Positions 1 through 64,000 of a stretch of DNA of 64,000 nt are shown here, piece after piece. Position numbers and translations under genes: made by a program. The notes under the pieces are model-generated. The model worked only from the letters and a program-made list of their open reading frames with translations. It made no database searches and was not told the DNA's origin. Source of the stretch: Bradyrhizobium sp. CCBAU 53340 (GTDB lineage Bacteria; Pseudomonadota; Alphaproteobacteria; Rhizobiales; Xanthobacteraceae); NCBI RefSeq assembly GCF_015291645.1, contig NZ_CP030055.1:124001-188000 (forward strand), read 5' to 3'. Each line of letters starts with the position of its first letter. The first letter of the stretch is position 1.

Positions 1-2422
1 CGATAGTTACCGTGCGGTTGGTGGTGATGTCCTGCCAGCCGTAGGCGAGGGCGCCAGTGACATAGGCGGCCTCATTGGTGTGGCGCATGTAGGCGCCGGC
101 CTGGAACAGATCGGAGCGTCCGCCACCGAGATTGTTGACGCTGAAATTGGTGCCGCCGCCGGCAAGCGCAAAGCCCGCGAGCGTATTCGGCGAGATCTGA
201 TAATTGGCGCCGACGGCGGTTCCGAAAATGCTGCTGCGCGTGTCGTTCGATCCCGTCAGCGCATTGCCATCGGCGGTCTGCGAGCCGCCGTAGCCCGCCG
301 CCCACACGCTCCAGCGCGGCGCGAAGGGGATCGGCCGCGCCTTGGTGAACATCGCAAACGCATCCTTCGGCGTCCGGCTCGCCGCATAGGCGCTGCTCTC
401 CTCCACATATCCGGGCGTAGAGGTCGCGCCATTGATGGCGTTGCCGCGCCCCGCGTGGGGATCGGTCAGGAAGCCCATGAACTGGGTCATGGCGTTGAAC
501 GTGGTCTGCTGCGAGCCGGTCGCACTCTCGCCGGAGGCTTGCGACAGCGCATTGAGCAGAGGATTGCCCGACAGGGCGAAGAGCGCATTGAACGCGGCCG
601 GCAAGGACGCGCCACCGACGAGCGCGTTGTCGATGGCTGTCGCGATTCTCATCTGATTGAGGTTGGCATTGCCAGGCAGAGAGGGCGACAGCAGGCTGGG
701 GTCGAGCATCAGCAGCACGTCATTGCCGACATAGCTCAGCCGCGCGTTACGGGCAAAGTTGTTCGCAATTTCCACACCGGAGTAGGTGCCGCTGACGGTG
801 CCGGCCGTCATGATCGTGTAGCTCGTCGTCGTCGTAACCCATGCCAACGGATCGACGACCACCTTCCCGCCGAGAGTCGCAAGGCCTGTGACGATGGTCT
901 TGTCGGCGCTGCCGCCAGACACCTGCACCAGGTAAGCCGATGCGGCGGTCATTGTCAGGTTGCCGATCGTCAGCGTGCCGATCGAATGACCCGGCGCCAG
1001 TGTACCGCCGTTGACGAGGACGGTGCCGAGGATGCCGTTGCCTCCGAGGGTCGCGCCGGCATTGACCGTCAGCAGGGTGGACGTTGCGATCGAGCCGTCC
1101 ACCGTCAGCGTGCCCGCATCGACCGTGGTCGTGCCGGTATAGGCGCTGACGCCGGACAGGGTCAGAGCACCGGCACCAGTCTTGGTGAGGGAGCCGCCGG
1201 TGCCGCCGCCATCACCGCCATCCTGGATGACACCGGAAAACGTGGTGGAGAGATTGTTGCTGCCGACCACGAATTTTTTCGAGCCCAGAAAGACGCTGCC
1301 AGTGCCCTCGATCGAGCCGGCCGTGGTGCCGCCGGTCGTGAGATATGAAAGGTCGAGAAAACCAATGCTGGTCAGGATAAACCGTGCAGCTCCTCCGCTG
1401 GCGCCGTCCCTTATCCAACTGTAGCCAGTGTTGATGATGGTGGCACTACCGGCCGTGCTTGAGTTCTTGAAAGTTATTCCGCTGAGGATGGTGGCGCTGC
1501 CGGCCGTGCTGGTGTCGGAGAAGGTGAAAAGGCCGCTGCTGGTGATGTTGGCGTTGCCGGCCGTGCTGCTGTTGGTAAAATTCAGAATACCGGCGTTGGT
1601 GATGCTGGCGTTGCCGGCCGTGCTGCTATCGGCGAAATTCACAGCACCGGGCCAGGTGTTGGTGATGCGGGCGTTGCCAGCCGTACTGCTATTGGTGAAG
1701 TTTACAGTGCCGGTGTCGGTGTTGGTGATGCTGGCGTTGCCGGCCGTGCTGCTATTGGTGAAGTTCACAGTACGCGTGTTGATGATGTTGGCACCGCCGG
1801 CCGTACTGTTATTGGCGAAGTTCACAGTCCCGCTGTTGGTAATGCTGGCATTGCCGGCTGTGCTGCTGTCGGCGAAGGACACATAGCCGCTGTTGTCAAA
1901 GTTGGCGTTGCCGGCCGTGCTGGTGTCCCGGAAATGCACACCCAATCCGTGGGCGGCGGCAGTGTTGATGAAGCTGGCGCTGCCTGCTGTGCTGGAGTTG
2001 TCGAACTCAATGTAATAGTCGTTAGTGAAGGTCGCGCTACCACCATTGATGATGATGCCGGCGCCGGTGAAGATCACGCTGGCGCCCGTGATCCACGGGA
2101 GGTCGAACGTGTAATTCGACGCTCCAGCATTGAACGTCCAGCCATCGACGAAGTTTGCGCTGAGCAAGCCGAACTGCAGCGTGGTTACCTTGGCCGAGCC
2201 GAAGAAGGCGGTGTCGCCATAGCCTGGCGCGCGGTTAGTCCAGTTTGCATCGACAGGATAAAAGTTGTTCCCGAGGCTGGCGAGGCCAGTCCAGGTCGTA
2301 TCGTCCGCCCTCGCCGCGGTGGCGCCAAGCCATACCCCGGAGAGCAGCGCCGCAGCGGCGCTCGTGCGCGCGAGCGCGGTGCTCGACAGCAAGCTGCGGA
2401 TTCTCGCGCCTAAGGCAGGCAT
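1..2422 (-). CDS. Autotransporter outer-membrane beta-barrel protein, 5' part (3' end outside window)
   Basis: Partial: about 807 codons are visible and the frame runs off the left edge. The ATG at 2422 opens a signal peptide of about 40 residues ending ALA/ARA-like just before DDTTW, which decides the start. The passenger follows: ten degenerate copies of a 19-residue unit of the type STAGNASITNTGTVNFTNS (about 1430-2010), then an autotransporter-associated beta-strand repeat (LTKTGAGALTLSG, YTGTTTVDAGTL) near 1060-1180. Next comes a linker, and a barrel-like region begins near the window edge (WSVWAAGYGG, about position 300). Type V secretion would place it on the cell surface. Cargo function is unknown; adhesion is the usual guess for this family. 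The family call is firm. Confidence 0.9.
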   Translation of the reverse strand, partial: MPALGARIRSLLSSTALARTSAAAALLSGVWLGATAARADDTTWTGLASLGNNFYPVDANWTNRAPGYGDTAFFGSAKVTTLQFGLLSANFVDGWTFNAGASNYTFDLPWITGASVIFTGAGIIINGGSATFTNDYYIEFDNSSTAGSASFINTAAAHGLGVHFRDTSTAGNANFDNSGYVSFADSSTAGNASITNSGTVNFANNSTAGGANIINTRTVNFTNSSTAGNASITNTDTGTVNFTNSSTAGNARITNTWPGAVNFADSSTAGNASITNAGILNFTNSSTAGNANITSSGLFTFSDTSTAGSATILSGITFKNSSTAGSATIINTGYSWIRDGASGGAARFILTSIGFLDLSYLTTGGTTAGSIEGTGSVFLGSKKFVVGSNNLSTTFSGVIQDGGDGGGTGGSLTKTGAGALTLSGVSAYTGTTTVDAGTLTVDGSIATSTLLTVNAGATLGGNGILGTVLVNGGTLAPGHSIGTLTIGNLTMTAASAYLVQVSGGSADKTIVTGLATLGGKVVVDPLAWVTTTTSYTIMTAGTVSGTYSGVEIANNFARNARLSYVGNDVLLMLDPSLLSPSLPGNANLNQMRIATAIDNALVGGASLPAAFNALFALSGNPLLNALSQASGESATGSQQTTFNAMTQFMGFLTDPHAGRGNAINGATSTPGYVEESSAYAASRTPKDAFAMFTKARPIPFAPRWSVWAAGYGGSQTADGNALTGSNDTRSSIFGTAVGANYQISPNTLAGFALAGGGTNFSVNNLGGGRSDLFQAGAYMRHTNEAAYVTGALAYGWQDITTNRTVTI
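1430..2010 (-). repeat. Tandem array of about ten 57-63 bp units encoding STAGNA-type passenger repeats
   Basis: On the plus strand a core close to ggccgtgctgctattggtga recurs every 57-63 bases. It encodes degenerate 19-21 residue units beginning STAG. Most spacing changes are multiples of three, so the frame is kept. The copies nearest the signal peptide are the most diverged. Such arrays typically form beta-helix rungs and can change copy number by recombination or slippage. Confidence 0.8.
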
Positions 2423-2668
2423 CAACGAGGGGAGAAAGAGCGGAGCGCGACTCGTCGCCCGAGATCTACCAAGAGTTGCGATCCGGCGCTGCAACTGGAC
2501 TGAACGAACGACCATACCCGCCCCTTGCGCGTTGACCGGCAAGGTTCCCGCCGGTCAGCCGTCGCTAGCAGGCAATTGTTTGGACAATATTTGAGAGGTT
2601 CGAGAGGTGCCCTGTTCGGGCTGCTTGTAGACAAGATCAGCGCGCCGATGCGGCGCGCGTGCAACAGC

Positions 2669-4267
2669 TCAGGCTGCGACGATTGAACCGATGCTCCTGA
2701 GAACAAACGCGGGAATTGCCTGCTCTCCGTGCAGCCTTCTCGCATGCGTGATCAGACCGCGCATGACATTGGCCCGCGCCTGCTCCGAGACGAGGTGACG
2801 CGCCGAGGTGAAGTAGAGATATTCGATCGCATTGCTGGCACCGGCCGAGCTGATCGCGGCCAGCGCATCCGCCGATGCCGCCGGCAGTGCCTGGACCGGC
2901 GAGGCGACCATCCAGCCGATGGTCAAGCCGATGTCGCGCGGGCAATGCGGACTCTCCCTGGCCGCATCGGCAACGGCGGTGTCCAGCGACGCGCGGTCAC
3001 CGGATGCCAGCACGGCAATGGACTTCAGGACGCGCATATGCAGATGCAGGTTGGAATCCGGTGTGGCGATCGCGATGCCGCGGTCAAAAAATCCGACAGC
3101 TTCGTCGAACCGGCCGCGCGCATAGCGCAATTGCCCCAGGATCGGCAAAGCCGCGGCAAAGTCCGCAGTCCGGGCAAACGCGCGCTCGGCAATGTCCTCC
3201 GAAAGATCGAGATGACCCCGATCGATGAAGTAGAGCAGCTTGGCGGCCGTCAACATCAGCAGCGGGTTCGCCTCGATGGCGGGCAGGCACTCCAGGACCG
3301 TCGCGTCGATCTCGCTTTCAATGCGGTAGCGCTCTTCCAGGCTGATCACACCGAACGGGCTGGTATGCACAAGGCGCGCGAACAGATGCAGGCACCATTG
3401 CAGGGCGATGTCCGCATTGAGCGGATCCTCCTCGCGCGCCCTTTCCAGCCGTTCGCCGCTTGCCAGCCATCCTCGATTTGATGCCGACAGCAGGCTCGAC
3501 GCCTTGTGAAGGCGCGTCTCGAGCGGCTCGTCCTCGGGGATGCCAAGACCGGTGGACGCGTCGATGAGCCCTTGCGACAGGATCCCGACGATACCATTGG
3601 CGACCCTGCCCAATTCGGCCGTGGATGATGCGGCGTCCGTCATGTCGAGCCGGAGCCGGAACGCCTTGGCGATCCGCTTCGACGGCATCTCTCGCAAAGT
3701 GGCAGCACAATCCAGATGGTCGTTGCCGGCGAGAAAGCTCATCTGGAGGAGATAGCGCAGCTTGTCGGTGGCGCCGGCGGACCAGTTCTCGGCAACCACC
3801 ACCTTGCGACCGCCGCCGACGCCAACGGAGATCATGTCACCAAGCTGAGCGAGCAGCGATGAGGTTTGCTGGCTGAAGGGATGTGCCTGCTGTGCGAGGC
3901 TCGCCCCGATCACCAGGAACGCATCGATTGGCGCCGCTGGAGATGGCGCGGCGATCCAGACATAGCCCTCGCCATATTGCGTGGCGATGTACCTTGGCGA
4001 TTTGGCGCTGTCGCCGAGCTTGGTGCGCAACCTGTTCACCAGAAAGTCGATGTTGCGATCGGATATGTCGGACTCGGAGGCGATCTCGTCGAGCAGACGG
4101 GCGCGGCGCATGAGGCGATGCGGATTGCGCGTCAGGGCCAGCAGCAGCGCGCGCTCGTTTCTGGTGAACTTGATCGTCTGGCCGTTGCGGCGCGCGAACA
4201 GGCACGTCTCGTCGAGGATCAGATCTCCAAAGCGGAGATCCGGCACTTTGCTCACTGCTACCCCCAT
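2669..4267 (-). CDS. Winged-helix (OmpR/CadC-type) regulator with TPR-like C-terminal region
   Basis: A 532-residue protein. Residues about 10-105 form an OmpR/PhoB-type winged helix: a recognition-helix region near SDISDRNIDFLVNRLRTKLG and a wing ending in YIATQYGEGYVW. The remaining 400 residues are alpha-helical with TPR-like stretches (for example YARGRFDEAVGFFDRGIAIA). No receiver domain and no transmembrane segment are seen, so it resembles soluble HilA/CadC-type regulators rather than a two-component response regulator. The GTG at codon 5, behind GGGGGTAGCA, is an alternative start. It lies upstream of the autotransporter on the same strand with a gap of about 250 bases; control of that gene is possible but is inference. 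Confidence 0.75.
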   Translation of the reverse strand: MGVAVSKVPDLRFGDLILDETCLFARRNGQTIKFTRNERALLLALTRNPHRLMRRARLLDEIASESDISDRNIDFLVNRLRTKLGDSAKSPRYIATQYGEGYVWIAAPSPAAPIDAFLVIGASLAQQAHPFSQQTSSLLAQLGDMISVGVGGGRKVVVAENWSAGATDKLRYLLQMSFLAGNDHLDCAATLREMPSKRIAKAFRLRLDMTDAASSTAELGRVANGIVGILSQGLIDASTGLGIPEDEPLETRLHKASSLLSASNRGWLASGERLERAREEDPLNADIALQWCLHLFARLVHTSPFGVISLEERYRIESEIDATVLECLPAIEANPLLMLTAAKLLYFIDRGHLDLSEDIAERAFARTADFAAALPILGQLRYARGRFDEAVGFFDRGIAIATPDSNLHLHMRVLKSIAVLASGDRASLDTAVADAARESPHCPRDIGLTIGWMVASPVQALPAASADALAAISSAGASNAIEYLYFTSARHLVSEQARANVMRGLITHARRLHGEQAIPAFVLRSIGSIVAA

Positions 4268-4374
4268 CAGGCAATCGGTCGCCGGCTGGAGACAGCTACC
4301 CTCTCGAACGGCTCCGCCGCAAGTCTTGCTTGGAACGGCACGCGTTCGCTGGCAGGACGGCTTGGTGAGGAGCG

Positions 4375-4836
4375 TTACGCCGCGGTCGCCGGCGGCAGCG
4401 CCAGCACAGAATAGATCGCCTGGGCATCGCGCGAGGCGCGCAGCTTTTTGGCAATGTCCTGATCACGCAGCAGGCGGGCGATGCGGGCGAGCGCCTTCAA
4501 GTGATCGGCGCCGGCGCCTTCGGGGGCGAGCAGCAGGAAGACGAGGTCGACCGGCTGGCCGTCCATCGCCTCGAAATCGATCGGGCGATCAAGCCGGGCG
4601 AACAGGCCAAAGATCTTTTCCAGCTTGGGCAGCTTGCCGTGGGGAATGGCAACGCCATAGCCGACCGCAGTGGTGCCGAGCTTCTCGCGCTGGAGCAGCA
4701 CCTCGAACACCGCGCGCTCGTTCTGGCCGGTCAGTTCGGCGGCCTTGGCCGCGAGCTCCTGGAGCGCCTGTTTCTTGCCATTGACCTTCAATGCCGGGAG
4801 AATCGCCTCGGGTGCGACCAGATCGGTAATCGGCAT
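4375..4836 (-). CDS. ptsN: PtsN, nitrogen-PTS enzyme IIA
   Basis: A 153-residue PTS EIIA of the fructose/Ntr family. The phosphorylatable histidine is His66 in AIPHGKL, in the expected place, and the motif LGTTAVGYGVAIPHG is intact. The protein is the terminal acceptor of the nitrogen phosphotransferase relay (PtsP-PtsO-PtsN) and regulates potassium transport, nitrogen and carbon balance by binding partners. It is the last gene of the lptC-lptA-lptB-rpoN-hpf-ptsN series on the minus strand, a conserved proteobacterial neighbourhood. About 220 bases separate it from hpf, so it may have its own promoter. Confidence 0.95.
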   Translation of the reverse strand: MPITDLVAPEAILPALKVNGKKQALQELAAKAAELTGQNERAVFEVLLQREKLGTTAVGYGVAIPHGKLPKLEKIFGLFARLDRPIDFEAMDGQPVDLVFLLLAPEGAGADHLKALARIARLLRDQDIAKKLRASRDAQAIYSVLALPPATAA

Positions 4837-5059
4837 GGAGGTGTTCCGAGGTGAATTAAACCGTCAGGTTCCGAAATGGCCGGCTCGCGAGACGCGAGCC
4901 CGACCGGCGTCAAGAAGGTGAAGCAGGAGGCGGACTTAGCCCCGTTCCTGATGTGGGGCGCTTCTACTCCAACGCAATCCCGGTGCCAACTCCCGCGTAC
5001 GGCTTTGCCCCGGTCATTGTTAAGGGCTGTGGTTGATACGGGGTTGCACCCGCGCAGCC

Positions 5060-5659
5060 CTAGCCCCCGGTTTTGGCGCCCGGCGGGTCGATCCAGCCGA
5101 CATTGCCGTCGGCCCGGCGGTAGATGATGTTCACCCGGCCCGAGGAGCCATGCTGGAATACCAGGCAGGGCGCCCCGCTGAGGTCAAGTTCCATCACCGC
5201 CTCGCTGACCGACAGCTGCTTCAGCGATGTCGTGGACTCCGCGATGATCACCGGGCTGTAGCCGGTGACTTCGTCCTCGTCCTCGCCTTCGCCCGGCGCC
5301 TCCAGCACGTAGCTGGTGGCATCGAGGGCCGCGAGGGCGGCGGAGGCGACATGGGCCTTGCGCGCCGAGCGGTCCTTGAGCCGGCTCTTGTAGCGCTTGA
5401 GCCGCTTCTCGATCATGATCAGGGCTTGGTCGGCGCTGGCATAGGCGTCCTGCGCGTTCGAATCGGCTTCCAGCGTGATGCCGGAATCCAGATGCAGCGC
5501 GCAGTCGGTGCGGAAGCCGAAGCCGTCCTTGCTGAGCGTGATGTGGCCGGAATAATTGCCGTCGAAATATTTGCGAAGGACCTCTTCGGTCCGGTCGGTC
5601 ACGCGGCCGCGGAGGGCCTCGCCGACGCTAACGCTCTTGCCCGAAATCCGAAGAGTCAT
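5060..5659 (-). CDS. hpf: Long-form ribosome hibernation promoting factor
   Basis: A 199-residue long HPF. The ATG at 5659 (MTLRISGKSVSVG) is chosen because homologues begin at this beta strand; the open frame extends further upstream without family similarity. The N-terminal HPF/YfiA domain (about 1-110) binds the 30S decoding region. The C-terminal domain (about 140-195, with SVSEAVMELDLSG and NIIYRRADGNVGWIDPP) dimerises ribosomes into 100S particles. It starts 84 bases after the rpoN stop on the same strand, the usual linkage. It is probably induced at low growth rate. Confidence 0.93.
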   Translation of the reverse strand: MTLRISGKSVSVGEALRGRVTDRTEEVLRKYFDGNYSGHITLSKDGFGFRTDCALHLDSGITLEADSNAQDAYASADQALIMIEKRLKRYKSRLKDRSARKAHVASAALAALDATSYVLEAPGEGEDEDEVTGYSPVIIAESTTSLKQLSVSEAVMELDLSGAPCLVFQHGSSGRVNIIYRRADGNVGWIDPPGAKTGG

Positions 5660-5743
5660 GTGATGCCTCGCTTGGTTCAATTGGCCTAGCTTGGATCGGT
5701 CGCAGTGGGGGGAGGAGAGTAGCGCGATTTCGCGCCAGCGCAA

Positions 5744-7375
5744 TCAGGCCGGTTCGGTGTTGCGGGAGCGATCGGACATTGCGGTGGAAAGGACGTTACC
5801 AAGAGCGCTCTGCTTGTCGCGACGGCGTTGCACCGAGGACGGAATGCGCATGGCTTCGCGGTACTTCGCGACCGTGCGGCGGGCAATATCAATGCCTGAA
5901 GCGCGTAACCGTTCCACGATCGTGTCGTCGGACAGGATCGCCGCGGGCTCTTCCGAATCGATCAGCTGCTTGATGTGGTGGCGTACCGCTTCGGCTGAAT
6001 GCGCCTCGCCGCCATCGGCCGAGGCGATCGAGGCCGTGAAGAAATATTTCAACTCGAATGTGCCGCGATTCGTCGCCATGTATTTGTTGGCGGTGACGCG
6101 CGACACCGTGGATTCATGCATCTGGATGGCGTCGGCCACCGCCTTCAGATTCAGCGGCCGCAAATGCGCGACGCCATGGGTGAAGAAGCCGTCCTGCTGG
6201 CGCACGATCTCGGTTGCGACCTTCAGGATGGTACGGGCGCGCTGGTCCAGCGCGCGCACCAGCCAGGTCGCGTTCTGCAGCGCGTCGGTGAAATAGGACT
6301 TGTCACCGTCCTTGCCGATCTTCTTCGACAGCTCGGAATAGTAGGTCTGGTTGACCAGCACGCGCGGCAGGGTGTCGCTGTTGAGCTCGACATGCCAGCC
6401 GCCGTCCGGACCCGGGCGGACATAGACGTCGGGCACCATGGTCTGCAGCCGCGCCGAGCCGAACTTCATGCCGGGCTTGGGATTGAGCCTTCGGATCTCG
6501 CCGATCATGTCAGCGATGTCCTCGTCGTCGACGCCGCAGAGCTTGCGCAAGGACGCGATGTCGCGCTTGGCGAGGAGGTCGAGATGCTCGACAAGCGCCT
6601 GCATCGCAGGATCGTAGCGGTCGAGCTCGCGCAGCTGGATCGCCAGGCATTCGCTCAAAGATCGCGCGCAGACGCCGGGCGGATCAAATTTTTGCAGCAC
6701 GGCAAGAACGTCCTCGACGTCCTTTTGCGTTGCGCCAAGACGTTCGGCCGCCTGGCCGAGATCGGGTGGCAGATAGCCGGCCTCGTCGACGAGGTCGATC
6801 AGGTACTGCCCGATCATGCGCTGCGCGGCGCCGGTGAAGGCGACCGAGAGCTGCTCGGCAAGATGGTCGCTGAGGGTGGTTTCCGCGGCGACGAAGGCTT
6901 CGAGATTGTAGTCCTCGTCACCGGAGGCGCCGCCGCCCCATTCGGTGTAGGTGGTCGGCGCGGCGTCCTGGGCATTGCGCGCGGCCGCCTCGGCCGGCTC
7001 CTCGGAGAAGACGTTGTCCAGGCCGGTGTCCAGGGTCTGCTCGATCTCGGCGCGGGTGCCGAGATCCTTGCTCATCCATTCTTCCTGGCCGGGCTCGAAG
7101 GCATTGCCGCCAAAGCCGTCGGCGTCGCCCTGACCGTCCCCCTGGCTGCCCGATTCCTCGCCATCCCGGTCGCCGAACTGGGCGGCCTCGGCCGGGGCTT
7201 CGCCGCCAGCCTCGTCATTGGCCCGTTCCAGCAGGGGATTGCGCTCGAGTTCCTCCTCCACGAAGGTCGTGAGATCGAGATTGGACAATTGCAGCAGCTT
7301 GATCGCCTGCATCAGCTGCGGCGTCATGACCAGCGACTGCGATTGCCGGAACTCTAATCTCTGCGAAAGCGCCAT
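5744..7375 (-). CDS. rpoN: RNA polymerase sigma-54 factor
   Basis: A 543-residue sigma-54. Region I is the Q/L-rich N-terminus (LEFRQSQSLVMTPQLMQAI), which contacts enhancer-binding ATPases. Region II, about 55-130, is acidic and poorly conserved. Region III carries the core-binding and DNA-binding parts, with the invariant RpoN box ARRTVAKYRE at about residues 498-507. It directs nitrogen assimilation, nitrogen fixation and dicarboxylate genes in rhizobia. It is preceded by lptB (90-base gap) and followed by hpf and ptsN on the same strand. I found no convincing -24/-12 promoter inside this window. Confidence 0.97.
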   Translation of the reverse strand: MALSQRLEFRQSQSLVMTPQLMQAIKLLQLSNLDLTTFVEEELERNPLLERANDEAGGEAPAEAAQFGDRDGEESGSQGDGQGDADGFGGNAFEPGQEEWMSKDLGTRAEIEQTLDTGLDNVFSEEPAEAAARNAQDAAPTTYTEWGGGASGDEDYNLEAFVAAETTLSDHLAEQLSVAFTGAAQRMIGQYLIDLVDEAGYLPPDLGQAAERLGATQKDVEDVLAVLQKFDPPGVCARSLSECLAIQLRELDRYDPAMQALVEHLDLLAKRDIASLRKLCGVDDEDIADMIGEIRRLNPKPGMKFGSARLQTMVPDVYVRPGPDGGWHVELNSDTLPRVLVNQTYYSELSKKIGKDGDKSYFTDALQNATWLVRALDQRARTILKVATEIVRQQDGFFTHGVAHLRPLNLKAVADAIQMHESTVSRVTANKYMATNRGTFELKYFFTASIASADGGEAHSAEAVRHHIKQLIDSEEPAAILSDDTIVERLRASGIDIARRTVAKYREAMRIPSSVQRRRDKQSALGNVLSTAMSDRSRNTEPA

Positions 7376-7465
7376 CTAACAAGAACCGTTCCCGAAAATT
7401 GGTCCGATTCTTGCTTATCCTAGTCCCGGCCCGATGTACACGTCTTGACGAAACGGAAAAAAGGG

Positions 7466-8479
7466 CTAGAGGCGGAATTCCTCGCCAAGGTAAAGGCGGC
7501 GGACATCGGGATCGGCGACGATCTCGTCCGGGGTCCCCTCGGTGAGGATTTCACCGGCATAGACGATATAGGCGCGATCTGTGAGGCCGAGCGTCTCGCG
7601 CACATTGTGGTCGGTGATCAGGACGCCGATGCCACGATTGGTGAGATGGCGGACGAGGTCCTGAATGTCGCCGACCGCGATCGGATCGATGCCCGCGAAG
7701 GGCTCATCGAGCAGCATGTAGTTCGGACGCGTCGCGAGCGCGCGCGCGATCTCGACGCGGCGGCGCTCACCACCGGACAGCGCGATCGACGGTGATTTTC
7801 TGAGGCGCGTGATGTTGAATTCGTCGAGCAGCGAGTCGAGCTGCTCCTCCCGCTTCTTGCGCGAGGGCTCGACCACTTCGAGCACGGCGCGGATGTTCTG
7901 CTCGACGGTGAGGCCGCGGAAGATCGAGGCTTCCTGCGGCAGATAGCCGATGCCGAGCCGTGCGCGCTGATACATCGGCAGCTTGGTGACGTCGTGGCCG
8001 TCGAGCTCGATCGCGCCGCGATCGGCCTTGATCAGGCCGGTGATCATGTAGAACACGGTGGTCTTGCCGGCGCCGTTCGGGCCGAGCAGACCGACGGCTT
8101 CGCCGCGGCGCACATAGATGCTGACACCCCGCACGACCTGCCGGCTGCCAAAACTCTTTTCCACGCTATGCACAGCCAGGAAGCCTGGCCGCCGCAGCAG
8201 CTGCGGTCCGCCCGATCCATTGGTCTTGGAACCGGACTTGGAATCGGATTTGGCTTTGGGAGGCTGCGCCGGGGCCGGCCGCGGCCGCGGCGGCGCCTCG
8301 ACGCCATAGGGATCCGAGGCCTGCATGGGCTGGTTGCGGGCGATCGGCGGGGCGTCCCTGACAGGGCTCGCCACCAGACTGCCGACGCTGTCACCGAGCG
8401 CGGTGATGTCCTGACGGGCAAATCCTGGCCGGCCGCGCTTGGCGGGGCGCCGACGGAACATGCTGAAGAGATCGACCAT
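7466..8479 (-). CDS. lptB: LptB, LPS-export ABC transporter ATPase with long N-terminal extension
   Basis: A 337-residue ABC ATPase powering LPS extraction from the inner membrane (the LptB2FG complex). It has the Walker A motif GPNGAGKTT, signature [15 protein letters not shown], Walker [14 protein letters not shown] and switch histidine in [11 protein letters not shown]. The ABC domain begins only near residue 97. The first 95 residues are a low-complexity Pro/Lys/Ser-rich leader ([14 protein letters not shown]), whereas typical LptB is about 240 residues. Start 8479 gives the longest plausible protein; the internal Met51 is an alternative. It lies downstream of lptC-lptA on the same strand with a gap of about 240 bases. 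Confidence 0.93.
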
Positions 8480-8716
8480 CCCCGCCTTCTAGCCTTCTAC
8501 GCTGACCCTGCGCGGTGCTCGCGCGGTCTGCCGCGCCGGCCTGTTCGATTCGCCGACGCAGCATGAATGAAGGGATGTCTCATGCCCAGTGAAACACGCC
8601 CGAAAAGCGGCGGACCCCGCTTCGAAAGCCCTGCGCGCTAGATACAGTCTCGTCGCGCAAGCTTCAACCTCGGATCGGCCGCGTCAGAGCCAAGCCGTTG
8701 AAGTTCCTTTTGGAAT

Positions 8717-9442
8717 TTACTTTTGCTTGGTCAGGCCGGGCAATTGCAGCGGAGGGGGCGTGGCCGGCTTTCCGGTGCCGGCGGGACCACAATCATCCTT
8801 GCCCCCCTGCGGCAGCAGGACCTGAACCCGGCCACTGTCGGACTCGACGCGAGACACGCCGGTCGTCATGTCGACCTTGAGCCGATCGCCGCGCATCACG
8901 TTCTTGCATTGGGTCATGACCACCTGGCCCGAGCCGCCGCCGAACATCGTGATGAGGTTGGACTTGGTGTCGAACACGGCGGTCTCGCCTGTGACCACCT
9001 GATCCTTCTGGGTGACCACGACATTGCCATGCGCTTCCAGCCGCTTGATCGAGGAGGCGCCGCCCGGCCCCGGCGTCGCCGATTGCATCGGTGCGGCCTT
9101 CGCGCCCTTGGCTGGCGCTGCCTGCGGCGCGGCCGGCTTGTCGCTATTGGATTCGTAGAACACCACCAGCGTCTTCGAGGTCATGGTGGTGTCGCCCTGG
9201 ACGACCTTCACATTGCCGGAGAAGGTCGCCTCCTTCTTCTTGTCGCGCATCTCGAGCGTGGCGGCTTCGATCTGGATCGGCTGATCACGGTTCTGCGTAA
9301 AGCCTTGCAAAGCGTTGTTGGGCGCAGTCGCCGAGCTCTGCGCGCGGCCTTCACCGGACGCGATCAAGACAGCAATGGCAAGCGCGGCTGCGCTGACGAT
9401 GGCCCTGCGCTTGTTGTCGTGGCGCGAGAAAAACCCGATCAT
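8717..9442 (-). CDS. lptA: LptA, periplasmic LPS-transport bridge protein
   Basis: About 241 residues. A signal peptide (MIGFFSRHDNKRRAIVSAAA, cleavage after the GRAQ region) is followed by an OstA/LptA-N beta-jellyroll: IQIEAATLEMRDKKKEATFSG, VVQGDTTMTSKTL. The protein forms the periplasmic filament between LptC and LptDE. The ATG at 9442 is preferred. A GTG three codons upstream at 9451 overlaps the lptC stop (9448-9450), so the two genes are translationally coupled. An alanine/proline-rich insertion near residues 95-120 (KPAAPQAAPAKGAKAAP) is longer than in enterobacterial LptA. Confidence 0.92.
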   Translation of the reverse strand: MIGFFSRHDNKRRAIVSAAALAIAVLIASGEGRAQSSATAPNNALQGFTQNRDQPIQIEAATLEMRDKKKEATFSGNVKVVQGDTTMTSKTLVVFYESNSDKPAAPQAAPAKGAKAAPMQSATPGPGGASSIKRLEAHGNVVVTQKDQVVTGETAVFDTKSNLITMFGGGSGQVVMTQCKNVMRGDRLKVDMTTGVSRVESDSGRVQVLLPQGGKDDCGPAGTGKPATPPPLQLPGLTKQK

Positions 9443-9447
9443 GAAAA

Positions 9448-10170
9448 TCACTTTGAGTTCGCAGATTTGTTCTTCTTCGCCGGCGGCGGTGCCGGCTGCT
9501 CGGCGGGCGCTGGCTGGACGGCCGGGTCGTCCAGCTTGTCCAGATGCATCACCACATTGCCTTCGAAACGAATGACGTCGCCGCCCTCCGTGATGCGCAG
9601 ACGGTCGGCGGTGAGCGTGCCGTTGGTCAGCTTGACGTCGACATGCTCGTCCGAGGAGACCGTGCCCTTGTTCATGTCGACGAAGGCCGAGTTCAGCCGC
9701 GCCTCGTAGCCGGTCGAGGTGCGCACGAAGACGTCCTTGTGCAAATCGAGCTGCTGCTGCTTGTTGTCGAAGCGGCCGGTGCGGGCATCGAGGAACACGG
9801 TCGACTGGTCTTCCATCAGCACTTTCGCACGCAGATCGGCGAGATCGACATGGTCAGGGTCGGTGATGTCCTGCGTCGCGGTCTTGGCCCAGAGCTCGTA
9901 GGGCCGCTGGTCCGGCGTGAAGCCCGAGAGGTGCGGCGATTCCATCGTGATCTTGGTGCCTGTCACCACGAGGTTTCCGGAATCGACCTTGATCGGGATC
10001 ATGGTGAAGGGGTTGAGGAAGGTCGAGATCGCGACCAGCGAGGCCATGGCCAGAACCACCGTCACCGGCACGGCGATGCGTAGAATCCGCACCAGGCGGC
10101 TGTGGCGCGCCGCGCTGGCAAACTTCGCCGCAAGCGCGGCGTCGTAGGTGGGATTCTGGGCCGAATTCAC
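9448..10170 (-). CDS. lptC: LptC, LPS-export inner-membrane anchor
   Basis: A 240-residue bitopic protein with one transmembrane helix near residues 30-50 (RIAVPVTVVLAMASLVAIST). A periplasmic YrbK/LptC domain follows: LSGFTPDQRPYELWAKTATQD, and a C-terminal jellyroll with GTLTADRLRITEGGDVIRFEG. It links LptB2FG to LptA. The C-terminal 25 residues are Pro/Ala/Lys-rich. It is the first gene of the lptC-lptA pair, whose start overlaps the lptC stop. The promoter should lie in 10171-10330. Confidence 0.9.
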   Translation of the reverse strand: MNSAQNPTYDAALAAKFASAARHSRLVRILRIAVPVTVVLAMASLVAISTFLNPFTMIPIKVDSGNLVVTGTKITMESPHLSGFTPDQRPYELWAKTATQDITDPDHVDLADLRAKVLMEDQSTVFLDARTGRFDNKQQQLDLHKDVFVRTSTGYEARLNSAFVDMNKGTVSSDEHVDVKLTNGTLTADRLRITEGGDVIRFEGNVVMHLDKLDDPAVQPAPAEQPAPPPAKKNKSANSK

Positions 10171-10330
10171 CTGGGCTCCTGAGGTGTCGCTCGCCTTGTC
10201 CTGATAAAGGCCGCGCCATTGTACCCGGCAGCGCCCGAATGTGCAGCCTTGGACAGGCCGCAGGAAAGTGTCCGAAACGGGGCGGTTGCCCGAGCCTGGT
10301 CGCCCCTGACCGGGTCTTTAGTTATTGTTT

Positions 10331-10379
10331 GAGCATGATCTTTTCGGAAAACCGCCGCACACTTTTCCGGATCATGCTC
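10331..10379. repeat. 49-bp palindromic element joined to the rnd stop codon
   Basis: The arms are gagcatgatc (10331-10340) and gatcatgctc (10370-10379), with inner arms of the type ttcggaaaa and acttttccgg. The minus-strand reading begins inside the TAG stop codon of the RNase D gene. A second copy at 53302-53350 has the same relation to the pyrF stop. It can fold into a strong hairpin and may end transcription or protect the 3' end; this is inference. Confidence 0.85.
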
Positions 10380-10993
10380 TAGGAATGCGCGAAAATGTCC
10401 TCTTCCTCCCAGCCCTGCAGGTCGAGCAGGGCGCGGGTCGGCAGGAAGTCGAAACAGGCCTTGGCGAGCGCGGTGCGGCCCTCCCGGACCAGCATCGTGT
10501 CGAGCCGCTCGCGCAAGGCATGCAGATGCAGCACGTCGGAGGCGGCGTAGGCCAGCTGCGGCTCGGTCAGGCTGTCGGAGCCCCAGTCGCTGGATTGCTG
10601 CTGCTTGGAGAGGTCGACATTGAGGACCTCGCGGACGAGGTCCTTGAGGCCGTGGCGATCGGTATAGGTGCGGGTCAGGCGGGAGGCGATCTTGGTGCAG
10701 TAGATCGGCCCGGTCATCACGCCGAAGGTCTGGTACAGCACCGCGACGTCGAACCGGGCGAAATGGAAGATCTTGGTGTTGGCCGGATTGGCCAGCAGGG
10801 CCTTCAGGTTCGGCGCGTCGGTATGCCCCTTGGGGATCTGGACCACGTCGGCGCTCCCGTCGCCCGGCGAGAGCTGGACCACGCAGAGCCGGTCGCGGTG
10901 CGGGTTCAGACCCATGGTCTCGGTGTCGATCGCCACCGCGCCGGTATAGCGGGAGAGATCAGGCAGGTCGCCGCGATGCAGGCGTACGGTCAT
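10379..10993 (-). CDS. rnd: Ribonuclease D-type 3'-5' exonuclease
   Basis: A 204-residue single-domain DEDDy exonuclease. Exo I is DTET (D23, E25 in AIDTETMGLN). Exo II lies in FHFARFDVAVLY. Exo III is the Y-x3-D in LAYAASDVLHLH. It lacks the HRDC domains of E. coli RNase D (about 375 residues), as is usual for this alphaproteobacterial short form. Its expected role is 3' trimming of tRNA and other stable RNAs. The stop codon TAG abuts a 49-bp palindrome. Confidence 0.88.
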   Translation of the reverse strand: MTVRLHRGDLPDLSRYTGAVAIDTETMGLNPHRDRLCVVQLSPGDGSADVVQIPKGHTDAPNLKALLANPANTKIFHFARFDVAVLYQTFGVMTGPIYCTKIASRLTRTYTDRHGLKDLVREVLNVDLSKQQQSSDWGSDSLTEPQLAYAASDVLHLHALRERLDTMLVREGRTALAKACFDFLPTRALLDLQGWEEEDIFAHS

Positions 10994-11091
10994 GGCGTTT
11001 CAAAACCTCGGGTCGAATCGGTCGCGTCGGCATCATAGGCCAATCGGATGGTCCGCGATTTAGCCACTAGGGGGGCCCTGCGCAAGCGGCC

Positions 11092-12417
11092 TCAGATCGC
11101 CGCCAGCATGATGCAGACCATCGCCGCCACGGTTAAGCGACTCGCGCCATCCCGGAAGGCGTAGATGATGGGGTCATCGGGCATCTCGCGGCGATGCGCG
11201 ATCATCAGGGCCCGGCCGAACCAGTAGAGCAGCAGCGGCGCGAGCAGCCAGAGCATCCAGGGGCGGCTGTAGAGCGGCGTCACCGCGGAGGAGGAGACGT
11301 AGAGCGCGAACACCGTCACCGCATTCATGGCGCTCGCCGCGGCCATCGCAGCGATGATGTGGAGATCGCTGATGCGGTAGTCGCGGTTGGAGGGATCGGC
11401 AAGGCCCTCGCCCTGACGCATGCTGAGCTCGCTGAAGCGCTTGATCAGCGCGAGCGAGGTGAACACGAACAGCGAGAACACCATCAGCCATTCCGACAGC
11501 ACCACGCCAGCCGCGACGGCGCCGGCAACGATGCGCAAGGAATACAGACCGGCGAGCGTGACGACGTCGACCAGCATCTTGCGCTTGAGCGCGAGCGAAT
11601 AGGCGATGGTGGTGGCGAGATAGGCGGTGAGCACACCAAGAAACAGCGGCGAGATGCAGAGACTGGCGACCAGCGCGAAGCCCCACAGCGCAGGGATCGC
11701 CGACAGCGCCGACGAGATCGGCAAGTCGCCGGCCGCAAGCGCGCGATGGCGCTTGGTCGGGTGCTGACGATCGGCGGCGAGATCGAGCAGATCGTTCATC
11801 AGATAGGCGCCCGACGCACAGGCCGAGAACGCCAGGAATGCCAGCAGCGTCGCACCGAGCGTCGCCAAATTCATCTGGTGCGCGGTGATCACGGGCACGA
11901 ACAGCAGCGTGTTCTTGGCGTATTGATAGACCCGCAGCGCCTTCGCCCAGGTCTTCAGGCTCGCGCGGGTGCGGCTGACGCTGTCGATGCGCTCGATCGA
12001 TGCGCGATCGAACGGCAGATGATCACTAGCGGCAAGGCTGGCCGAAGTCACCACGCCGTCGAAGCCGAGATACGCGGCGATGCCGGCGGCATGGTCGGCG
12101 AAGCGGTCCGCGACCAGAAAGATCCTGGCGCCGCGCGCGCGCGCTGCGAGCGCCTGGTTCAGCACGTCGGCATCGTAGGGCAGGTGGGCATAGTCGAGTT
12201 CGGCGCGCGCCAGGACGTCCGTGAGCGCCGCCATGCCGGCGCGTCCGCCGGCGCCGAAGCGGGCCAGCAGGCGGGCAGGGGCAGAGAACAGCGCTTCCAT
12301 AAGCAGCTCGGAGCGCAGCAGCGCGCCTTCGAGATCGATGACGAGGGTGCGGGCCGGCGCCGGGGCAGAACCCGGCGCGGCCTCACTCCGATCGACCTGC
12401 CTGACGGGCTGCTCCAT
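11092..12417 (-). CDS. HAD-like/UbiA fusion prenyltransferase, DPPR-synthase/NoeC-like
   Basis: A 441-residue protein. Residues about 22-145 form a HAD-like domain; residues about 155-441 form a polytopic UbiA prenyltransferase. The UbiA motif NDLLDLAADR (N208-R217) followed by PTKRHRALAAG, and the second-loop motif DVVTLAGLYSLRIVAG, are intact. Relatives transfer phosphoribose to polyprenyl phosphate (mycobacterial Rv3806c) or belong to NoeC of Azorhizobium arabinosylation loci. The HAD part is eroded: motif I reads DLEGAL instead of DxDGT, and motif II (FLVADR) lacks the usual Thr/Ser. The DprE-like pair is about 5 kb away on the same strand. Substrate assignment is inference. Confidence 0.8.
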   Translation of the reverse strand: MEQPVRQVDRSEAAPGSAPAPARTLVIDLEGALLRSELLMEALFSAPARLLARFGAGGRAGMAALTDVLARAELDYAHLPYDADVLNQALAARARGARIFLVADRFADHAAGIAAYLGFDGVVTSASLAASDHLPFDRASIERIDSVSRTRASLKTWAKALRVYQYAKNTLLFVPVITAHQMNLATLGATLLAFLAFSACASGAYLMNDLLDLAADRQHPTKRHRALAAGDLPISSALSAIPALWGFALVASLCISPLFLGVLTAYLATTIAYSLALKRKMLVDVVTLAGLYSLRIVAGAVAAGVVLSEWLMVFSLFVFTSLALIKRFSELSMRQGEGLADPSNRDYRISDLHIIAAMAAASAMNAVTVFALYVSSSAVTPLYSRPWMLWLLAPLLLYWFGRALMIAHRREMPDDPIIYAFRDGASRLTVAAMVCIMLAAI

Positions 12418-12672
12418 CCGAAAACGCTCTGACTGATCGCAACAGGCCGCCCAATGGGCTGGCCGGATGGCGGAAAAGGACGGCCGCGAGCCTAGGCGGC
12501 ATTGGCTAAGGGCGGCTTAACCCGACTGGAAGCCGGCCCGCCGCCAAGCTGTTGCAGGGATCCCACAATTCCTCGCGGTCGCGATATACCAGCGGAACTT
12601 GATGCACGCGGCGGTGGAAATCGCTCCGATCCACCCTATCTGAGGCCAGCTTCTCATCACGCCTCAGGTGCC

Positions 12673-13944
12673 ATGACAGACCAGACGCTCGCCGCACCGA
12701 TCGACGATCAGCAGGAACGCCAGCGCGGCTTTACGCGCTATCAGTCGCTTCTCGTGGCGCTGCTCGCATTCGCGCAGTTCACCATCATTCTCGACTTCAT
12801 CATCATGTCGCCGCTCGGCGCCATCATGATGCCATCGCTCAACATCACGGCCGGACAATTCGGCGTCGCGGTGTCGGCCTATGCCTTCAGTGCGGGATTG
12901 TCGGGCATCCTCGCCGCCGGCTTTGCCGACCGGTTCGACCGCAAGCGGCTGCTGCTGTTCTTCTATATCGGCTTCACGCTCGGCACGGCGCTCTGCGCGA
13001 TCGCGCAGGATTATCATGTGCTGCTGCTCGGCCGCGTCGTGACCGGATTGTTCGGCGGCGTGATCGGCTCGATCGTGCTGGCCATCGTCACCGACCTGTT
13101 TCCGCTGCATTTGCGCGGCCGCGTGATGGGTTTCGTCCAGACCGCCTTTGCCGCGAGCCAGGTGCTCGGCGTCCCGGCCGGACTATTCCTCGCCAATCAC
13201 TGGAACTGGCATGTCTGTTTCGCCGCGATCGTTGGCCTCGCGATCGTGACCATCGCCATCATCGCCTTCGCCATGGAGCCGGTCGACGCGCATTTGAAGC
13301 TGAAGCAGGACCGAAACCCGTTCCACCACCTGGTCGCGACCGTGTTGGAGCCGCGCTATACGCTCGCCTTCGCGGTCACGACCTTGCTGGCGACCGGCGG
13401 CTACATGCTGATGCCGTACTCAAGCGCCTTCACCGTGAACAATATCGGCATCGACATCGTGAACCTGCCGACGATCTATCTGGTCTCCGGCCTGTTCAGC
13501 ATCGTCACGGGGCCACTGGTCGGCCGCGCCAGCGACACATTCGGCAAATATCCGACCTTCATGTTCGGCTGCGCCATGACCGTGCTCATGGTGCTGATCT
13601 ACACCCATCTCGGCCACGTCTCGCTGGTGACCGCGATCACCGTCAACGTGCTGCTGTTCGTCGGCATCTTCTCGCGCATGATCCCGTCGCAGGCGATCAT
13701 GTCGGCGATCCCCGATCCCACCCAGCGCGGCTCGTTCAGCGCCATCAGCGCCTCGCTGCAGCAGCTCTCCGGCGGCATCGGCTCGGTGCTCGCGGCCGCG
13801 ATCATCTCGCAGCAAGCGGACGGCTCGCTGCTGCATTTCGAGCGGATCGGCTACGTCGTCGTCACCACCACGATCGTCACGCTGGTGGCGATGTACTTTG
13901 TGCAGAAGGGGGTGGCGGCGCGGACGGGGAAGAGCGTCGTCTGA
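12673..13944 (+). CDS. MFS transporter (drug/sugar-efflux DHA1-type)
   Basis: A 423-residue, twelve-helix major facilitator. The ATG at 12673, with AGGTG two bases upstream, is chosen; the longer open frame begins in non-coding sequence. Motif A-like loop: GFADRFDRKRLL. Motif-C-like region: GRVVTGLFGGVIGSI. After helix 6 there is a central loop of about 40 residues (LKLKQDRNPFHH). Substrate unknown; efflux of a small organic molecule is typical. It is divergent from the UbiA-fusion gene, sharing an intergenic stretch of about 250 bases. Confidence 0.85.
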   Translation: MTDQTLAAPIDDQQERQRGFTRYQSLLVALLAFAQFTIILDFIIMSPLGAIMMPSLNITAGQFGVAVSAYAFSAGLSGILAAGFADRFDRKRLLLFFYIGFTLGTALCAIAQDYHVLLLGRVVTGLFGGVIGSIVLAIVTDLFPLHLRGRVMGFVQTAFAASQVLGVPAGLFLANHWNWHVCFAAIVGLAIVTIAIIAFAMEPVDAHLKLKQDRNPFHHLVATVLEPRYTLAFAVTTLLATGGYMLMPYSSAFTVNNIGIDIVNLPTIYLVSGLFSIVTGPLVGRASDTFGKYPTFMFGCAMTVLMVLIYTHLGHVSLVTAITVNVLLFVGIFSRMIPSQAIMSAIPDPTQRGSFSAISASLQQLSGGIGSVLAAAIISQQADGSLLHFERIGYVVVTTTIVTLVAMYFVQKGVAARTGKSVV

Positions 13945-14009
13945 GGGCGAGACCCTCTCGGCGGCGAGTCGATATCGCCGCCCCGCCCAGGAAATCCTCG
14001 AGGCCTGTC

Positions 14010-14336
14010 TTATTGCAGGGCCGAGAAGCTTGTTGGGCTCATGAAAGAGCTCGTGATATTCGCGAGGATTGGCCCGTCGACCTCCGAGGCCGCGGCTGCC
14101 TCCAGCCATTCGGGATCTGCTGCGAAGGCATTCCAACGACGCTCCCGCTCCGCGAGCGAGTCCCAGACAAGGATGTAGACGAGATCAAGGTGTGACGGTC
14201 CGACCGTGGTCCGCCAAAAGCCAAGCTGGCGAATGCCCAATCGCTCCCAAATCTTCAGTGTCCGCGTTTCAAAGCGCTTCAGCAGTGCCGGCATCCGGTC
14301 CGGAAGGGTGCGATAGGTGCGCAACTCGTAGATCAT
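14010..14336 (-). CDS. NIPSNAP family protein
   Basis: A 108-residue dimeric alpha/beta-barrel (ferredoxin-like) protein. The N-terminal signature MIYELRTYRTLPDRMPALLKRF and the central YILVWDSLAERERRWNAF are typical. Bacterial members have no settled function and are often found next to regulators of aldehyde or aromatic metabolism. It is divergently arranged with the GlxA-type regulator gene. A perfect 16-bp palindrome lies in the shared intergenic region, so it is probably that regulator's target (inference). Confidence 0.88.
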   Translation of the reverse strand: MIYELRTYRTLPDRMPALLKRFETRTLKIWERLGIRQLGFWRTTVGPSHLDLVYILVWDSLAERERRWNAFAADPEWLEAAAASEVDGPILANITSSFMSPTSFSALQ

Positions 14337-14385
14337 CTGTCGTCCTCGCCTGGTTCAAACCTTGTCCGAGTTACGCCTGTTACGA

Positions 14386-14401
14386 TTGGCATATTTGCCA
14401 A
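14386..14401. promoter_or_regulatory. Palindromic operator candidate between NIPSNAP gene and GlxA-type regulator
   Basis: Perfect inverted repeat TTGGCA-TATT-TGCCAA. A third half-site TGCCAA occurs at 14417-14422, immediately before the regulator's ATG. Its placement between divergent genes suggests autoregulation plus control of the NIPSNAP gene. No binding data are available. Confidence 0.55.
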
Positions 14402-14421
14402 ACTTGTCGTATTTTCTGCCA

Positions 14422-15411
14422 ATGCTCACACCGGCCTCGGCAATTCCTCGGCATATTGTCTTTGTGGCCTTTGAGGGCTTCCAGGTGCTCGATCTCGCCG
14501 GCCCGATGCAGGTGTTCCTTTCGGCGAGCGAACATGCGCGGGATTCCACAACAGGGCTGCCGATCGATTACCGGGTCTCGGTCGTGTCGTCCGGTCCCAA
14601 CAGGGTACAGGGCTCCTTGTCGCTGGCGATCAATGCCGAGCCTTTGCCGTCCACGTTGATGCCCGGAACGACGGTCATGGTGGTTGGAGGAAAGGGCGTC
14701 GGAGCGGCGTCGCGCGATCGCCTTCTGATCGACTGGTTGCGGAGCCACATGGACGAGGCGGAGCGGATCTGCTCCGTCTGCAACGGTGCACTCCTGCTTG
14801 CACGGGCCGGGTTGCTTGCGGGCAAGCGAGCAACAACGCATTGGGTCGAGTGCGACAATCTCCAACGGAACTTCCGCGATGTCACGGTCGACCGCGATGC
14901 CATCTATGTGCGCGACGGCAAAATCTGGAGTTCCGCAGGGATAAGCGCCGGCATCGACCTCGCCCTTGCGCTCGTCGCTGACGATCACGGTGAAGCAGCC
15001 GCCGCAGTCACGGCCAAGTGGATGGTCCTCTACGTCAAGCGACCAGGCAACCAGTCGCAATTCAGCGAATTCATCGAGACCATTGACCCTGACAAAGCGG
15101 GAGCCTTTGGGGAGCTGCACCAGTGGATCCTGGGCAATATCAGCCGCGACCTCAGCGTTCCCGAGCTTGCGGCTAAGGCGGGCATGAGCGAGCGGACATT
15201 CGCACGCAAATATCGAACGTTGATCGGCGTGCCGCCCGCCGAGACCGTCAAACGGCTTCGTGCCGATACGGCACGTCACTATCTTCGGACCTCGACATTG
15301 CCGCTTAAGACGGTTGCGGCCAGGTGCGGCTTCGGATCAGTCGAGCAGATGAATCGGGTTCATCTGAAATTCTACGGTCTGACCTCGCGTACATTACGCG
15401 ACATCGGATAG
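14422..15411 (+). CDS. GlxA-family transcriptional regulator (DJ-1/PfpI domain plus AraC HTH)
   Basis: 329 residues from the ATG at 14422 (MLTPASAIPRHIVFVAFEGF). The open frame extends to a TTG at 14362 without family similarity. The N-terminal DJ-1/PfpI-like domain (about 10-185) has the nucleophile-elbow-like SVCNGALLLARAGLL. The C-terminal AraC/XylS double HTH (about 225-325) contains LSVPELAAKAGMSERTFARK and VAARCGFGSVEQMNRV. Such regulators sense small metabolites through the inactive amidotransferase fold. It is divergent from NIPSNAP, with a palindrome in between. Confidence 0.9.
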   Translation: MLTPASAIPRHIVFVAFEGFQVLDLAGPMQVFLSASEHARDSTTGLPIDYRVSVVSSGPNRVQGSLSLAINAEPLPSTLMPGTTVMVVGGKGVGAASRDRLLIDWLRSHMDEAERICSVCNGALLLARAGLLAGKRATTHWVECDNLQRNFRDVTVDRDAIYVRDGKIWSSAGISAGIDLALALVADDHGEAAAAVTAKWMVLYVKRPGNQSQFSEFIETIDPDKAGAFGELHQWILGNISRDLSVPELAAKAGMSERTFARKYRTLIGVPPAETVKRLRADTARHYLRTSTLPLKTVAARCGFGSVEQMNRVHLKFYGLTSRTLRDIG

Positions 15412-15577
15412 CCGGGTGTTGTGCTGCTAACCGGACCACGTGAATGAATCTCGACTCCGGGAAGTCGAGGGGTGTCCGCGTCGTGAAGCTGTAGAACGAG
15501 GAGTCGGTATCTTTCGAGGTGGGCCGTTCGATAATTCTTCGCTGCAGATGAGCGATTTCAACCACTTGGGTTGGGGG

Positions 15578-15664
<87 letters not shown>

Positions 15665-15802
15665 ATGCCGTTTGGGGCACGGAGGCGGTTACTACGGTTC
15701 GGTGACGCCGTTGTCAATTCATGGTTCTGGATGCCGATTGCGCAATGCAAACCGGGCCGTTAGAAGCCTGATATCACGCACCTCTTCCGCAGGAACGCAG
15801 CC

Positions 15803-16768
15803 ATGGCATCGAATCTGGAAACGCTCGTCACGGTTTTCGGGGGATCGGGCTTTTTGGGCCGGAATGTCGTCCGCGCGCTGTGCCGGCGGGACTACCGCGT
15901 CCGCGTCGCGGTGCGGCGGCCGGAACTAGCCGGATACCTCCAGCCCTCGGGCAAGGTCGGCCAGGTCCACACCATCCAGGCCAATCTGCGCTATCCGGCC
16001 TCGGTCGAGGCGGCGGTGCGTGATTCGCATGTCGTGATCAACCTGGTCGGCATCCTCACTGAGGGCGGCGCCCAGACCTTCGACGCGGTCCAGGCCAAGG
16101 GCGCCGAGACCGTCGCCAAGGCGGCCGCCGCCGTCGGCGCCAGCCTGGTGCACGTCTCGGCGATCGGCGCCGATGCCGAATCGCCCTCGCACTATGCCAG
16201 GGCCAAGGCGGCCGGCGAGGCGGCGGCGACGGCTGCGGTGCCGTCGGCCACGATTGTCCGCCCCTCCGTGATGTTCGGCCCCGAGGACCAGTTCACCAAC
16301 CGCTTTGCGGCCCTGGCCCGGATGTCGCCGGTGCTGCCGCTGATCGGCGGGAGTACCCGGATGCAGCCGGTCTATGTCGGCGACGTCGCCACCGCGATTG
16401 CCGATGCCGTCGACGGCAAGGCCAAGGCGGGCGCGACTTACGAGCTCGGCGGGCCGGAAGTGCTGACCATGCGCGAGATCATCGAGGCGATCCTCGAAAT
16501 CACCGACCGCGAGCGGATGCTGATTCCGCTATCGTTCGGCCTCGCCCGCCTCCAGGCCGCCTTCCTGCAATTCGCCCCGGGCGCGTTCAAGCTGACGCCG
16601 GACCAGGTGACGCTGCTCGAGCGCGACAATGTCGTGTCTGATACGGCCAAGGCTGCGGGGCTGACCCTGGAAGGCCTCGGCATCACGCCCGATTCGCTGG
16701 AAGCGATCGCCCCGCAATATCTCTGGCGCTTCCGCCCGCAGGGTCAGTTCCAGCGCAAGAGCGCGTGA
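15803..16768 (+). CDS. Complex I NDUFA9-like NAD(P)-binding protein
   Basis: A 321-residue atypical/extended SDR. The Rossmann motif VFGGSGFLGRNVVRAL is at residues about 11-26. The family-typical VINLVGILTEGG and VRPSVMFGPEDQF follow. The Tyr-x3-Lys pair occurs as HYARAKAAGE. This is the bacterial relative of mitochondrial complex I subunit NDUFA9; its role in bacteria is uncertain (quinone or respiratory-chain associated, NADPH binding). It is a single gene flanked by tRNA-Leu and a palindromic repeat. Confidence 0.9.
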   Translation: MASNLETLVTVFGGSGFLGRNVVRALCRRDYRVRVAVRRPELAGYLQPSGKVGQVHTIQANLRYPASVEAAVRDSHVVINLVGILTEGGAQTFDAVQAKGAETVAKAAAAVGASLVHVSAIGADAESPSHYARAKAAGEAAATAAVPSATIVRPSVMFGPEDQFTNRFAALARMSPVLPLIGGSTRMQPVYVGDVATAIADAVDGKAKAGATYELGGPEVLTMREIIEAILEITDRERMLIPLSFGLARLQAAFLQFAPGAFKLTPDQVTLLERDNVVSDTAKAAGLTLEGLGITPDSLEAIAPQYLWRFRPQGQFQRKSA

Positions 16769-16774
16769 TGTGTT

Positions 16775-16895
16775 CACCTCTCCCGCTTGCGGGAGAGGTC
16801 GCCGCGTAGCGGCGGGTGAGGGCTCTGTCCTCTTGGGGAAATCTCTTTGGGGAGACACCCTCTCCCCAACCCTCCCCCGCAAGCGGGGGAGGGAG
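16775..16895. repeat. Composite palindromic intergenic element
   Basis: Two hairpins. The first is cctctcccgc-ttgc-gggagagg (about 16777-16798). The second is accctcccccgcaagcgggg plus gaggg (about 16869-16893), sharing its core with the inverted repeat around the DUF559 gene at 28.5-28.9 kb. It lies between convergent genes and carries no open frame with family similarity. Confidence 0.75.
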
Positions 16896-16937
16896 CGCAC
16901 CGATCGCGCGGCGAAGACTGGTGCGCCCCACCAACGC

Positions 16938-17678
16938 TCAAAACTTCAGCTTCTTGAACAACGCCTCCGGCAGCGTCTTGATGATGAACATCACCAGACG
17001 CCATTTTCCGCTGACGTAGATCACATCGATCTTCTTCTCGACGGCATTGAGGATCGCATCGCCGACAACAGGCGCCTCGACGGTGAGGGGGCCGATCAAT
17101 TTCAGGCCTTCCGTCATCCTGGTGCGAACGAAGCCGGGCTTGACGGTGACGACGTGCACGCCGCCGCGGCTGGTGCGGGCGCGCAGGCCCGACAGGAAAG
17201 CGGAGAAGCCTGCTTTCGCCGAGCCATAGACATAGTTCGAGGCGCGGCCGCGATCACCGGCGACGGATGAAACGCCGACGATCGTGCCGCTCCCTCGCGC
17301 CAGAAACTTCTCCGCGAACAGGCCGAGGATCAACGCCGGACCCTCGTAGTTCGAGCGCATGATCGTGGTGGCGTGGGCGAGATCGCTCTCGGCGTCTTGC
17401 TGCACGCCGAGGAGGCCGACGATCGAGATGACGACATCAGGCAAAGCGGGAAGGCCGGCGACAAAGCCGTCAAAAGACGCGGTGTCGAGCACGTCAAAGG
17501 TCCGTGTGCTCGCTTCGATATTGTAGCGCGCGCGCAAATCCGCCGCGTCAGGCTCGAGCGCGGCGACATCGCGGCCGGCGAGGGCGACATCGTATCCCGC
17601 CTTGGCAAAGGCGCGCGCTGCGGCGCGGCCGATATCGGAGGAGCCACCGAGCACCAGAACGGATTTGCGTGACGTCAC
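16938..17678 (-). CDS. SDR oxidoreductase, DprE2/NoeP-like
   Basis: A 246-residue classical short-chain dehydrogenase. The cofactor motif GGSSDIG is at residues 11-17, and the catalytic triad is S138, Y151, K155 (VYGSAKAGF). The C-terminus LVMFIIKTLPEALFKKLKF is hydrophobic/basic and may associate with the membrane. Its start overlaps the stop of the DprE1-like gene by 4 bases (ATGA). In mycobacteria the DprE1/DprE2 couple epimerises decaprenylphosphoryl ribose to arabinose at C2'. The function here follows from pairing and sequence type. Confidence 0.82.
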   Translation of the reverse strand: MTSRKSVLVLGGSSDIGRAAARAFAKAGYDVALAGRDVAALEPDAADLRARYNIEASTRTFDVLDTASFDGFVAGLPALPDVVISIVGLLGVQQDAESDLAHATTIMRSNYEGPALILGLFAEKFLARGSGTIVGVSSVAGDRGRASNYVYGSAKAGFSAFLSGLRARTSRGGVHVVTVKPGFVRTRMTEGLKLIGPLTVEAPVVGDAILNAVEKKIDVIYVSGKWRLVMFIIKTLPEALFKKLKF

Positions 17679-19006
17679 GGCTTGACCTCATCGAACAGGC
17701 GCTGTGAAAGTTTCGAACGGATGTTGCAGGCGGGATCGAGCGATCTGCGGATCGCCTTGAAGCGCGACAGCGCGGGATAGCCGGCCTCGAAGGTCGCGCG
17801 CGACTGCCTTGCGTCCTTGGCGAGATAGAGCCGGCCGCCGGCGGCAACGACGATGCGATCGATCTCCTCGAGGAAGTTCAGGATGTCGCCCTTGACAGGG
17901 AAATCCAGCGCCAGCGTATAGCCAGGCTGCGGAAACGACAGCAGACCGTCGCCGTAACCGAGCTTCTTGAGCACCGCGAGGAACGACGCATCGCCGCGCT
18001 TTGCGACGCGCTCGAGGATCTCGCCCAGCACCTCGCGCGCGCCGGCTTCCGGGATCACGCATTGATGCTGCAGGAAGCCGCGTCGTCCATAGATGCGATT
18101 CCACTCGTTGATGCTGTCGAGCGGAAAGAAATAGGGATAGAGCGAGACCACATGATCGGCGCCGGCGCGCCGCGCGCCCATGCGGTAGTAGAGCTCGTTG
18201 AAGGCGCGGATGCTGTAGCGGTTGAGCGTCATCGACGGCAGGTCGACGGGTACCGTGAGACCCGGCTTCTTGCCGACGGGAAATCGATCGGCCCGTTCGG
18301 CAAGCTCGTCGGCGCGCGCGTGCTCACCGAGATAGATCAGCGAGCGACCGAGGTCGCGCCCGCGCGCCGCGCAATCGATCCACGCCACCGAATAGGTCGC
18401 GGAATTGCCGGCCTCGAGCGCGCGCATGGCGGCGTCGAGATCGGAGGCGGAGACGACGCGCTCGCGGATCCAGCCGGTCTCGACACGACGCAGCCGCATC
18501 GCGGCATCCAGGATCACGCCGGTGAGGCCCATGCCGCCGACGGTCGCGAAGAACGCATCGGAATTTTGCTCGCGCGAGACTTCGATGGTCTCGCCCGCCC
18601 CGGTCCGCAGCAGAATGCTGTCGACATAGCGGCCAAAGCCACCCTCGCCATGATGGTTCTTGCCGTGAACGTCCGCAGCGATGGCGCCGCCGACCGAGAC
18701 GAAGCGCGTGCCGGGAACAACGAAAGGCAGGAAGCCCTGCGGGCCGAAGGTGTCGATCAGGTCCGACAGCAGCACACCGGCCTCGAGACGAATGCGCCCG
18801 GTCGCCGGATCGAACGACCTGATCCGGTCGAACCCGGTCATCGCGATGGTCCTGGCAGCGCCGATCGCGGCATCGCCATAGGCACGGCCGTTGCCCCGGG
18901 CGACCGAGCCGGCGACGACAGCCGCGTCCACGGCCCCGAACGACCGCGGCCGCAGCACTTCGCTATCGACGACCGGGAAGCGCCCCCAGCCGCTGACTGA
19001 CGTCAT
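17675..19006 (-). CDS. FAD-dependent oxidoreductase, DprE1/NoeO-like
   Basis: A 443-residue VAO-type flavoprotein. The FAD-binding N-terminal part has ARGNGRAYGD (residues 37-45). The DprE1 hallmark PGTRFVSVGGAIAADVHGKN followed by HH is at residues 98-119. The C-terminal YLAKDARQS (394-402) contains the lysine matching the DprE1 active-site lysine. It oxidises polyprenyl-phospho-ribose to the 2'-keto form in the characterised family. It is the first gene of a two-gene operon with the SDR. The fused HAD-UbiA protein that would supply its substrate is at 11.1-12.4 kb. Confidence 0.85.
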   Translation of the reverse strand: MTSVSGWGRFPVVDSEVLRPRSFGAVDAAVVAGSVARGNGRAYGDAAIGAARTIAMTGFDRIRSFDPATGRIRLEAGVLLSDLIDTFGPQGFLPFVVPGTRFVSVGGAIAADVHGKNHHGEGGFGRYVDSILLRTGAGETIEVSREQNSDAFFATVGGMGLTGVILDAAMRLRRVETGWIRERVVSASDLDAAMRALEAGNSATYSVAWIDCAARGRDLGRSLIYLGEHARADELAERADRFPVGKKPGLTVPVDLPSMTLNRYSIRAFNELYYRMGARRAGADHVVSLYPYFFPLDSINEWNRIYGRRGFLQHQCVIPEAGAREVLGEILERVAKRGDASFLAVLKKLGYGDGLLSFPQPGYTLALDFPVKGDILNFLEEIDRIVVAAGGRLYLAKDARQSRATFEAGYPALSRFKAIRRSLDPACNIRSKLSQRLFDEVKP

Positions 19007-19117
19007 CGTTCAGCTCCGTCCGCGGGCCAGCCCCGCTTTCGGAACCTGCCTAGCGGCCAAAAGCTGATATTGCGTTGAGGCGCGTCAGTGAGTTTTGCGG
19101 CAGCAGCGCCGGTGTCC

Positions 19118-19140
19118 ACCTCTCCCCGGCGGGGAGAGGT
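19118..19140. repeat. Perfect short palindrome
   Basis: Perfect arms ACCTCTCCCC and GGGGAGAGGT around GGC, lying between the DprE1-like gene and the uppP stop codon. It belongs to the cctctcccc-type repeat family also seen at 16.8 and 43.0 kb. Confidence 0.75.
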
Positions 19141-19178
19141 GAAACAGGAACACTTCCATCGGTGTTGGGGCCCGAGGG

Positions 19179-19985
19179 TTAACGCCCCAGCGCCAGCGCG
19201 ATCAGGCCGAGGGTGCCGACGATGACGCGCCACCAGGCGAACACCGCAAAGCCGTGACGGGTGACGTATTCCAGGAACGTCTTCACCACGATGATGGCGG
19301 TGATGAACGACACCACGAAACCGATCGCGACGATGCCAATGTGGTCCATCGTCATCTCGGCGCGACTTTTATAGAAGTCGTAAGCGAACGCCCCGATCAT
19401 GGTGGGGATGGCGAGGAAGAACGAGAACTCCGCCGCCGCGCGCTTGTCCGCGCCCAGAAGCATGGCGGCAACGATGCTGGCACCGGAGCGCGATACGCCC
19501 GGAATCATCGCCACGCACTGCGCGATACCGATATAGAGATACGTCAGCAGCGGAAACTTGGTGGCGTCATGCTCGCGCGGCTTGAGATCGAGCCGGTCGA
19601 TCCAGAGCAGAATGGCGCCGCCGACGATCAGCGTGAAACAGACGACCCAGGGATTGAACAGCACGCTCTTGATGTATTTGCCGGCGATGAGGCCGACGAC
19701 GACAGCGGGCAGGAACGCAACCAGCACGCCGATCACGAAGCGGCGCGCATAGGCATCGCCCGTGAACATGCCGATCGCGACATCCCACAGCTTCTTGAAG
19801 TAGAGCCCGACGATCGCGAGGATCGCACCTAACTGGATCAGAACCGTAAACGAATCCCAGAACGCGCCCTCGCCGAGGCCGAAGAAGCGTTCCGCGAGCA
19901 GGAGATGTCCGGTCGAGGACACGGGAAGGAACTCGGTCACACCCTCGATGATGCCGAGGATCACTGCCCGTATTGTATCTGACAT
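19179..19985 (-). CDS. uppP: Undecaprenyl-diphosphate phosphatase
   Basis: A 268-residue polytopic BacA/UppP. It has the glutamate-rich motif EGVTEFLPVSSTGH (E14, E18, H27) and the second motif PGVSRSG (162-168); both are intact. It dephosphorylates undecaprenyl diphosphate to regenerate the lipid carrier for peptidoglycan, O-antigen and other polyprenyl-linked sugars, and confers bacitracin tolerance. It lies just upstream of the DprE-like operon on the same strand (gap about 170 bases). The pairing fits a shared need for polyprenyl phosphate. Confidence 0.96.
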   Translation of the reverse strand: MSDTIRAVILGIIEGVTEFLPVSSTGHLLLAERFFGLGEGAFWDSFTVLIQLGAILAIVGLYFKKLWDVAIGMFTGDAYARRFVIGVLVAFLPAVVVGLIAGKYIKSVLFNPWVVCFTLIVGGAILLWIDRLDLKPREHDATKFPLLTYLYIGIAQCVAMIPGVSRSGASIVAAMLLGADKRAAAEFSFFLAIPTMIGAFAYDFYKSRAEMTMDHIGIVAIGFVVSFITAIIVVKTFLEYVTRHGFAVFAWWRVIVGTLGLIALALGR

Positions 19986-20154
19986 ATTTACGGTCCATTT
20001 CCGCTGGAAAAGCGGGGCTCTTCTCGCCTATTCGCCCCCATGCCGCAATCGCAAAATGCGCCATCGTGCCCTTGCCTCGCGGTTTTGAAGAACTAGTGTG
20101 GCGCCGCACAAACATTGATGGATTCTTAAGCACCATCAAATAGTCAAAGGCTTC

Positions 20155-20847
20155 ATGTTTACGCTGTTTCATCATCCGTTCTGTCCGCATTCGCGCTTCA
20201 TTCGTCTGATCGCGGGCGAATACGGGCTCGAACTGAAGCTGGTCGAGGAACGCAGCTGGGAACGACGCGAGGCATTTCTGCTGCTCAACGCCGCCGGCAC
20301 GACGCCTGTTCTGGTGGACGACGAACAGCCGCCAATCCCGGGCGGGGCCATCATCGCCGAATATATCGATGAGGCCTACGGCGCCGAGATGGGCCCCAAG
20401 CGCCTGATGCCGGAGACAATCGCCGAGCGCGTCGAGGTGCGCCGGCTGATGGGCTGGTTCAACGAAAAGTTCTTCGAGGAGGTCTCGCACCCGCTCGTCA
20501 CCGAGCGCATCTACAAGCGCTTCATGAGCGAGGACAATGGCGGCGGACCGCCCTCGCCCGACGTGATGCGCGCCGCCAAGGCCAACGTGCGCTATCATCT
20601 CGCCTATATCGGCTGGCTGGCGCAGACACGCAATTTCCTCGCCGGCGACCGGCTCACCTACGCGGATCTCGCCGCCGCGGCGCATCTGTCGGCGATCGAC
20701 TATCTGGGCGACGTGCCATGGAGCGAGGACGACGCGGCAAAGGCGTGGTACGCGCGGGTGAAATCCCGCCCGTCGTTCCGTCCGCTGCTGAGCGAATGGC
20801 TGGCGGGCGTGCCGGCGTCGCGGACCTACGTGGACCTGGATTTCTAG
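20155..20847 (+). CDS. Glutathione S-transferase family protein
   Basis: A 230-residue cytosolic GST fold. The N-terminal thioredoxin-like domain has FHHPFCPHSRFIRL, where CPHS is a glutaredoxin-like motif, and a cis-proline region TTPVLVDDE. The all-helical C-terminal domain has FLAGDRLTYADLAAAAHLS, the usual N-capping/aspartate motif. Substrate unknown. It is monocistronic, divergent from uppP and followed by a palindromic repeat element. Confidence 0.9.
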   Translation: MFTLFHHPFCPHSRFIRLIAGEYGLELKLVEERSWERREAFLLLNAAGTTPVLVDDEQPPIPGGAIIAEYIDEAYGAEMGPKRLMPETIAERVEVRRLMGWFNEKFFEEVSHPLVTERIYKRFMSEDNGGGPPSPDVMRAAKANVRYHLAYIGWLAQTRNFLAGDRLTYADLAAAAHLSAIDYLGDVPWSEDDAAKAWYARVKSRPSFRPLLSEWLAGVPASRTYVDLDF

Positions 20848-20854
20848 CCCGCGC

Positions 20855-20950
20855 CGTCATGCCCGGGCTTGTCCCGGGCATCCACGTACTTTCTATTTCC
20901 TTGAATGCTAAGCAAGAACGTGGATGGCCGGGACAAGCCCGGCCATGACG
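20855..20950. repeat. Inverted-repeat element, gtcatgcccgggcttg family, overlapping queG start
   Basis: The left arm begins cgtcatgcccgggcttgtcc and the right arm ends cgggacaagcccggccatga plus cg. Each arm is itself palindromic. The ATG at 20945 that probably starts queG is inside the right arm. A second copy is at 41255-41340. Confidence 0.85.
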
Positions 20951-22114
20951 AGTGTGGATGCATCGGTGACTAAGTCCAGCATCGTCATTGATGAGCTTCG
21001 GAACGCGCTGACGCGCGAAGCGCGCGCGCTCGGCTTCGACTGTATCGGCATCACCGAGCCCGGCACGATCGAAAGCGCCGGACACCACTTCCTCGAATTC
21101 CTCGCCTCCGGCGGCCATGGCGACATGGACTGGCTCGCGAACCAGCCGGAGCGGCGCGTCGATCCGCGCGGACTGTGGGCCGACGTGCGCAGCGTCATCA
21201 TGCTCGGCGTCAATTACGGTCCCGACCAGGACCCGCTCGCGATCCTCAAGCAGCGCACACGCGCCGCGATCTCGGTCTATGCGCAGGGCGACGACTATCA
21301 CGACCTCATCAAGAAACGGCTGAAAGCGCTGGCGCGCTGGCTGGTGGCGGCCGCGCCGTCGGAGGTGAAGGTGTTCGTCGACACCGCCGCAGTGATGGAG
21401 AAGCCGCTCGCGCAGGCCGCGCATCTGGGCTGGCAGGGCAAGCACACCAATCTGGTCTCGCGCGAATTCGGCTCATGGCTGTTTCTCGGGGCGATCTACA
21501 CCACGCTCGATCTGCCGCGCGATGATGCCGAGATCGATCATTGCGGCTCGTGCCAGGCGTGCCTGGACATTTGCCCGACCTCGGCGTTTCCCGCACCCTA
21601 CAGGCTCGATGCGCGACGCTGCATCTCCTATCTCACCATCGAGAACAAGGGGCCGATCCCGCAAGAGTTTCGCAAAGCCATCGGCAACCGCATCTATGGC
21701 TGCGACGATTGTCTCGCGGCCTGCCCCTGGAACAAGTTCGCGCAAGAGGGACGCGAGGCCAAGCTCGCCGCGCGTAATGAATTGCGTGCGCCGAGCCTTG
21801 CCGAGCTTTCACGGCTCGATGACGCCGCGTTTCGCGCACTGTTCACGAAGTCGCCGGTGAAGCGGATCGGCCGTGACCGGTTCTTGCGCAATGTGCTGAT
21901 CGCGATCGGCAATTCAGGTGATGCGGCGCTGGCAGAGGAGGCGCGGCGATTGCTTGAGGACGCAAGCCCGCTGGTGCGTGGAGCCGCGGTGTGGGCGCTG
22001 GGGCAGTTGGTGTCGCGGGATGAGTTCGAGGCGATCAAGTCCGCCGCGGCGAGCAACGAGCACGACGAGAGCGTGCGCGAGGAGTGGCAAACCGTTCTGT
22101 GGCCCTCATCCTGA
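20945..22114 (+). CDS. queG: Epoxyqueuosine reductase QueG
   Basis: About 389 residues. QueG uses cobalamin and two 4Fe-4S clusters to reduce epoxyqueuosine to queuosine in tRNA. The cluster ligands are [12 protein letters not shown] and [13 protein letters not shown]. The C-terminus has HEAT-like repeats ([14 protein letters not shown]). The start is ambiguous: ATG 20945 lies inside a palindromic repeat, ATG 20924 encodes MAGTSPAM from the repeat itself, and GTG 20966 ([11 protein letters not shown]) lies just beyond it. The stop codon TGA falls within the next repeat (22104-22214). The gene is thus bracketed by two repeat families. Confidence 0.93.
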
Positions 22115-22214
22115 GGAGCGCGCCCTAAGCGCACGTCTCGAAGGATAGAGGCCGAGATGCAGCAGCGGGGGCCTGCATCCTTCGAGACGGCGCTTCGCGC
22201 TTCCTCAGGATGAG
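22104..22214. repeat. Inverted-repeat element, cctcatcctgagg family, overlapping queG stop
   Basis: The left end cctcatcctgaggagcgcg pairs with the right end cgcgcttcctcaggatgag. Inner arms cgtctcgaaggat and atccttcgagacg also pair. queG's TGA stop is the tga of cctcatcctgagg. A related copy is at 60905-61043. Confidence 0.85.
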
Positions 22215-22261
22215 AATCGCAGACCTTGATTTCCCCATCCATTCCCGCAAAGTCGCGCATC

Positions 22262-23059
22262 ATGACAAACATGCCTTTCTTCACCCGCGACGGCGATACA
22301 TTCCATCCGACGGAAGTGGCCAACGGCCCCTGGGATCCGAAATCGCTGCACGGACGGGTCATTGTCGGTCTGCTCGGCTTCGCCATCGAGGAGCGCCATT
22401 CCGGCCCTGAATTCGTGCCGGCTCGGCTGACCGCCGACATGTTCCGGCTGCCGACCATCGACAAGCCGATTCAAGTGACGACGCGGCTGGTGCGCGACGG
22501 CATGCGCATCCGCGTGGTGGAGGCGGAGCTCTTCTCCGGCGGCGTCAGCATGGCGCGCGCCTCCTGCCAGCTGCTGCGCCGGACGCAAAATCCTGATGGC
22601 AATGTCTGGTCACCGCCGAACTGGGACGTGCCGAAGCCATCGGACATTCCAAAGCCGACCGATCCCCGGCTCGGCATGAACGGCAAATGGACGACGCGCC
22701 CCATTGTCGGCCATATGGGCTCGCTCGGGCCACGACGGCTGTGGATGAGCGAGGTCCGCGAGCTCGTTGCGGGCGTGCGGATGACGCCGTTCGTCCATGT
22801 TGCCGTGGGCGCCGATTTCGCCAGCCCCTTTGCCAATGCCGGCGACAAGGGGCTTGGCTATATCAACAGCGACGTCACGATCTATCTGCATCGTCTGCCG
22901 GTGACGAACTGGATCGGGTTTGACGTGGTGAACCATCAGGCGACCGACGGTGTCGCGATCGGCGAATGCTGGCTCTATGACGAGCAGGGCCCGATCGGCA
23001 GCGCGACGGTCGCCGCATTGGCCCAGCGCAAGCCAATGACGAAGGTGCCGCCGCCCTAA
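22262..23059 (+). CDS. Acyl-CoA thioesterase-like double hotdog protein
   Basis: About 265 residues, starting at ATG 22262 (MTNMPFFTRDGDTF); ATG 22271 is also possible. The sequence fits a TesB/4HBT_3-type double hotdog: an N-terminal half with GRVIVGLLGFAIEERH and IQVTTRLVRDGMRIRVVEAE, and a C-terminal half with HVAVGADFASPFANAG and GVAIGECWLYDEQGPIG. Thioester hydrolysis of an acyl-CoA is expected; the substrate is unknown. It begins about 150 bases after queG on the same strand, with a repeat in between. Confidence 0.78.
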   Translation: MTNMPFFTRDGDTFHPTEVANGPWDPKSLHGRVIVGLLGFAIEERHSGPEFVPARLTADMFRLPTIDKPIQVTTRLVRDGMRIRVVEAELFSGGVSMARASCQLLRRTQNPDGNVWSPPNWDVPKPSDIPKPTDPRLGMNGKWTTRPIVGHMGSLGPRRLWMSEVRELVAGVRMTPFVHVAVGADFASPFANAGDKGLGYINSDVTIYLHRLPVTNWIGFDVVNHQATDGVAIGECWLYDEQGPIGSATVAALAQRKPMTKVPPP

Positions 23060-23060
23060 C

Positions 23061-23179
23061 CGTCATTCCGGGGCGCGCCACTTGGCGCGAGCTATGGTGC
23101 GCAATTGCGCACCTGAGAATCCATACTCCCGATCGTGGTTATGGATTCCGGGCTCGTGCTTCGCACGCCCCGGAATGAC
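23061..23179. repeat. Inverted-repeat element, cgtcattccgggg family
   Basis: The ends cgtcattccggggcg and cgccccggaatgac pair. Inner arms include gtgcgcaattgcgcac and the pair gaatccata/tatggattc. It sits between convergent genes; a second copy is at 52874-52951. Confidence 0.85.
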
Positions 23180-23195
23180 AAGGGCGAGAGAGAGC

Positions 23196-23663
23196 CTACA
23201 CCAGATGCCGCTTCATCTCCGGTCGCGCCTTCAACTCCGCACCCTGCTTGCCGGCGATCTTCGCAATCCGCTCGGCTGAGAACTTCAGATCGACGAATGC
23301 CGGCGCAGTGTTGGCGACCTCGTGATATCCAGCGATCTTGCCGTCCTTCAGCGTCATGATCGCAACGCCCTCGAACATCGCCCGTGCGCCGTTCGCTTCC
23401 GGCAGGGTTGATTTGTAGCTGAAGGTGTAACGCGCATAGAGCGTGGTGCCGTCCGAGACGGGATCATGCATGTCCCAACGGAAATCCGTCGCCGTGCGAT
23501 AGAACCAGTCGTCGATCATCGCCGCGATTTTTGTCCGGCCTTCGAACGCGCCATAGAAGACGTCGTGATAGACACCGTCCTCGGTGAACAGTTCGGCAAA
23601 AGCGCGGCCGTTGCGCTGCTCGACGGCATCGCAGAACGCGCGCAGCATGGCTGTGGTGGTCAT
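23196..23663 (-). CDS. NTF2-like (SnoaL-type) protein
   Basis: 155 residues from ATG 23663, which has GGGAGAAG upstream; the longer open frame crosses a repeat. It has the cone-shaped NTF2 fold: an N-terminal helix MLRAFCDAVEQRNGRAFAELF, then FTEDGVYHDVFYGAFEGRTK and a strand pair with LYARYTFSYKS and FEGVAIMTLKDGKIAGYHEV. The pocket is consistent with a small-molecule binder or isomerase; no catalytic assignment is possible. It is followed on the minus strand by the alpha/beta hydrolase across a repeat. Confidence 0.82.
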   Translation of the reverse strand: MTTTAMLRAFCDAVEQRNGRAFAELFTEDGVYHDVFYGAFEGRTKIAAMIDDWFYRTATDFRWDMHDPVSDGTTLYARYTFSYKSTLPEANGARAMFEGVAIMTLKDGKIAGYHEVANTAPAFVDLKFSAERIAKIAGKQGAELKARPEMKRHLV

Positions 23664-23685
23664 TGGCGCTTCTCCCAACTTCTTG

Positions 23686-23787
23686 GTCATGCCCTGCGAA
23701 AGCGGGGCATCCAGTACGCCGCGGCCTGTCGATTGAACCACAACTGCCTCAGAGTACTGGATCGCCCGCCTTCGCGGGCGATGACAC
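23686..23787. repeat. Inverted-repeat element between NTF2-like and hydrolase genes
   Basis: The ends gtcatgccctgcgaaagcgg plus ggcatccagtac pair with gtactggatcgcccgccttc plus gcgggcgatgac. Both tips carry small hairpins. It spans nearly the whole intergenic gap between two minus-strand genes. Confidence 0.75.
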
Positions 23788-23805
23788 CGAGTGCTTGGCA
23801 ATACT

Positions 23806-24609
23806 TCACCCGATCTCCGCCACGGCGGCAAGAATACGCGCGATATCCTGCGGGCGGGAGAGGCGGTGGTCGCCGTCCTGGATCAGGGTGAGCACGACGT
23901 CGTCGGCCGGCAGCCGATGCGTCAGTGCAAACGCGTGCTGCCACGGCACATCCAGGTCCTGGGCGCCTTGCAGGATGCGGACGGGACAGCCGAGATCGAT
24001 GGCGCTGCCGAGCACGAGATGGTTGCGTCCCTCCTCGATCAGCCTGCGCGTGATCGGATAGGGCGTGCCGTCGCCATATTCGGATGGCCTGAGCCAAAAA
24101 CCCTTGGTCTCGATGTCTTTCTTCACCTCGGGCGAAAAATTCTTCCACATCAGCTCTTCGGTGAAGTCGGGCGCCGGCGCGATCAGCACGAGGCCCGCCA
24201 GTGAGGCCTTACCGGAACGCTTCCTGATCTCGCGCGCGAGCAGCAGCGCCATCCAGCCGCCCATGGAGGAGCCGATCAGGATTTGCGGACCGGTGCAGAA
24301 GCGCTCGAACACCGCGACGCTGTCCTCGAGCCAGCTGCCGATGGTTCCGTCGGCGAAATCGCCGCTGGATTCACCATGGCCGGAATAATCGAACCGGACC
24401 ACGGCACGGCCATGTTCTGCGGCCCAGCCGTCGAGCGCCACCGCCTTGCCGCCCTGCATGTCCGACTTGAAGCCGCCGAGCCAGACGAGACCAGGCCCTT
24501 GATGATCAGGCCCTTGCCCGGCACGGTGGCGCACCGCGATCGTGCGCGCCGACGGACCCTCGCCAACATCGATGAAGTCGAGCACGGCATCGGGAATTGC
24601 TGAGGTCAT
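23806..24609 (-). CDS. Alpha/beta hydrolase (ABHD10-like)
   Basis: A 267-residue alpha/beta hydrolase. The nucleophile elbow GSSMGG puts Ser115 at the centre, the catalytic histidine lies in IQDGDHRLS near the C-terminus, and the acid is probably in LQGAQDLDVPW. An early FDYSGHGESSG strand-turn provides the oxyanion-hole region. It resembles the ABHD10/mycophenolic acyl-glucuronide esterase group; the natural substrate is unknown. It is divergent from infC. Confidence 0.88.
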   Translation of the reverse strand: MTSAIPDAVLDFIDVGEGPSARTIAVRHRAGQGPDHQGPGLVWLGGFKSDMQGGKAVALDGWAAEHGRAVVRFDYSGHGESSGDFADGTIGSWLEDSVAVFERFCTGPQILIGSSMGGWMALLLAREIRKRSGKASLAGLVLIAPAPDFTEELMWKNFSPEVKKDIETKGFWLRPSEYGDGTPYPITRRLIEEGRNHLVLGSAIDLGCPVRILQGAQDLDVPWQHAFALTHRLPADDVVLTLIQDGDHRLSRPQDIARILAAVAEIG

Positions 24610-24851
24610 GGAACGTTTTCTCTTGCTGTGGGGTTTGAGGTCTCAGGCCGTATCTTCCGCAAGGCAACCCTATATCGGCATTGTCCCTTTGGGACGCTTG
24701 CGGAACAGGGACAAGGTGTCTATGTCGAGCACCGTGCCGATGGGCGTGACCAAAATGCCTCGCATTTGAGGGTTTTTCGCTTCTCGCACGGGCGACTTGC
24801 TTGCCGGCATCAGTATCTTCCTTCAAAATAGCCGCTTCCTTCCACAGCTTT

Positions 24852-24866
24852 GGAGAACCACCCATT
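24852..24866 (+). promoter_or_regulatory. infC: infC Shine-Dalgarno and non-canonical AUU start codon
   Basis: GGAG at 24852-24855, an 8-base spacer, then ATT at 24864, directly followed by CGCCGTCCCAATAGAGCC (IRRPNRA). There is no ATG, GTG or TTG at the homologous N-terminus. In E. coli infC the AUU start lets IF3 repress its own translation. The same arrangement here suggests conserved autoregulation. Confidence 0.85.
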
Positions 24867-25403
24867 CGCCGTCCCAATAGAGCCCCGGCCCCTTCCGCAA
24901 AAGACGGGCCGCGCATCAATGATGATATTCGCAACGCGCAGATCCAGCTGATCGACCAGAACGGTGACAACAAGGGCACCGTCGAGACGATAGTGGCCGT
25001 CCGGATGGCCCAGGAAGCCGGCATGGATCTCGTCGAGATTTCGCCGAATACCAGCCCTCCCGTCTGCAAGATCATGGACTACGGGAAGTATAAGTATTCC
25101 GCCCAGAAGAAAGCCGCTGAAGCCCGCAAGCGGCAGAAGACCGTCGAGATCAAGGAGATCAAGCTCCGCCCGATGATCGACGACCATGATTACGACGTGA
25201 AGATGCGCGCGATGCTGCGGTTCTTCGAGGAGGGCGACAAGGTCAAGATCACCCTGCGCTATCGCGGCCGCGAAATGGCGCACCAGGAGATCGGCACCAA
25301 GCTGCTTGACAAGATCAAGACCGACGTCGCCGAGCTCGCCAAGGTCGAGCAGGACGCCCGGTTCGAAGGTCGTCAGGTCGTCATGGTGCTGGCGCCGCGC
25401 TGA
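24864..25403 (+). CDS. infC: Translation initiation factor IF-3
   Basis: 179 residues when started at ATT 24864 ([10 protein letters not shown]). The longer open frame to 24801 has no family similarity and would lack a Shine-Dalgarno sequence. The N-domain (about 15-85) has [20 protein letters not shown] and [13 protein letters not shown] basic linker ([13 protein letters not shown]) leads to the C-domain with [22 protein letters not shown]3 binds the 30S P-site face and proofreads initiator tRNA. It is followed by a strong terminator rather than running directly into rpmI. Confidence 0.97.
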
Positions 25404-25430
25404 CACCGGCGCGCTGCAGCCGAAGTTTCA

Positions 25431-25468
25431 ACGGCCCGTCCGGATCTCCGGCGGGCCGTTTTATTTTC
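25431..25468 (+). terminator. Rho-independent terminator of infC
   Basis: Stem ACGGCCCG (25431-25438) with CGGGCCGT (25452-25459), followed by TTTATTTT. It starts 27 bases after the infC stop and reaches the stop codon of the convergent small secreted-protein gene, for which it could also act in reverse. Confidence 0.85.
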
Positions 25469-25865
25469 AGGTCCGTGTCGCCTGCCAGGTGCCGCTGCAC
25501 TGGTCGCCGGAGATGATGCCCCTCCAGGAACCCGCCCCGGCTGCACCACCGAGCCGGCCACCGCCGCTGGCGTGGGAGGCACCGACCGACACCTGGACCG
25601 CGACGGCGCCGCCGCGATTGACGGTGCCGGAGACCCGGCCGCCGCCGGCGGACGACACCCTGCTGCCCGTCACGGTAAAGGGGACGCTGTAGCCCGAGCT
25701 GCAATTGCCGCGCGTGGTTGCGAAGGTCACGTTCCAGACGCCGTCATAGCCGCCGACGCGGGCATCGGCGGTCGACGGGACGACGGCCGCGGCAAGCACG
25801 GCCAACAGTGCAAGGTGGCGGGGACAGGCGACGACAGACAAAAGCGATTGGGAAAAATGGGCCAT
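25467..25865 (-). CDS. Small secreted protein of unknown function
   Basis: 132 residues from ATG 25865, which has AGGA upstream. A signal peptide (HLALLAVLAAAVVPSTADA, then RVGG) is followed by a Gly/Ser/Val-rich beta-type domain: YDGVWNVTFATTRGNCSSGY, GRVSGTVNRGGAVAVQVSVG, SGDQCSGTWQATRT. Two cysteines could form a disulfide. The pattern G-W-x-V...C...G-x-W resembles small periplasmic lipocalin-like or DUF domains, but I cannot name a family. It interrupts the infC-rpmI interval on the opposite strand. Confidence 0.75.
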   Translation of the reverse strand: MAHFSQSLLSVVACPRHLALLAVLAAAVVPSTADARVGGYDGVWNVTFATTRGNCSSGYSVPFTVTGSRVSSAGGGRVSGTVNRGGAVAVQVSVGASHASGGGRLGGAAGAGSWRGIISGDQCSGTWQATRT

Positions 25866-26094
25866 TTGGTCCTGCTCCGGACGGGACGGCGTGAACAAGG
25901 GGGTGGCAACTCCCAATAGTCGGCGCGCGGGTTCCACCGGTTCATCGTTGCCATCCGGCCCGTTCTCTGTCATAAGCCCGGCCTTCATCGCCCGGCTGAT
26001 TTAGGGCTGCCGTGGCGATGTTCGTGCGGGTTTCGCGCTAGTTCGCAGAAACTTGAGCACAATCAACGCTCTAACGAGCATTTTTGACGGCCAG

Positions 26095-26119
26095 GCCGCC
26101 TTCGCGGGCGGTTTTCTTT
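26095..26119 (+). promoter_or_regulatory. Leader hairpin upstream of rpmI (possible attenuator)
   Basis: GCCGCC (26095-26100), loop TTCGCG, GGCGGT and then TTTCTTT. A terminator-like structure ends only about 18 bases before the rpmI ATG and overlaps the approach to its Shine-Dalgarno sequence (GGAGAG near 26128). Ribosomal-protein leader attenuation is common for L35/L20 operons; the mechanism here is inferred. Confidence 0.5.
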
Positions 26120-26137
26120 GGCCATGAGGAGAGCCAA

Positions 26138-26338
26138 ATGCCCAAGCTGAAGACCAAATCGGGCGCTAAAAAGCGCTTCAAGGTGACTGCCACCGGCAAA
26201 GTGATGTTCGCCCATCGCGGCAAGCGTCACGGCATGATCAAGCGGACGAAGAAGCAGATCCGTCAGCTGCGCGGCACCTCGGTGCTGTTCAAGACCGACG
26301 GCGACAACGTCAAGAAGTACTTCTTGCCGAACGCCTGA
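26138..26338 (+). CDS. rpmI: 50S ribosomal protein L35
   Basis: 66 residues from ATG 26138 behind a GGAGAG Shine-Dalgarno sequence. Canonical L35: [40 protein letters not shown]. The upstream in-frame extension is non-coding leader. It forms the rpmI-rplT pair with rplT (80-base gap). The lysine/arginine content is normal for a 23S rRNA-binding extension protein. Confidence 0.98.
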
Positions 26339-26418
26339 TCGCGTTCACGATCATTGCCATCTCCGCCGCGTCTTGCGCGGCGATCCGAAAACCAAGTCAT
26401 CTTCGAAGGATATTTGTC

Positions 26419-26778
26419 ATGTCTCGCGTCAAACGCGGTGTGACCGCCCACGCCAAGCATAAGAAAGTCTACAAGGCCGCCAAGGGCTTCTACGGCCGCC
26501 GCAAGAACACCATCCGCGCCGCCAAGCCGGCCGTGGAGAAGGCCCAGCAATACGCCTTCCGTGACCGCAAGCGTAAGAAGCGCACCTTCCGCGCGCTCTG
26601 GATCCAGCGTCTCAACGCGGCGGTCCGTCCGTTCGGCTTGACCTACAGCCGATTTATCGACGGTCTCGCCAAGTCGGGCATCACCGTGGACCGCAAGGTG
26701 CTGTCGGATCTCGCGATCCACGAGCCCGCGTCGTTCCAGGCGATCGCCGAGAAGGCCAAAGCCGCGCTCGCGGCCTGA
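26419..26778 (+). CDS. rplT: 50S ribosomal protein L20
   Basis: 119 residues, full length. The basic N-terminal extension is [20 protein letters not shown], followed by [20 protein letters not shown] and the conserved globular domain [20 protein letters not shown]. It is an early 50S assembly protein and, in some bacteria, the translational repressor of its own operon. It ends 11 bases before the stop of the convergent secreted-protein gene; a perfect hairpin GCGGGCC-TTCT-GGCCCGC (26793-26810) lies there without a T-run. Confidence 0.98.
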
Positions 26779-26789
26779 TAAGGCCTGCG

Positions 26790-27209
26790 CTAGCGGGCCT
26801 TCTGGCCCGCCTTCAGCGCGCGCTCCGAGTAACGCTGGGCGACCTCCGCCCGGCAGAATGCCGTGAACGAGAGATACATGGTACCGGACTTGTTCCGGTA
26901 CTTGATGTCGCATGCGTGCATCTCGCGCTTGTAGGCCTGTGTCTGCGCGGCACTGAGGCCGGGCTTGAAGTCCGCCTCGCACTTCTTTTCGACGGCGGCG
27001 CCGAGCTGGACGTCGCCGCTCGCGGTCAGCTCGCAATCCTTGAACACCTTCATCGCGCTTTCGCAGCTCTTCTGTGCGCTGATGGCATCGACGACCTCGT
27101 CCAGTGTCATGGATGTATCCATGCAGACCATGGCACGCGCCGGGCCGGCGACCGACAGAACGATGGCCGCAGCGGCCAGAGAAGCAGCAAGAACGGATTT
27201 CGAAAGCAT
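26790..27209 (-). CDS. Small secreted protein, unknown function
   Basis: 139 residues from ATG 27209 with AGGAGA upstream. A clear signal peptide ([20 protein letters not shown]) precedes a mature region of about 115 residues with six or seven cysteines: [44 protein letters not shown]. It has [14 protein letters not shown] helices and is probably a disulfide-bonded helical periplasmic protein. No family recognised. It is divergent from pheS. Confidence 0.78.
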
Positions 27210-27361
27210 CGCAAAGGTCTCCTCGTATCCTGTCTTGGTGCCGGGTCCCCGCGCGAGGTTCAACCCAGCCGCTCGAGAAGCCGAAAACACCGGCTTTTTG
27301 CTTGACGTTACGCCCTTCGGGCGGCGACAACCCAGCCGAATTTGGAGCCAAGGATTTGCCT

Positions 27362-28444
27362 GTGTCCGACCTCGCAACGCTTGAACCATCCATCCTCGAC
27401 CAGATCGCCGCCGCCGGCGATGAAGCGGCGCTCGAAGCGGTGCGCGTCGCAGCGCTCGGCAAGAAGGGCTCGATCTCGGCGCTGCTCGCCACGCTCGGCA
27501 AGATGTCGCCCGACGAGCGCAAGACGCAAGGCGCGGCGATCAACCAGGCCAAGGACAAGATCACCGAGGCGCTCGCCGCACGGCGCGACGTGCTGAAGTC
27601 GGCTGCGCTCGATGCGCGGCTCGCCTCCGAGACCGTCGACGTCACGCTCCCCTTACGCGATGCACAGGCCGAGGCCGGCCGCATCCATCCGCTCAGCCAG
27701 GTCTGGGATGAGCTGACCACGATCTTCGCCGACATGGGATTCTCGGTCGCCGAAGGTCCTGACATCGAGACCGACGACTACAACTTCACCAAGCTGAATT
27801 TCCCGGAAGGCCATCCGGCGCGCGAGATGCACGACACGTTCTTCTTCCATCCGAAAGAGGACGGCTCGCGCATGCTGCTGCGAACCCACACCTCGCCGGT
27901 GCAGGTGCGCACTATGCTGAGCCAGAAGCCGCCGATCCGCGTGATCTGCCCGGGCCGCACCTACCGCATCGATTCGGACGCGACCCACACGCCGCAATTC
28001 CACCAGGTCGAAGGCCTCGTCATCGACAAGCATTCGCATCTCGGCCACCTCAAATGGATCCTGCACGAGTTCTGCAAGGCGTTCTTCGAGGTCGACCACA
28101 TCAACATGCGCTTCCGCCCGTCGTTCTTCCCGTTCACCGAGCCGTCGCTGGAAGTCGACATCCAGTGCCGCCGCGACAAGGGCGAGATCCGCTTCGGCGA
28201 GGGCGAGGACTGGCTCGAGATTCTCGGCTGCGGCATGGTGCATCCGAACGTGCTGCGCGCCTGCGGCATCGATCCCGACGAGTACCAGGGCTTTGCCTGG
28301 GGCATGGGCATCGACCGCATCGCCATGCTGAAATACGGCATCGCCGATCTGCGCCAGCTGTTCGACAGCGACGTCCGCTGGCTGAGCCATTACGGCTTCA
28401 AGCCGCTCGAAGTGCCGACTCTCGCGGGAGGGCTGAGCTCGTGA
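27362..28444 (+). CDS. pheS: Phenylalanine--tRNA ligase alpha subunit
   Basis: 360 residues from GTG 27362 ([12 protein letters not shown]), with AAGGA seven bases upstream; TTG 27356 is a weaker alternative. An N-terminal coiled coil (about 1-90) binds tRNA. The class II core has motif 2 in [19 protein letters not shown] and motif 3 in [30 protein letters not shown] is the typical active-site region. It forms the alpha2beta2 synthetase with PheT, but pheT is displaced by 541 bases holding a DUF559 gene. Confidence 0.97.
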
Positions 28445-28476
28445 TGGCGCTGCTCGGCCATACGCCGACTCTCTCC

Positions 28477-28524
28477 GTTCCCTCCCCCCTTGTGGGGGAG
28501 GGTCAGGGAGGGGGGTAGCCGCGG
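28477..28524. repeat. Left arm of the inverted repeat flanking the DUF559 gene
   Basis: 48 bases. Its reverse complement equals the right arm at 28887-28935 except for one missing base. The purine-rich part GGGAGGGGGG (28506-28515) lies 9 bases before the DUF559 ATG and can serve as its Shine-Dalgarno sequence. The arm also contains an internal imperfect hairpin ccctcccccc/gggggaggg. Confidence 0.9.
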
Positions 28525-28989
28525 ATGCCGCACGCAGTTGTGAGCGAGCGTCAGCGCAGCCGGGCGAAGCAACTTCGCCGGACGATGACGCGTGCTGAGA
28601 CACAGCTGTGGCGCTACCTGAAAGCCAATCGCATGGATGGCGTGGGCATTCGCCGTCAAACGCCGATCGGAAACTACGTCGCCGATTTTGTATGCTTCGC
28701 CTCGAAGCTGATCATCGAGATCGATGGCGAGTCACACGACTTTGAAGAGCGGCAAAAGGCCGATCAGCGTCGCGACGCGTTCTTCGCCGCTGAGGGCTTT
28801 CAAGTTCTGCGCTTCACCAATGAGCAGGTGATGTCGAATCTAGAGGGAGTTGTTGAGGCAGTCCGCCAAGCGGCTTCTGCCGCCGCCCGCGGCTCACCCC
28901 CCTCCCTGACCCTCCCCCACAAGGGGGGAGGGAACACTAACACCGATCAAAGCAATTCAACCGACAAGAGCCGAGGCACACAGCCATGA
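28525..28989 (+). CDS. DUF559 (Vsr-like PD-(D/E)XK) endonuclease-domain protein inserted in pheST
   Basis: 154 residues. Core motifs: [11 protein letters not shown] (E25), [15 protein letters not shown] (D54), IIEIDGESH (E65, D67, H71), then [20 protein letters not shown]; all expected active-site positions are present. The ATG directly abuts the left repeat arm. The C-terminal 40 residues (including [13 protein letters not shown]) are encoded by the right repeat arm and the old intergenic sequence. The stop overlaps the pheT start (ATGA), so it is co-transcribed and coupled with the synthetase genes. Substrate and biological role are unknown. Confidence 0.88.
28887..28935. repeat. Right arm of the inverted repeat flanking the DUF559 gene
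   Basis: 49 bases, inverted relative to 28477-28524 with a single extra base (ggctca versus ggcta). It lies inside the 3' coding part of the DUF559 gene. I see no target-site duplication outside the two arms. Confidence 0.9.
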
Positions 28990-31394
28990 AATTCACCCTC
29001 TCCTGGCTGAAGGATCATCTCGACACCGACGAGCCGCTCGAAAAGCTCGCCGACAAGCTCACCATGATCGGGCTCGAGGTCGAGAACATCGAGGACAAGG
29101 CGAAGGCGCTCAAGGCTTTCACCATCGCGAAGGTGATTTCGGCCGAGCAGCATCCGAACGCCGATCGCCTGCGCGTCTGCATGGTCGACACCGGTGACGG
29201 CGGTGCGCCGGTGCAGGTGGTGTGCGGGGCGCCGAACGCGCGCGCCGGGCTCGTCAGCGTGTTCTCTCCGCCCGGCACCTACATTCCCGGCAAGGACATC
29301 ACGCTCGGCGTCGGCACCATCCGCGGCGTCGAGAGCCGCGGCATGCTGTGCTCGGCGGCCGAGCTGCAGATCTCCAACGACCATGACGGCATCATGGAAT
29401 TGCCGGCGGATGCACCAATCGGCGCCGGATACGCCGAATGGGCCGCGCTCGGCGATCCCGTGATCGAGATCAATCTGACGCCGAACCGGCAGGATTGCAC
29501 CGGCGTGCACGGCATCGCGCGCGATCTCGCGGCCGCCGACATGGGCAAATTTAGGGATCCCGGGATCAAGCAGATCAAGGGAGAATTCCCTTGCCCGGTG
29601 AAGGTCACGGTCGAGGACGCCAATCTGTGCCCCGGCTTTGCGCTGCGCCTCGTGCGCGGGGTCAAGAACGGCCCCTCGCCGGAATGGCTGCAGAAGCGGC
29701 TGGCCGCGATCGGACTGCGGCCCATCAACGCGCTGGTCGACATCACCAACTTCATGACCTACGACCGCGCGCGCCCGCTGCACGTGTTCGACGCCAAGAA
29801 GGTGAAGGGCAATCTCGTCGTGCGCCGAGGCCGCGACGGCGAGACGCTGCTCGCGCTCGACGGCCGTACCTACAATCTCGATGCTTCGATCTGCGTCATC
29901 GCCGATGAGCACGGCGTCGAATCGCTCGCCGGCATCATGGGCGGCGAGGCCTCCGGCTGCGACGAGAACACCACCGATGTGCTGATCGAATCGGCGCTGT
30001 GGAACGAGATCAACATCGCCCAGACCGGCCGCAAGCTCGGCATCAATTCGGACGCACGCTACCGCTTCGAACGCGGCGTCGATCCCGCCTTCATGGTGCC
30101 GGGGCTGGAGCTCGCGACCAAGCTGGTGATGGAGATATGCGGCGGCACGCCGTCCGAGAACGTGGTGGTCGGCAAGGCCTTCGGCGACGACCGCATCATC
30201 GAATTCCCTGTGACCGAGGTGAAGCGTCTGTCCGGCATCGAGGTGCCGATGCCGGAGATGAAGCGCATCCTGAGCCATCTCGGCTTCATGATGGCGGGTG
30301 CAGGCCCGGTGGTGAAGGTTGCGGTGCCGTCGTGGCGCATCGATGTGCACGGCAAGGCCGACATCGTCGAGGAGGTCGTCCGCATCTACGGCGTCGACAA
30401 GGTGCCGATGACGCCGTTCGAGCGCGGCGAGGACGCGCGCAAATCGGTGCTGACGCCGCTGCAGCTTCGTACCCGCCGTGCGCGGCGCGCTCTGGCGAGC
30501 CGCGGCATGGTCGAAGCCGTGACGTGGTCGTTCATCACCAAGCCTGCGGCGCAATTGTTCGGCGGCGGACAGCGCGAGCTCGAAGTGGCCAATCCGATCG
30601 CCGCCGATCTCTCCGACATGCGGCCGACGCTGCTGGCGGGCCTGGTCGCGGCCGCGCAGGCCAATGCCGATCGCGGCTATGGCGATGTTGCCCTGTTCGA
30701 GGTCGGGCAAGTCTTCAAGGGCGATCGCCCGCAGGATCAGTTCATGGCCGCGAGCGGCTTGCGCCGCGGACTTGCATCCTCGGAAGGTCTCGGCCGGCAC
30801 TGGACGGGCTCGGCGCAGGCTGACGTGTTCGATGCCAAGGCTGATGCACTGGCCGTGCTGGCTGCAGCCGGCGCACCGATGCAGGCGCTTCAAATCGTCG
30901 CCGGCGGTCCTGCATGGCTGCATCCGGGCCGCTCCGGCACGATCCAGATCGGGCCGCAGAACGTGCTCGGATACTTCGGCGAGATGCATCCGCGCGCGCT
31001 GGAGGCGCTCGGCGCCGACGGCCCGCTCGTGGTGTTCGAGGTGACGCTCGACCGCATTCCAGAAGCCAAGAAGAAGCCGACCCGCGCCAAGCCGCTGATC
31101 GAGCTGTCGGCGTTCCAGCCTGTCTCGCGCGACTTCGCCTTCATCGTCGACCGCACCGTCAAGGCCGGCGACATCGTCCGCGCCGCGCAAGGCGTCGACA
31201 AGAAGCTGATCACCGGCGTCAACGTCTTCGACGTCTATGAAGGCAGGGGCATCGACGACGGCAAGAAGTCTGTTGGCATCGCAGTGACGATCCAGCCGCG
31301 CGAGAAGACGCTGACCGACCAGGAGATCGAAGCCGTGGCCGCGAAGATCGTGGCGGAGGTCACGAAGAAGACCGGCGGCACCTTGAGGGCGTGA
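28986..31394 (+). CDS. pheT: Phenylalanine--tRNA ligase beta subunit
   Basis: 802 residues, complete. The N-terminal tRNA-binding (EMAP-like) domain contains [18 protein letters not shown]. The B3/B4 editing domain includes the [20 protein letters not shown] region, B5 follows, and the catalytic-like core has [12 protein letters not shown]. The C-terminal FDX-ACB anticodon-binding domain has [20 protein letters not shown] and [20 protein letters not shown]. The start ATG overlaps the stop of the preceding DUF559 gene. Nineteen bases later the TauE/SafE permease gene begins. Confidence 0.98.
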
Positions 31395-31415
31395 TGCCCT
31401 GGAATGACAGGGCAT
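31394..31415 (+). promoter_or_regulatory. Intercistronic hairpin from the pheT stop to the permease start codon
   Basis: Perfect 8-base arms ATGCCCTG (31394-31401) and CAGGGCAT (31408-31415) around GAATGA. The 3' arm contains the first two bases of the permease ATG, so the folded form would hide that start. It could uncouple the permease from pheT translation. Confidence 0.5.
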
Positions 31416-32184
31416 GAGTATCACCGACTTCCTCTCGAAGGACGTCAGTCTCTCTATTGCGATGGCGCTCTGCGCCATCGCTTTCGTTTCGGGCACCGCG
31501 CGCGGCTTCTCAGGTTTCGGCTCGGCGCTGATCTTCATGCCGCTGGCGAGCAGCGTTGCGGCGCCGCGGCTGGTCGCGGCACTCCTCCTCGTCATCGACT
31601 TCGTTGCCGCCGCGCCGCTGCTGCCTGACGCGTGGCGGAAGGCGGATCGCAAGGCCACCGGCGTGATCGTGCTCGGCGCGCTGGTCGGCGTACCCCTCGG
31701 AACCTATTTCCGCAGCGTGCTTCAGCCCGTTACCACGCGCTGGATCATCTCCGGTTTCGTCACCGCCCTGCTGCTTCTGCTGCTGTCGGGCTGGCGCTAT
31801 CGCGGCAAGGACCACCTTTGGCTCTCGGTCGGTATCGGTGGCCTTTCGGGCTTCTGCAGCGGCCTGGCGCAGACCGGCGGGCCGCCGATTGTCGGCTATT
31901 GGCTCGGCCGCCCCATCGCACCGATCGTCGCGCGCGCCAATATCCTGCTGTTCTTCGGCGCCTCGGATTCCTTCTCGATGGTCAGCTACGCTACATCAGG
32001 CCTGATCTCGCGCGAGTCGCTGCTACTGTCGCTGATCGTTGGTCCCGTTTACGCGATCGGCGTCGGCTTCGGTGCTTCGCTGTTCGGCCGCGCCAGCGAA
32101 ACGGTGTTTCGCAGAATCTGCTACGCCCTGATCGCGATCGCGGTGATGACGGGGCTGCCGGTGCTGGACAGGGTGTTGCGCTAG
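31414..32184 (+). CDS. TauE/SafE family sulfite/anion exporter-like permease
   Basis: 256 residues with about eight hydrophobic segments. The duplicated TauE/SafE motif appears as ARGFSGFGSALIFMPLAS in the first half and GLSGFCSGLAQTGGPPIVGY in the second, the two halves being inverted repeats of the fold. Substrates in this family are sulfite, sulfoacetate and similar organosulfur anions; the substrate here cannot be set. It starts 19 bases after pheT. Confidence 0.9.
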   Translation: MSITDFLSKDVSLSIAMALCAIAFVSGTARGFSGFGSALIFMPLASSVAAPRLVAALLLVIDFVAAAPLLPDAWRKADRKATGVIVLGALVGVPLGTYFRSVLQPVTTRWIISGFVTALLLLLLSGWRYRGKDHLWLSVGIGGLSGFCSGLAQTGGPPIVGYWLGRPIAPIVARANILLFFGASDSFSMVSYATSGLISRESLLLSLIVGPVYAIGVGFGASLFGRASETVFRRICYALIAIAVMTGLPVLDRVLR

Positions 32185-32185
32185 G

Positions 32186-32312
32186 GTCGTCCCGGCGAAG
32201 GCCGGGACCCATACCGCGTGATCTGTCGATGTGGCCGGTCAAAGTACCGAACTTCGAGTCTTCGCCAAACCACCATTCGTGGTTATGGGCCCCGGCCTTC
32301 GCCGGGACGACG
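32186..32312. repeat. Inverted-repeat element, gtcgtcccggcgaaggccgg family
   Basis: The ends gtcgtcccggcgaaggccgg and ccggccttcgccgggacgac are perfect complements; each tip also folds on itself. It lies between convergent genes; a diverged copy is at 34906-35032. Confidence 0.88.
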
Positions 32313-32345
32313 GCGGAGTTTGTTGCGGCTTTGTTGTCTCTGCCC

Positions 32346-33734
32346 CTACCGCCGCGGCGCACGCCGCCGCTTCGTCGATTGCGTCGGCACGTCGGCCGGC
32401 TCGTCCTTCAGCGCACCGATCTTGCGCAGCGCGGCGTCCGCGGCGCGCTCGCCACTGTCCCAGGCGCCGTCGACGGTGCCCCACAGCGTCTCATGCGTGG
32501 CTTCGCCGGCGAGGAACACATTGCCGATCGGCTCGGTCAAAATCTTTCGCGAGAGCTGTCCGCCGGGCGAGGCTGCCGACATCGCGCCCATGACATAGGG
32601 CGAGGCATTCCAGCGCGTTGCAGCGGTCTTCTGCACCGCGGCAGCCGCCTCGCTGCCGAACAGCTTCGTGATCCACTCCTTGGCGAAGGCCGCCATCGCC
32701 TTCTCGCCCTGCTCTGAGAGATCGCGACCGAACGAGCCGCCGACGTCGATCGAGCACAGCGAGGATCCCCCGATATTGGCGTACATCAGCGCGGTACGCG
32801 TCCCGTTGCTCTGCTCGATCAGGATGTCGTCGCGCGCGAGGCCGAGCGGGTTGCCCGGCAGTTGCAGCACGATGTGATCGTAAGTGCCGAGCGAGAGCTT
32901 TGACGCCGCGTCGAGCGCGCGCTTGGGGATGTCGGGCGCGAACTTGATCGCGCCCGATGTGAGCACGTTGGTCGAGACCGTGATGATGGCGGCACGCGCG
33001 GCGATCTTGCCGGCTTGCGTCTCAACGCTGACATCGCGATTGCTCCAGACGATGCGGCTGGCCGGCGTCGACAGCACTGTCGGCACCTGCTCGCCGAGCC
33101 TTGTGATCAGCGTGCCCAGACCCTGGCGGCAGGCGATGGGGGAGTTGCGGTCCTGTGCACGCGCCTTATCGATCGCCGACAGCTCCTTCAGATCCTTGCC
33201 GGCAAAGCTCGCACCGAGCACGAATTCGGCGGCGCCCGCCCAATCACCGAGATCTTTCGGCAGGACCGAGGCGCAGGACGTATCGAGCTTGCCGCGCGCC
33301 GCTTCGTCGACGGCACGGTTGGCGCGCACCAGCGCCGCCAGAAAGTCCTCGGTCTCGCCCGCGCGCGCATTGCGGCGGCCGATGCGCATCTTCTGGCCCG
33401 ACGGTGCCGGCGACACATCGAGCCCGGCGCTGCGCGCCAGCCGGATCATCGGATTGGTATCGGGATTGTGCATCCAGCGCGCGCCGCGATCGAACGGCAC
33501 GTCGAAGGTCGAGCTGTCGGTGATGCAGCGCCCACCAATTTGCGACGCCGCCTCCACCACGACGACCTTGCGATTGGCCGCCATGATCCGCCGCGCCGCA
33601 GCGATGCCGGCCGCACCCGCACCGATCACGACGATGTCAGCATCGCGCGGCAGGGGCGCGGCGGTTGCGCGCAGGACCGGCGCTGCAGCAAAGACCGCCG
33701 ACGCCGATAGGAAGCTGCGGCGGGTGATTGTCAT
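32346..33734 (-). CDS. Tat-exported flavin monoamine oxidase-type protein
   Basis: 462 residues from ATG 33734 (MTITRRSFLSASAVFAAAP). The TRRSFLS leader is a twin-arginine signal. The FAD-binding GxGxxG is IVVIGAGAAGIAAARRI, followed by the acidic EAASQIGGRC and RGARWMH, all typical of amine oxidases. The C-terminal FAD contact is NVFLAGEATHETLWGTVDGA. It should act in the periplasm on an amine or L-amino acid. The C-terminal tail TQSTKRRRAPRR is unusually basic. Confidence 0.88.
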   Translation of the reverse strand: MTITRRSFLSASAVFAAAPVLRATAAPLPRDADIVVIGAGAAGIAAARRIMAANRKVVVVEAASQIGGRCITDSSTFDVPFDRGARWMHNPDTNPMIRLARSAGLDVSPAPSGQKMRIGRRNARAGETEDFLAALVRANRAVDEAARGKLDTSCASVLPKDLGDWAGAAEFVLGASFAGKDLKELSAIDKARAQDRNSPIACRQGLGTLITRLGEQVPTVLSTPASRIVWSNRDVSVETQAGKIAARAAIITVSTNVLTSGAIKFAPDIPKRALDAASKLSLGTYDHIVLQLPGNPLGLARDDILIEQSNGTRTALMYANIGGSSLCSIDVGGSFGRDLSEQGEKAMAAFAKEWITKLFGSEAAAAVQKTAATRWNASPYVMGAMSAASPGGQLSRKILTEPIGNVFLAGEATHETLWGTVDGAWDSGERAADAALRKIGALKDEPADVPTQSTKRRRAPRR

Positions 33735-33923
33735 GTCATGGTTTCCGGAGACTTGCGACGAACGGGAACAGCCGGCGAACCTTGCCGCATCTGATGTTGC
33801 GCAGCAACCATCATGGTGAATCAATCGTGCTTGACCTCACAGAGGCCATGAACCGAATTGCAACGGGTTTCGACCATGATACAGATGGAAAAAAGACGGC
33901 CAGAAAGGCCCCCGGGGGAGTTC

Positions 33924-34895
33924 ATGGGGACGGTCCTAGATTCAGTCGGAAAGGTGATAGCCGCCTACCTCTCGAAAGAGGTGCCGGGCTATGAGCCGTT
34001 CACACCCAGCGACCCCGAGCATCTGCGCGGCGTGATCCAGCCCGGCGACGTCATGCTGGTCGAGGGCAACAACCGCATCTCCGGCATCATCAAATACCTG
34101 ACGCAGTCGACCTGGTCGCATGCCGCGCTCTATGTCGGACCGGTCGAGGGCGCGGTCGAGCCCGACGGCGAGCCGCATGTGCTGATCGAGGCCAATATCG
34201 GCGAGGGCGTCACCTCCGCGCCGCTGTCGAAATATTTCCCCTATCACACCCGCATCTGCCGTCCGGTCGGACTGTCCTACGAGGACCGCACCACGGTGTG
34301 CCGCTATGCGATCAACCGCATCGGTTTCGGCTACGACACCAAGAACATCATCGATCTGATGCGCTTCCTGTTTCCGCTGCCGGTGCCGCAGCGCTGGCGG
34401 CGGCGCATGATCGCGCTCGGCTCGGGCGATCCGACCAAGATCATCTGCTCGGCGCTGATCGCGCAGGCCTTCGATGCGGTGCGCTATCCGATCCTGCCGA
34501 AGATCACCAAGGCCGGCAGCCGCGCGGCGCGCCGCGAGATCCTGCACATTCGCGACTCCTCGCTCTACATGCCCCGCGACTTCGATATCTCGCCCTATTT
34601 CGAAGTGGTCAAACCCACCATCGTGCACGGCTTCGACTACACGGCCTTGCACTGGGCCGACAAGCAAAAGCCGCTCGAGGAGGTAGCGGGCTCGTTCGGT
34701 GTGTTTCCAGAAACGTTCCGTGCGCCGCCGCTCGTTCCTGAAGCGATTGACGAAGAAGCGCCGGCTTCGGCTGAGCAAGTGAGCGAGGCGACCGCCGAGA
34801 CGGTTGAACGCGGCTCCGAACATGTCCCGCTGCTCAAGAGACTCGCGATGTACCGGCCGAGACGCCGAGGACGTGCGCGAGAGCGGGCCGCGTAA
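33924..34895 (+). CDS. YiiX/YebB-like permuted NlpC/P60 cysteine hydrolase
   Basis: About 323 residues. ATG 33924 (MGTVLDSVGKVI) is preferred for its GGGGGAG upstream; ATG 33876 would add a basic leader. The catalytic His is in TWSHAALYVG, an acidic residue in VLIEANIGEGV, and the nucleophile Cys in TKIICSALIAQAF. This His-before-Cys order marks the circularly permuted papain-like fold. LRGVIQPGDVMLVEGNNRIS resembles the family entry motif. The C-terminal 90 residues are unordered and Glu/Arg-rich. Substrate unknown; amide or thioester bonds in lipids or cell wall are possible. Confidence 0.8.
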   Translation: MGTVLDSVGKVIAAYLSKEVPGYEPFTPSDPEHLRGVIQPGDVMLVEGNNRISGIIKYLTQSTWSHAALYVGPVEGAVEPDGEPHVLIEANIGEGVTSAPLSKYFPYHTRICRPVGLSYEDRTTVCRYAINRIGFGYDTKNIIDLMRFLFPLPVPQRWRRRMIALGSGDPTKIICSALIAQAFDAVRYPILPKITKAGSRAARREILHIRDSSLYMPRDFDISPYFEVVKPTIVHGFDYTALHWADKQKPLEEVAGSFGVFPETFRAPPLVPEAIDEEAPASAEQVSEATAETVERGSEHVPLLKRLAMYRPRRRGRARERAA

Positions 34896-34905
34896 GGCCT
34901 CCGCT

Positions 34906-35032
34906 GTCGTCCTGGCGAAAGCCAGGACCCATTACCCCACAAGCAGTTTTGCGAAGACCCTGCGTTCGGTACGACCATCGAGCGCCATCGATAGATTCCG
35001 CGGTATGGGTCCTGGCTTTCGCCAGGACGACG
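34906..35032. repeat. Inverted-repeat element, gtcgtcctggcgaaagccag family
   Basis: The ends gtcgtcctggcgaaagccag and ctggctttcgccaggacgac pair perfectly. It differs from the copy at 32186 by compensating changes in both arms, which suggests the structure is under selection. Confidence 0.85.
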
Positions 35033-35062
35033 CTGGGGGGAAACGGCGCCAGTCACTCTCCA

Positions 35063-35148
35063 CGTCATTGCGAGAGGCTCTTGCGACGAAGCAAGCCAGA
35101 TTGCCTCTGCCGAGGGACTCAGGATTGCTTCGCTTCGCTCGCAATGAG
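35063..35148. repeat. Inverted-repeat element, cgtcattgcgag family
   Basis: The left end is cgtcattgcgag and the right end ctcgcaatgag; inner arms gcgacgaagcaa and attgcttcgc pair. A second copy is at 42936-43022. With the preceding element it fills the interval between the YiiX-like gene and csoR. Confidence 0.8.
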
Positions 35149-35167
35149 GGTGCGGCGGCCGCCTTCT

Positions 35168-35443
35168 CTACCGCTCCGCCCGCCCGATCACCGCCATCAA
35201 CTCCGCGATCTTCTCGCGCTGGTCGGCCTTGTCGCCGCTGGCGATTGCGTGCTCGACGCAATGGGCGACGTGGTCCTTCAGGATCTCTTCCTCGACCCGG
35301 CGCAGCGCGGCGCGCACCGCCGAGATCTGCGTCACGATGTCGATGCAGTAGCGGTCTTCCTCTACCATTTTCTGGAGGCCGCGAACCTGGCCCTCGATCC
35401 GGCCAAGACGTTTTCCGACGGATGCCTTGATGTCCTTGCGCAT
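35168..35443 (-). CDS. csoR: CsoR-family copper-sensing repressor
   Basis: A 91-residue all-helical CsoR/RcnR protein. The Cu(I) ligand set C33, H58, C62 has exactly the Cys-x24-His-x3-Cys spacing of M. tuberculosis Cso[20 protein letters not shown] and [10 protein letters not shown] contain these residues. It represses in the apo form and releases DNA on copper binding. It is divergent from the copper ATPase gene, with an operator-like palindrome 10 bases upstream of its ATG. Confidence 0.93.
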
Positions 35444-35452
35444 GGGGTCTAT

Positions 35453-35469
35453 ATACCCCTACCGGGTAT
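35453..35469. promoter_or_regulatory. CsoR operator candidate
   Basis: ATACCC-CTACC-GGGTAT, a perfect inverted repeat with the G/C-tract and flanking AT typical of CsoR boxes. It sits between csoR (ATG at 35443) and the ATPase gene (ATG at 35496), where it could control both. Confidence 0.8.
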
Positions 35470-35495
35470 GGGTTGCAAGGGGCCGGAGCAGGATA

Positions 35496-37958
35496 ATGCA
35501 CGACGAGAACCACACGCATCACAACGACGGCAGCGCGCATCCCGGATGCGGCTGCTCCGCCAAGGCCGCGCCGCCCGCTGCCAAGCCTGCCGCCTCGTCC
35601 TGTTGCGGCGGGCACGATGATCACGCCGGCCCTGCGCACCATCACGGCCATGACCATGGCGCCGCCGCGACAAAGGTTCTCGATCCCGTTTGCGGCATGA
35701 CGGTCGATCCAGCGACGTCGAAGCATCGCTTCGAGCACCACGGCGAGACGTTCCATTTCTGCTCGGCCAGCTGCCGGACCAAGTTCGCCGCCGATCCCGC
35801 AAAATACCTCACCAAGGACAAAGCGCCCGAGCCCGCGATGCCCGCGGGCACGATCTACACCTGCCCGATGCATCCGGAGATCCGCCAGGTCGGACCCGGC
35901 AGCTGCCCGATCTGCGGCATGGCGCTGGAGCCGGAGGTCGCAAGTCTGGAGACCGGCCCCAACCCGGAGCTCGCCGACATGACGCGGCGATTCTGGATCG
36001 GCGGCGCGCTGGCGCTGCCGCCTGTCGTGCTGGAGATGGGCGGCCACCTCGCCGGTCCGCACAATTGGATCGACCCGACTCTCTCGAACTGGATCCAGCT
36101 CATCTTTGCCACGCCCGTGGTGGTGTGGGCCGGCTGGCCATTCTTCGTCCGCGGCTGGCAGTCGCTGCTGACGCGCAATCTCAACATGTTCACGCTGATC
36201 GCGATGGGCACTGGCGTTGCCTATGTCTACAGCCTGATCGGCACCATCGCGCCGCAGATTTTCCCGGAGACCTTCCGCGGCCATGAGGGCGCAGTCGCCG
36301 TCTATTTCGAAGCGGCGGCCGTCATCACTGTGCTGGTGCTGCTCGGCCAGGTGCTGGAGCTGCGCGCCCGCGATGCAACATCCGGGGCGATCAAGGCGCT
36401 GCTGCAGCTTGCGCCGAAAACCGCACGGCGCGTCGACACCGATGGCAGCGAGCATGAGGTCGAGATCGATACGCTGCATGCGGGCGACCGCTTGCGCGTT
36501 CGGCCCGGCGAGAAAGTGCCTGTTGACGGCGTGATCCTGGAAGGCCGCTCCTCGCTCGATGAGTCCCTCGTGACAGGCGAATCCATGCCCGTCACCAAGG
36601 AGACTGGCGCCAAGGTCATCGCCGGCACGCTCAACCAGTCCGGCAGCTTCATCATGCGCGCCGACAAGGTCGGCCGCGAGACGCTGCTGTCGCAGATCGT
36701 GCAGATGGTCGCGGACGCACAGCGCTCGCGCGCGCCGATTCAGCGGTTGGCCGATCAGGTCGCGGGCTGGTTCGTGCCATCAGTGATCGCCGTCGCCATC
36801 GTTGCCTTCGCCGCCTGGGCCTGGTTTGGGCCGGAACCGCGGCTGGCCTTCGGCCTCGTCGCCGCCGTCAGCGTGCTGATCATCGCCTGTCCCTGTGCGC
36901 TGGGTCTTGCGACCCCGATGTCGATCATGGTCGGCGTCGGCCGCGGTGCGCAGGCCGGCGTGCTGATCAAGAACGCCGAAGCGCTGGAGCGGATGGAAAA
37001 GATCGACACGCTCGTGGTCGACAAGACAGGCACGCTGACCGAAGGCAAGCCCAAGGTGGTCGCGATCGTCCCGGCATCAGGCTTTGCCGAGGATGACATC
37101 CTGCGGCTTGCCGCCAGTGTCGAGCGTGCCAGCGAGCATCCGCTGGCCGACGCGATCATGCGCGCCGCGAAGGGGAAGCAGCTTGCACTCGGCCAGGTCG
37201 AAGGATTCGACTCGCCGACGGGCAAGGGTGCCGCCGGCAAGGTCGATGGCAAGACCATCGTGCTCGGCAACGCCAAGTATCTGACGTCGATCGGCATCGA
37301 CACCAAGACGCTCGATGCGGAGGCCGAGCGCCTGCGTGGCGATGGCGCCACCGTCATCAACATGGCCATCGACGGCGCACTTGCCGGCCTGTTCGCGATC
37401 GCCGATCCGGTCAAGGCATCGACCCCTGACGCGTTGAAGGCGCTCGCCGCCGAAGGCATCAAGGTGATCATGCTGACCGGAGACAACCGCACCACGGCGG
37501 AGGCCGTCGCGCGCCGGCTCGGCATTGCCGATGTCGAAGCCGAAGTGCTGCCGGATCAGAAGAGCGCGGTGGTGACGAAGCTGCAAAAGGCCGGTCGCAG
37601 CGTCGCGATGGCCGGCGACGGCGTCAACGACGCGCCGGCGCTGGCCGCGGCCGAGGTCGGCATCGCCATGGGCACCGGCACGGACGTGGCGATGGAAAGC
37701 GCCGGCGTCACCCTTCTGAAGGGCGATCTCACCGGCATCGTGCGGGCGCGAAAACTGTCGCAGGCGACGATGAGCAATATCAGGCAAAACCTGTTCTTCG
37801 CCTTCATCTACAACGCCGCCGGCATTCCGATCGCCGCTGGCATCCTCTATCCAACCTTCGGCCTGCTGCTGTCGCCGATCATCGCAGCCGCGGCGATGGC
37901 GCTGTCCTCGGTGAGCGTGGTCGGCAATGCGCTGCGGCTGCGCGCAACGCGGCTATGA
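35496..37958 (+). CDS. copA: Copper-translocating P1B-type ATPase with His/Cys-rich and YHS N-terminus
   Basis: 820 residues from ATG 35496 ([12 protein letters not shown]), with GGAG upstream. The N-terminus is His/Cys-rich (about 1-58). A YHS domain ([18 protein letters not shown], about 62-105) and a heavy-metal-binding domain ([20 protein letters not shown]) replace the usual ferredoxin-like HMA domains. The core has CPC in [17 protein letters not shown], phosphorylation loop [10 protein letters not shown], the HP motif in SEHPLAD and [11 protein letters not shown]. It exports Cu(I) from the cytoplasm. It is divergent from csoR, sharing its operator. Confidence 0.95.
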
Positions 37959-38013
37959 GGGAGCGGAGCGTTGCGTGCGCTATGGGCAGGTGGTGATGAG
38001 TTCGCGGAGGCAA

Positions 38014-38060
38014 CCCCTCATCCGGCGCTTCGCGCCACCTTCTCCCACAAGGGAGAAGGA
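38014..38060. repeat. Short palindromic element downstream of copA
   Basis: Two small hairpins: ggcgcttcgcgcc and ccttctcccacaagggagaa plus gg. It lies between the convergent copA and HMG-CoA lyase genes and could end transcription from either side. Confidence 0.6.
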
Positions 38061-38074
38061 AGGAAGAAAGAGTC

Positions 38075-39022
38075 CTACGCCGCCTTCGCTGCACTCCCGC
38101 CCGGCAACCCGGCCCGCGCCAGGCCGCCGTAAAGCTGCTCGTTCGGCATTTCCTCGCGCAGGATCTTGCGCACCGCGATCAGCCTCTCGAGATCGATCCC
38201 CGTGGCAAAACCCTTGCTCTCGCACAGGAATACGAGATCCTCGAACACGACATTGCCGGTCGCGCCCGGCGCGAAGGGGCAGCCGCCGAGGCCGCCGAGC
38301 GAGCCGTCGAGAATGCGGACGCCTTCATCGAGCGCGGCGGCTGCGTTGGCGATGCCCATGCCGCGGGTGTCGTGGAGATGGATGCAGATCGGCTTTTTCC
38401 CTGCGAGCTTGACTGCGGCGCGCGATAATTCACCAACCTGTTTCGGCCCGGCATAGCCGACGGTGTCCGCAATCGCGACGAAATCGACCTCGGCTTCGAG
38501 GCATTTGTCGACGAGCCGCAGCACCTCTTTCGGGTCGACCGCGCCCGTGATCGAGCAGCCAAGCGCCATCGAGATCGCGGCGTTCACCAGCGGCTTGTGC
38601 GCGCTGGCGTCGCGCAGCTCGCAGAGGCGCTTGATGTTGGCGATCGCGGACTCGCGCGACCGGTGCGCATTGGCCTGGCTATGCTCCTCGGTCGCCGACA
38701 CCACCGAGGCGATCTCGCCGACGCCAGATTCCAGGGCCTCGTTGACGCCGCGCTCGTTGAGCGCAAGCGCAATGCCATGAGCACCCGGCAAGCTCGCCAC
38801 CGTCGTGATGACGTCGCGAACATCGACGAATTGCGGAAAGGTTTTGGCCGGCAGGAACGAGCCGACCTCGAAATGCCTGACGCCAGCGGCATATTCCTCG
38901 CGCACCCAGCGCTGCTTGGCCTCGGTGGACGGAAATTTCTTGACGAGCTGGAGCCCGTCGCGCAGGCCGACTTCGCGCAAGCTGACGCGGTCAGCGGGAT
39001 AAATCGTCTCGATCCGGCTCAT
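38075..39022 (-). CDS. Hydroxymethylglutaryl-CoA lyase
   Basis: A 315-residue DRE-TIM metallolyase. It has the N-terminal LREVGLRDGLQ (metal-binding Asp), metal histidines in CIHLHDTRGMG, and the HMG-CoA lyase signature GGLGGCPFAPGATGN with its catalytic cysteine. It cleaves HMG-CoA to acetyl-CoA and acetoacetate. It overlaps the preceding CoA-transferase gene by 4 bases (ATGA), so the two are coupled. This supports a pathway in which the transferase activates an acid and the lyase cleaves it. Confidence 0.93.
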   Translation of the reverse strand: MSRIETIYPADRVSLREVGLRDGLQLVKKFPSTEAKQRWVREEYAAGVRHFEVGSFLPAKTFPQFVDVRDVITTVASLPGAHGIALALNERGVNEALESGVGEIASVVSATEEHSQANAHRSRESAIANIKRLCELRDASAHKPLVNAAISMALGCSITGAVDPKEVLRLVDKCLEAEVDFVAIADTVGYAGPKQVGELSRAAVKLAGKKPICIHLHDTRGMGIANAAAALDEGVRILDGSLGGLGGCPFAPGATGNVVFEDLVFLCESKGFATGIDLERLIAVRKILREEMPNEQLYGGLARAGLPGGSAAKAA

Positions 39023-40197
39023 GCGCGCCTCCCAGCGGCTTTTGACGTGACGTCGTTGTTGTCATCGATCTCGGCGCGGACCGCCGAGGTGTCGGCGCCG
39101 AGCGGTGCGACCTTCAGGCCTTCGCCGAGGTGGTTGCCGTTCCACTCGATCGGCAGCGTCGGGACATGGAATGGTTTGCCGTCAGCGGCAACATTGGTGA
39201 CGAGACCACCGGGCCGCAGCACGTGCGGGTCGGTGAGGAGATCCTCGGGCCGGTTGATCGGCGAGAAGCAGATGTTGAGTGCGTCGAGCTTCTGCGACAG
39301 CTGCGCCACGTTCTGCTGCCGGATGATCTCAGCCACACGCGGAAGGATCCGTGGCCGCGCCAGGATACGGTCGGTGGTGGTGCGCAAGCTCGGGTCATCG
39401 AGAAACTCGCTCAAGCCGAACTCGCGGCAGAACGCCTGCCAGTGGCCCTCGGTCACGACGCCGATGAAAATGCGGCCGTCGCCAGCGGCATCGAAGATGT
39501 CGTAGATCGGCCAGGCATGCTCTCGCTCCGGCATCGAGCGCGGCTTGTTGCCGGTCATCTCGTATTCGACCATGTGCTGGGCGACCAGGAACAGGCAATT
39601 CTCGAACAGGCCGATGCGGATGTCGGCGCCGTCGCGCTTGCCCCCGCGCTTCTGACAGAGCGCGGCGAGAATCGCGATCACGCCGAACATGCCGCCCATG
39701 ATGTCGTTGGCGGAGGAGCCGACGCGCTGCGGCTTTTCTTTCGTGCCGGTCATGGCAGCGAGGCCCGACATCATCTGCACGACCTCGTCGAGCGCGGGAC
39801 GATGCTCATAGGGGCCGGATAGAAAGCCCTTGTGACCGGCAATGATCAGATGCGGATGAATGCGGCGCAGTTCGTCAGCACCAAGGCCCTGCTTCTCGAG
39901 CTGGCCGTCGCGAAAATTCTCCAGGAACACGTCGGCCATCTGCAGCAGCCGGTGCATGGTATCGCGGTCTGCAGCCTTCTCGAAGTCCAGGACGACACTG
40001 CGCTTGCCGCGGTTGAACAGCGGAAAGAATGCCGTGCCCATGCCGCCGAGGGAGCGGGTCTTGTCGCCGGCGGGCGGCTCGACCTTGATCACCTCGGCGC
40101 CCAGCTGCGCGAGGATCATGCCGCAGGTCGGGCCCATCACCATGTGGGTCATCTCGACGACCCGCACGCCTTCGAGCGGCAGTCCGGTCTCAGCCAT
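39019..40197 (-). CDS. CaiB/BaiF class III CoA-transferase (SUGCT-like by context)
   Basis: A 392-residue interlocked-dimer CoA-transferase. The N-terminal VRVVEMTHMVMGPTCGMILA and VIKVEPPAGDKTRSLGG are family hallmarks; the catalytic Asp is expected in SSANDIMGGMFGVI. It transfers CoA from a donor such as succinyl-CoA to a carboxylic acid. Human SUGCT of the same class uses 3-hydroxy-3-methylglutarate or glutarate. Coupling to HMG-CoA lyase makes hydroxymethylglutarate the leading substrate guess. It is divergent from a LysR regulator. Confidence 0.9.
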   Translation of the reverse strand: MAETGLPLEGVRVVEMTHMVMGPTCGMILAQLGAEVIKVEPPAGDKTRSLGGMGTAFFPLFNRGKRSVVLDFEKAADRDTMHRLLQMADVFLENFRDGQLEKQGLGADELRRIHPHLIIAGHKGFLSGPYEHRPALDEVVQMMSGLAAMTGTKEKPQRVGSSANDIMGGMFGVIAILAALCQKRGGKRDGADIRIGLFENCLFLVAQHMVEYEMTGNKPRSMPEREHAWPIYDIFDAAGDGRIFIGVVTEGHWQAFCREFGLSEFLDDPSLRTTTDRILARPRILPRVAEIIRQQNVAQLSQKLDALNICFSPINRPEDLLTDPHVLRPGGLVTNVAADGKPFHVPTLPIEWNGNHLGEGLKVAPLGADTSAVRAEIDDNNDVTSKAAGRRA

Positions 40198-40262
40198 GCG
40201 TCACTCCCTGTCCGTTCGGCAAAAGACTAGGTCTTCACAAGCCTTCTTAAAAATATAATCTG

Positions 40263-40280
40263 TCGAAGATTGCCTTCGCA
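40263..40280. promoter_or_regulatory. LysR-type operator candidate
   Basis: CGAAG-ATTGC-CTTCG, a 15-bp dyad fitting a T-N11-A LysR box. It lies in the 104-base interval between the divergent CoA-transferase and LysR genes. Confidence 0.5.
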
Positions 40281-40301
40281 GTTCTAGAACGCTGGACCCC
40301 C

Positions 40302-41234
40302 ATGGATTCGCGCCAGCTCCGCTATTTCATTGCCGTCTACGAGCAGCGGAACCTGTCGCGCGCGGCGGACCAAGTGAATGTCGCGCAGTCCGCGCTCAGC
40401 CATCACATCTCGAATCTGGAGGCCGAGTTCGCAACGCCGCTGTTCGAGCGCAAGTCGCGCGGCATGGACCCGACCGCGGCCGGCGAGCGGCTCTACGAGC
40501 ACGCCCGCATCATCCTGCGCGCGATGGCGGAGGCCGAGACCGAGGTGCGCGAGGGCGCCCGCGTCATTGCCGGTGAGATCTCGATCGGCATGGCCAATTC
40601 CGGCGTCAAGGCGATCGGCGTCGAGCTGATGCGCACGGTGCTGACCAAATATCCCAAACTCAAGCTGTCGCTGACCGAGAGCCTGTCGGGCGCGACGCTG
40701 ATGCATCTGATGGTCTCCAATGTCGACCTCGCGCTGGTCTACAATCCGCCGTCGGAGAAGGAGCTGATCACGGAAGCCGTGCTGGAAGAGGAGATGTTCC
40801 TGGTCGGCATTCCCAAGCTGGTCGGCAAGGGCAAGGCGCCGATCCGCTTCGAGGAGCTGAGCCGGCTGCCGCTGATCCTGTTGCGCTACGGCCTCGGCCT
40901 GTCCTCGCGCGCGCTGCTCGACGATCCCGTGCTGCTCAAGCGGCTGGAGGGCGGCGCGATCCTGCACGCCAATTCGATCACCGGCATGACCGGCGCGCTG
41001 GTCGAGGGACTTGGCTGCACCATCGCGACAAAGCTGTTCGCGCGGGAGGAACTCGCCGCCGGCCGCCTGGTCGCGCGCCGGGTGATCGATCCAAAGCTGA
41101 CCCGCACGCTCTATCTCTGCCGCCTGCGCAACCGCCCGATGACTTACGCGATGGAAGAGATGCGGCGGCTGATGCTGTCGCTGATCGCCGAGCAGGTGCG
41201 CAGCGGCAGCTGGCAGGCGGAGCTGGCGGGGTGA
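40302..41234 (+). CDS. LysR-family transcriptional regulator
   Basis: 310 residues. The N-terminal winged HTH (about 1-60) has QLRYFIAVYEQRNLSRAADQ, VNVAQSALSHHISNLEAEF and LFERKSRGMDPTAAGE. The periplasmic-binding-protein-like effector domain follows (about 90-300). It is divergent from the CoA-transferase/HMG-CoA lyase operon and upstream of an MFS gene, so it is the expected activator of this catabolic island. The effector is unknown. Confidence 0.93.
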   Translation: MDSRQLRYFIAVYEQRNLSRAADQVNVAQSALSHHISNLEAEFATPLFERKSRGMDPTAAGERLYEHARIILRAMAEAETEVREGARVIAGEISIGMANSGVKAIGVELMRTVLTKYPKLKLSLTESLSGATLMHLMVSNVDLALVYNPPSEKELITEAVLEEEMFLVGIPKLVGKGKAPIRFEELSRLPLILLRYGLGLSSRALLDDPVLLKRLEGGAILHANSITGMTGALVEGLGCTIATKLFAREELAAGRLVARRVIDPKLTRTLYLCRLRNRPMTYAMEEMRRLMLSLIAEQVRSGSWQAELAG

Positions 41235-41254
41235 CAGACGACCGCCAACTCCGG

Positions 41255-41340
41255 CGTCATGGCCGGGCTTGTCCCGGCCATCCACGCCTTGCCACACAGC
41301 ACGAAAAACGTGGATGCCCGGGACAAGCCCGGGCATGACG
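41255..41340. repeat. Inverted-repeat element, cgtcatggccgggcttg family
   Basis: The ends cgtcatggccgggcttgtcc and ggacaagcccgggcatgacg pair, and each arm folds on itself. It is the second copy of the element at 20855-20950. It opens a spurious frame ([10 protein letters not shown]) that runs into the MFS gene. Confidence 0.85.
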
Positions 41341-41501
41341 ACCCCTCTGCCCGCCTTCGAAAATCTCGAACGCTTCCATCGATATGTTCTTCTGGATTTC
41401 CGCTCCCGACCCGCCAAACATGGCGCGGTCCGGCAGAGCTTGCGAAACCTCAGAGACGAGCCGCCGGGAACCGCGCGTCGAGCGCGCCACGGGAGGACAT
41501 C

Positions 41502-42917
41502 ATGAGCGTTGTCGGCATCGACACAGGCTTTGAGCTCGGCGCTGCACCGTCAGGCCCGGACGAGATCTCGCGGCGGCTCGAGGCGATGCCGGCGACAAGC
41601 CAGGTCTGGAAGCTGGTCATCCTGCTCTCGCTCGGCGGCTGCTTCGAGATGTATGACCTGTTCCTGACCGGCTACATCGCGCCAGGCCTCAGCCGCAGCG
41701 GCCTCTTGAGCACGACGACCCAGGCCTTCTTCGGCTTCTCCGGCATCGGCGCCTTCGTCGCCGCAACCTTTGCCGGCCTGTTCGTCGGCACCTTCTTCCT
41801 CGGTTTCCTTGCCGACCGGTTTGGCCGGCGCGCGATCTTCACCTATGCCCTGCTCGCTTACACCACCGCGTCCGTGATCATGGCCTGCCAGACTTCCTCC
41901 GGAGGTCTTCTGTTCTGGCGCTTCCTTGCCGGGATCGGCATCGGCGTCGAGGTCATCACCATCGATGCCTACATCACCGAGCTGGTGCCAAGCCGGATCC
42001 GCGGACGCGCCTTTGCGGTGAACCAGGCGATCATGTTCATCGCCGTGCCCGTCGTCGCCTTCCTCGCCTGGTGGCTGGTGCCGCTCGCGCCCTACGGCGT
42101 CGAAGGCTGGCGCTGGGTAGTGCTGATCGGCGCCGCCGCCAGCATGATCATCTGGGTGCTGCGGCTGTTCCTGCCCGAGAGCCCACTTTGGCTGGCGCGC
42201 CACGGCCGCACCGAGGACGCGTTCCGGATCGTCGCAACGCTCGAAGCCAGAGGCGGCAGCGCGGCAGCGGGACCCGCAGCTTCGCTCGCGCGACCGACGG
42301 CGCAGGCGACCCGGCAGGTCAGCTTTGGCGATCTGTTCAGGCCGCCCTACCTTTCGCTCGTCGTCCTGTTCATGGTGTTCAACCTCTGCCAGGCCTTCGG
42401 CTTCTACGGCTTTGCCAATTGGGTGCCGACGCTGCTGGTGGAGAAGGGCATCACCGTCACCAAGAGCCTGCAATATTCCTTCATCGTCGCCTTCGCCTAT
42501 CCGATCTCGCCGCTGCTGGCCGCGAGCTTTGCCGACAAGTTGGAACGACGCTGGATCATCGCCGGGGCCTGCATCGCCATCATCGTGTTCGGCCTGGCGT
42601 TCGCGCAATTGACCGAGCCCGTACTCTTGATCGTCTGCGGCGTGCTGCTGACGGCGAGCAACACCACGATGTCCTACGCCTATCACGCCTACCAGACCGA
42701 GGTGTTTCCGACCCAGATCCGGGCACAGGCATCCGGCCTCGTCTATTCCATGAGCCGGCTCTCCGCGACCTTCTCGGGCTTCATCGTCGCCTACATGCTG
42801 AAGGAGGCCGGTGTCATCGGCGTGTTCGGCCTGATCACCGTGGCGATGCTGATCGTGGTGATCGCGATGGCGCTGTTCGGACCTGATGTTCGCGGCAAGG
42901 CGCTGGATACGGTCTGA
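41502..42917 (+). CDS. MFS metabolite transporter
   Basis: 471 residues from ATG 41502, behind GGGAGGA; the longer open frame starts inside a repeat. A twelve-helix MFS of the sugar/organic-acid porter type: FEMYDLFLTGYIAPGLS in helix 1, motif A FLADRFGRRAIF, RFLAGIGIGVEVITIDAYI in helix 4, ELVPSRIRGRAF after it, and FPTQIRAQASGLVYSMSRL in the second half. Aspartate in helix 1 suggests proton-coupled uptake. It follows the LysR gene, so it probably imports the acid handled by the CoA-transferase. Confidence 0.87.
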   Translation: MSVVGIDTGFELGAAPSGPDEISRRLEAMPATSQVWKLVILLSLGGCFEMYDLFLTGYIAPGLSRSGLLSTTTQAFFGFSGIGAFVAATFAGLFVGTFFLGFLADRFGRRAIFTYALLAYTTASVIMACQTSSGGLLFWRFLAGIGIGVEVITIDAYITELVPSRIRGRAFAVNQAIMFIAVPVVAFLAWWLVPLAPYGVEGWRWVVLIGAAASMIIWVLRLFLPESPLWLARHGRTEDAFRIVATLEARGGSAAAGPAASLARPTAQATRQVSFGDLFRPPYLSLVVLFMVFNLCQAFGFYGFANWVPTLLVEKGITVTKSLQYSFIVAFAYPISPLLAASFADKLERRWIIAGACIAIIVFGLAFAQLTEPVLLIVCGVLLTASNTTMSYAYHAYQTEVFPTQIRAQASGLVYSMSRLSATFSGFIVAYMLKEAGVIGVFGLITVAMLIVVIAMALFGPDVRGKALDTV

Positions 42918-42935
42918 TTCTCAACTCCCTCTACG

Positions 42936-43022
42936 CGTCATTGCGAGGAGCTCTTGCGACGAAGCAATCCAGGATCTTTCCGCTGAGACAGTCTGGATTG
43001 CTTCGCTGCGCTCGCAATGACG
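42936..43022. repeat. Inverted-repeat element, cgtcattgcgag family
   Basis: The ends cgtcattgcgag and ctcgcaatgacg pair, as do inner arms gcgacgaagcaatcca and tggattgcttcgctgc. It is the second copy of the element at 35063-35148. Confidence 0.85.
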
Positions 43023-43032
43023 GAGGAGAGAG

Positions 43033-43058
43033 CCTCTCCCCGCAAGAACGGGGAGAGG
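43033..43058. repeat. Short palindrome of the cctctcccc family
   Basis: Arms CCTCTCCCC and GGGGAGAGG around an 8-base loop, just before the stop of the S53 peptidase gene. It may act as its transcription end; no T-run is seen. Confidence 0.65.
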
Positions 43059-43070
43059 GAGAACATCAGC

Positions 43071-44714
43071 TCACGCCGCCAGCAGATCCTGCAACGCCGC
43101 GCCGTTGGGAACGCCGAGACCGGAGCAGGCATCCCAGCCGGGACCGGCCTTGTACATGCCGTGCAGCGAGCCGGTGATGTCGTTGTTACCGTCCGTGATG
43201 TCGCGGAACACGCCATGCGCATGTGAGGCATAGATCAGCGGGTTGATGAAGCCGACCGTCTTGCCGAACTTCCTGGTCGTGGCCTCGTTGATGCGGGCGA
43301 TCAGGCCGGCCATCAACGGGGCCACTGCACTGGTACCGCCGATCGTGGTCATGACGCCGTTGAGGAAGATCTGATAGCCGGTCGCGGGATCGGCATCGCC
43401 GGCGACGTCAGGAACGCCGCGGCCGCTGCGGTGGGCCGGCGATTTCGGCACATGCGCATTGGCCTGATATTTCGGCTCCGCGAACATCACGCTGACGCCG
43501 CCGCCGCCGGCGCCGTCCTGCGGACCGCCGTTCCAGACCACCTCCGTGATCTTGCCGTTCGACGCCCTGAGATTGGTGCCGCCGCAGGCGAGCGCAAACG
43601 GGCTGGAGGCCGGGAAGTCGGCGTGCGGCTTGCCATCCCACCCGTCAGCCATGTCGGCCGAGCCGTTGTCGCCGGACGCGACACAGACGGTGACGCCCAT
43701 CGCCGCAGCGTCGCGGATCGCTTCGTTGAGACCGTCGACGAATTGCTGCGAGCTCTCGGGATCCTCCGGTCCGCCCCAGCTGATCGAGATCACCGATGGC
43801 TTTCGCGCGGAGTCGTGGACGGCGGCCTTCACGGCGTCGATGAAGCCGTTGGTGGTGTTGGGCGCGAAATAGACCACGATCTTGGCGCCGGGCGCGATCG
43901 CGCCGGCCACCTCGATGTCGAGCACGACCTCGCCGTCGGCCTCGGAATGGCCGGGCTTGTTGGCGCCGCCATCAACGCTCGCGGGCGCGATCTGCGGCAT
44001 CGGGATGCCGGCCTTCTTGAAGAAGGTTTTCAGATCCGACGTCTTGTAACCGGCCCCGGTGGGATGGCCCTTCTGGTCGATGTCGTTGAGCTCGATGATG
44101 GCGATGCACTGGCCGGCGCCGGTTTCTCCGCCGGGGAAGTTGTAGAGCTTTGCGATCTCTTCAACGGAGAAGCTGCCGCCCTGCGCCGCGCGTGCGGTCG
44201 CTCCCTTGCGCGGCGGCTTGCGCCGGAAATGCGGCTGCGCCACCGGCCGGTTGTCGAGGCCATGCACTCCGACCACGATACCCTCGAGCTCGGCCGGAAT
44301 CTGCACGTTGCCCTTGCGCATGCGGTAGGTCGCGCCGTCGTGTCTGACCTTGTTGAGCTTGACGCCGAAGGCGGCATTCATCGCCTTCACCGTGCCGGTC
44401 AGCTTCACCGTGCGGGAGGCCAGGTGCACGCTCTTGACGTTGAGGTCGTGGTGATGGGCGAAATCGTCGATCTTGGCGACATCGGCCGTATCGGCACCCA
44501 TCTGCTCGGCGAACTCGGCGCGGGAAAGATATTTCCGCTCGCGCGGTGGTTGTGCACCGAGCGCCATCACTTGTTCGTCGTCGGCACGCTTGGCGCGCAG
44601 ACGAACGCTGATCTCGATTTCCTGCTTGGGATCAGCCGTGCCGACGACCTTGGCCCCCTTCGGCAATTTCCGGGCGCTGTTCACCAGCGTAACACGCTTG
44701 GTCGTGCTTGCCAT
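43071..44714 (-). CDS. S53 (sedolisin/kumamolisin-type) serine-carboxyl peptidase
   Basis: 547 residues. An N-terminal pro-domain (about 40-165) with RKYLSRAEFAEQMGAD and VHLASRTVKLTGTVKAMNAA is followed by the subtilisin-like S53 catalytic domain. Catalytic residues: the Glu and Asp four apart in DGEVVLDIEVAG, the oxyanion Asp in CVASGDNGSAD, and Ser in GGTSAVAPLMAGL. The C-terminal calcium site is FRDITDGNN plus GPGWDACSGLG. No N-terminal signal peptide is visible, unlike most secreted sedolisins. It is divergent from a phosphorylase-like gene. Confidence 0.93.
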   Translation of the reverse strand: MASTTKRVTLVNSARKLPKGAKVVGTADPKQEIEISVRLRAKRADDEQVMALGAQPPRERKYLSRAEFAEQMGADTADVAKIDDFAHHHDLNVKSVHLASRTVKLTGTVKAMNAAFGVKLNKVRHDGATYRMRKGNVQIPAELEGIVVGVHGLDNRPVAQPHFRRKPPRKGATARAAQGGSFSVEEIAKLYNFPGGETGAGQCIAIIELNDIDQKGHPTGAGYKTSDLKTFFKKAGIPMPQIAPASVDGGANKPGHSEADGEVVLDIEVAGAIAPGAKIVVYFAPNTTNGFIDAVKAAVHDSARKPSVISISWGGPEDPESSQQFVDGLNEAIRDAAAMGVTVCVASGDNGSADMADGWDGKPHADFPASSPFALACGGTNLRASNGKITEVVWNGGPQDGAGGGGVSVMFAEPKYQANAHVPKSPAHRSGRGVPDVAGDADPATGYQIFLNGVMTTIGGTSAVAPLMAGLIARINEATTRKFGKTVGFINPLIYASHAHGVFRDITDGNNDITGSLHGMYKAGPGWDACSGLGVPNGAALQDLLAA

Positions 44715-44985
44715 GACTTCCTCCGTTTGTGATTGGAAGGCGGATTGTCGCGCCTCAACTATAGGTGTAATCTCAACAGAGAATTGGTTCAGATGATTGA
44801 GCGATTATTTTCAGAAAAATGCTTATCTGGCAGAGCCAGTGCTCTGCCGCCTCAAATCGGCACGGAATGGGTCAATAGCCACGACCATACCGTGAATAGG
44901 TTTTCGATCTAAGATTGTACCCGTCGGCTGATCTGGCCGACCAATGAAAGCTGTTTGTCCAAATCAATTGGCGGAGTACTGCGCA

Positions 44986-46155
44986 ATGCCTGCTGACCGC
45001 AAATGGGTTGAGAGAAATCTCGGGTTCGATCCGATCACCACACCGCCGCCGCGCGCGACCTTCACGGTCAAGCGCATCGCGGATGCCGCCGTGAAGAAAA
45101 CCGCGAAGGTCGCCTCCGAAGATTTCCAGCGCGAGATCATCGATTTCGATTCGGAGGGCACCGAAGGCCGCGAGTTCTTGGCCTTTTCCACCTCGACCGG
45201 ACTGTCGCGCTTCACCGACATCCCCTGGCCCAAGGGGCTTGCGCCGCAGACGGGGCCCAAGCCGGGCAACGGCAAGGGCCCGCTGCCCCGCGCCGACGTA
45301 TTGGTGGTGACGTGGACCGTCGACGAAGGCCACGCGACCAGCCGCGTGCTGACGCCGGGCAAGGATTCGCACAATGACTACGTGCCCTATACGCACAATT
45401 ACGCAACCATCTCGAAGAAGATGCGCAACGGCTGCCCGGCCAAGGAGCTGAAGCGGCTCGGCGCCTTCTGGACCACGACGATCGGCAAGAAGAAGGTCGT
45501 GGTGTTCAAATCCGACTCGCACATGTCGCAGGACGGCCCACAGCTGCCGAACATCGACGTCTGGCGTCAGATCATCGCCGAGGTGCAACCGACGCTCGTC
45601 ATCACCACGGGCACGGCCGGCGGCATCGGCAAAGAGGTCGAGGTCGGCGACGTCATCGTCAGCCCGATCGTGCGCTTCGACTGCCTCTCGAAGTTCAAGA
45701 AGCAGCCGTTTGCGCAGGAGCATTTCTCCAGCAAGCCGGCCAAGACGAGCAAGTTTGCGCAGGCCAAGACGCTGTTCAAAGCCAATGCCGGGCAATTGCC
45801 GAAGGACAATGCACGGCCGCCAAAGATCTTCGTGGTCAAGCCGAGCGAGCTATCATCGTCCGTGGTGACCACCGATTTCTTCGGCTTCGACACCTCGGAC
45901 AATCACTTCAAGCTCCAAGGCCTCGGCGACGTCTCCGAGATGGGCGATGCCGTCCTCGGTCTCGTCGCGCAGGAGATGGGCGACAAGGCGCCGCGCTGGC
46001 TCGCGATCCGCAACGTTTCCGACCCGCAGATCAAGGCCGAGGGCACGCTGAAGCAGCAGGAACAGATCGCCGCCCAGATCTACAAGGGTTTTGGCCGCTG
46101 GAGCACGGTCTGTAGCGCCATCGCCTGCTGGGCAAGCATCGTGGCGGAGCCATAG
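44986..46155 (+). CDS. Nucleoside-phosphorylase-superfamily-like protein, function unknown
   Basis: 389 residues from ATG 44986 (MPADRKWVERN), with GGAG nine bases upstream; ATG 44944 is also possible. Segments recall the PNP/UDP phosphorylase and MTA/SAH nucleosidase fold: ADVLVVTWTVDEGHATSRVL, LVITTGTAGGIGKEVEVGDV followed by VSP, and EMGDAVLGLVAQEMG near the expected ribose-binding Glu-Met-Glu position (here Glu-Met-Gly). RNVSDPQI matches the terminal R/S-DxA-like motif. N-terminal 80 residues show no known domain. It may cleave a nucleoside or nucleotide; substrate unknown. Confidence 0.65.
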   Translation: MPADRKWVERNLGFDPITTPPPRATFTVKRIADAAVKKTAKVASEDFQREIIDFDSEGTEGREFLAFSTSTGLSRFTDIPWPKGLAPQTGPKPGNGKGPLPRADVLVVTWTVDEGHATSRVLTPGKDSHNDYVPYTHNYATISKKMRNGCPAKELKRLGAFWTTTIGKKKVVVFKSDSHMSQDGPQLPNIDVWRQIIAEVQPTLVITTGTAGGIGKEVEVGDVIVSPIVRFDCLSKFKKQPFAQEHFSSKPAKTSKFAQAKTLFKANAGQLPKDNARPPKIFVVKPSELSSSVVTTDFFGFDTSDNHFKLQGLGDVSEMGDAVLGLVAQEMGDKAPRWLAIRNVSDPQIKAEGTLKQQEQIAAQIYKGFGRWSTVCSAIACWASIVAEP

Positions 46156-46207
46156 ACCGCATGGCGCGCTAGGTCAGCCTCCCTTGCCGAAGCGCCCCGG
46201 GGTGTCT

Positions 46208-46235
46208 ACCTCTCGCTGGTGGTTTCGTGAGAGGT
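46208..46235 (+). promoter_or_regulatory. Hairpin masking the ribosome-binding site of the CysZ-like gene
   Basis: ACCTCTC (46208-46214) pairs with GAGAGGT (46229-46235). The 3' arm is the probable Shine-Dalgarno sequence, ending four bases before the ATG at 46240. It could lower translation unless opened. Confidence 0.4.
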
Positions 46236-46239
46236 TCCC

Positions 46240-46989
46240 ATGCTGGATGCCGCCGTGAAGGCGCTGTCGCAAATGATGTCGCCGCCAATGCGCTCGATCC
46301 TGTGGCGATCGATCGGGCTCGCGCTGGTGCTGATCGTGGTGCTGGCGATCGGGTTGCAGCGGCTGCTGAGCTGGTTTGCGACCTATGGCGAGGTCTGGCT
46401 GGAGGGCCTGCTCGGGCCGAGCTGGCATGCGTCGCTGGAAGTGGTCACCTGGATCATCTCGATTGCGGCCGGGTTCGGCGTGGTGCTCGGCAGCGTGTTC
46501 CTGATGCCCGCGATCACCTCGCTGGTGGCGAGCTTCTTCGTCGACGACGTCGCCGATATCGTCGAGCGCGAATATTATCCGGCGGAGCGGCCGGGCACCG
46601 CGTTGCCGTTCAACCAAGCGATTCTCGAAGGCATCAAGACGGCGCTCTTGACCATCCTGGTCTATCTCGCTGCCTTGCCGCTGGTGTTTCTGGCCGGTGC
46701 CGGTTTTCTCATCTTCTTCCTCGCCGCAGCCTGGCTGCTCGGCCGAGAATATTTCGAGCTTGCCGCGATGCGCTTCCGCTCGCCCGAAGATGCCAAGGCG
46801 ATGCGGCGCGACAACGCCGCGACGATCTTCACCGCCGGCCTCTTCATCGCCGCCTTCGTCTCGATCCCGGTCGTGAACCTGGCAACGCCGATCTTCGGCA
46901 TGGCCTTCATGGTGCACATGCACAAGCGGCTATCAGGACCGCGTCCAGAGCTGATCGAGCCGGCGCGACAGATGTCCCCGAGAGGATAG
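46240..46989 (+). CDS. CysZ/EI24-family membrane protein
   Basis: 249 residues with four to six hydrophobic segments: about 25-45, 68-95, 130-165 and 200-225. The conserved loop is FFVDDVADIVEREYYPAERP, and the family-typical FFLAAAWLLGREYFELAAMR follows. E. coli CysZ imports sulfate; many alphaproteobacterial members are of unproven function. It is on the plus strand, converging with nth. Confidence 0.85.
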   Translation: MLDAAVKALSQMMSPPMRSILWRSIGLALVLIVVLAIGLQRLLSWFATYGEVWLEGLLGPSWHASLEVVTWIISIAAGFGVVLGSVFLMPAITSLVASFFVDDVADIVEREYYPAERPGTALPFNQAILEGIKTALLTILVYLAALPLVFLAGAGFLIFFLAAAWLLGREYFELAAMRFRSPEDAKAMRRDNAATIFTAGLFIAAFVSIPVVNLATPIFGMAFMVHMHKRLSGPRPELIEPARQMSPRG

Positions 46990-47018
46990 AAGCCTCACCC
47001 GCCGCAGCGCGATCCTGT

Positions 47019-47789
47019 TTACACCGTCTTCTCCGGCCACCTGCAGAGATCGTTGATCAGGCAAACCTCGCAGCGCGGCTTGCGCGCGAGACAGGTATAG
47101 CGGCCGTGCAGGATCAGCCAATGATGGGCATGCAGCATGAACTCGGCCGGGATCACCTTTTCGAGTCCGAGCTCGACCTCGAGCGGCGTCTTGCCCGGCG
47201 CAAGCCCGGTGCGATTGCCAACGCGGAAGACATGTGTATCGACCGCCATGGTGTGCTCGCCGAAGGCCATGTTGAGCACGACATTGGCGGTCTTGCGGCC
47301 CGCGCCTGGCAGCGACTCGATCTCGGCGCGCGTGCGCGGCACCTCGCCGCCGAAATCGCTGAGCAGCTTGGCTGACAATGCGATCACGTTCTTGGCCTTG
47401 GTGCGATAGAGGCCGATGGTCTTGATGTAGTCGCGCAGGCGTTCTTCGCCGAGATCGAGCATTTTCTGCGGCGTGTCGGCGATCTCGAACAAGGCGCGCG
47501 TCGCCTTGTTAACGCCGGCATCGGTCGCCTGTGCCGACAGCACCACGGCGACCAGCAGCGTGAACGGATTGACGTGCTCGAGCTCGCCCTTCGGTTCGGG
47601 ATTGGCCTTGTGGAAACGGCTGAAGACCTCGCGAATTTCGGCCGGCGTCCAGGGTTTCATGGCCTTGAGCGATTTCTTCGCGGACGCCGATTTTTGAGCG
47701 GACGCCTTCGGCTTCGCGCTGGCCGTCTTTGCCTTTTTCTTCGGCACCGCCGCTTTGTGCGGGGCCGGCTTACGGGTGATTTTCGCCAT
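47019..47789 (-). CDS. nth: Endonuclease III
   Basis: 256 residues from ATG 47789 (MAKITRKPAPH); the track frame upstream of it overlaps the divergent DUF2244 gene and is spurious. A lysine/alanine-rich tail of about 40 residues precedes the core. The helix-hairpin-helix motif LPGAGRKTANVVLNM carries the catalytic Lys, the catalytic Asp is in VDTHVFRVGNR, and the 4Fe-4S cluster Cys-x6-Cys-x2-Cys-x5-Cys is CLARKPRCEVCLINDLC. It removes oxidised pyrimidines in base excision repair. Only 22 bases separate its start from the divergent DUF2244 gene. Confidence 0.96.
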   Translation of the reverse strand: MAKITRKPAPHKAAVPKKKAKTASAKPKASAQKSASAKKSLKAMKPWTPAEIREVFSRFHKANPEPKGELEHVNPFTLLVAVVLSAQATDAGVNKATRALFEIADTPQKMLDLGEERLRDYIKTIGLYRTKAKNVIALSAKLLSDFGGEVPRTRAEIESLPGAGRKTANVVLNMAFGEHTMAVDTHVFRVGNRTGLAPGKTPLEVELGLEKVIPAEFMLHAHHWLILHGRYTCLARKPRCEVCLINDLCRWPEKTV

Positions 47790-47811
47790 GATCGGGATAT
47801 ACTGAGGGACG

Positions 47812-48345
47812 ATGAGCACAGGCAACGAAATTGAGCGCAAGGATTCTGACGATCCACGCGACGTGCAGATCTTCTCCGCGCTGCTGACGCCGCACCGCTC
47901 GCTGAACCGCACCGGCTTCCTTGCCGTGATGCTGTTCCTGAGCCTCGTCAGCTTCGTCACCGGAATCGTCTTCCTGATGAAGGGCGCCTGGCCGGTGCTC
48001 GGCTTTTTCGGCCTCGACGTGCTGGTGGTCTGGTGGGCCTTCAAGGTCAATTTCCGCACCGGGCGGGCGCGGGAGGAGATCACTGTCACGACGTCGGAAT
48101 TGCGCGTGCGGCGCATCAGCCATCACGGCCAGGTCGCCGAATTGACCTTCAATCCGCTCTGGGTCCGGCTCGACATGGAGATCGACGAGGATTTTGGCAT
48201 CGAGCATCTCTATCTGATCTCGCGCGGCCACCAGATCCAGATCGCAAGGTTCCTCGGCCCGGACGAAAAGGCAAGCTTCTACAAAGGCTTGGTCGAGGCG
48301 CTGAACGCCGCCAGGCGCGGCCCGACCTACAACCCGGTGACCTGA
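47812..48345 (+). CDS. DUF2244 integral membrane protein
   Basis: 177 residues. Two adjacent transmembrane helices (about 35-57 and 62-80, LAVMLFLSLVSFVTGIVFLM and VLGFFGLDVLVVWWAFKV) follow a hydrophilic N-terminus with IFSALLTPHRSLNR, the DUF2244 signature. The C-terminal part is a soluble beta-domain (ITVTTSELRVRRISHHGQVA). The family is common in alphaproteobacteria near nth and has no known function. Its start lies 22 bases from the nth start, so the two share a very compact divergent promoter. Confidence 0.9.
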   Translation: MSTGNEIERKDSDDPRDVQIFSALLTPHRSLNRTGFLAVMLFLSLVSFVTGIVFLMKGAWPVLGFFGLDVLVVWWAFKVNFRTGRAREEITVTTSELRVRRISHHGQVAELTFNPLWVRLDMEIDEDFGIEHLYLISRGHQIQIARFLGPDEKASFYKGLVEALNAARRGPTYNPVT

Positions 48346-48399
48346 TCCCGATCGGAAATCGGGTGGTTTCGACGCCTGCCCGCGCCTACATTTCCGGTC

Positions 48400-49296
48400 A
48401 TGATGACACTCGCGATACATGACCAGCGCCTGGCCAGGCCAGGCTCACAGAACGCCGCGCTGCGCGACTATGATTCCGTGCGCCGGGCGATCGCCTTCAT
48501 CTCGGAGAATTGGCGCGCGCAACCGACCATCGAGGCGATGGCGGACGCAGCCGGCGTCACGCCGGACGAGCTGCACCATCTGTTCCGCCGCTGGGCCTCG
48601 ATCACGCCGAAGGCCTTCATGCAGGCGTTGACGCTCGACCACGCCAAAGGCCTGCTGCGGGACTCCGCCAGCATCCTCGATGCGGCGCTCGATTCAGGAC
48701 TTTCAGGTCCGGGCCGGTTGCACGATCTCTTCGTCACCCACGAAGCGATGTCGCCGGGCGAATGGAAGAATGGCGGCGCGGGGCTGACCTTGCGCTACGG
48801 CTTCCATCCCTCACCGTTCGGCACCGCCATCGTGATCGCGACCGATCGCGGCCTGTCGGGACTCGCCTTCGCCGATCCCGGCGAAGAGAAGGTCGCGCTC
48901 GCCGACATGACGCGGCGTTGGCCGAACGCGACCTATGTCGAGGATCACGAAGGCACCGCGCCGCTGGCTGCGCGCATCTTCGACACCAAGCTGTGGCGGC
49001 CGGATCAGCCGCTGCGCGTCGTCATGATCGGCACCGATTTCGAGGTGCGGGTGTGGGAGACGCTGTTGAAGATTCCGATGGGCCGCGCGGTGTCCTATTC
49101 GGACATCGCCTGCAACATCAACAGCCCGAAGGCCTCGCGTGCCGTCGGTGCAGCCGTCGGCAAGAACCCGGTCTCGTTCGTCGTGCCCTGCCACCGCGCG
49201 CTCGGCAAGAGCGGTACGCTCACCGGCTATCACTGGGGCATCACCCGCAAGCAGGCGATGCTGGGCTGGGAGGCCGGGCAGATGGGGATGCAGTAA
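48400..49296 (+). CDS. Ada-like bifunctional AraC regulator / methylated-DNA-cysteine methyltransferase
   Basis: 298 residues. An N-terminal AraC-type HTH pair (about 25-125: ADAAGVTPDELHHLFRRWAS, ILDAALDSGLSGPGRLHDLF) is joined to an O6-methylguanine-DNA methyltransferase (about 140-290) with the acceptor cysteine in VVPCHRALGKSG and VSYSDIACNINSPKASRAVG. The zinc-binding Cys4 N-domain of classical Ada is absent, so methylphosphotriester sensing is not expected. It repairs O6-alkylguanine and may regulate alkylation-repair genes. It follows DUF2244 on the same strand (54 bases). Confidence 0.93.
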   Translation: MMTLAIHDQRLARPGSQNAALRDYDSVRRAIAFISENWRAQPTIEAMADAAGVTPDELHHLFRRWASITPKAFMQALTLDHAKGLLRDSASILDAALDSGLSGPGRLHDLFVTHEAMSPGEWKNGGAGLTLRYGFHPSPFGTAIVIATDRGLSGLAFADPGEEKVALADMTRRWPNATYVEDHEGTAPLAARIFDTKLWRPDQPLRVVMIGTDFEVRVWETLLKIPMGRAVSYSDIACNINSPKASRAVGAAVGKNPVSFVVPCHRALGKSGTLTGYHWGITRKQAMLGWEAGQMGMQ

Positions 49297-49335
49297 TCGC
49301 CACGGACATCGTTGATGGACGTGATCGTCAGCCGA

Positions 49336-51294
49336 TCATGATCGCTCGGGAATAACAGGCAAGACCACGTGCGACGGGTGATCGCGATCCAGATAGATGC
49401 TGTTGCGAGCCACGCGGCGCGACAGCCCCTTGGCTTCGGGTGCGCCGGTGTTCGGATTGACGTCGAAGTGGGGAAAATTGCTCGACGAGATGTCGAGCCG
49501 GATGCGGTGTCCGCGCTTGAAGAGATTGGCGGTGGGGAAAGCCTCCACCGTCACCGCAACAGGTTCGCCCGGCCGGAGCATCTCGGGCTTCTCCCAGGAC
49601 TTGCGATAGCGCAGCCGAAGGATGCCGTCGGTCAGGTTCATGGCGAAACCCTGCAGATAATCCTCTGACGGCGGATAGACGTCGATCAGCTTGATGGTGA
49701 TGTCGGTATCGGGCTGGTCGGACGAAACCCACAGATGTGCCACGATCGGACCGGTGATTTCGATGTCCCGATCCAGCACCGGCGTCTCGAACACCAGCAC
49801 GTCGGGACGCGCGGCAAGCGGCAGATAAGGCTCGCGCGAGCCGAAGAAGCGCGGTCCTTCGGTCTGGTCAAACGCCCCGCCAACCATCACCGGCGCGCCC
49901 GACGTCACCGTGCCACCGATCGTCGGCACCGGATGCGCTGGATCGAAATCGAAGGTCAGCGGCTCGGCTGCGGCTGCAGGCAACTCCGGCGCCAGCCGGC
50001 CGTTCTCATGCAAATGATAGGGCGTGTTGCGCGCGTCCGGGATCGGCCAGTCCTTCTCGGTGCGCCAGCGGCCGCCATGATCGAGCCGGCCTGCGGCGTT
50101 GCGGCGACCGGAGCCGCCGCCCATGACGAAGATCCGCACCGGCGGTTCTTCGGCCACGCCGTTGGGCTCGCCTTTCAGCCAGGCGTCGAACCAGCGCAAC
50201 CTCAGGCTCAGATAGTCCGGCGCCAGATTGCGGTCGAGCGTGGCGCCAGGTCCGAAATCGACGTCGCCTGCATAGGTCAGCGAGCGGTCGCCATGCGTCC
50301 AGGGGCCGAGGATCAGCCTGACCGGCCCCTTCTTGCGGGCCTTGAGACCGATGTAATTCTCGGTCGCCGTGCGCGGGTAGGGATCATACCAGGCCGACAT
50401 GTGTACCATCGGCGCGTCGCTGAACTGGTCGTAATAGCCGGCGGCGTGAATGCCGATCTGCTTCCAGTAGTCGTCGAAATTGCCATGTTCCCACTGGTCG
50501 TAGACGTAATTCTCGTACTCGGGCGCGGGCGTCAGCGGAGAGTGGCCGCGCTTCCAGGGCATGCGCGCGAACCAGGCCTTGAGGTCGATCGCTTTCATTT
50601 CGGCGAGCCGGACCGGATCGTTCTGAACCCCCGGGCTGACGATTCCATTATTGAATCCCCAGGTCACCTGCTTCAGCTCGAAGGCTCCGCCCTGACGAAT
50701 CCCGCCTTGGTAGGAATTGGAAAAGCCGCCGCTATCGAGAAACATCGCGGCAATGCCTGGCGGGTTGGTGCAGCCGAGCGCGCCTTGGGTGTGGGCCGCG
50801 TAGGATAGCCCCATGGTGCCGATCTTGCCGTTGCACCATTGCTGAGCCACGATCCATTTGCAGCAATCGTAGCCGTCGTTTCCGTCGCTCAGATATTTGA
50901 CGAACTCGCCTTCGGAATCATAGCGTCCGCGGCAGTCCTGATAGATCACGACATAGCCGGTCTTTGCAAAGAATGCCGCGACCTCGGCACGCGATTTCGG
51001 CTTCGGCTCCGCGACGGACAGTTCGGATCGACTGACGATATTACGGCCGTAGGGCGTCCGCTCGAGAATGACCGGAAACGGGCCGGGGAGTGGCTTCCCG
51101 TTCAGCGCGGGACGGTAGACATCGGTCGCAAGCCTGATGCCGTCGCGCATCGGCACCATGATTTTGGCTTCGAGGATCACCTCGTAGGATTGTGCCGCCT
51201 GTCCGGCACCGGCGACCGACATCAAACCAGCGCCAATGCCGAGCTTGGCAACGTCCCGTCGGGAGAGTCCGTTGCAAGCCGAATCCTCTCCCAT
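49336..51294 (-). CDS. Tat-exported CocE/NonD-family hydrolase
   Basis: 652 residues from ATG 51294 (MGEDSACNGLSRRDVAKLGI), a twin-arginine leader; the track frame start lies further upstream within gpmA. The Xaa-Pro dipeptidyl-peptidase/CocE core has VPMRDGIRLATDVYRP, the nucleophile in IGTMGLSYAAHTQGA, and TYAGDVDFGPGATLDRN. The C-terminal jellyroll (about 420-650) contains MVGGAFDQTEGPRFFGSREP. It cleaves an ester or amide substrate, unknown here, in the periplasm. It starts 46 bases after the gpmA stop on the same strand. Confidence 0.88.
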   Translation of the reverse strand: MGEDSACNGLSRRDVAKLGIGAGLMSVAGAGQAAQSYEVILEAKIMVPMRDGIRLATDVYRPALNGKPLPGPFPVILERTPYGRNIVSRSELSVAEPKPKSRAEVAAFFAKTGYVVIYQDCRGRYDSEGEFVKYLSDGNDGYDCCKWIVAQQWCNGKIGTMGLSYAAHTQGALGCTNPPGIAAMFLDSGGFSNSYQGGIRQGGAFELKQVTWGFNNGIVSPGVQNDPVRLAEMKAIDLKAWFARMPWKRGHSPLTPAPEYENYVYDQWEHGNFDDYWKQIGIHAAGYYDQFSDAPMVHMSAWYDPYPRTATENYIGLKARKKGPVRLILGPWTHGDRSLTYAGDVDFGPGATLDRNLAPDYLSLRLRWFDAWLKGEPNGVAEEPPVRIFVMGGGSGRRNAAGRLDHGGRWRTEKDWPIPDARNTPYHLHENGRLAPELPAAAAEPLTFDFDPAHPVPTIGGTVTSGAPVMVGGAFDQTEGPRFFGSREPYLPLAARPDVLVFETPVLDRDIEITGPIVAHLWVSSDQPDTDITIKLIDVYPPSEDYLQGFAMNLTDGILRLRYRKSWEKPEMLRPGEPVAVTVEAFPTANLFKRGHRIRLDISSSNFPHFDVNPNTGAPEAKGLSRRVARNSIYLDRDHPSHVVLPVIPERS

Positions 51295-51340
51295 GGAAAC
51301 CCGCCCTTTCCGCGCCGCTCCGCGCCTGCTCCGGAAGCGA

Positions 51341-51964
51341 CTACGATGCCAGATCCAGCTTCGATGCCACCGTCGAATCCGCATTGAGGCGATAGATAAT
51401 CGGTACGCCGGTCGCGAGCTCGCGCTTCAAGATACCTTCGGGCGACAGCTTTTCCAGCACCATGATCAAAGCGCGCAGCGAGTTGCCGTGGGCCGCAACG
51501 AGCGTGCGCTTGCCATTGAGCACGCCCGGCAGGATTTCCTGCACGTAGTAGGGCAGCGCGCGCGCCAGCGTGTCCTTCAGGCTTTCGCCGCCGGGCGGCG
51601 GCACGTCGTAGGAGCGGCGCCAGACATGCACCTGCTCCTCGCCCCATTTCTTGCGGGCGTCGTCCTTGTTGAGACCGGACAGATCGCCATAGTCGCGCTC
51701 GTTCAACGCGAGGTTCTTCGAAGTCGGCAGGCCCTGCTGGCCAAGCTCGGCAAGGATCAGATCGAGCGTGTGCTGCGCGCGCGTCAAGACCGAGGTGAAG
51801 GCGACGTCGAACACGAGGCCTTGTGCCTTGAGCTTGCGGCCGGCTTCCTTGGCCTCCTTCACGCCGAGCTCGGTAAGGTCAGGGTCCTTCCAGCCGGTGA
51901 ACAGATTCTTCAGATTCCATTCGCTCTGGCCGTGCCGCACCAGCACGAGAAGACGTTCGCTCAT
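51341..51964 (-). CDS. gpmA: 2,3-bisphosphoglycerate-dependent phosphoglycerate mutase
   Basis: 207 residues from ATG 51964 ([17 protein letters not shown]). The catalytic phosphohistidine is His11 in RHG. The second histidine is in [12 protein letters not shown], and [20 protein letters not shown] completes the active site. It interconverts 3- and 2-phosphoglycerate in glycolysis and gluconeogenesis. It is slightly shorter than E. coli GpmA (250), as is usual for alphaproteobacteria. It follows dapB with a 25-base gap. Confidence 0.95.
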
Positions 51965-51989
51965 TGCCCAAATCCGTTGCTTGCTTGGT

Positions 51990-52808
51990 TCAGATGTCGG
52001 TGAGGCCGAGCACGTCGGCCATCGAGTAGTGTCCGGGTTTCTTGCCATGCGCCCACAGCGCCGCCTTCAGCGCGCCATGGGCGAACAGCATGCGATCCTC
52101 CGCCTGATGCGACAGCGTCAGACGTTCGAACGGACCGAGGAAGGTGACGCTGTGATCGCCGGCGACGGTCCCGCCGCGCAGCGAGGCAAAGCCGATCGCG
52201 CCCGGCTTGCGCGCGCCGGTGATGCCGTCGCGGCCACGTTCCGAATGCGCCTCGTCGAGCGGGATGTCGCGGCCAGCCGCCGCCGCCTGACCCAGCATCA
52301 GCGCGGTGCCGGAGGGCGCATCGACCTTCATGCGGTGATGGGATTCGACGATCTCGATGTCAAAGCTCTCGTCGAGCGCCTTGGCGACGCGCTTGACCAC
52401 CGCGGCCAGCAGATTGACACCCAGGCTCATATTGCCTGACTGCACCACGACCGCACGGTTGGTGACGCTCTTGATCACGGCGTTGTCCGAGGCCGAAAGC
52501 CCGGTGGTGCCGATGACATGGACGATGCCGCGCTCGGCTGCGATCGCGACATTGGCAATGGTCGCCGCCGGCACGGTGAAATCGAGGATACCGTCGGCGT
52601 CCTTCGACATCGCCCAGAGATCGGCGGACAGCTTGATGCCGTTGGCCGGCAGGCCTGCGAGCACGCCGGCATCCTTGCCGAGCAGCTCCGAGCCAGGCGC
52701 CTCCAGGGCACCGGCCAGCACTGCGCCTTTGCTGTCCGCAATTGCCCGCGTCAGCGCGCGGCCCATCCGGCCTCCGGCTCCAGCTACAATCAAGCGCATG
52801 TCTGACAT
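51990..52808 (-). CDS. dapB: 4-hydroxy-tetrahydrodipicolinate reductase
   Basis: A 272-residue NAD(P)H reductase of lysine and diaminopimelate synthesis. The Rossmann motif [14 protein letters not shown] is near the N-terminus. The DapB catalytic motif includes [16 protein letters not shown], with the substrate-binding His-His and Lys in place. The ATG at 52808 has AGAGG upstream; Met4 is an alternative. It belongs to a minus-strand series with DUF1330, pyrF and gpmA. Confidence 0.97.
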
Positions 52809-52873
52809 GATGTGATCCTCTCAAGGGCCGTTGTAGCGGCGGGATGCAGTTCCGGCAACCGAGGGGGCACAAT

Positions 52874-52951
52874 CGTCATTCCGGGGCGATGCGCAGCATC
52901 GAACCCGGAATCTCGAGATTCCGGGTTCGCCTTCGGCGCCCCGGAATGACC
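52874..52951. repeat. Inverted-repeat element, cgtcattccgggg family
   Basis: The ends cgtcattccggggcg and cgccccggaatgac pair; the central gaacccggaatctcgagatt plus ccgggttc is a perfect palindrome. It lies between dapB and the DUF1330 gene. Confidence 0.88.
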
Positions 52952-52958
52952 GCGCGTT

Positions 52959-53270
52959 TCAGCCGTCTGCCGGCTGCGGGCCGTCATAGCCCTCGATGAT
53001 GATGAGGTCGGCAATCGAGTGCGGCTGGCGCACCTTGATGTTGGCCTGGTATTCCGGCGAGTTGTAGCAGGCGATCGCGGCCTGATAGTCCGGGAATTCG
53101 ATCACGACGTTGCGGGTGCGGCTGCCGCCTTCGACGGTGGTGAACTTGCCGCCGCGGACGACGAAGCGGCCGCCCCATTTCTTGAAGATCGGACCATTGG
53201 CGACGGCATAGGGCTTGTAGCCCTCGTCATTGTTCACGTCGACGCGTCCGATCCAGTAGCCTTTGGCCAT
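52959..53270 (-). CDS. DUF1330 family protein
   Basis: 103 residues from ATG 53270, behind GGAGAA. A dimeric alpha/beta-barrel (ferredoxin-like) protein: MAKGYWIGRVDVNNDEGYKP, ANGPIFKKWGGRFVVRGGKF and VVIEFPDYQAAIACYNSPEY followed by Q. No enzymatic role is known; members are widespread in alphaproteobacteria and structurally close to monooxygenase-type dimers. It sits between pyrF and dapB on the minus strand, separated from each by a palindromic element. Confidence 0.92.
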   Translation of the reverse strand: MAKGYWIGRVDVNNDEGYKPYAVANGPIFKKWGGRFVVRGGKFTTVEGGSRTRNVVIEFPDYQAAIACYNSPEYQANIKVRQPHSIADLIIIEGYDGPQPADG

Positions 53271-53301
53271 CGTTCTTCTCCTTTGTTGTCGGTTGCTAGT
53301 T

Positions 53302-53350
53302 GAGCATGATCCGATCGGAAAACCGCTTCGCACTTTTCCGGATCATGCTC
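53302..53350. repeat. 49-bp palindromic element joined to the pyrF stop codon
   Basis: The arms gagcatgatc and gatcatgctc enclose gatcggaaaaccgc and cacttttccg. On the minus strand it begins within the TAG stop of pyrF. It is nearly identical to the element at 10331-10379, differing mainly in the loop and two arm bases. Confidence 0.88.
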
Positions 53351-54060
53351 TAGCCGAGCGCTTGCGCGATCTCGGCCTGGATGGCGTCAGCCGTCGCCTT
53401 CGGGTCCGTAGCTTCCACCACCGGCCGCCCGACGACGAGATAATCCGCCCCCGCGGCAATCGCGCGACCGGGCGTCATGATGCGCTTCTGATCGCCGGTT
53501 GCCGAGCCCGCCGGGCGAATACCTGGCGTGACCAGGCTCATCTGGTGGCCGACGATCTTGCGCAAGGCGCCGACCTCCTCGGGCGAGGATACGAGACCGT
53601 CGATGCCGAGCACCTGCGCCTGCTGCGCGCGCGCTTCGACCAGCTCGGAGACGCCGAGCCGGAAGCCTGCCGCGTGCAGATCGTCGTCGTTGTAGGAGGT
53701 CAGCACGGTGACGGCGAGGAGCTTCAGCTTCGAAGAACCGCGGCCCTCGACGGCGCCCTTCATGGTCTGCGGATAGGCATGCACGGTGAGAAAGGTCGCG
53801 CCCAGCCTGGTGATGCTCTCGACGCCTTGTGACACCGTATTGCCGATGTCATGCAGCTTGAGATCGAGAAAGACCTTCTTGCCGCTGTCGGCAAGCTTGG
53901 CAACTAGCGGCAAGCCGCCGGCATAAGCGAGGCGATAGCCGATCTTGTAAAAGGTGACGCTGTCGCCGAGCCTTGCGATCATCGCCTCCGCGGCATCAAC
54001 GCTGGGCAGATCGAGCGCAACGATCAGGCGGTCTTTCGGGGCGATTTCGGCTGGCGTCAT
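53350..54060 (-). CDS. pyrF: Orotidine 5'-phosphate decarboxylase
   Basis: A 236-residue TIM barrel. The catalytic Asp-Lys-Asp cluster is in [19 protein letters not shown] and the phosphate-binding C-terminal [12 protein letters not shown] are canonical. It makes UMP from OMP in pyrimidine synthesis. The start at 54060 lies 6 bases after the stop of the FMN reductase gene, so they are co-transcribed. The stop codon TAG is fused to a 49-bp palindromic element. Confidence 0.97.
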
Positions 54061-54066
54061 GTCACC

Positions 54067-54645
54067 TCACATCATGCGTTGGGAAATGTCGATCAACTGC
54101 CGCACCATCTCCTTTAGCCCGTCGCTGTCGGCCTGGCTCTTGAGCCTGTCCATATCGTCATAGGCCTGGTCGGCAAAAGCGAGCGTGAACTGGCTGGCGA
54201 TCACATTGGCGTGGCAGGAGGTCAGGATCAGCCGCAGCGCCTGAAGCGCGCGAGCAGCGCCAAGCCGGCTCTGCGAGGCGCCGGCAAGCGCGAAGGCACG
54301 GTTGCGAAACACCTCGCCGCGCGCCTCGTGCGGATCCTGCACGCGGCTGACCCAGTCGATCGCATTCTTCAGCAGCGGCGGCACCGAGGCGTTGTATTCG
54401 GGCGAGACGATCAGCACGCCGTGATGCGCGCCGATCATGCGCTTGAGATTGATCGCGTGCTTGGGCACGCCCGACTTGGCCTGGAGATCGCCGTCGTAAA
54501 TCGGCAGCGGAAAATCGGCGAGCGAGATGCGGGTGATTTCGACGCCGGCCCGGGCGAATTCATACGCGGCGACTGCCGCCAGCTTCACATTGTGCGAGCC
54601 GGTGCGCAGCGAGCCGGGAATGACCAGGATCTTCGGGGCTGACAT
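54067..54645 (-). CDS. NADPH-dependent FMN reductase
   Basis: A 192-residue flavodoxin-like reductase. The FMN phosphate loop is PGSLRTGSHNVKLA near residue 10. The second flavin loop is VSPEYNASVPPLLKNAIDWV. Members reduce FMN, quinones, azo dyes or chromate with NADPH; the physiological partner is unknown. It is upstream of pyrF with a 6-base gap. Confidence 0.92.
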   Translation of the reverse strand: MSAPKILVIPGSLRTGSHNVKLAAVAAYEFARAGVEITRISLADFPLPIYDGDLQAKSGVPKHAINLKRMIGAHHGVLIVSPEYNASVPPLLKNAIDWVSRVQDPHEARGEVFRNRAFALAGASQSRLGAARALQALRLILTSCHANVIASQFTLAFADQAYDDMDRLKSQADSDGLKEMVRQLIDISQRMM

Positions 54646-54702
54646 TCAATCCAATGCGTTCGGCGAAACGAGCCCGCCGCGCATGGAACGACGACGGCGG
54701 AA

Positions 54703-55302
54703 TTAGTCCTTGCGATACACCCAGACGCGGGCCGGCGGAAGGTTCATCCAGATCCGTTCCGAGGCCTCTGTGGACACGCCGGGCAGCGATTTCGGGATCG
54801 GCGGCACCACCGCATAGGTGAACTGGACGAAGGGCGCGCCGGGCGCCAGTGCCGTGAAGGCATCGCGGATCAGCCGCAGCCGCGTCAGCATCGGTTTGGT
54901 GACCAGCGGCAGGCCGGAGACGACGGCGGAAGCGGGCGCGCTCAGCACGTTCCAGAGCGTGTCGCGCAGGCGATAGGCGTCACCCTGCACCACCTTGGCC
55001 TGCGGATAGCGGTCGCGCAGCAGGGCGCAGAAGCCGGGATTGTATTCGACGAGGACGAGACGCTTCTGGTCGACGCCGCGCTCGACCAGAGCCGAGGTGA
55101 TCGCACCGGTGCCGGGTCCGAGCTCGACCACGGGTGCGTCCGAATCGACATCGACATAATGCGCCATGGTCCGGGCGAGCAGCTTGCCCGACGGCATCAC
55201 TGCCCCCATGTGCAGCGGCTTTTCGATCCATGACCTGAGAAAACGCACCTCGTCGTCGAGACGGGGCTTCTTCAACGCACGCGCGGACGACGGCAATGGC
55301 AT
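54703..55302 (-). CDS. pmtA: Rhizobial-type phospholipid N-methyltransferase PmtA-like
   Basis: A 199-residue class I SAM-dependent methyltransferase. FLRSWIEKPLHMGAVMPSGK is the conserved N-terminus of the Sinorhizobium PmtA branch; SAM motif I is VVELGPGTGAIT, with the acidic residue in LVLVEYNPGF. PmtA converts phosphatidylethanolamine to phosphatidylcholine, a membrane lipid needed for efficient rhizobial symbiosis. Bradyrhizobium has several Pmt paralogues, so which one this is cannot be stated. Strongly basic N-terminus for membrane contact. Confidence 0.8.
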   Translation of the reverse strand: MPLPSSARALKKPRLDDEVRFLRSWIEKPLHMGAVMPSGKLLARTMAHYVDVDSDAPVVELGPGTGAITSALVERGVDQKRLVLVEYNPGFCALLRDRYPQAKVVQGDAYRLRDTLWNVLSAPASAVVSGLPLVTKPMLTRLRLIRDAFTALAPGAPFVQFTYAVVPPIPKSLPGVSTEASERIWMNLPPARVWVYRKD

Positions 55303-55395
55303 GTCTGGACCGGACGGGACGAGACCGCGAGACCGCGGCGTGTCAGAAAATGGTCATAAAGACGTATAGGCCCAAGAGGATACGGTCAAGCCGGG

Positions 55396-56532
55396 TCAGT
55401 TCGCCCGATTACCGAAGAAATCCTTGACCTTGGCGAAGAAGCCCTCGGATTCCGGCTGGGTGTTGCCGGAAGAGAGTTTTTCGAACTCGGCCAGCAATTC
55501 CTGCTGTTTCTTGGTGAGGTTCTGCGGGGTCTCGACCACGACCTGGACGTACATGTCGCCCATCTGGCGCGAGCGCAGCACCGGCATACCCTTTGATGCG
55601 ATGCGGAATCTGCGGGCGGACTGGGTTCCGGCCGGGACTTTCACCTTGGCCTTGCTCTTGTCGATGGTCGGGACCTCGAACTCGCCGCCGAGCGCGGCCG
55701 TGACCATCGAGATCGGCACGCGGCAATGCAGGTCGGCGCCGTCGCGCTGGAAGAACTGGTGCTGGGCCAGCGACAGGAAGATGTAGAGGTCGCCGGGCGG
55801 GCCGCCGCGGACACCGGCCTCGCCTTCGCCGGCAAGCCTGATCCTGGTGCCGTCCTCGACGCCTTGCGGAATATTGACCGACAGCGTGCGCTCGCGGGTG
55901 ACGCGGCCCTGACCCGAGCAGGACGGGCAGGCGTCCTCGATCATCTGGCCACGGCCTTGGCAGCCGGGGCAGGTGCGCTCGAGGGTGAAGAAGCCCTGCG
56001 ACTGCCGCACGCGGCCGGCGCCGCCGCAGGTCGAGCAGGTCTTCGGCTTGGTGCCGGCCTTGGCGCCGATACCCGAGCAGGCCTCGCAGGTGACCGAGAC
56101 CGGGATCTCGATCTGCGCGGTCTTGCCGCCAAAAGCTTCCTCGAGGGTGATTTCCATGTTGTAGCGCAGATCAGCGCCACGCTCGCGACCGCCGCGGCCG
56201 CGCTGCCCGGCCATGCCGAACAGATCTTCGAAAATATCGGAGAAGGAGGAGGCGAAGCCGGCGCCGAAGCCGGCACCACCGCCGCCGGGACCGCCCTGCT
56301 CGAACGCGGCATGGCCGAAGCGGTCATACGCTGCGCGCTTGTCCTTGTCCTTCAGGACCTCGTAGGCCTCGTTGATTTCCTTGAACTTGACCTCGCTGGT
56401 CTCATCCCCGGGATTGCGATCGGGATGGAATTTCATCGCCAGCTTGCGGAACGACGATTTCAGCTTGCTCTCGTCGGCCGTGCGTTCGACTTCGAGGGTT
56501 TCGTAGTAGCAGCGCTTGGTGGACGTGGACAT
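55396..56532 (-). CDS. dnaJ: Chaperone DnaJ
   Basis: A 378-residue type I Hsp40. The J-domain (about 1-70) has the HPD motif in [12 protein letters not shown]. The Gly/Phe-rich linker is [18 protein letters not shown]. Four zinc-finger repeats are present: [24 protein letters not shown] and CPSCSGQG. Two client-binding domains follow. It stimulates DnaK ATPase and delivers clients. It lies 245 bases downstream of dnaK, with a small palindrome in the gap. Confidence 0.98.
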
Positions 56533-56704
56533 GTCTGACTCAGGTCTTCCGATCGCGATTCAAGTCGGAGCGAAACAACGTCGCCACGCGACGATATAGT
56601 CAGCCTTCCGCGTCACGGCAGAGGGCTGCATGGCAGCGTTGAGCATAGCTTTAGGAAATTGATTGATCGTAACGGGCGCACCGCCCGCCTGTCCCGACAC
56701 GAAA

Positions 56705-56727
56705 GCCTCCCCCCTGAAGGGGGAGGC
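56705..56727. repeat. Palindrome between dnaK and dnaJ
   Basis: GCCTCCCCC-CTGAA-GGGGGAGGC, a strong hairpin in the dnaK-dnaJ gap. It may reduce dnaJ relative to dnaK expression by stabilising or partly terminating the upstream transcript. Confidence 0.7.
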
Positions 56728-56777
56728 CGGGGAAGCGTGTGGGGTCCAAGAAGTCCGCATCATGACCCTCTTGGGGC

Positions 56778-58679
<1,902 letters not shown>

Positions 58680-59074
58680 GGTCCTGATATCCTTCTTTTT
58701 GCGGCAGGTTGGTTGGGCCCAGAAGGCACCCAATCCGAAACCCCCTAAGATCAAACATTCGCGAGATTGCGATGGTTGAGGCTCATATAGGAGGGGGGGA
58801 GGGGGCCGCAAGGACCGAACGCAAGTTTCAGCCGTGAAAACATCGGGTTTTGGAAGATCCTATCCGGGCTTCACCGACCTTGCGGGTGAGGAAATATTAA
58901 CAGGTCCGGGCCTCGGCCCGCCCCGCCATTGGACCAGCCCGCCCTGTTACCGGCGGGCCAAACCCGCTAAAAGGCGCTCCGGCCGGACAGCCTCGTCAAG
59001 GGGCTGCTTCGCGCGACAAAGCGGCCCAATGGCCGACCATTGAACGGCCTCAATGTGAACCAATCAGAGTGCCC
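58680..59074. other. 395-base intergenic region between divergent dnaK and secreted-protein genes
   Basis: It holds the dnaK leader (minus strand, about 95 bases), the sigma-32-like promoter at 58782-58812, and a GC-rich stretch from about 58900 to 59040 (gcctcggcccgccccgccat region) that carries no family-like open frame. Nothing else recognised. Confidence 0.7.
58782..58812 (-). promoter_or_regulatory. Sigma-32 (RpoH) promoter of dnaK
   Basis: On the minus strand: CTTG (58812-58809), a 17-base spacer, then CCTATATGAG (58791-58782), matching the alphaproteobacterial heat-shock consensus CTTG-N17/18-CYTATNTNNG at all listed positions. It gives a leader of about 95 bases before the dnaK ATG. 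I searched the region for a CIRCE repeat and saw none. Confidence 0.85.
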
Positions 59075-60016
59075 ATGAAGCTGACCCGCCCCCTCGTTGC
59101 GCTCGCCGTTCTTATTGTCTCAGCGTTTCCGGCGCTCGCTGCCGATGCCATTTATCCGCCTGGCCTGCGCCTCGGCATGGTGCCGCTGATCGGACTGAAC
59201 ACGGCCAAGACTTTCCCGGGCTTCGAGAGCGAGGATGGCAGTGTCAAGGTGCTGGTCACCGAGCTGCCGCCGGCCGCCTATGGCGAAGTCGTGGCCTCCT
59301 TCAATGCAAATCCGGCCGGCAGCAACGGCGTCAAGCCGGACAAGATCGAGACGCCGGCGGGCCTTGCCTATTTCACCACCGAGAGCGGCAAGTCCGGCGA
59401 GACCCCGGTGAAGCGCTATTCGATGATCGTGCCGGGCGCCGGCTTCTCCGGCTATGTCGCGGTGCAGGTCCCCGAGAAGGCCTCGAAGATCTACACCGAC
59501 GAGGCGGTGAAGCAGATGTTTGCGACCGTCGTGACCCGCAAGGAGGTGTCGGCGGAAGAACAGCTCGGGCTGATGCCGTTCAAGATCACCGAGCTCGCAG
59601 GCTTCAAGGACGTCCGCACGCTGGTCCCGGGCTCCAGCATCATCCTGGCCGACGGCAACGAGAGCGCAGGCTATGAATCCAAGCCGTTCATGATCCTTGG
59701 CCTGATCGGCGCGACCCCGCAGGCCGCCGACGACCGTGCCCGTTTCGCCCAGGAGGCCGCGCTTCAGATTCCCGGCGTGCGCGAATCCCGCGTCACCATG
59801 TCCGAGCCAATCCGCATCAACGGCCTGCAGGGCTTCGAGACCCGGATCGATGGCGTCAGCGGCAAGGACAAGACGCCTGTCACCGTGGTGCAGTGGATTC
59901 GCTTCTCGGGCGGCGCCGCCTCGCTGCGCATCATCGCCAGCGCGCCGCGTGACCAGTGGTCGGACGCCTTCACCCGCTTCCGCGCCGTTCGCGACGGCAT
60001 CCAGCCGAAGGGCTAG
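59075..60016 (+). CDS. Secreted protein of unknown function
   Basis: 313 residues from ATG 59075 (MKLTRPLVALAVLIVSAFPA, signal peptide cut near LAADA); a GTG two codons upstream is possible. The mature protein repeats a two-part pattern: an N-terminal half with YPPGLRLGMVPLIGLNTAKT and VKVLVTELPPAAYGEVVASF, and a C-terminal half with IRINGLQGFETRIDGVSGKD and WIRFSGGAASLRIIASAPRD plus Q. I recognise no named domain. It is divergent from dnaK and probably periplasmic. Confidence 0.8.
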   Translation: MKLTRPLVALAVLIVSAFPALAADAIYPPGLRLGMVPLIGLNTAKTFPGFESEDGSVKVLVTELPPAAYGEVVASFNANPAGSNGVKPDKIETPAGLAYFTTESGKSGETPVKRYSMIVPGAGFSGYVAVQVPEKASKIYTDEAVKQMFATVVTRKEVSAEEQLGLMPFKITELAGFKDVRTLVPGSSIILADGNESAGYESKPFMILGLIGATPQAADDRARFAQEAALQIPGVRESRVTMSEPIRINGLQGFETRIDGVSGKDKTPVTVVQWIRFSGGAASLRIIASAPRDQWSDAFTRFRAVRDGIQPKG

Positions 60017-60162
60017 GACGGTCCCACATACTCCGTGTCGTCCCGGCGACATGAGCTAGCAGCCCAACCTCTCACCAAAACCGGCTGCATTTTCGGGCTT
60101 TTGTTCGTACACGAACGGAACTAGGCTTGCCCCCACTGGATCATCTTGAGGGGAGGCTGACG

Positions 60163-60885
60163 ATGCTTGATCGACGACAGATCTTGGCCGCGCTGGGGAC
60201 CACGGCGCTTGCGAGCCTCGTTCCATCCGTTCTTTTCGCCGCGGCTTCCATCAAGCCGGACGACACTTCCGCGCTGCTCGTGATCGACGTGCAAAACTGC
60301 TTCCTGCCGGGCGGCAGTCTCGCGGTGAAGGAAGGCGAGCAGGTCGTGCCTGTCATCAACAAGATCGCGAAAGGTTTCGCGAACGTGGTGATGACGCAGG
60401 ACTGGCACACGCCCGGCCACGTTTCGTTTGCGTCAGTACACTCCGGCAAGAAGCCGTTCGAGACGATCGATCTGCCCTATGGCAAGCAGGTGCTGTGGCC
60501 CGACCATTGCGTGCAGGGCACCGACGGCGCCTCGCTGTCGAAGGACCTCTCGATCCCGCAGGCCGAGCTCATCATCCGCAAGGGCTTTCACAAGGACGTC
60601 GACAGCTATTCGGCGTTCCTCGAAGCCGACGGCAAGACAACGACAGGCCTTGCCGCCTATCTGAAGTCGCGCAAGATCAAGCGCGTCTTCGTTGCAGGTC
60701 TCGCGACGGATTTCTGTGTTGCCTGGACCGCGCTCGATGCGCGCAAGGCCGGCTTCGAGGTCTATGTCGTGGAAGACGCTTGCCGCGGCATCGACACGCA
60801 GGGCTCGCTGGCCAAGGCCTGGGCCGACATGGCCAAGGCCGGCGTGAAGCGGATTCAGTCTGCGGATATCGCGGTCAGCGCGTAA
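60163..60885 (+). CDS. Tat-exported nicotinamidase/isochorismatase-family hydrolase
   Basis: 240 residues from ATG 60163, behind GGGGAGG. The leader MLDRRQILAALGTTALASLV resembles a twin-arginine signal, so the enzyme would be periplasmic. The catalytic triad fits PncA: Asp in LLVIDVQNCFLPGG, Lys in IRKGFHKDVDSYSAF, Cys in VAGLATDFCVAW; metal ligands are in QDWHTPGHVSF. The substrate is probably nicotinamide or a similar amide. The cytosolic form is usual, so export is notable. Confidence 0.85.
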   Translation: MLDRRQILAALGTTALASLVPSVLFAAASIKPDDTSALLVIDVQNCFLPGGSLAVKEGEQVVPVINKIAKGFANVVMTQDWHTPGHVSFASVHSGKKPFETIDLPYGKQVLWPDHCVQGTDGASLSKDLSIPQAELIIRKGFHKDVDSYSAFLEADGKTTTGLAAYLKSRKIKRVFVAGLATDFCVAWTALDARKAGFEVYVVEDACRGIDTQGSLAKAWADMAKAGVKRIQSADIAVSA

Positions 60886-60904
60886 GGCGCGAAAACTGCG
60901 CGTC

Positions 60905-61043
60905 CCTCATCCTGAGGAGCGCGCTACTTAGCGCGCGTCTCGAAGGATGAAAGGCCCCGCTGCTACAGCTCGGCCTTCATAGTTCTCCCGGCGATGCGAA
61001 GCATCGTCCGGAGACGGCGCTTCGCGCCTCCTCACCATGAGGG
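60905..61043. repeat. Inverted-repeat element, cctcatcctgagg family
   Basis: The left end ccctcatcctgaggagcgcg pairs with the right end cgcgcctcctcaccatgagg, with mismatches. Inner arms cgtctcgaaggatg and the internal gatgcgaagcatc also fold. It is between convergent genes; a sister copy is at 22104-22214. Confidence 0.78.
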
Positions 61044-61051
61044 TTGAGAGC

Positions 61052-61648
61052 TCAGTTCGCTTCGTTGCTGTTCGCAGCGGGCGCGGGCTTCGCGCCGCCC
61101 TTGGCGACGCCAACCAGCGCCGGGCGCAGCACGCGCTCGCCGATGGTGTAGCCGGCCTGCATGACCTGGACCACGGTGCCAGCCGGCACAGACGCGTCAG
61201 GCACTTCGTACATCGCCTGATGGAAGTTCGGATCGAACTTCTGGCCCTGCGGATCGAGCTTCTTCACGCCGTGCTTTTCCAGCGCGCTGAGTAGCGAGCG
61301 CTCGGTGAGTTCGACGCCCTCGATCAGTGCGGTCAGGCCGGGATCGGCCGCCGCCCGCGCTTCAGCCGGAACGGCATCGAGCGCGCGCTGGAGGTTGTCG
61401 GCGATCTCGAGCACGTCACGGGCAAAGCCGGTGATGCCGTAAAGCTTGGAGTCGGCGACTTCCTTGGCGGTGCGCTTGCGCAGATTCTCCATCTCGGCCA
61501 GCGTCCGCAGCATGCGGTCGCGCGCCTCGGCGGCTTCTTTCTGCAGCAGCTCGACGGAGCCGGGCTCGGGATCGTCGGGCATGATGTAGGGCTTTGACAC
61601 CACGGGCTCGCCGGTCGTGTCTTCGGGTTGCCGGGTTGGATCGGTCAT
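61052..61648 (-). CDS. grpE: Nucleotide exchange factor GrpE
   Basis: 198 residues. A long N-terminal coiled coil (about 35-90: [30 protein letters not shown]) is followed by the beta-wing domain with [20 protein letters not shown] and [20 protein letters not shown]. It exchanges DnaK-bound ADP and acts as a thermosensor. It lies 97 bases downstream of hrcA on the same strand, forming hrcA-grpE, while dnaK-dnaJ are separate. Confidence 0.97.
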
Positions 61649-61745
61649 CGGCTGCTTCTCGAACTCGCTCAGGGGAGGTTTTCTGGCCCGGATATCGTGC
61701 TTCGGGCGCTGAAAATCAAGCGCCCGTGATCAGCGCAAATGCCGG

Positions 61746-62834
61746 TCAGCCCCCCAGAAGGCGGCTAACGATGCGGGCGGCGTAGTCCACCGTCGGGATC
61801 ACCCGCGCATAATTCAGCCGCGTCGGCCCGATCACGCCCAAAACGCCGACAATGCGGCCGGCGGCATCCCGATAGGGCGAGATGATGGTGGAGGAGCCCG
61901 ACAGGGAAAACAGCTTGTTCTCGCTGCCGATGAAAATCCGCACGCCTTCGGCGGTTTCGGCGCGGCCCAAGAGGTCGATCACGCCACGCTTGGTCTCGAG
62001 ATCGTCGAACAGCAGGCGAACGCGCTCCAGATCCTCAAGCGCGTGCAGGTCTTCCAGCAGATTGGCGTGGCCACGGACGATGAGCTGGCGGTCCTCGTTC
62101 TCGCCGCCCGACCAGCTGGCAATCCCGGCCGAAATCACCTTTTGCGCCAATTGGTCGAGTTCGGCACGTGCCTCGCCGAGCGCGGTCTCCAGCTCGAGCC
62201 GCGCCTCAGCGAGCGTCCGGCCGCGAATCCGCGCGTTGAGGAAATTGCCGGCCTCGGTGATGGCCGAGGAGGGAACCCCCGGCGGCAGCGTCAGCACGCG
62301 GTTTTCGACCTGGCCGTCCTCGCCGACCAGGATCACCAGCGCTTTTTCCGGTTCCAGCCGGACGAATTCGATGTGTTTCAGCCGCGCATTGGATTTGGGC
62401 GTCAGAACCACGGCTGCGGCGCGCGTGAGGCCGGAGAGCCGGGTCAGCGCCTGATCCAGCGCCGCTTCGACGGATTGGGCGTGGCCGACGGTCGCGAGCT
62501 GGCTCTGGATCGACTGCCGTTCGGCCTCGTTGAGGTCGCCGACCTGCATCAGGGCGTCGACGAAGAAACGCAGGCCGAGTTCCGTCGGCAGCCGGCCGGC
62601 CGAGGTGTGAGGCGCATAGATCAGGCCGAGCTGTTCCAAATCGGCCATGACATTGCGGACCGAGGCCGGCGACAGCGGCATCGCGATCAGGCGGGAAATG
62701 TTGCGCGAGCCGACCGGCTCGCCGGTCGCGAGATAGCTTTCGACAATTTGACGAAAGATGTCGCGGGAACGCTCGTTGAGCTGGGCGAGGCCTGCGCGCG
62801 GCGCGATCAGATGGATCGGATCGTGATGGGCCAC
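61746..62834 (-). CDS. hrcA: Heat-inducible transcription repressor HrcA
   Basis: 362 residues from GTG 62834 ([10 protein letters not shown]), nine bases after AGGAG; the TTG at 62843 touches the AGGAG and cannot be used. The winged HTH (about 15-90) has [20 protein letters not shown] and [20 protein letters not shown], followed by the GAF-like and dimerisation domains. It represses groESL-type operons through CIRCE elements; none is seen in this window, so its targets lie elsewhere. It is divergent from rph. Confidence 0.95.
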
Positions 62835-63002
62835 AGACGGCAACTCCTGTCAGATGCTCATAATTTGTCCATCCAGGACGGTTCTGACAAGCGTGGCGTT
62901 TGCGGGGTGGGTATCAGGGGGTGAAAAAGCCTTGCTGCCCACCGTCACCCCCCCTACAAGCACCGCGAACAGCCCTACCCCATGAGTTCTGGAGGATTTC
63001 CC

Positions 63003-63716
63003 ATGCGGCCAAGCCGCCGTGCGCCCGACGAATTGCGCCCCGTGACGCTGGAGCGTGGCGTGGTCAAATATGCGGAAGGCTCCTGCCTGGTGAAATTCGG
63101 CGACACCCATGTGCTGGTGACCGCCACGCTGGAAGACCGCCTGCCGCCGTGGCTGAAGGGCCAGGGCCGTGGCTGGGTCACCGCCGAGTACGGCATGCTG
63201 CCGCGCGCGACCTCCGAACGCACCCGCCGCGAAGCCGCTGCTGGCAAGCAGAGCGGCCGCACCGTCGAGATCCAGCGCCTGATCGGCCGCTCATTGCGCA
63301 CCATCGTCGATCTCGAAGCGCTCGGCGAACGCCAGATTACGGTCGATTGCGACGTACTCCAGGCCGACGGCGGCACCCGCACGGCCTCGATCACCGGTGC
63401 CTGGGTCGCGCTCGCCGACTGCATCAACTGGATGAAGGCGCGCAACATGATCAAGGCCAATGTAATGCGCGACAACGTCGCCGCGATCTCCTGCGGGATC
63501 TACAACGGCACGCCAGTGCTGGATCTCGACTATGCCGAGGATTCGGAGGCCGAGACCGACGCCAATTTCGTCATGACCGGCGATGGCCGGATCATCGAGG
63601 TGCAGGGCACCGCGGAACGCGAGCCGTTCACGCAGGACGAGTTCCTGAAGTTGATCGCGCTGGCGCAGAAGGGCATCGCGCGTCTGGTGGACTTGCAGAA
63701 ACTGGCTGTCGCGTAG
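63003..63716 (+). CDS. rph: Ribonuclease PH
   Basis: 237 residues from ATG 63003, behind GGAGGA; the upstream in-frame ATG 62982 lies before this Shine-Dalgarno sequence. It has the PNPase/RNase PH fold: [20 protein letters not shown], the phosphate-binding [20 protein letters not shown] and the catalytic [19 protein letters not shown]. It trims tRNA 3' ends phosphorolytically. The rdgB gene follows 11 bases later, a typical pair. Confidence 0.97.
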
Positions 63717-63727
63717 TCAATAGGCCC

Positions 63728-64000
63728 ATGCACCGCCGAATCACCGGAAAGCTCGTCATCGCGACCCACAATCCCGGCAAGCTCGCCGAGATGAAGGAGC
63801 TGCTCGCGCCTCATGGCATCGAGGTGGTGTCGGCCGGTGAGCTTGGCTTGGGCGAGCCCGACGAGACCGGCAACGATTTCCGCAGCAATGCCGCAATCAA
63901 GGCGGTCGCGGCGGCGCAGGCGACCGGGCTGCCGTCCTTCGCCGACGATTCCGGCATCGTGGTCGACGCGCTCGACGGCGCGCCCGGCATCTACAGCGCG
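63728..64000 (+). CDS. rdgB: Non-canonical purine NTP pyrophosphatase, 5' part (runs off window)
   Basis: 91 codons visible, from ATG 63728 ([20 protein letters not shown]). The ITPase/RdgB start motif [15 protein letters not shown] and [20 protein letters not shown] match the family; the rest lies beyond the edge. It hydrolyses dITP and XTP to keep them out of DNA. It is in an operon with rph. Confidence 0.93.

Follow-up and report, generated by a model that had tools for sequence, protein, structure and literature searches.

The repeats closest to the arms of this locus are those named TM_ECO, earlier BoxC or PIT, which follow the formula 5'-CCCTCNCCC-N3-6-GGGNGAGGG-N3-GGGNGAGGG and have 3610 reported occurrences in 262 proteobacterial genomes (PMC4666352). 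The class II motif is composed of a 9-nt pyrimidine arm, a loop of 3 to 6 nt, a 9-nt purine arm, a loop of 3 nt and a second 9-nt purine stretch, with one stem mismatch allowed by the definition (PMC4666352). According to the available text of that paper, the TM_ECO triplex was shown in vitro and has no in vivo support, TM sites are tied to genomic instability, and mobility activities were never found around TM_ECO sites (PMC4666352). The repeats studied here present the same pyrimidine-loop-purine-loop-purine architecture, and the TM core also adjoins the Escherichia coli gene ycjD. The difference lies in the nuclease partner, which is the proposal of the present work; the main text of PMC4666352 mentions neither DUF559 nor an endonuclease, and a literature search covering titles and the starts of abstracts retrieved no link of DUF559 to REP, BoxC or triplex repeats.

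The RAYT/REPIN systems, as described in the accessible part of PMC8049555, combine a conserved, vertically inherited gene, flanking inverted palindromes and gene-less inverted pairs elsewhere, and in E. coli the copy number is higher in genomes that carry the gene. All of these features have a counterpart here, the last one for ycjD, but the enzymes differ, RAYT being an HUH/Y1 transposase and DUF559 a predicted PD-(D/E)XK Vsr-like nuclease. Inverted dimers of short hairpins are likewise known for CGTC- and GTAG-tagged REP sequences, Bradyrhizobium included; the GTAG repeats have RAYTs, and for the CGTC repeats no dedicated enzyme is reported in the text available (PMC3733652). Unlike the GTAG type, the repeats at the present locus are polypyrimidine/polypurine with a mirror third strand, and they fit neither tag of PMC3733652: the outer end of the hairpin is GTTCCC, and GTAG is found in the left arm on the inner side only, beyond the third strand. 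The same genome also holds a RAYT-like Y1 transposase gene (L335, 1916-2617) with 25-nt inverted repeats GGAATTACGGTGACAGTGCACTAAA, which resembles the TIRYT genes of PMC3733652 as far as these are described in the accessible text.

On the enzyme side, Vsr and the Caulobacter DUF559 protein VsrA differ from the system studied here, in which the link found is to repeats; the available text of the VsrA paper (PMC12907096) does not mention triplex, BoxC or palindrom. The EDxHD homing endonuclease I-Bth0305I is a close structural neighbour of the window protein, but the window gene lies outside introns and its clade tracks the neighbouring genes at pheST.

The DUF559 gene and its arms at pheS-pheT

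The window, i.e., the whole 64-kb stretch of DNA analysed, contains pheS at 27365..28444 (+ strand; start chosen by hand within the ORF 27104-28444), with its TGA stop kept at the insertion point, and pheT at 28986..31394 (+, from the ORF list). Between them is a gene for a predicted Vsr-like DUF559 (PF04480) nuclease of 154 amino acids (28525..28989, +). It begins directly 3' of a BoxC/TM-type left arm (28477..28524, +), identified by inverted-repeat comparison and the motif formula of PMC4666352, and it runs through a right arm (28887..28935, − strand), which inverted-repeat comparison identifies as an inverted copy of the left. The arms are 48 and 49 nt long and 100% complementary over 40 nt, and their sole difference is one inserted G, in agreement with the single-base difference described in the initial annotation. 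That annotation also placed the left-arm purine tract at Shine-Dalgarno distance, had the right arm translated in the DUF559 tail and had the stop overlapping pheT, and all three points stand: a putative ribosome-binding tract (28506..28515, +) is located about 9 nt 5' of the ATG, the C-terminal tail (28896..28986, +) is in part encoded by the right arm, and the TGA shares ATGA with the pheT ATG. The tail is predicted to be disordered, with mean pLDDT values of 65, 49, 51 and 55 in blocks from residue 121 onward. No target-site duplication was found by eye, as had been noted before.

Each arm reads CCCTCCCCC-CTTGT-GGGGGAGGG-TCA-GGGAGGGGG, in which a pyrimidine arm is followed by a purine arm and then by the mirror image of the purine arm. 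In the left arm (+ strand) these parts are the pyrimidine arm at 28480-28488, a loop at 28489-28493, the purine arm at 28494-28502, a loop at 28503-28505 and the mirror third strand at 28506-28514. In the right arm, given on the + strand, they are the third-strand complement at 28898-28906, a loop at 28907-28909, the purine-arm complement at 28910-28918, a loop at 28919-28923 and the pyrimidine-arm complement at 28924-28932. Positions 28480-28514 thus have the layout of a class II intrastrand triplex and depart by one position from the published third stretch. Exact copies of the hairpin core CCCTCCCCC-N5-GGGGGAGGG are found at 2 places in the window, and a tolerance of up to 3 mismatches raises this to 5 window matches (two of them one overlapping site), versus a shuffled mean of 0.06. 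Two more pyrimidine/purine hairpins of the same general type lie at 16871-16893 and 56705-56727. No Rfam family was found in 28300-29100.

The window protein matches PF04480 with an E value of 9.4e-37 and 125.7 bits (curated cut-off, 20.6), and its predicted fold belongs to the Vsr-like branch of the PD-(D/E)XK nucleases. E65, D67 and H71 are invariant in 60 DUF559 sequences, namely, that of the window and those of 59 loci out of the 80 retrieved (12 contained a stop codon in the region, and the others were not chosen); D54 is invariant in 32 DUF559 sequences and at least 90% conserved in the set of 60. This is consistent with the earlier statement that all putative active-site residues are present. 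Pfam gives only DUF559 and a sub-threshold REase match, the HUH/Y1 domain Y1_Tnp (PF01797) being absent. An assignment to an anti-phage defence system was rejected, as the best PADLOC match (E value of 2e-4, 17.2 bits) covers 51 residues against a model of 1078 positions.

Hairpins beside DUF559 genes

The initial annotation had proposed to look for paired arms at other DUF559 copies, and these are widespread. An exact inverted match of at least 16 nt between the 250 bp on both sides of the gene is present at 67 of 92 loci of the genus, compared with 0/1200 sliding positions and 0/205 control genes taken from twenty 20-kb stretches; at a minimum of 12 nt, the values are 79/92, 20/1200 and 1/205. 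Other genera of the class gave 7/29 at 16 nt or more, which is weak alone, and 15/29 at 12 nt or more. Loci cut by a contig end were excluded from this test (3 of 24 clade-A loci, 1 of 40 extra loci, 1 of 30 class loci, L017, L018, L033 and L105). Across phyla, at least one pyrimidine/purine hairpin lies within 250 bp of the gene at 73 of 80 named loci, which include genomes of Proteobacteria, Chloroflexi, Nitrospirae, Chlamydiae, Spirochaetes and the Melainabacteria type. The hairpins are concentrated next to the gene, with 147 in the 155 flank bins up to 250 bp (0.95 per bin) versus 0.007 to 0.079 per bin between 250 and 3000 bp. The published TM core is found in 28 of the 30 DUF559-bearing genomes of the named loci, at 0 to 109 copies, and its backward control gave 0 in 29 of them and 1 in the remaining one. 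On the Picosynechococcus plasmid pAQ6 (L444), DUF559 is flanked by CCCCTAAATCCCC-type repeats, possibly a divergent cyanobacterial form.

Arm type follows the clade of the protein within the genus. Clade A, which includes the window gene, has TTGT hairpins, clade B has TTGC hairpins, and clade C has a CTCTCCC/GCTTGC form; in every clade-A locus compared, the distance from the end of the left hairpin to the gene is identical. An arm label was assigned to 78 of 92 loci, the others showing none of the recognised types; 77 were scored, and in 75 of these the nearest DUF559 neighbour has the same type of arm (mean after shuffling, 14.2). With pairs of at least 85% identity excluded, the sharing is 69/77; restricting neighbours to less than 70% and less than 60% identity leaves 6/77 and 0/77, fewer than the mean of about 14 obtained by shuffling. 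Since linkage alone could give such a match near the gene, the genome-wide tests weigh more. In several closed chromosomes of this genus, the first base is separated by about 3 kb from a gene of another DUF559 clade (L197-L201).

The third strand was compared with its own stem in 149 hairpins beside DUF559 in the named genomes, with A and T treated as interchangeable. It mirrors the stem at 9/9 positions in 52 hairpins and at 8/9 or more in 98, about a third lying below 8/9. When stems were swapped in 100 trials, the means were 5.9 and 41.4 and the maxima 11 and 53, so that the third strand changes along with the stem. Among 134 hairpins with asymmetric stems, a 9/9 mirror is present in 44 and a 9/9 unmirrored copy in 7. 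This covariation, a property of the sequences, supports triplex formation indirectly. Moreover, the pyrimidine arm comes first in all 144 hairpins with one arm nearly pure pyrimidine, and the purine arm in none, which indicates a fixed polarity of the motif, even though a palindrome would result from either order. Near DUF559 there is also an enrichment of potential G4 motifs (inward strand, 0.355 per bin; outward strand, 0.194; 44 of 80 loci); these overlap the mirror third strand in sequence, so either idea fits the counts.

Inheritance of the gene and dispersal of the repeats

All 24 clade-A loci adjoin pheS, and pheT is visible in the 22 that are not cut by a contig end. Over 21 loci, clade-A DUF559 distances correlate with those of pheT (Mantel r of 0.91) and of pheS (0.81), and third positions account for 10005 of 14702 pairwise nucleotide differences. 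The window gene therefore looks vertically inherited and sometimes lost. The initial annotation had proposed a unit of gene plus arms moving in a manner loosely parallel to REP and RAYT; the parallel holds, but the joint movement of gene and arms was discarded as the principal explanation, since clade A follows pheT and is found beside pheS at all of its loci. What is dispersed and polymorphic for presence or absence is the gene-less hairpin pair. Such inverted pairs occur in the same genome at 688788/688917 and 7537415/7537495, as in a REPIN-like population. At two intergenic sites, the element is absent in some strains, and others have A-type pairs or pairs that belong to different hairpin families; at one of these sites, judged by eye, both arms switch type together while the inner and outer sequences stay recognisable.

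Empty pheS-pheT sites, which the initial annotation had suggested looking for, do exist: in a survey of 59 genomes (2 loci unreadable), the 57 readable intervals comprise 11 empty, 8 with clade A, 18 with clade C and 20 with other contents. The empty sites are a bare 4-nt stop/start overlap, GTGA in 10, which read CTGAGCTCGTGAAATTC, and ATGA in 1. The other contents are an unrelated gene without a Pfam match (L139, 1845-2396), a second unrelated gene (L154), eight inserts close to 400 bp in length (the one checked, L167, is an ASCH-domain gene), two longer inserts, seven short stretches and an arm pair without a gene (L184). Clades A and C, which are 43 to 54% identical, occupy the same place in different strains. 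Given these different one-gene inserts, the pheS/pheT overlap looks like an insertion hotspot for small genes. In L191 and L196, an interval of about 1050 bp holds a clade-C DUF559 gene and extra sequence. With the window protein as the only query and an E value limit of 1e-10, DUF559 relatives were found in 34 of 72,556 plasmid records, a set in which some entries have the size of a chromosome, and in 2 of 50,697 phage records.

In 289 Alphaproteobacteria genomes, drawn as for the DUF559 search, copies of the generic pattern YYYYCYCCC-N5-GGGRGRRRR were counted, a genome being taken as DUF559 bearing at an E value of 1e-20 or better. At least three copies are present in 46 of 67 genomes with DUF559 and in 14 of 222 others (odds ratio, 32.5; P = 1e-24, with kinship and genome size ignored), which leaves 21 DUF559 genomes with fewer than three copies and 14 others with three or more as exceptions. 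The calls of absence are soft, since the genome profile search reported no PF04480 in the E. coli control although ycjD of MG1655 matches with an E value of 1.4e-49. Read backward, the pattern occurs 44 times versus 1072 forward in the DUF559 genomes and 102 versus 231 times in the rest. As repeats adjoining DUF559 contribute to the raw counts, these were also reduced by 2 or 4 copies for each DUF559 match, after which 36/67 (odds ratio, 17.3) and 30/67 (odds ratio, 12.0) keep at least three copies. Of 26 families compiled by hand, 21 have higher counts on the DUF559 side, 2 have lower counts there and 3 show a tie; with 2 copies per gene removed, the respective numbers are 14, 5 and 7 (sign test, P = 0.03). 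Removal of a gene's own arms thus weakens the copy-number links, and the links stay. In the genus, with own arms removed, A/B-type repeats are present in 50 of the 56 genomes that have a clade A or B gene (median, 7) versus 52 of the 90 that have neither (median, 1; P = 7e-5, with kinship ignored). Genomes with clade C and neither A nor B reach 26 A/B-type copies, which suggests that the repeats outlive the A/B enzyme or do not need it.

In E. coli, the DUF559 family is represented by ycjD, which is located between sapF and fabI. The MG1655 genome has a TM core in the ycjD-fabI interval, and an apparently degenerate copy contains the stop codon of ycjD; TM cores also follow ycjD in strains KE47 and H240. 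Among 5426 E. coli genomes, the sapF-region query matches 5372 and the ycjD query 3365. A sample spread evenly over the ranking (60 rows, one plasmid row dropped), which is lineage structured and in which kinship was ignored, showed 5 to 24 places matching the TM query (median, 15) in 37 genomes with ycjD and 2 to 11 (median, 4) in 22 genomes without (P = 5e-10). Since the 471-bp query extends over the fabI side and the end of ycjD as well, about one home place is contained in each count, and "without ycjD" means that none is annotated at the best (fabI) place. Strain 55989, with a published TM count of 29, has ycjD; IHE3034, with a published count of 1 (both counts as given in the accessible text of PMC4666352), has efflux genes in place of ycjD, as do two ycjD-lacking sites examined.

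Explanations for the pairing and its meaning

The window DUF559 protein is probably the dedicated nuclease partner of the flanking BoxC/TM-type hairpins and would act on them in trans, as in the RAYT-REPIN pairing. The main rival, unlikely as it appears, is that DUF559 is a structure-specific repair or surveillance nuclease, needed in genomes rich in triplex hairpins, which clears such structures and does not spread them. It draws on the Vsr-like fold, on Caulobacter VsrA, whose DUF559 domain protein is SOS induced and proposed to act in mismatch repair according to the available text of PMC12907096, and on the instability reported for TM sites (PMC4666352), yet it leaves unexplained why repeats bracket the DUF559 gene and why arm types are clade specific. 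The sharp distance decay of hairpins at the 80 loci, the lack of a 16-nt inverted pair at the 205 other genes and the genome-wide copy-number association all make it very improbable that the hairpins are mere regulators (terminators or shields of the ribosome-binding site) or hitchhikers at small accessory genes, unrelated to the nuclease, as the purine tract of the left arm might suggest.

A reading of DUF559 and its arms as a homing-type cassette, which would cleave the empty pheS-pheT junction and insert a copy of itself there, would suit the structural proximity to I-Bth0305I, the existence of filled and empty sites, and the presence of two DUF559 clades and other genes at the pheS/pheT overlap across strains. 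It is nevertheless improbable: the correlation with pheT fits vertical inheritance, clade B and further DUF559 genes are located elsewhere, with neither pheS nor pheT beside them, and dispersed gene-less repeats are left unexplained. Least credible of all is that a RAYT (Y1/HUH transposase) moves the repeats with DUF559 as a passenger. A Y1_Tnp match is indeed present in 34 of 60 genus genomes, the present one included, but the terminal repeat of its RAYT-like gene is different, with no pyrimidine/purine hairpin in the 4.5 kb read, and 26 of 60 genomes lack a match, among them G002, G005, G008, G018, G022 and G036, which have A-type repeats; this last argument is soft, as a Y1_Tnp search can miss genes.

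For a nuclease partner acting in trans, the following course may be envisaged. The Vsr-like enzyme would recognise the hairpin or triplex when it is extruded or single-stranded and would nick or cut there, and repair would then copy or convert the hairpin pair into another intergenic site. Pairs without the gene would have arisen from the gene-bearing unit as non-autonomous derivatives. At pheST, the left arm would also supply the purine tract at ribosome-binding distance, and the ATGA overlap may keep pheT translation coupled.

Since genomes with DUF559 tend to hold more repeat copies, DUF559 is likely the missing enzyme that spreads triplex-type repeats. The broader proposition, that DUF559 proteins form a second, RAYT-independent class of repeat-driving enzymes that spread BoxC/PIT/TM repeats through a triplex or hairpin across many phyla, E. 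coli YcjD included, is evenly balanced. If true, it would answer the question of who moves the intrastrand-triplex repeats, with YcjD as a laboratory-accessible member. The tie of TM repeats to one nuclease family points to a directly testable enzyme in E. coli K-12 (ycjD) and to a probable role of DUF559, a domain of unknown function; it would also constitute a counterpart of the RAYT/REPIN system in which both the enzyme, unrelated to RAYT, and the DNA structure are different.
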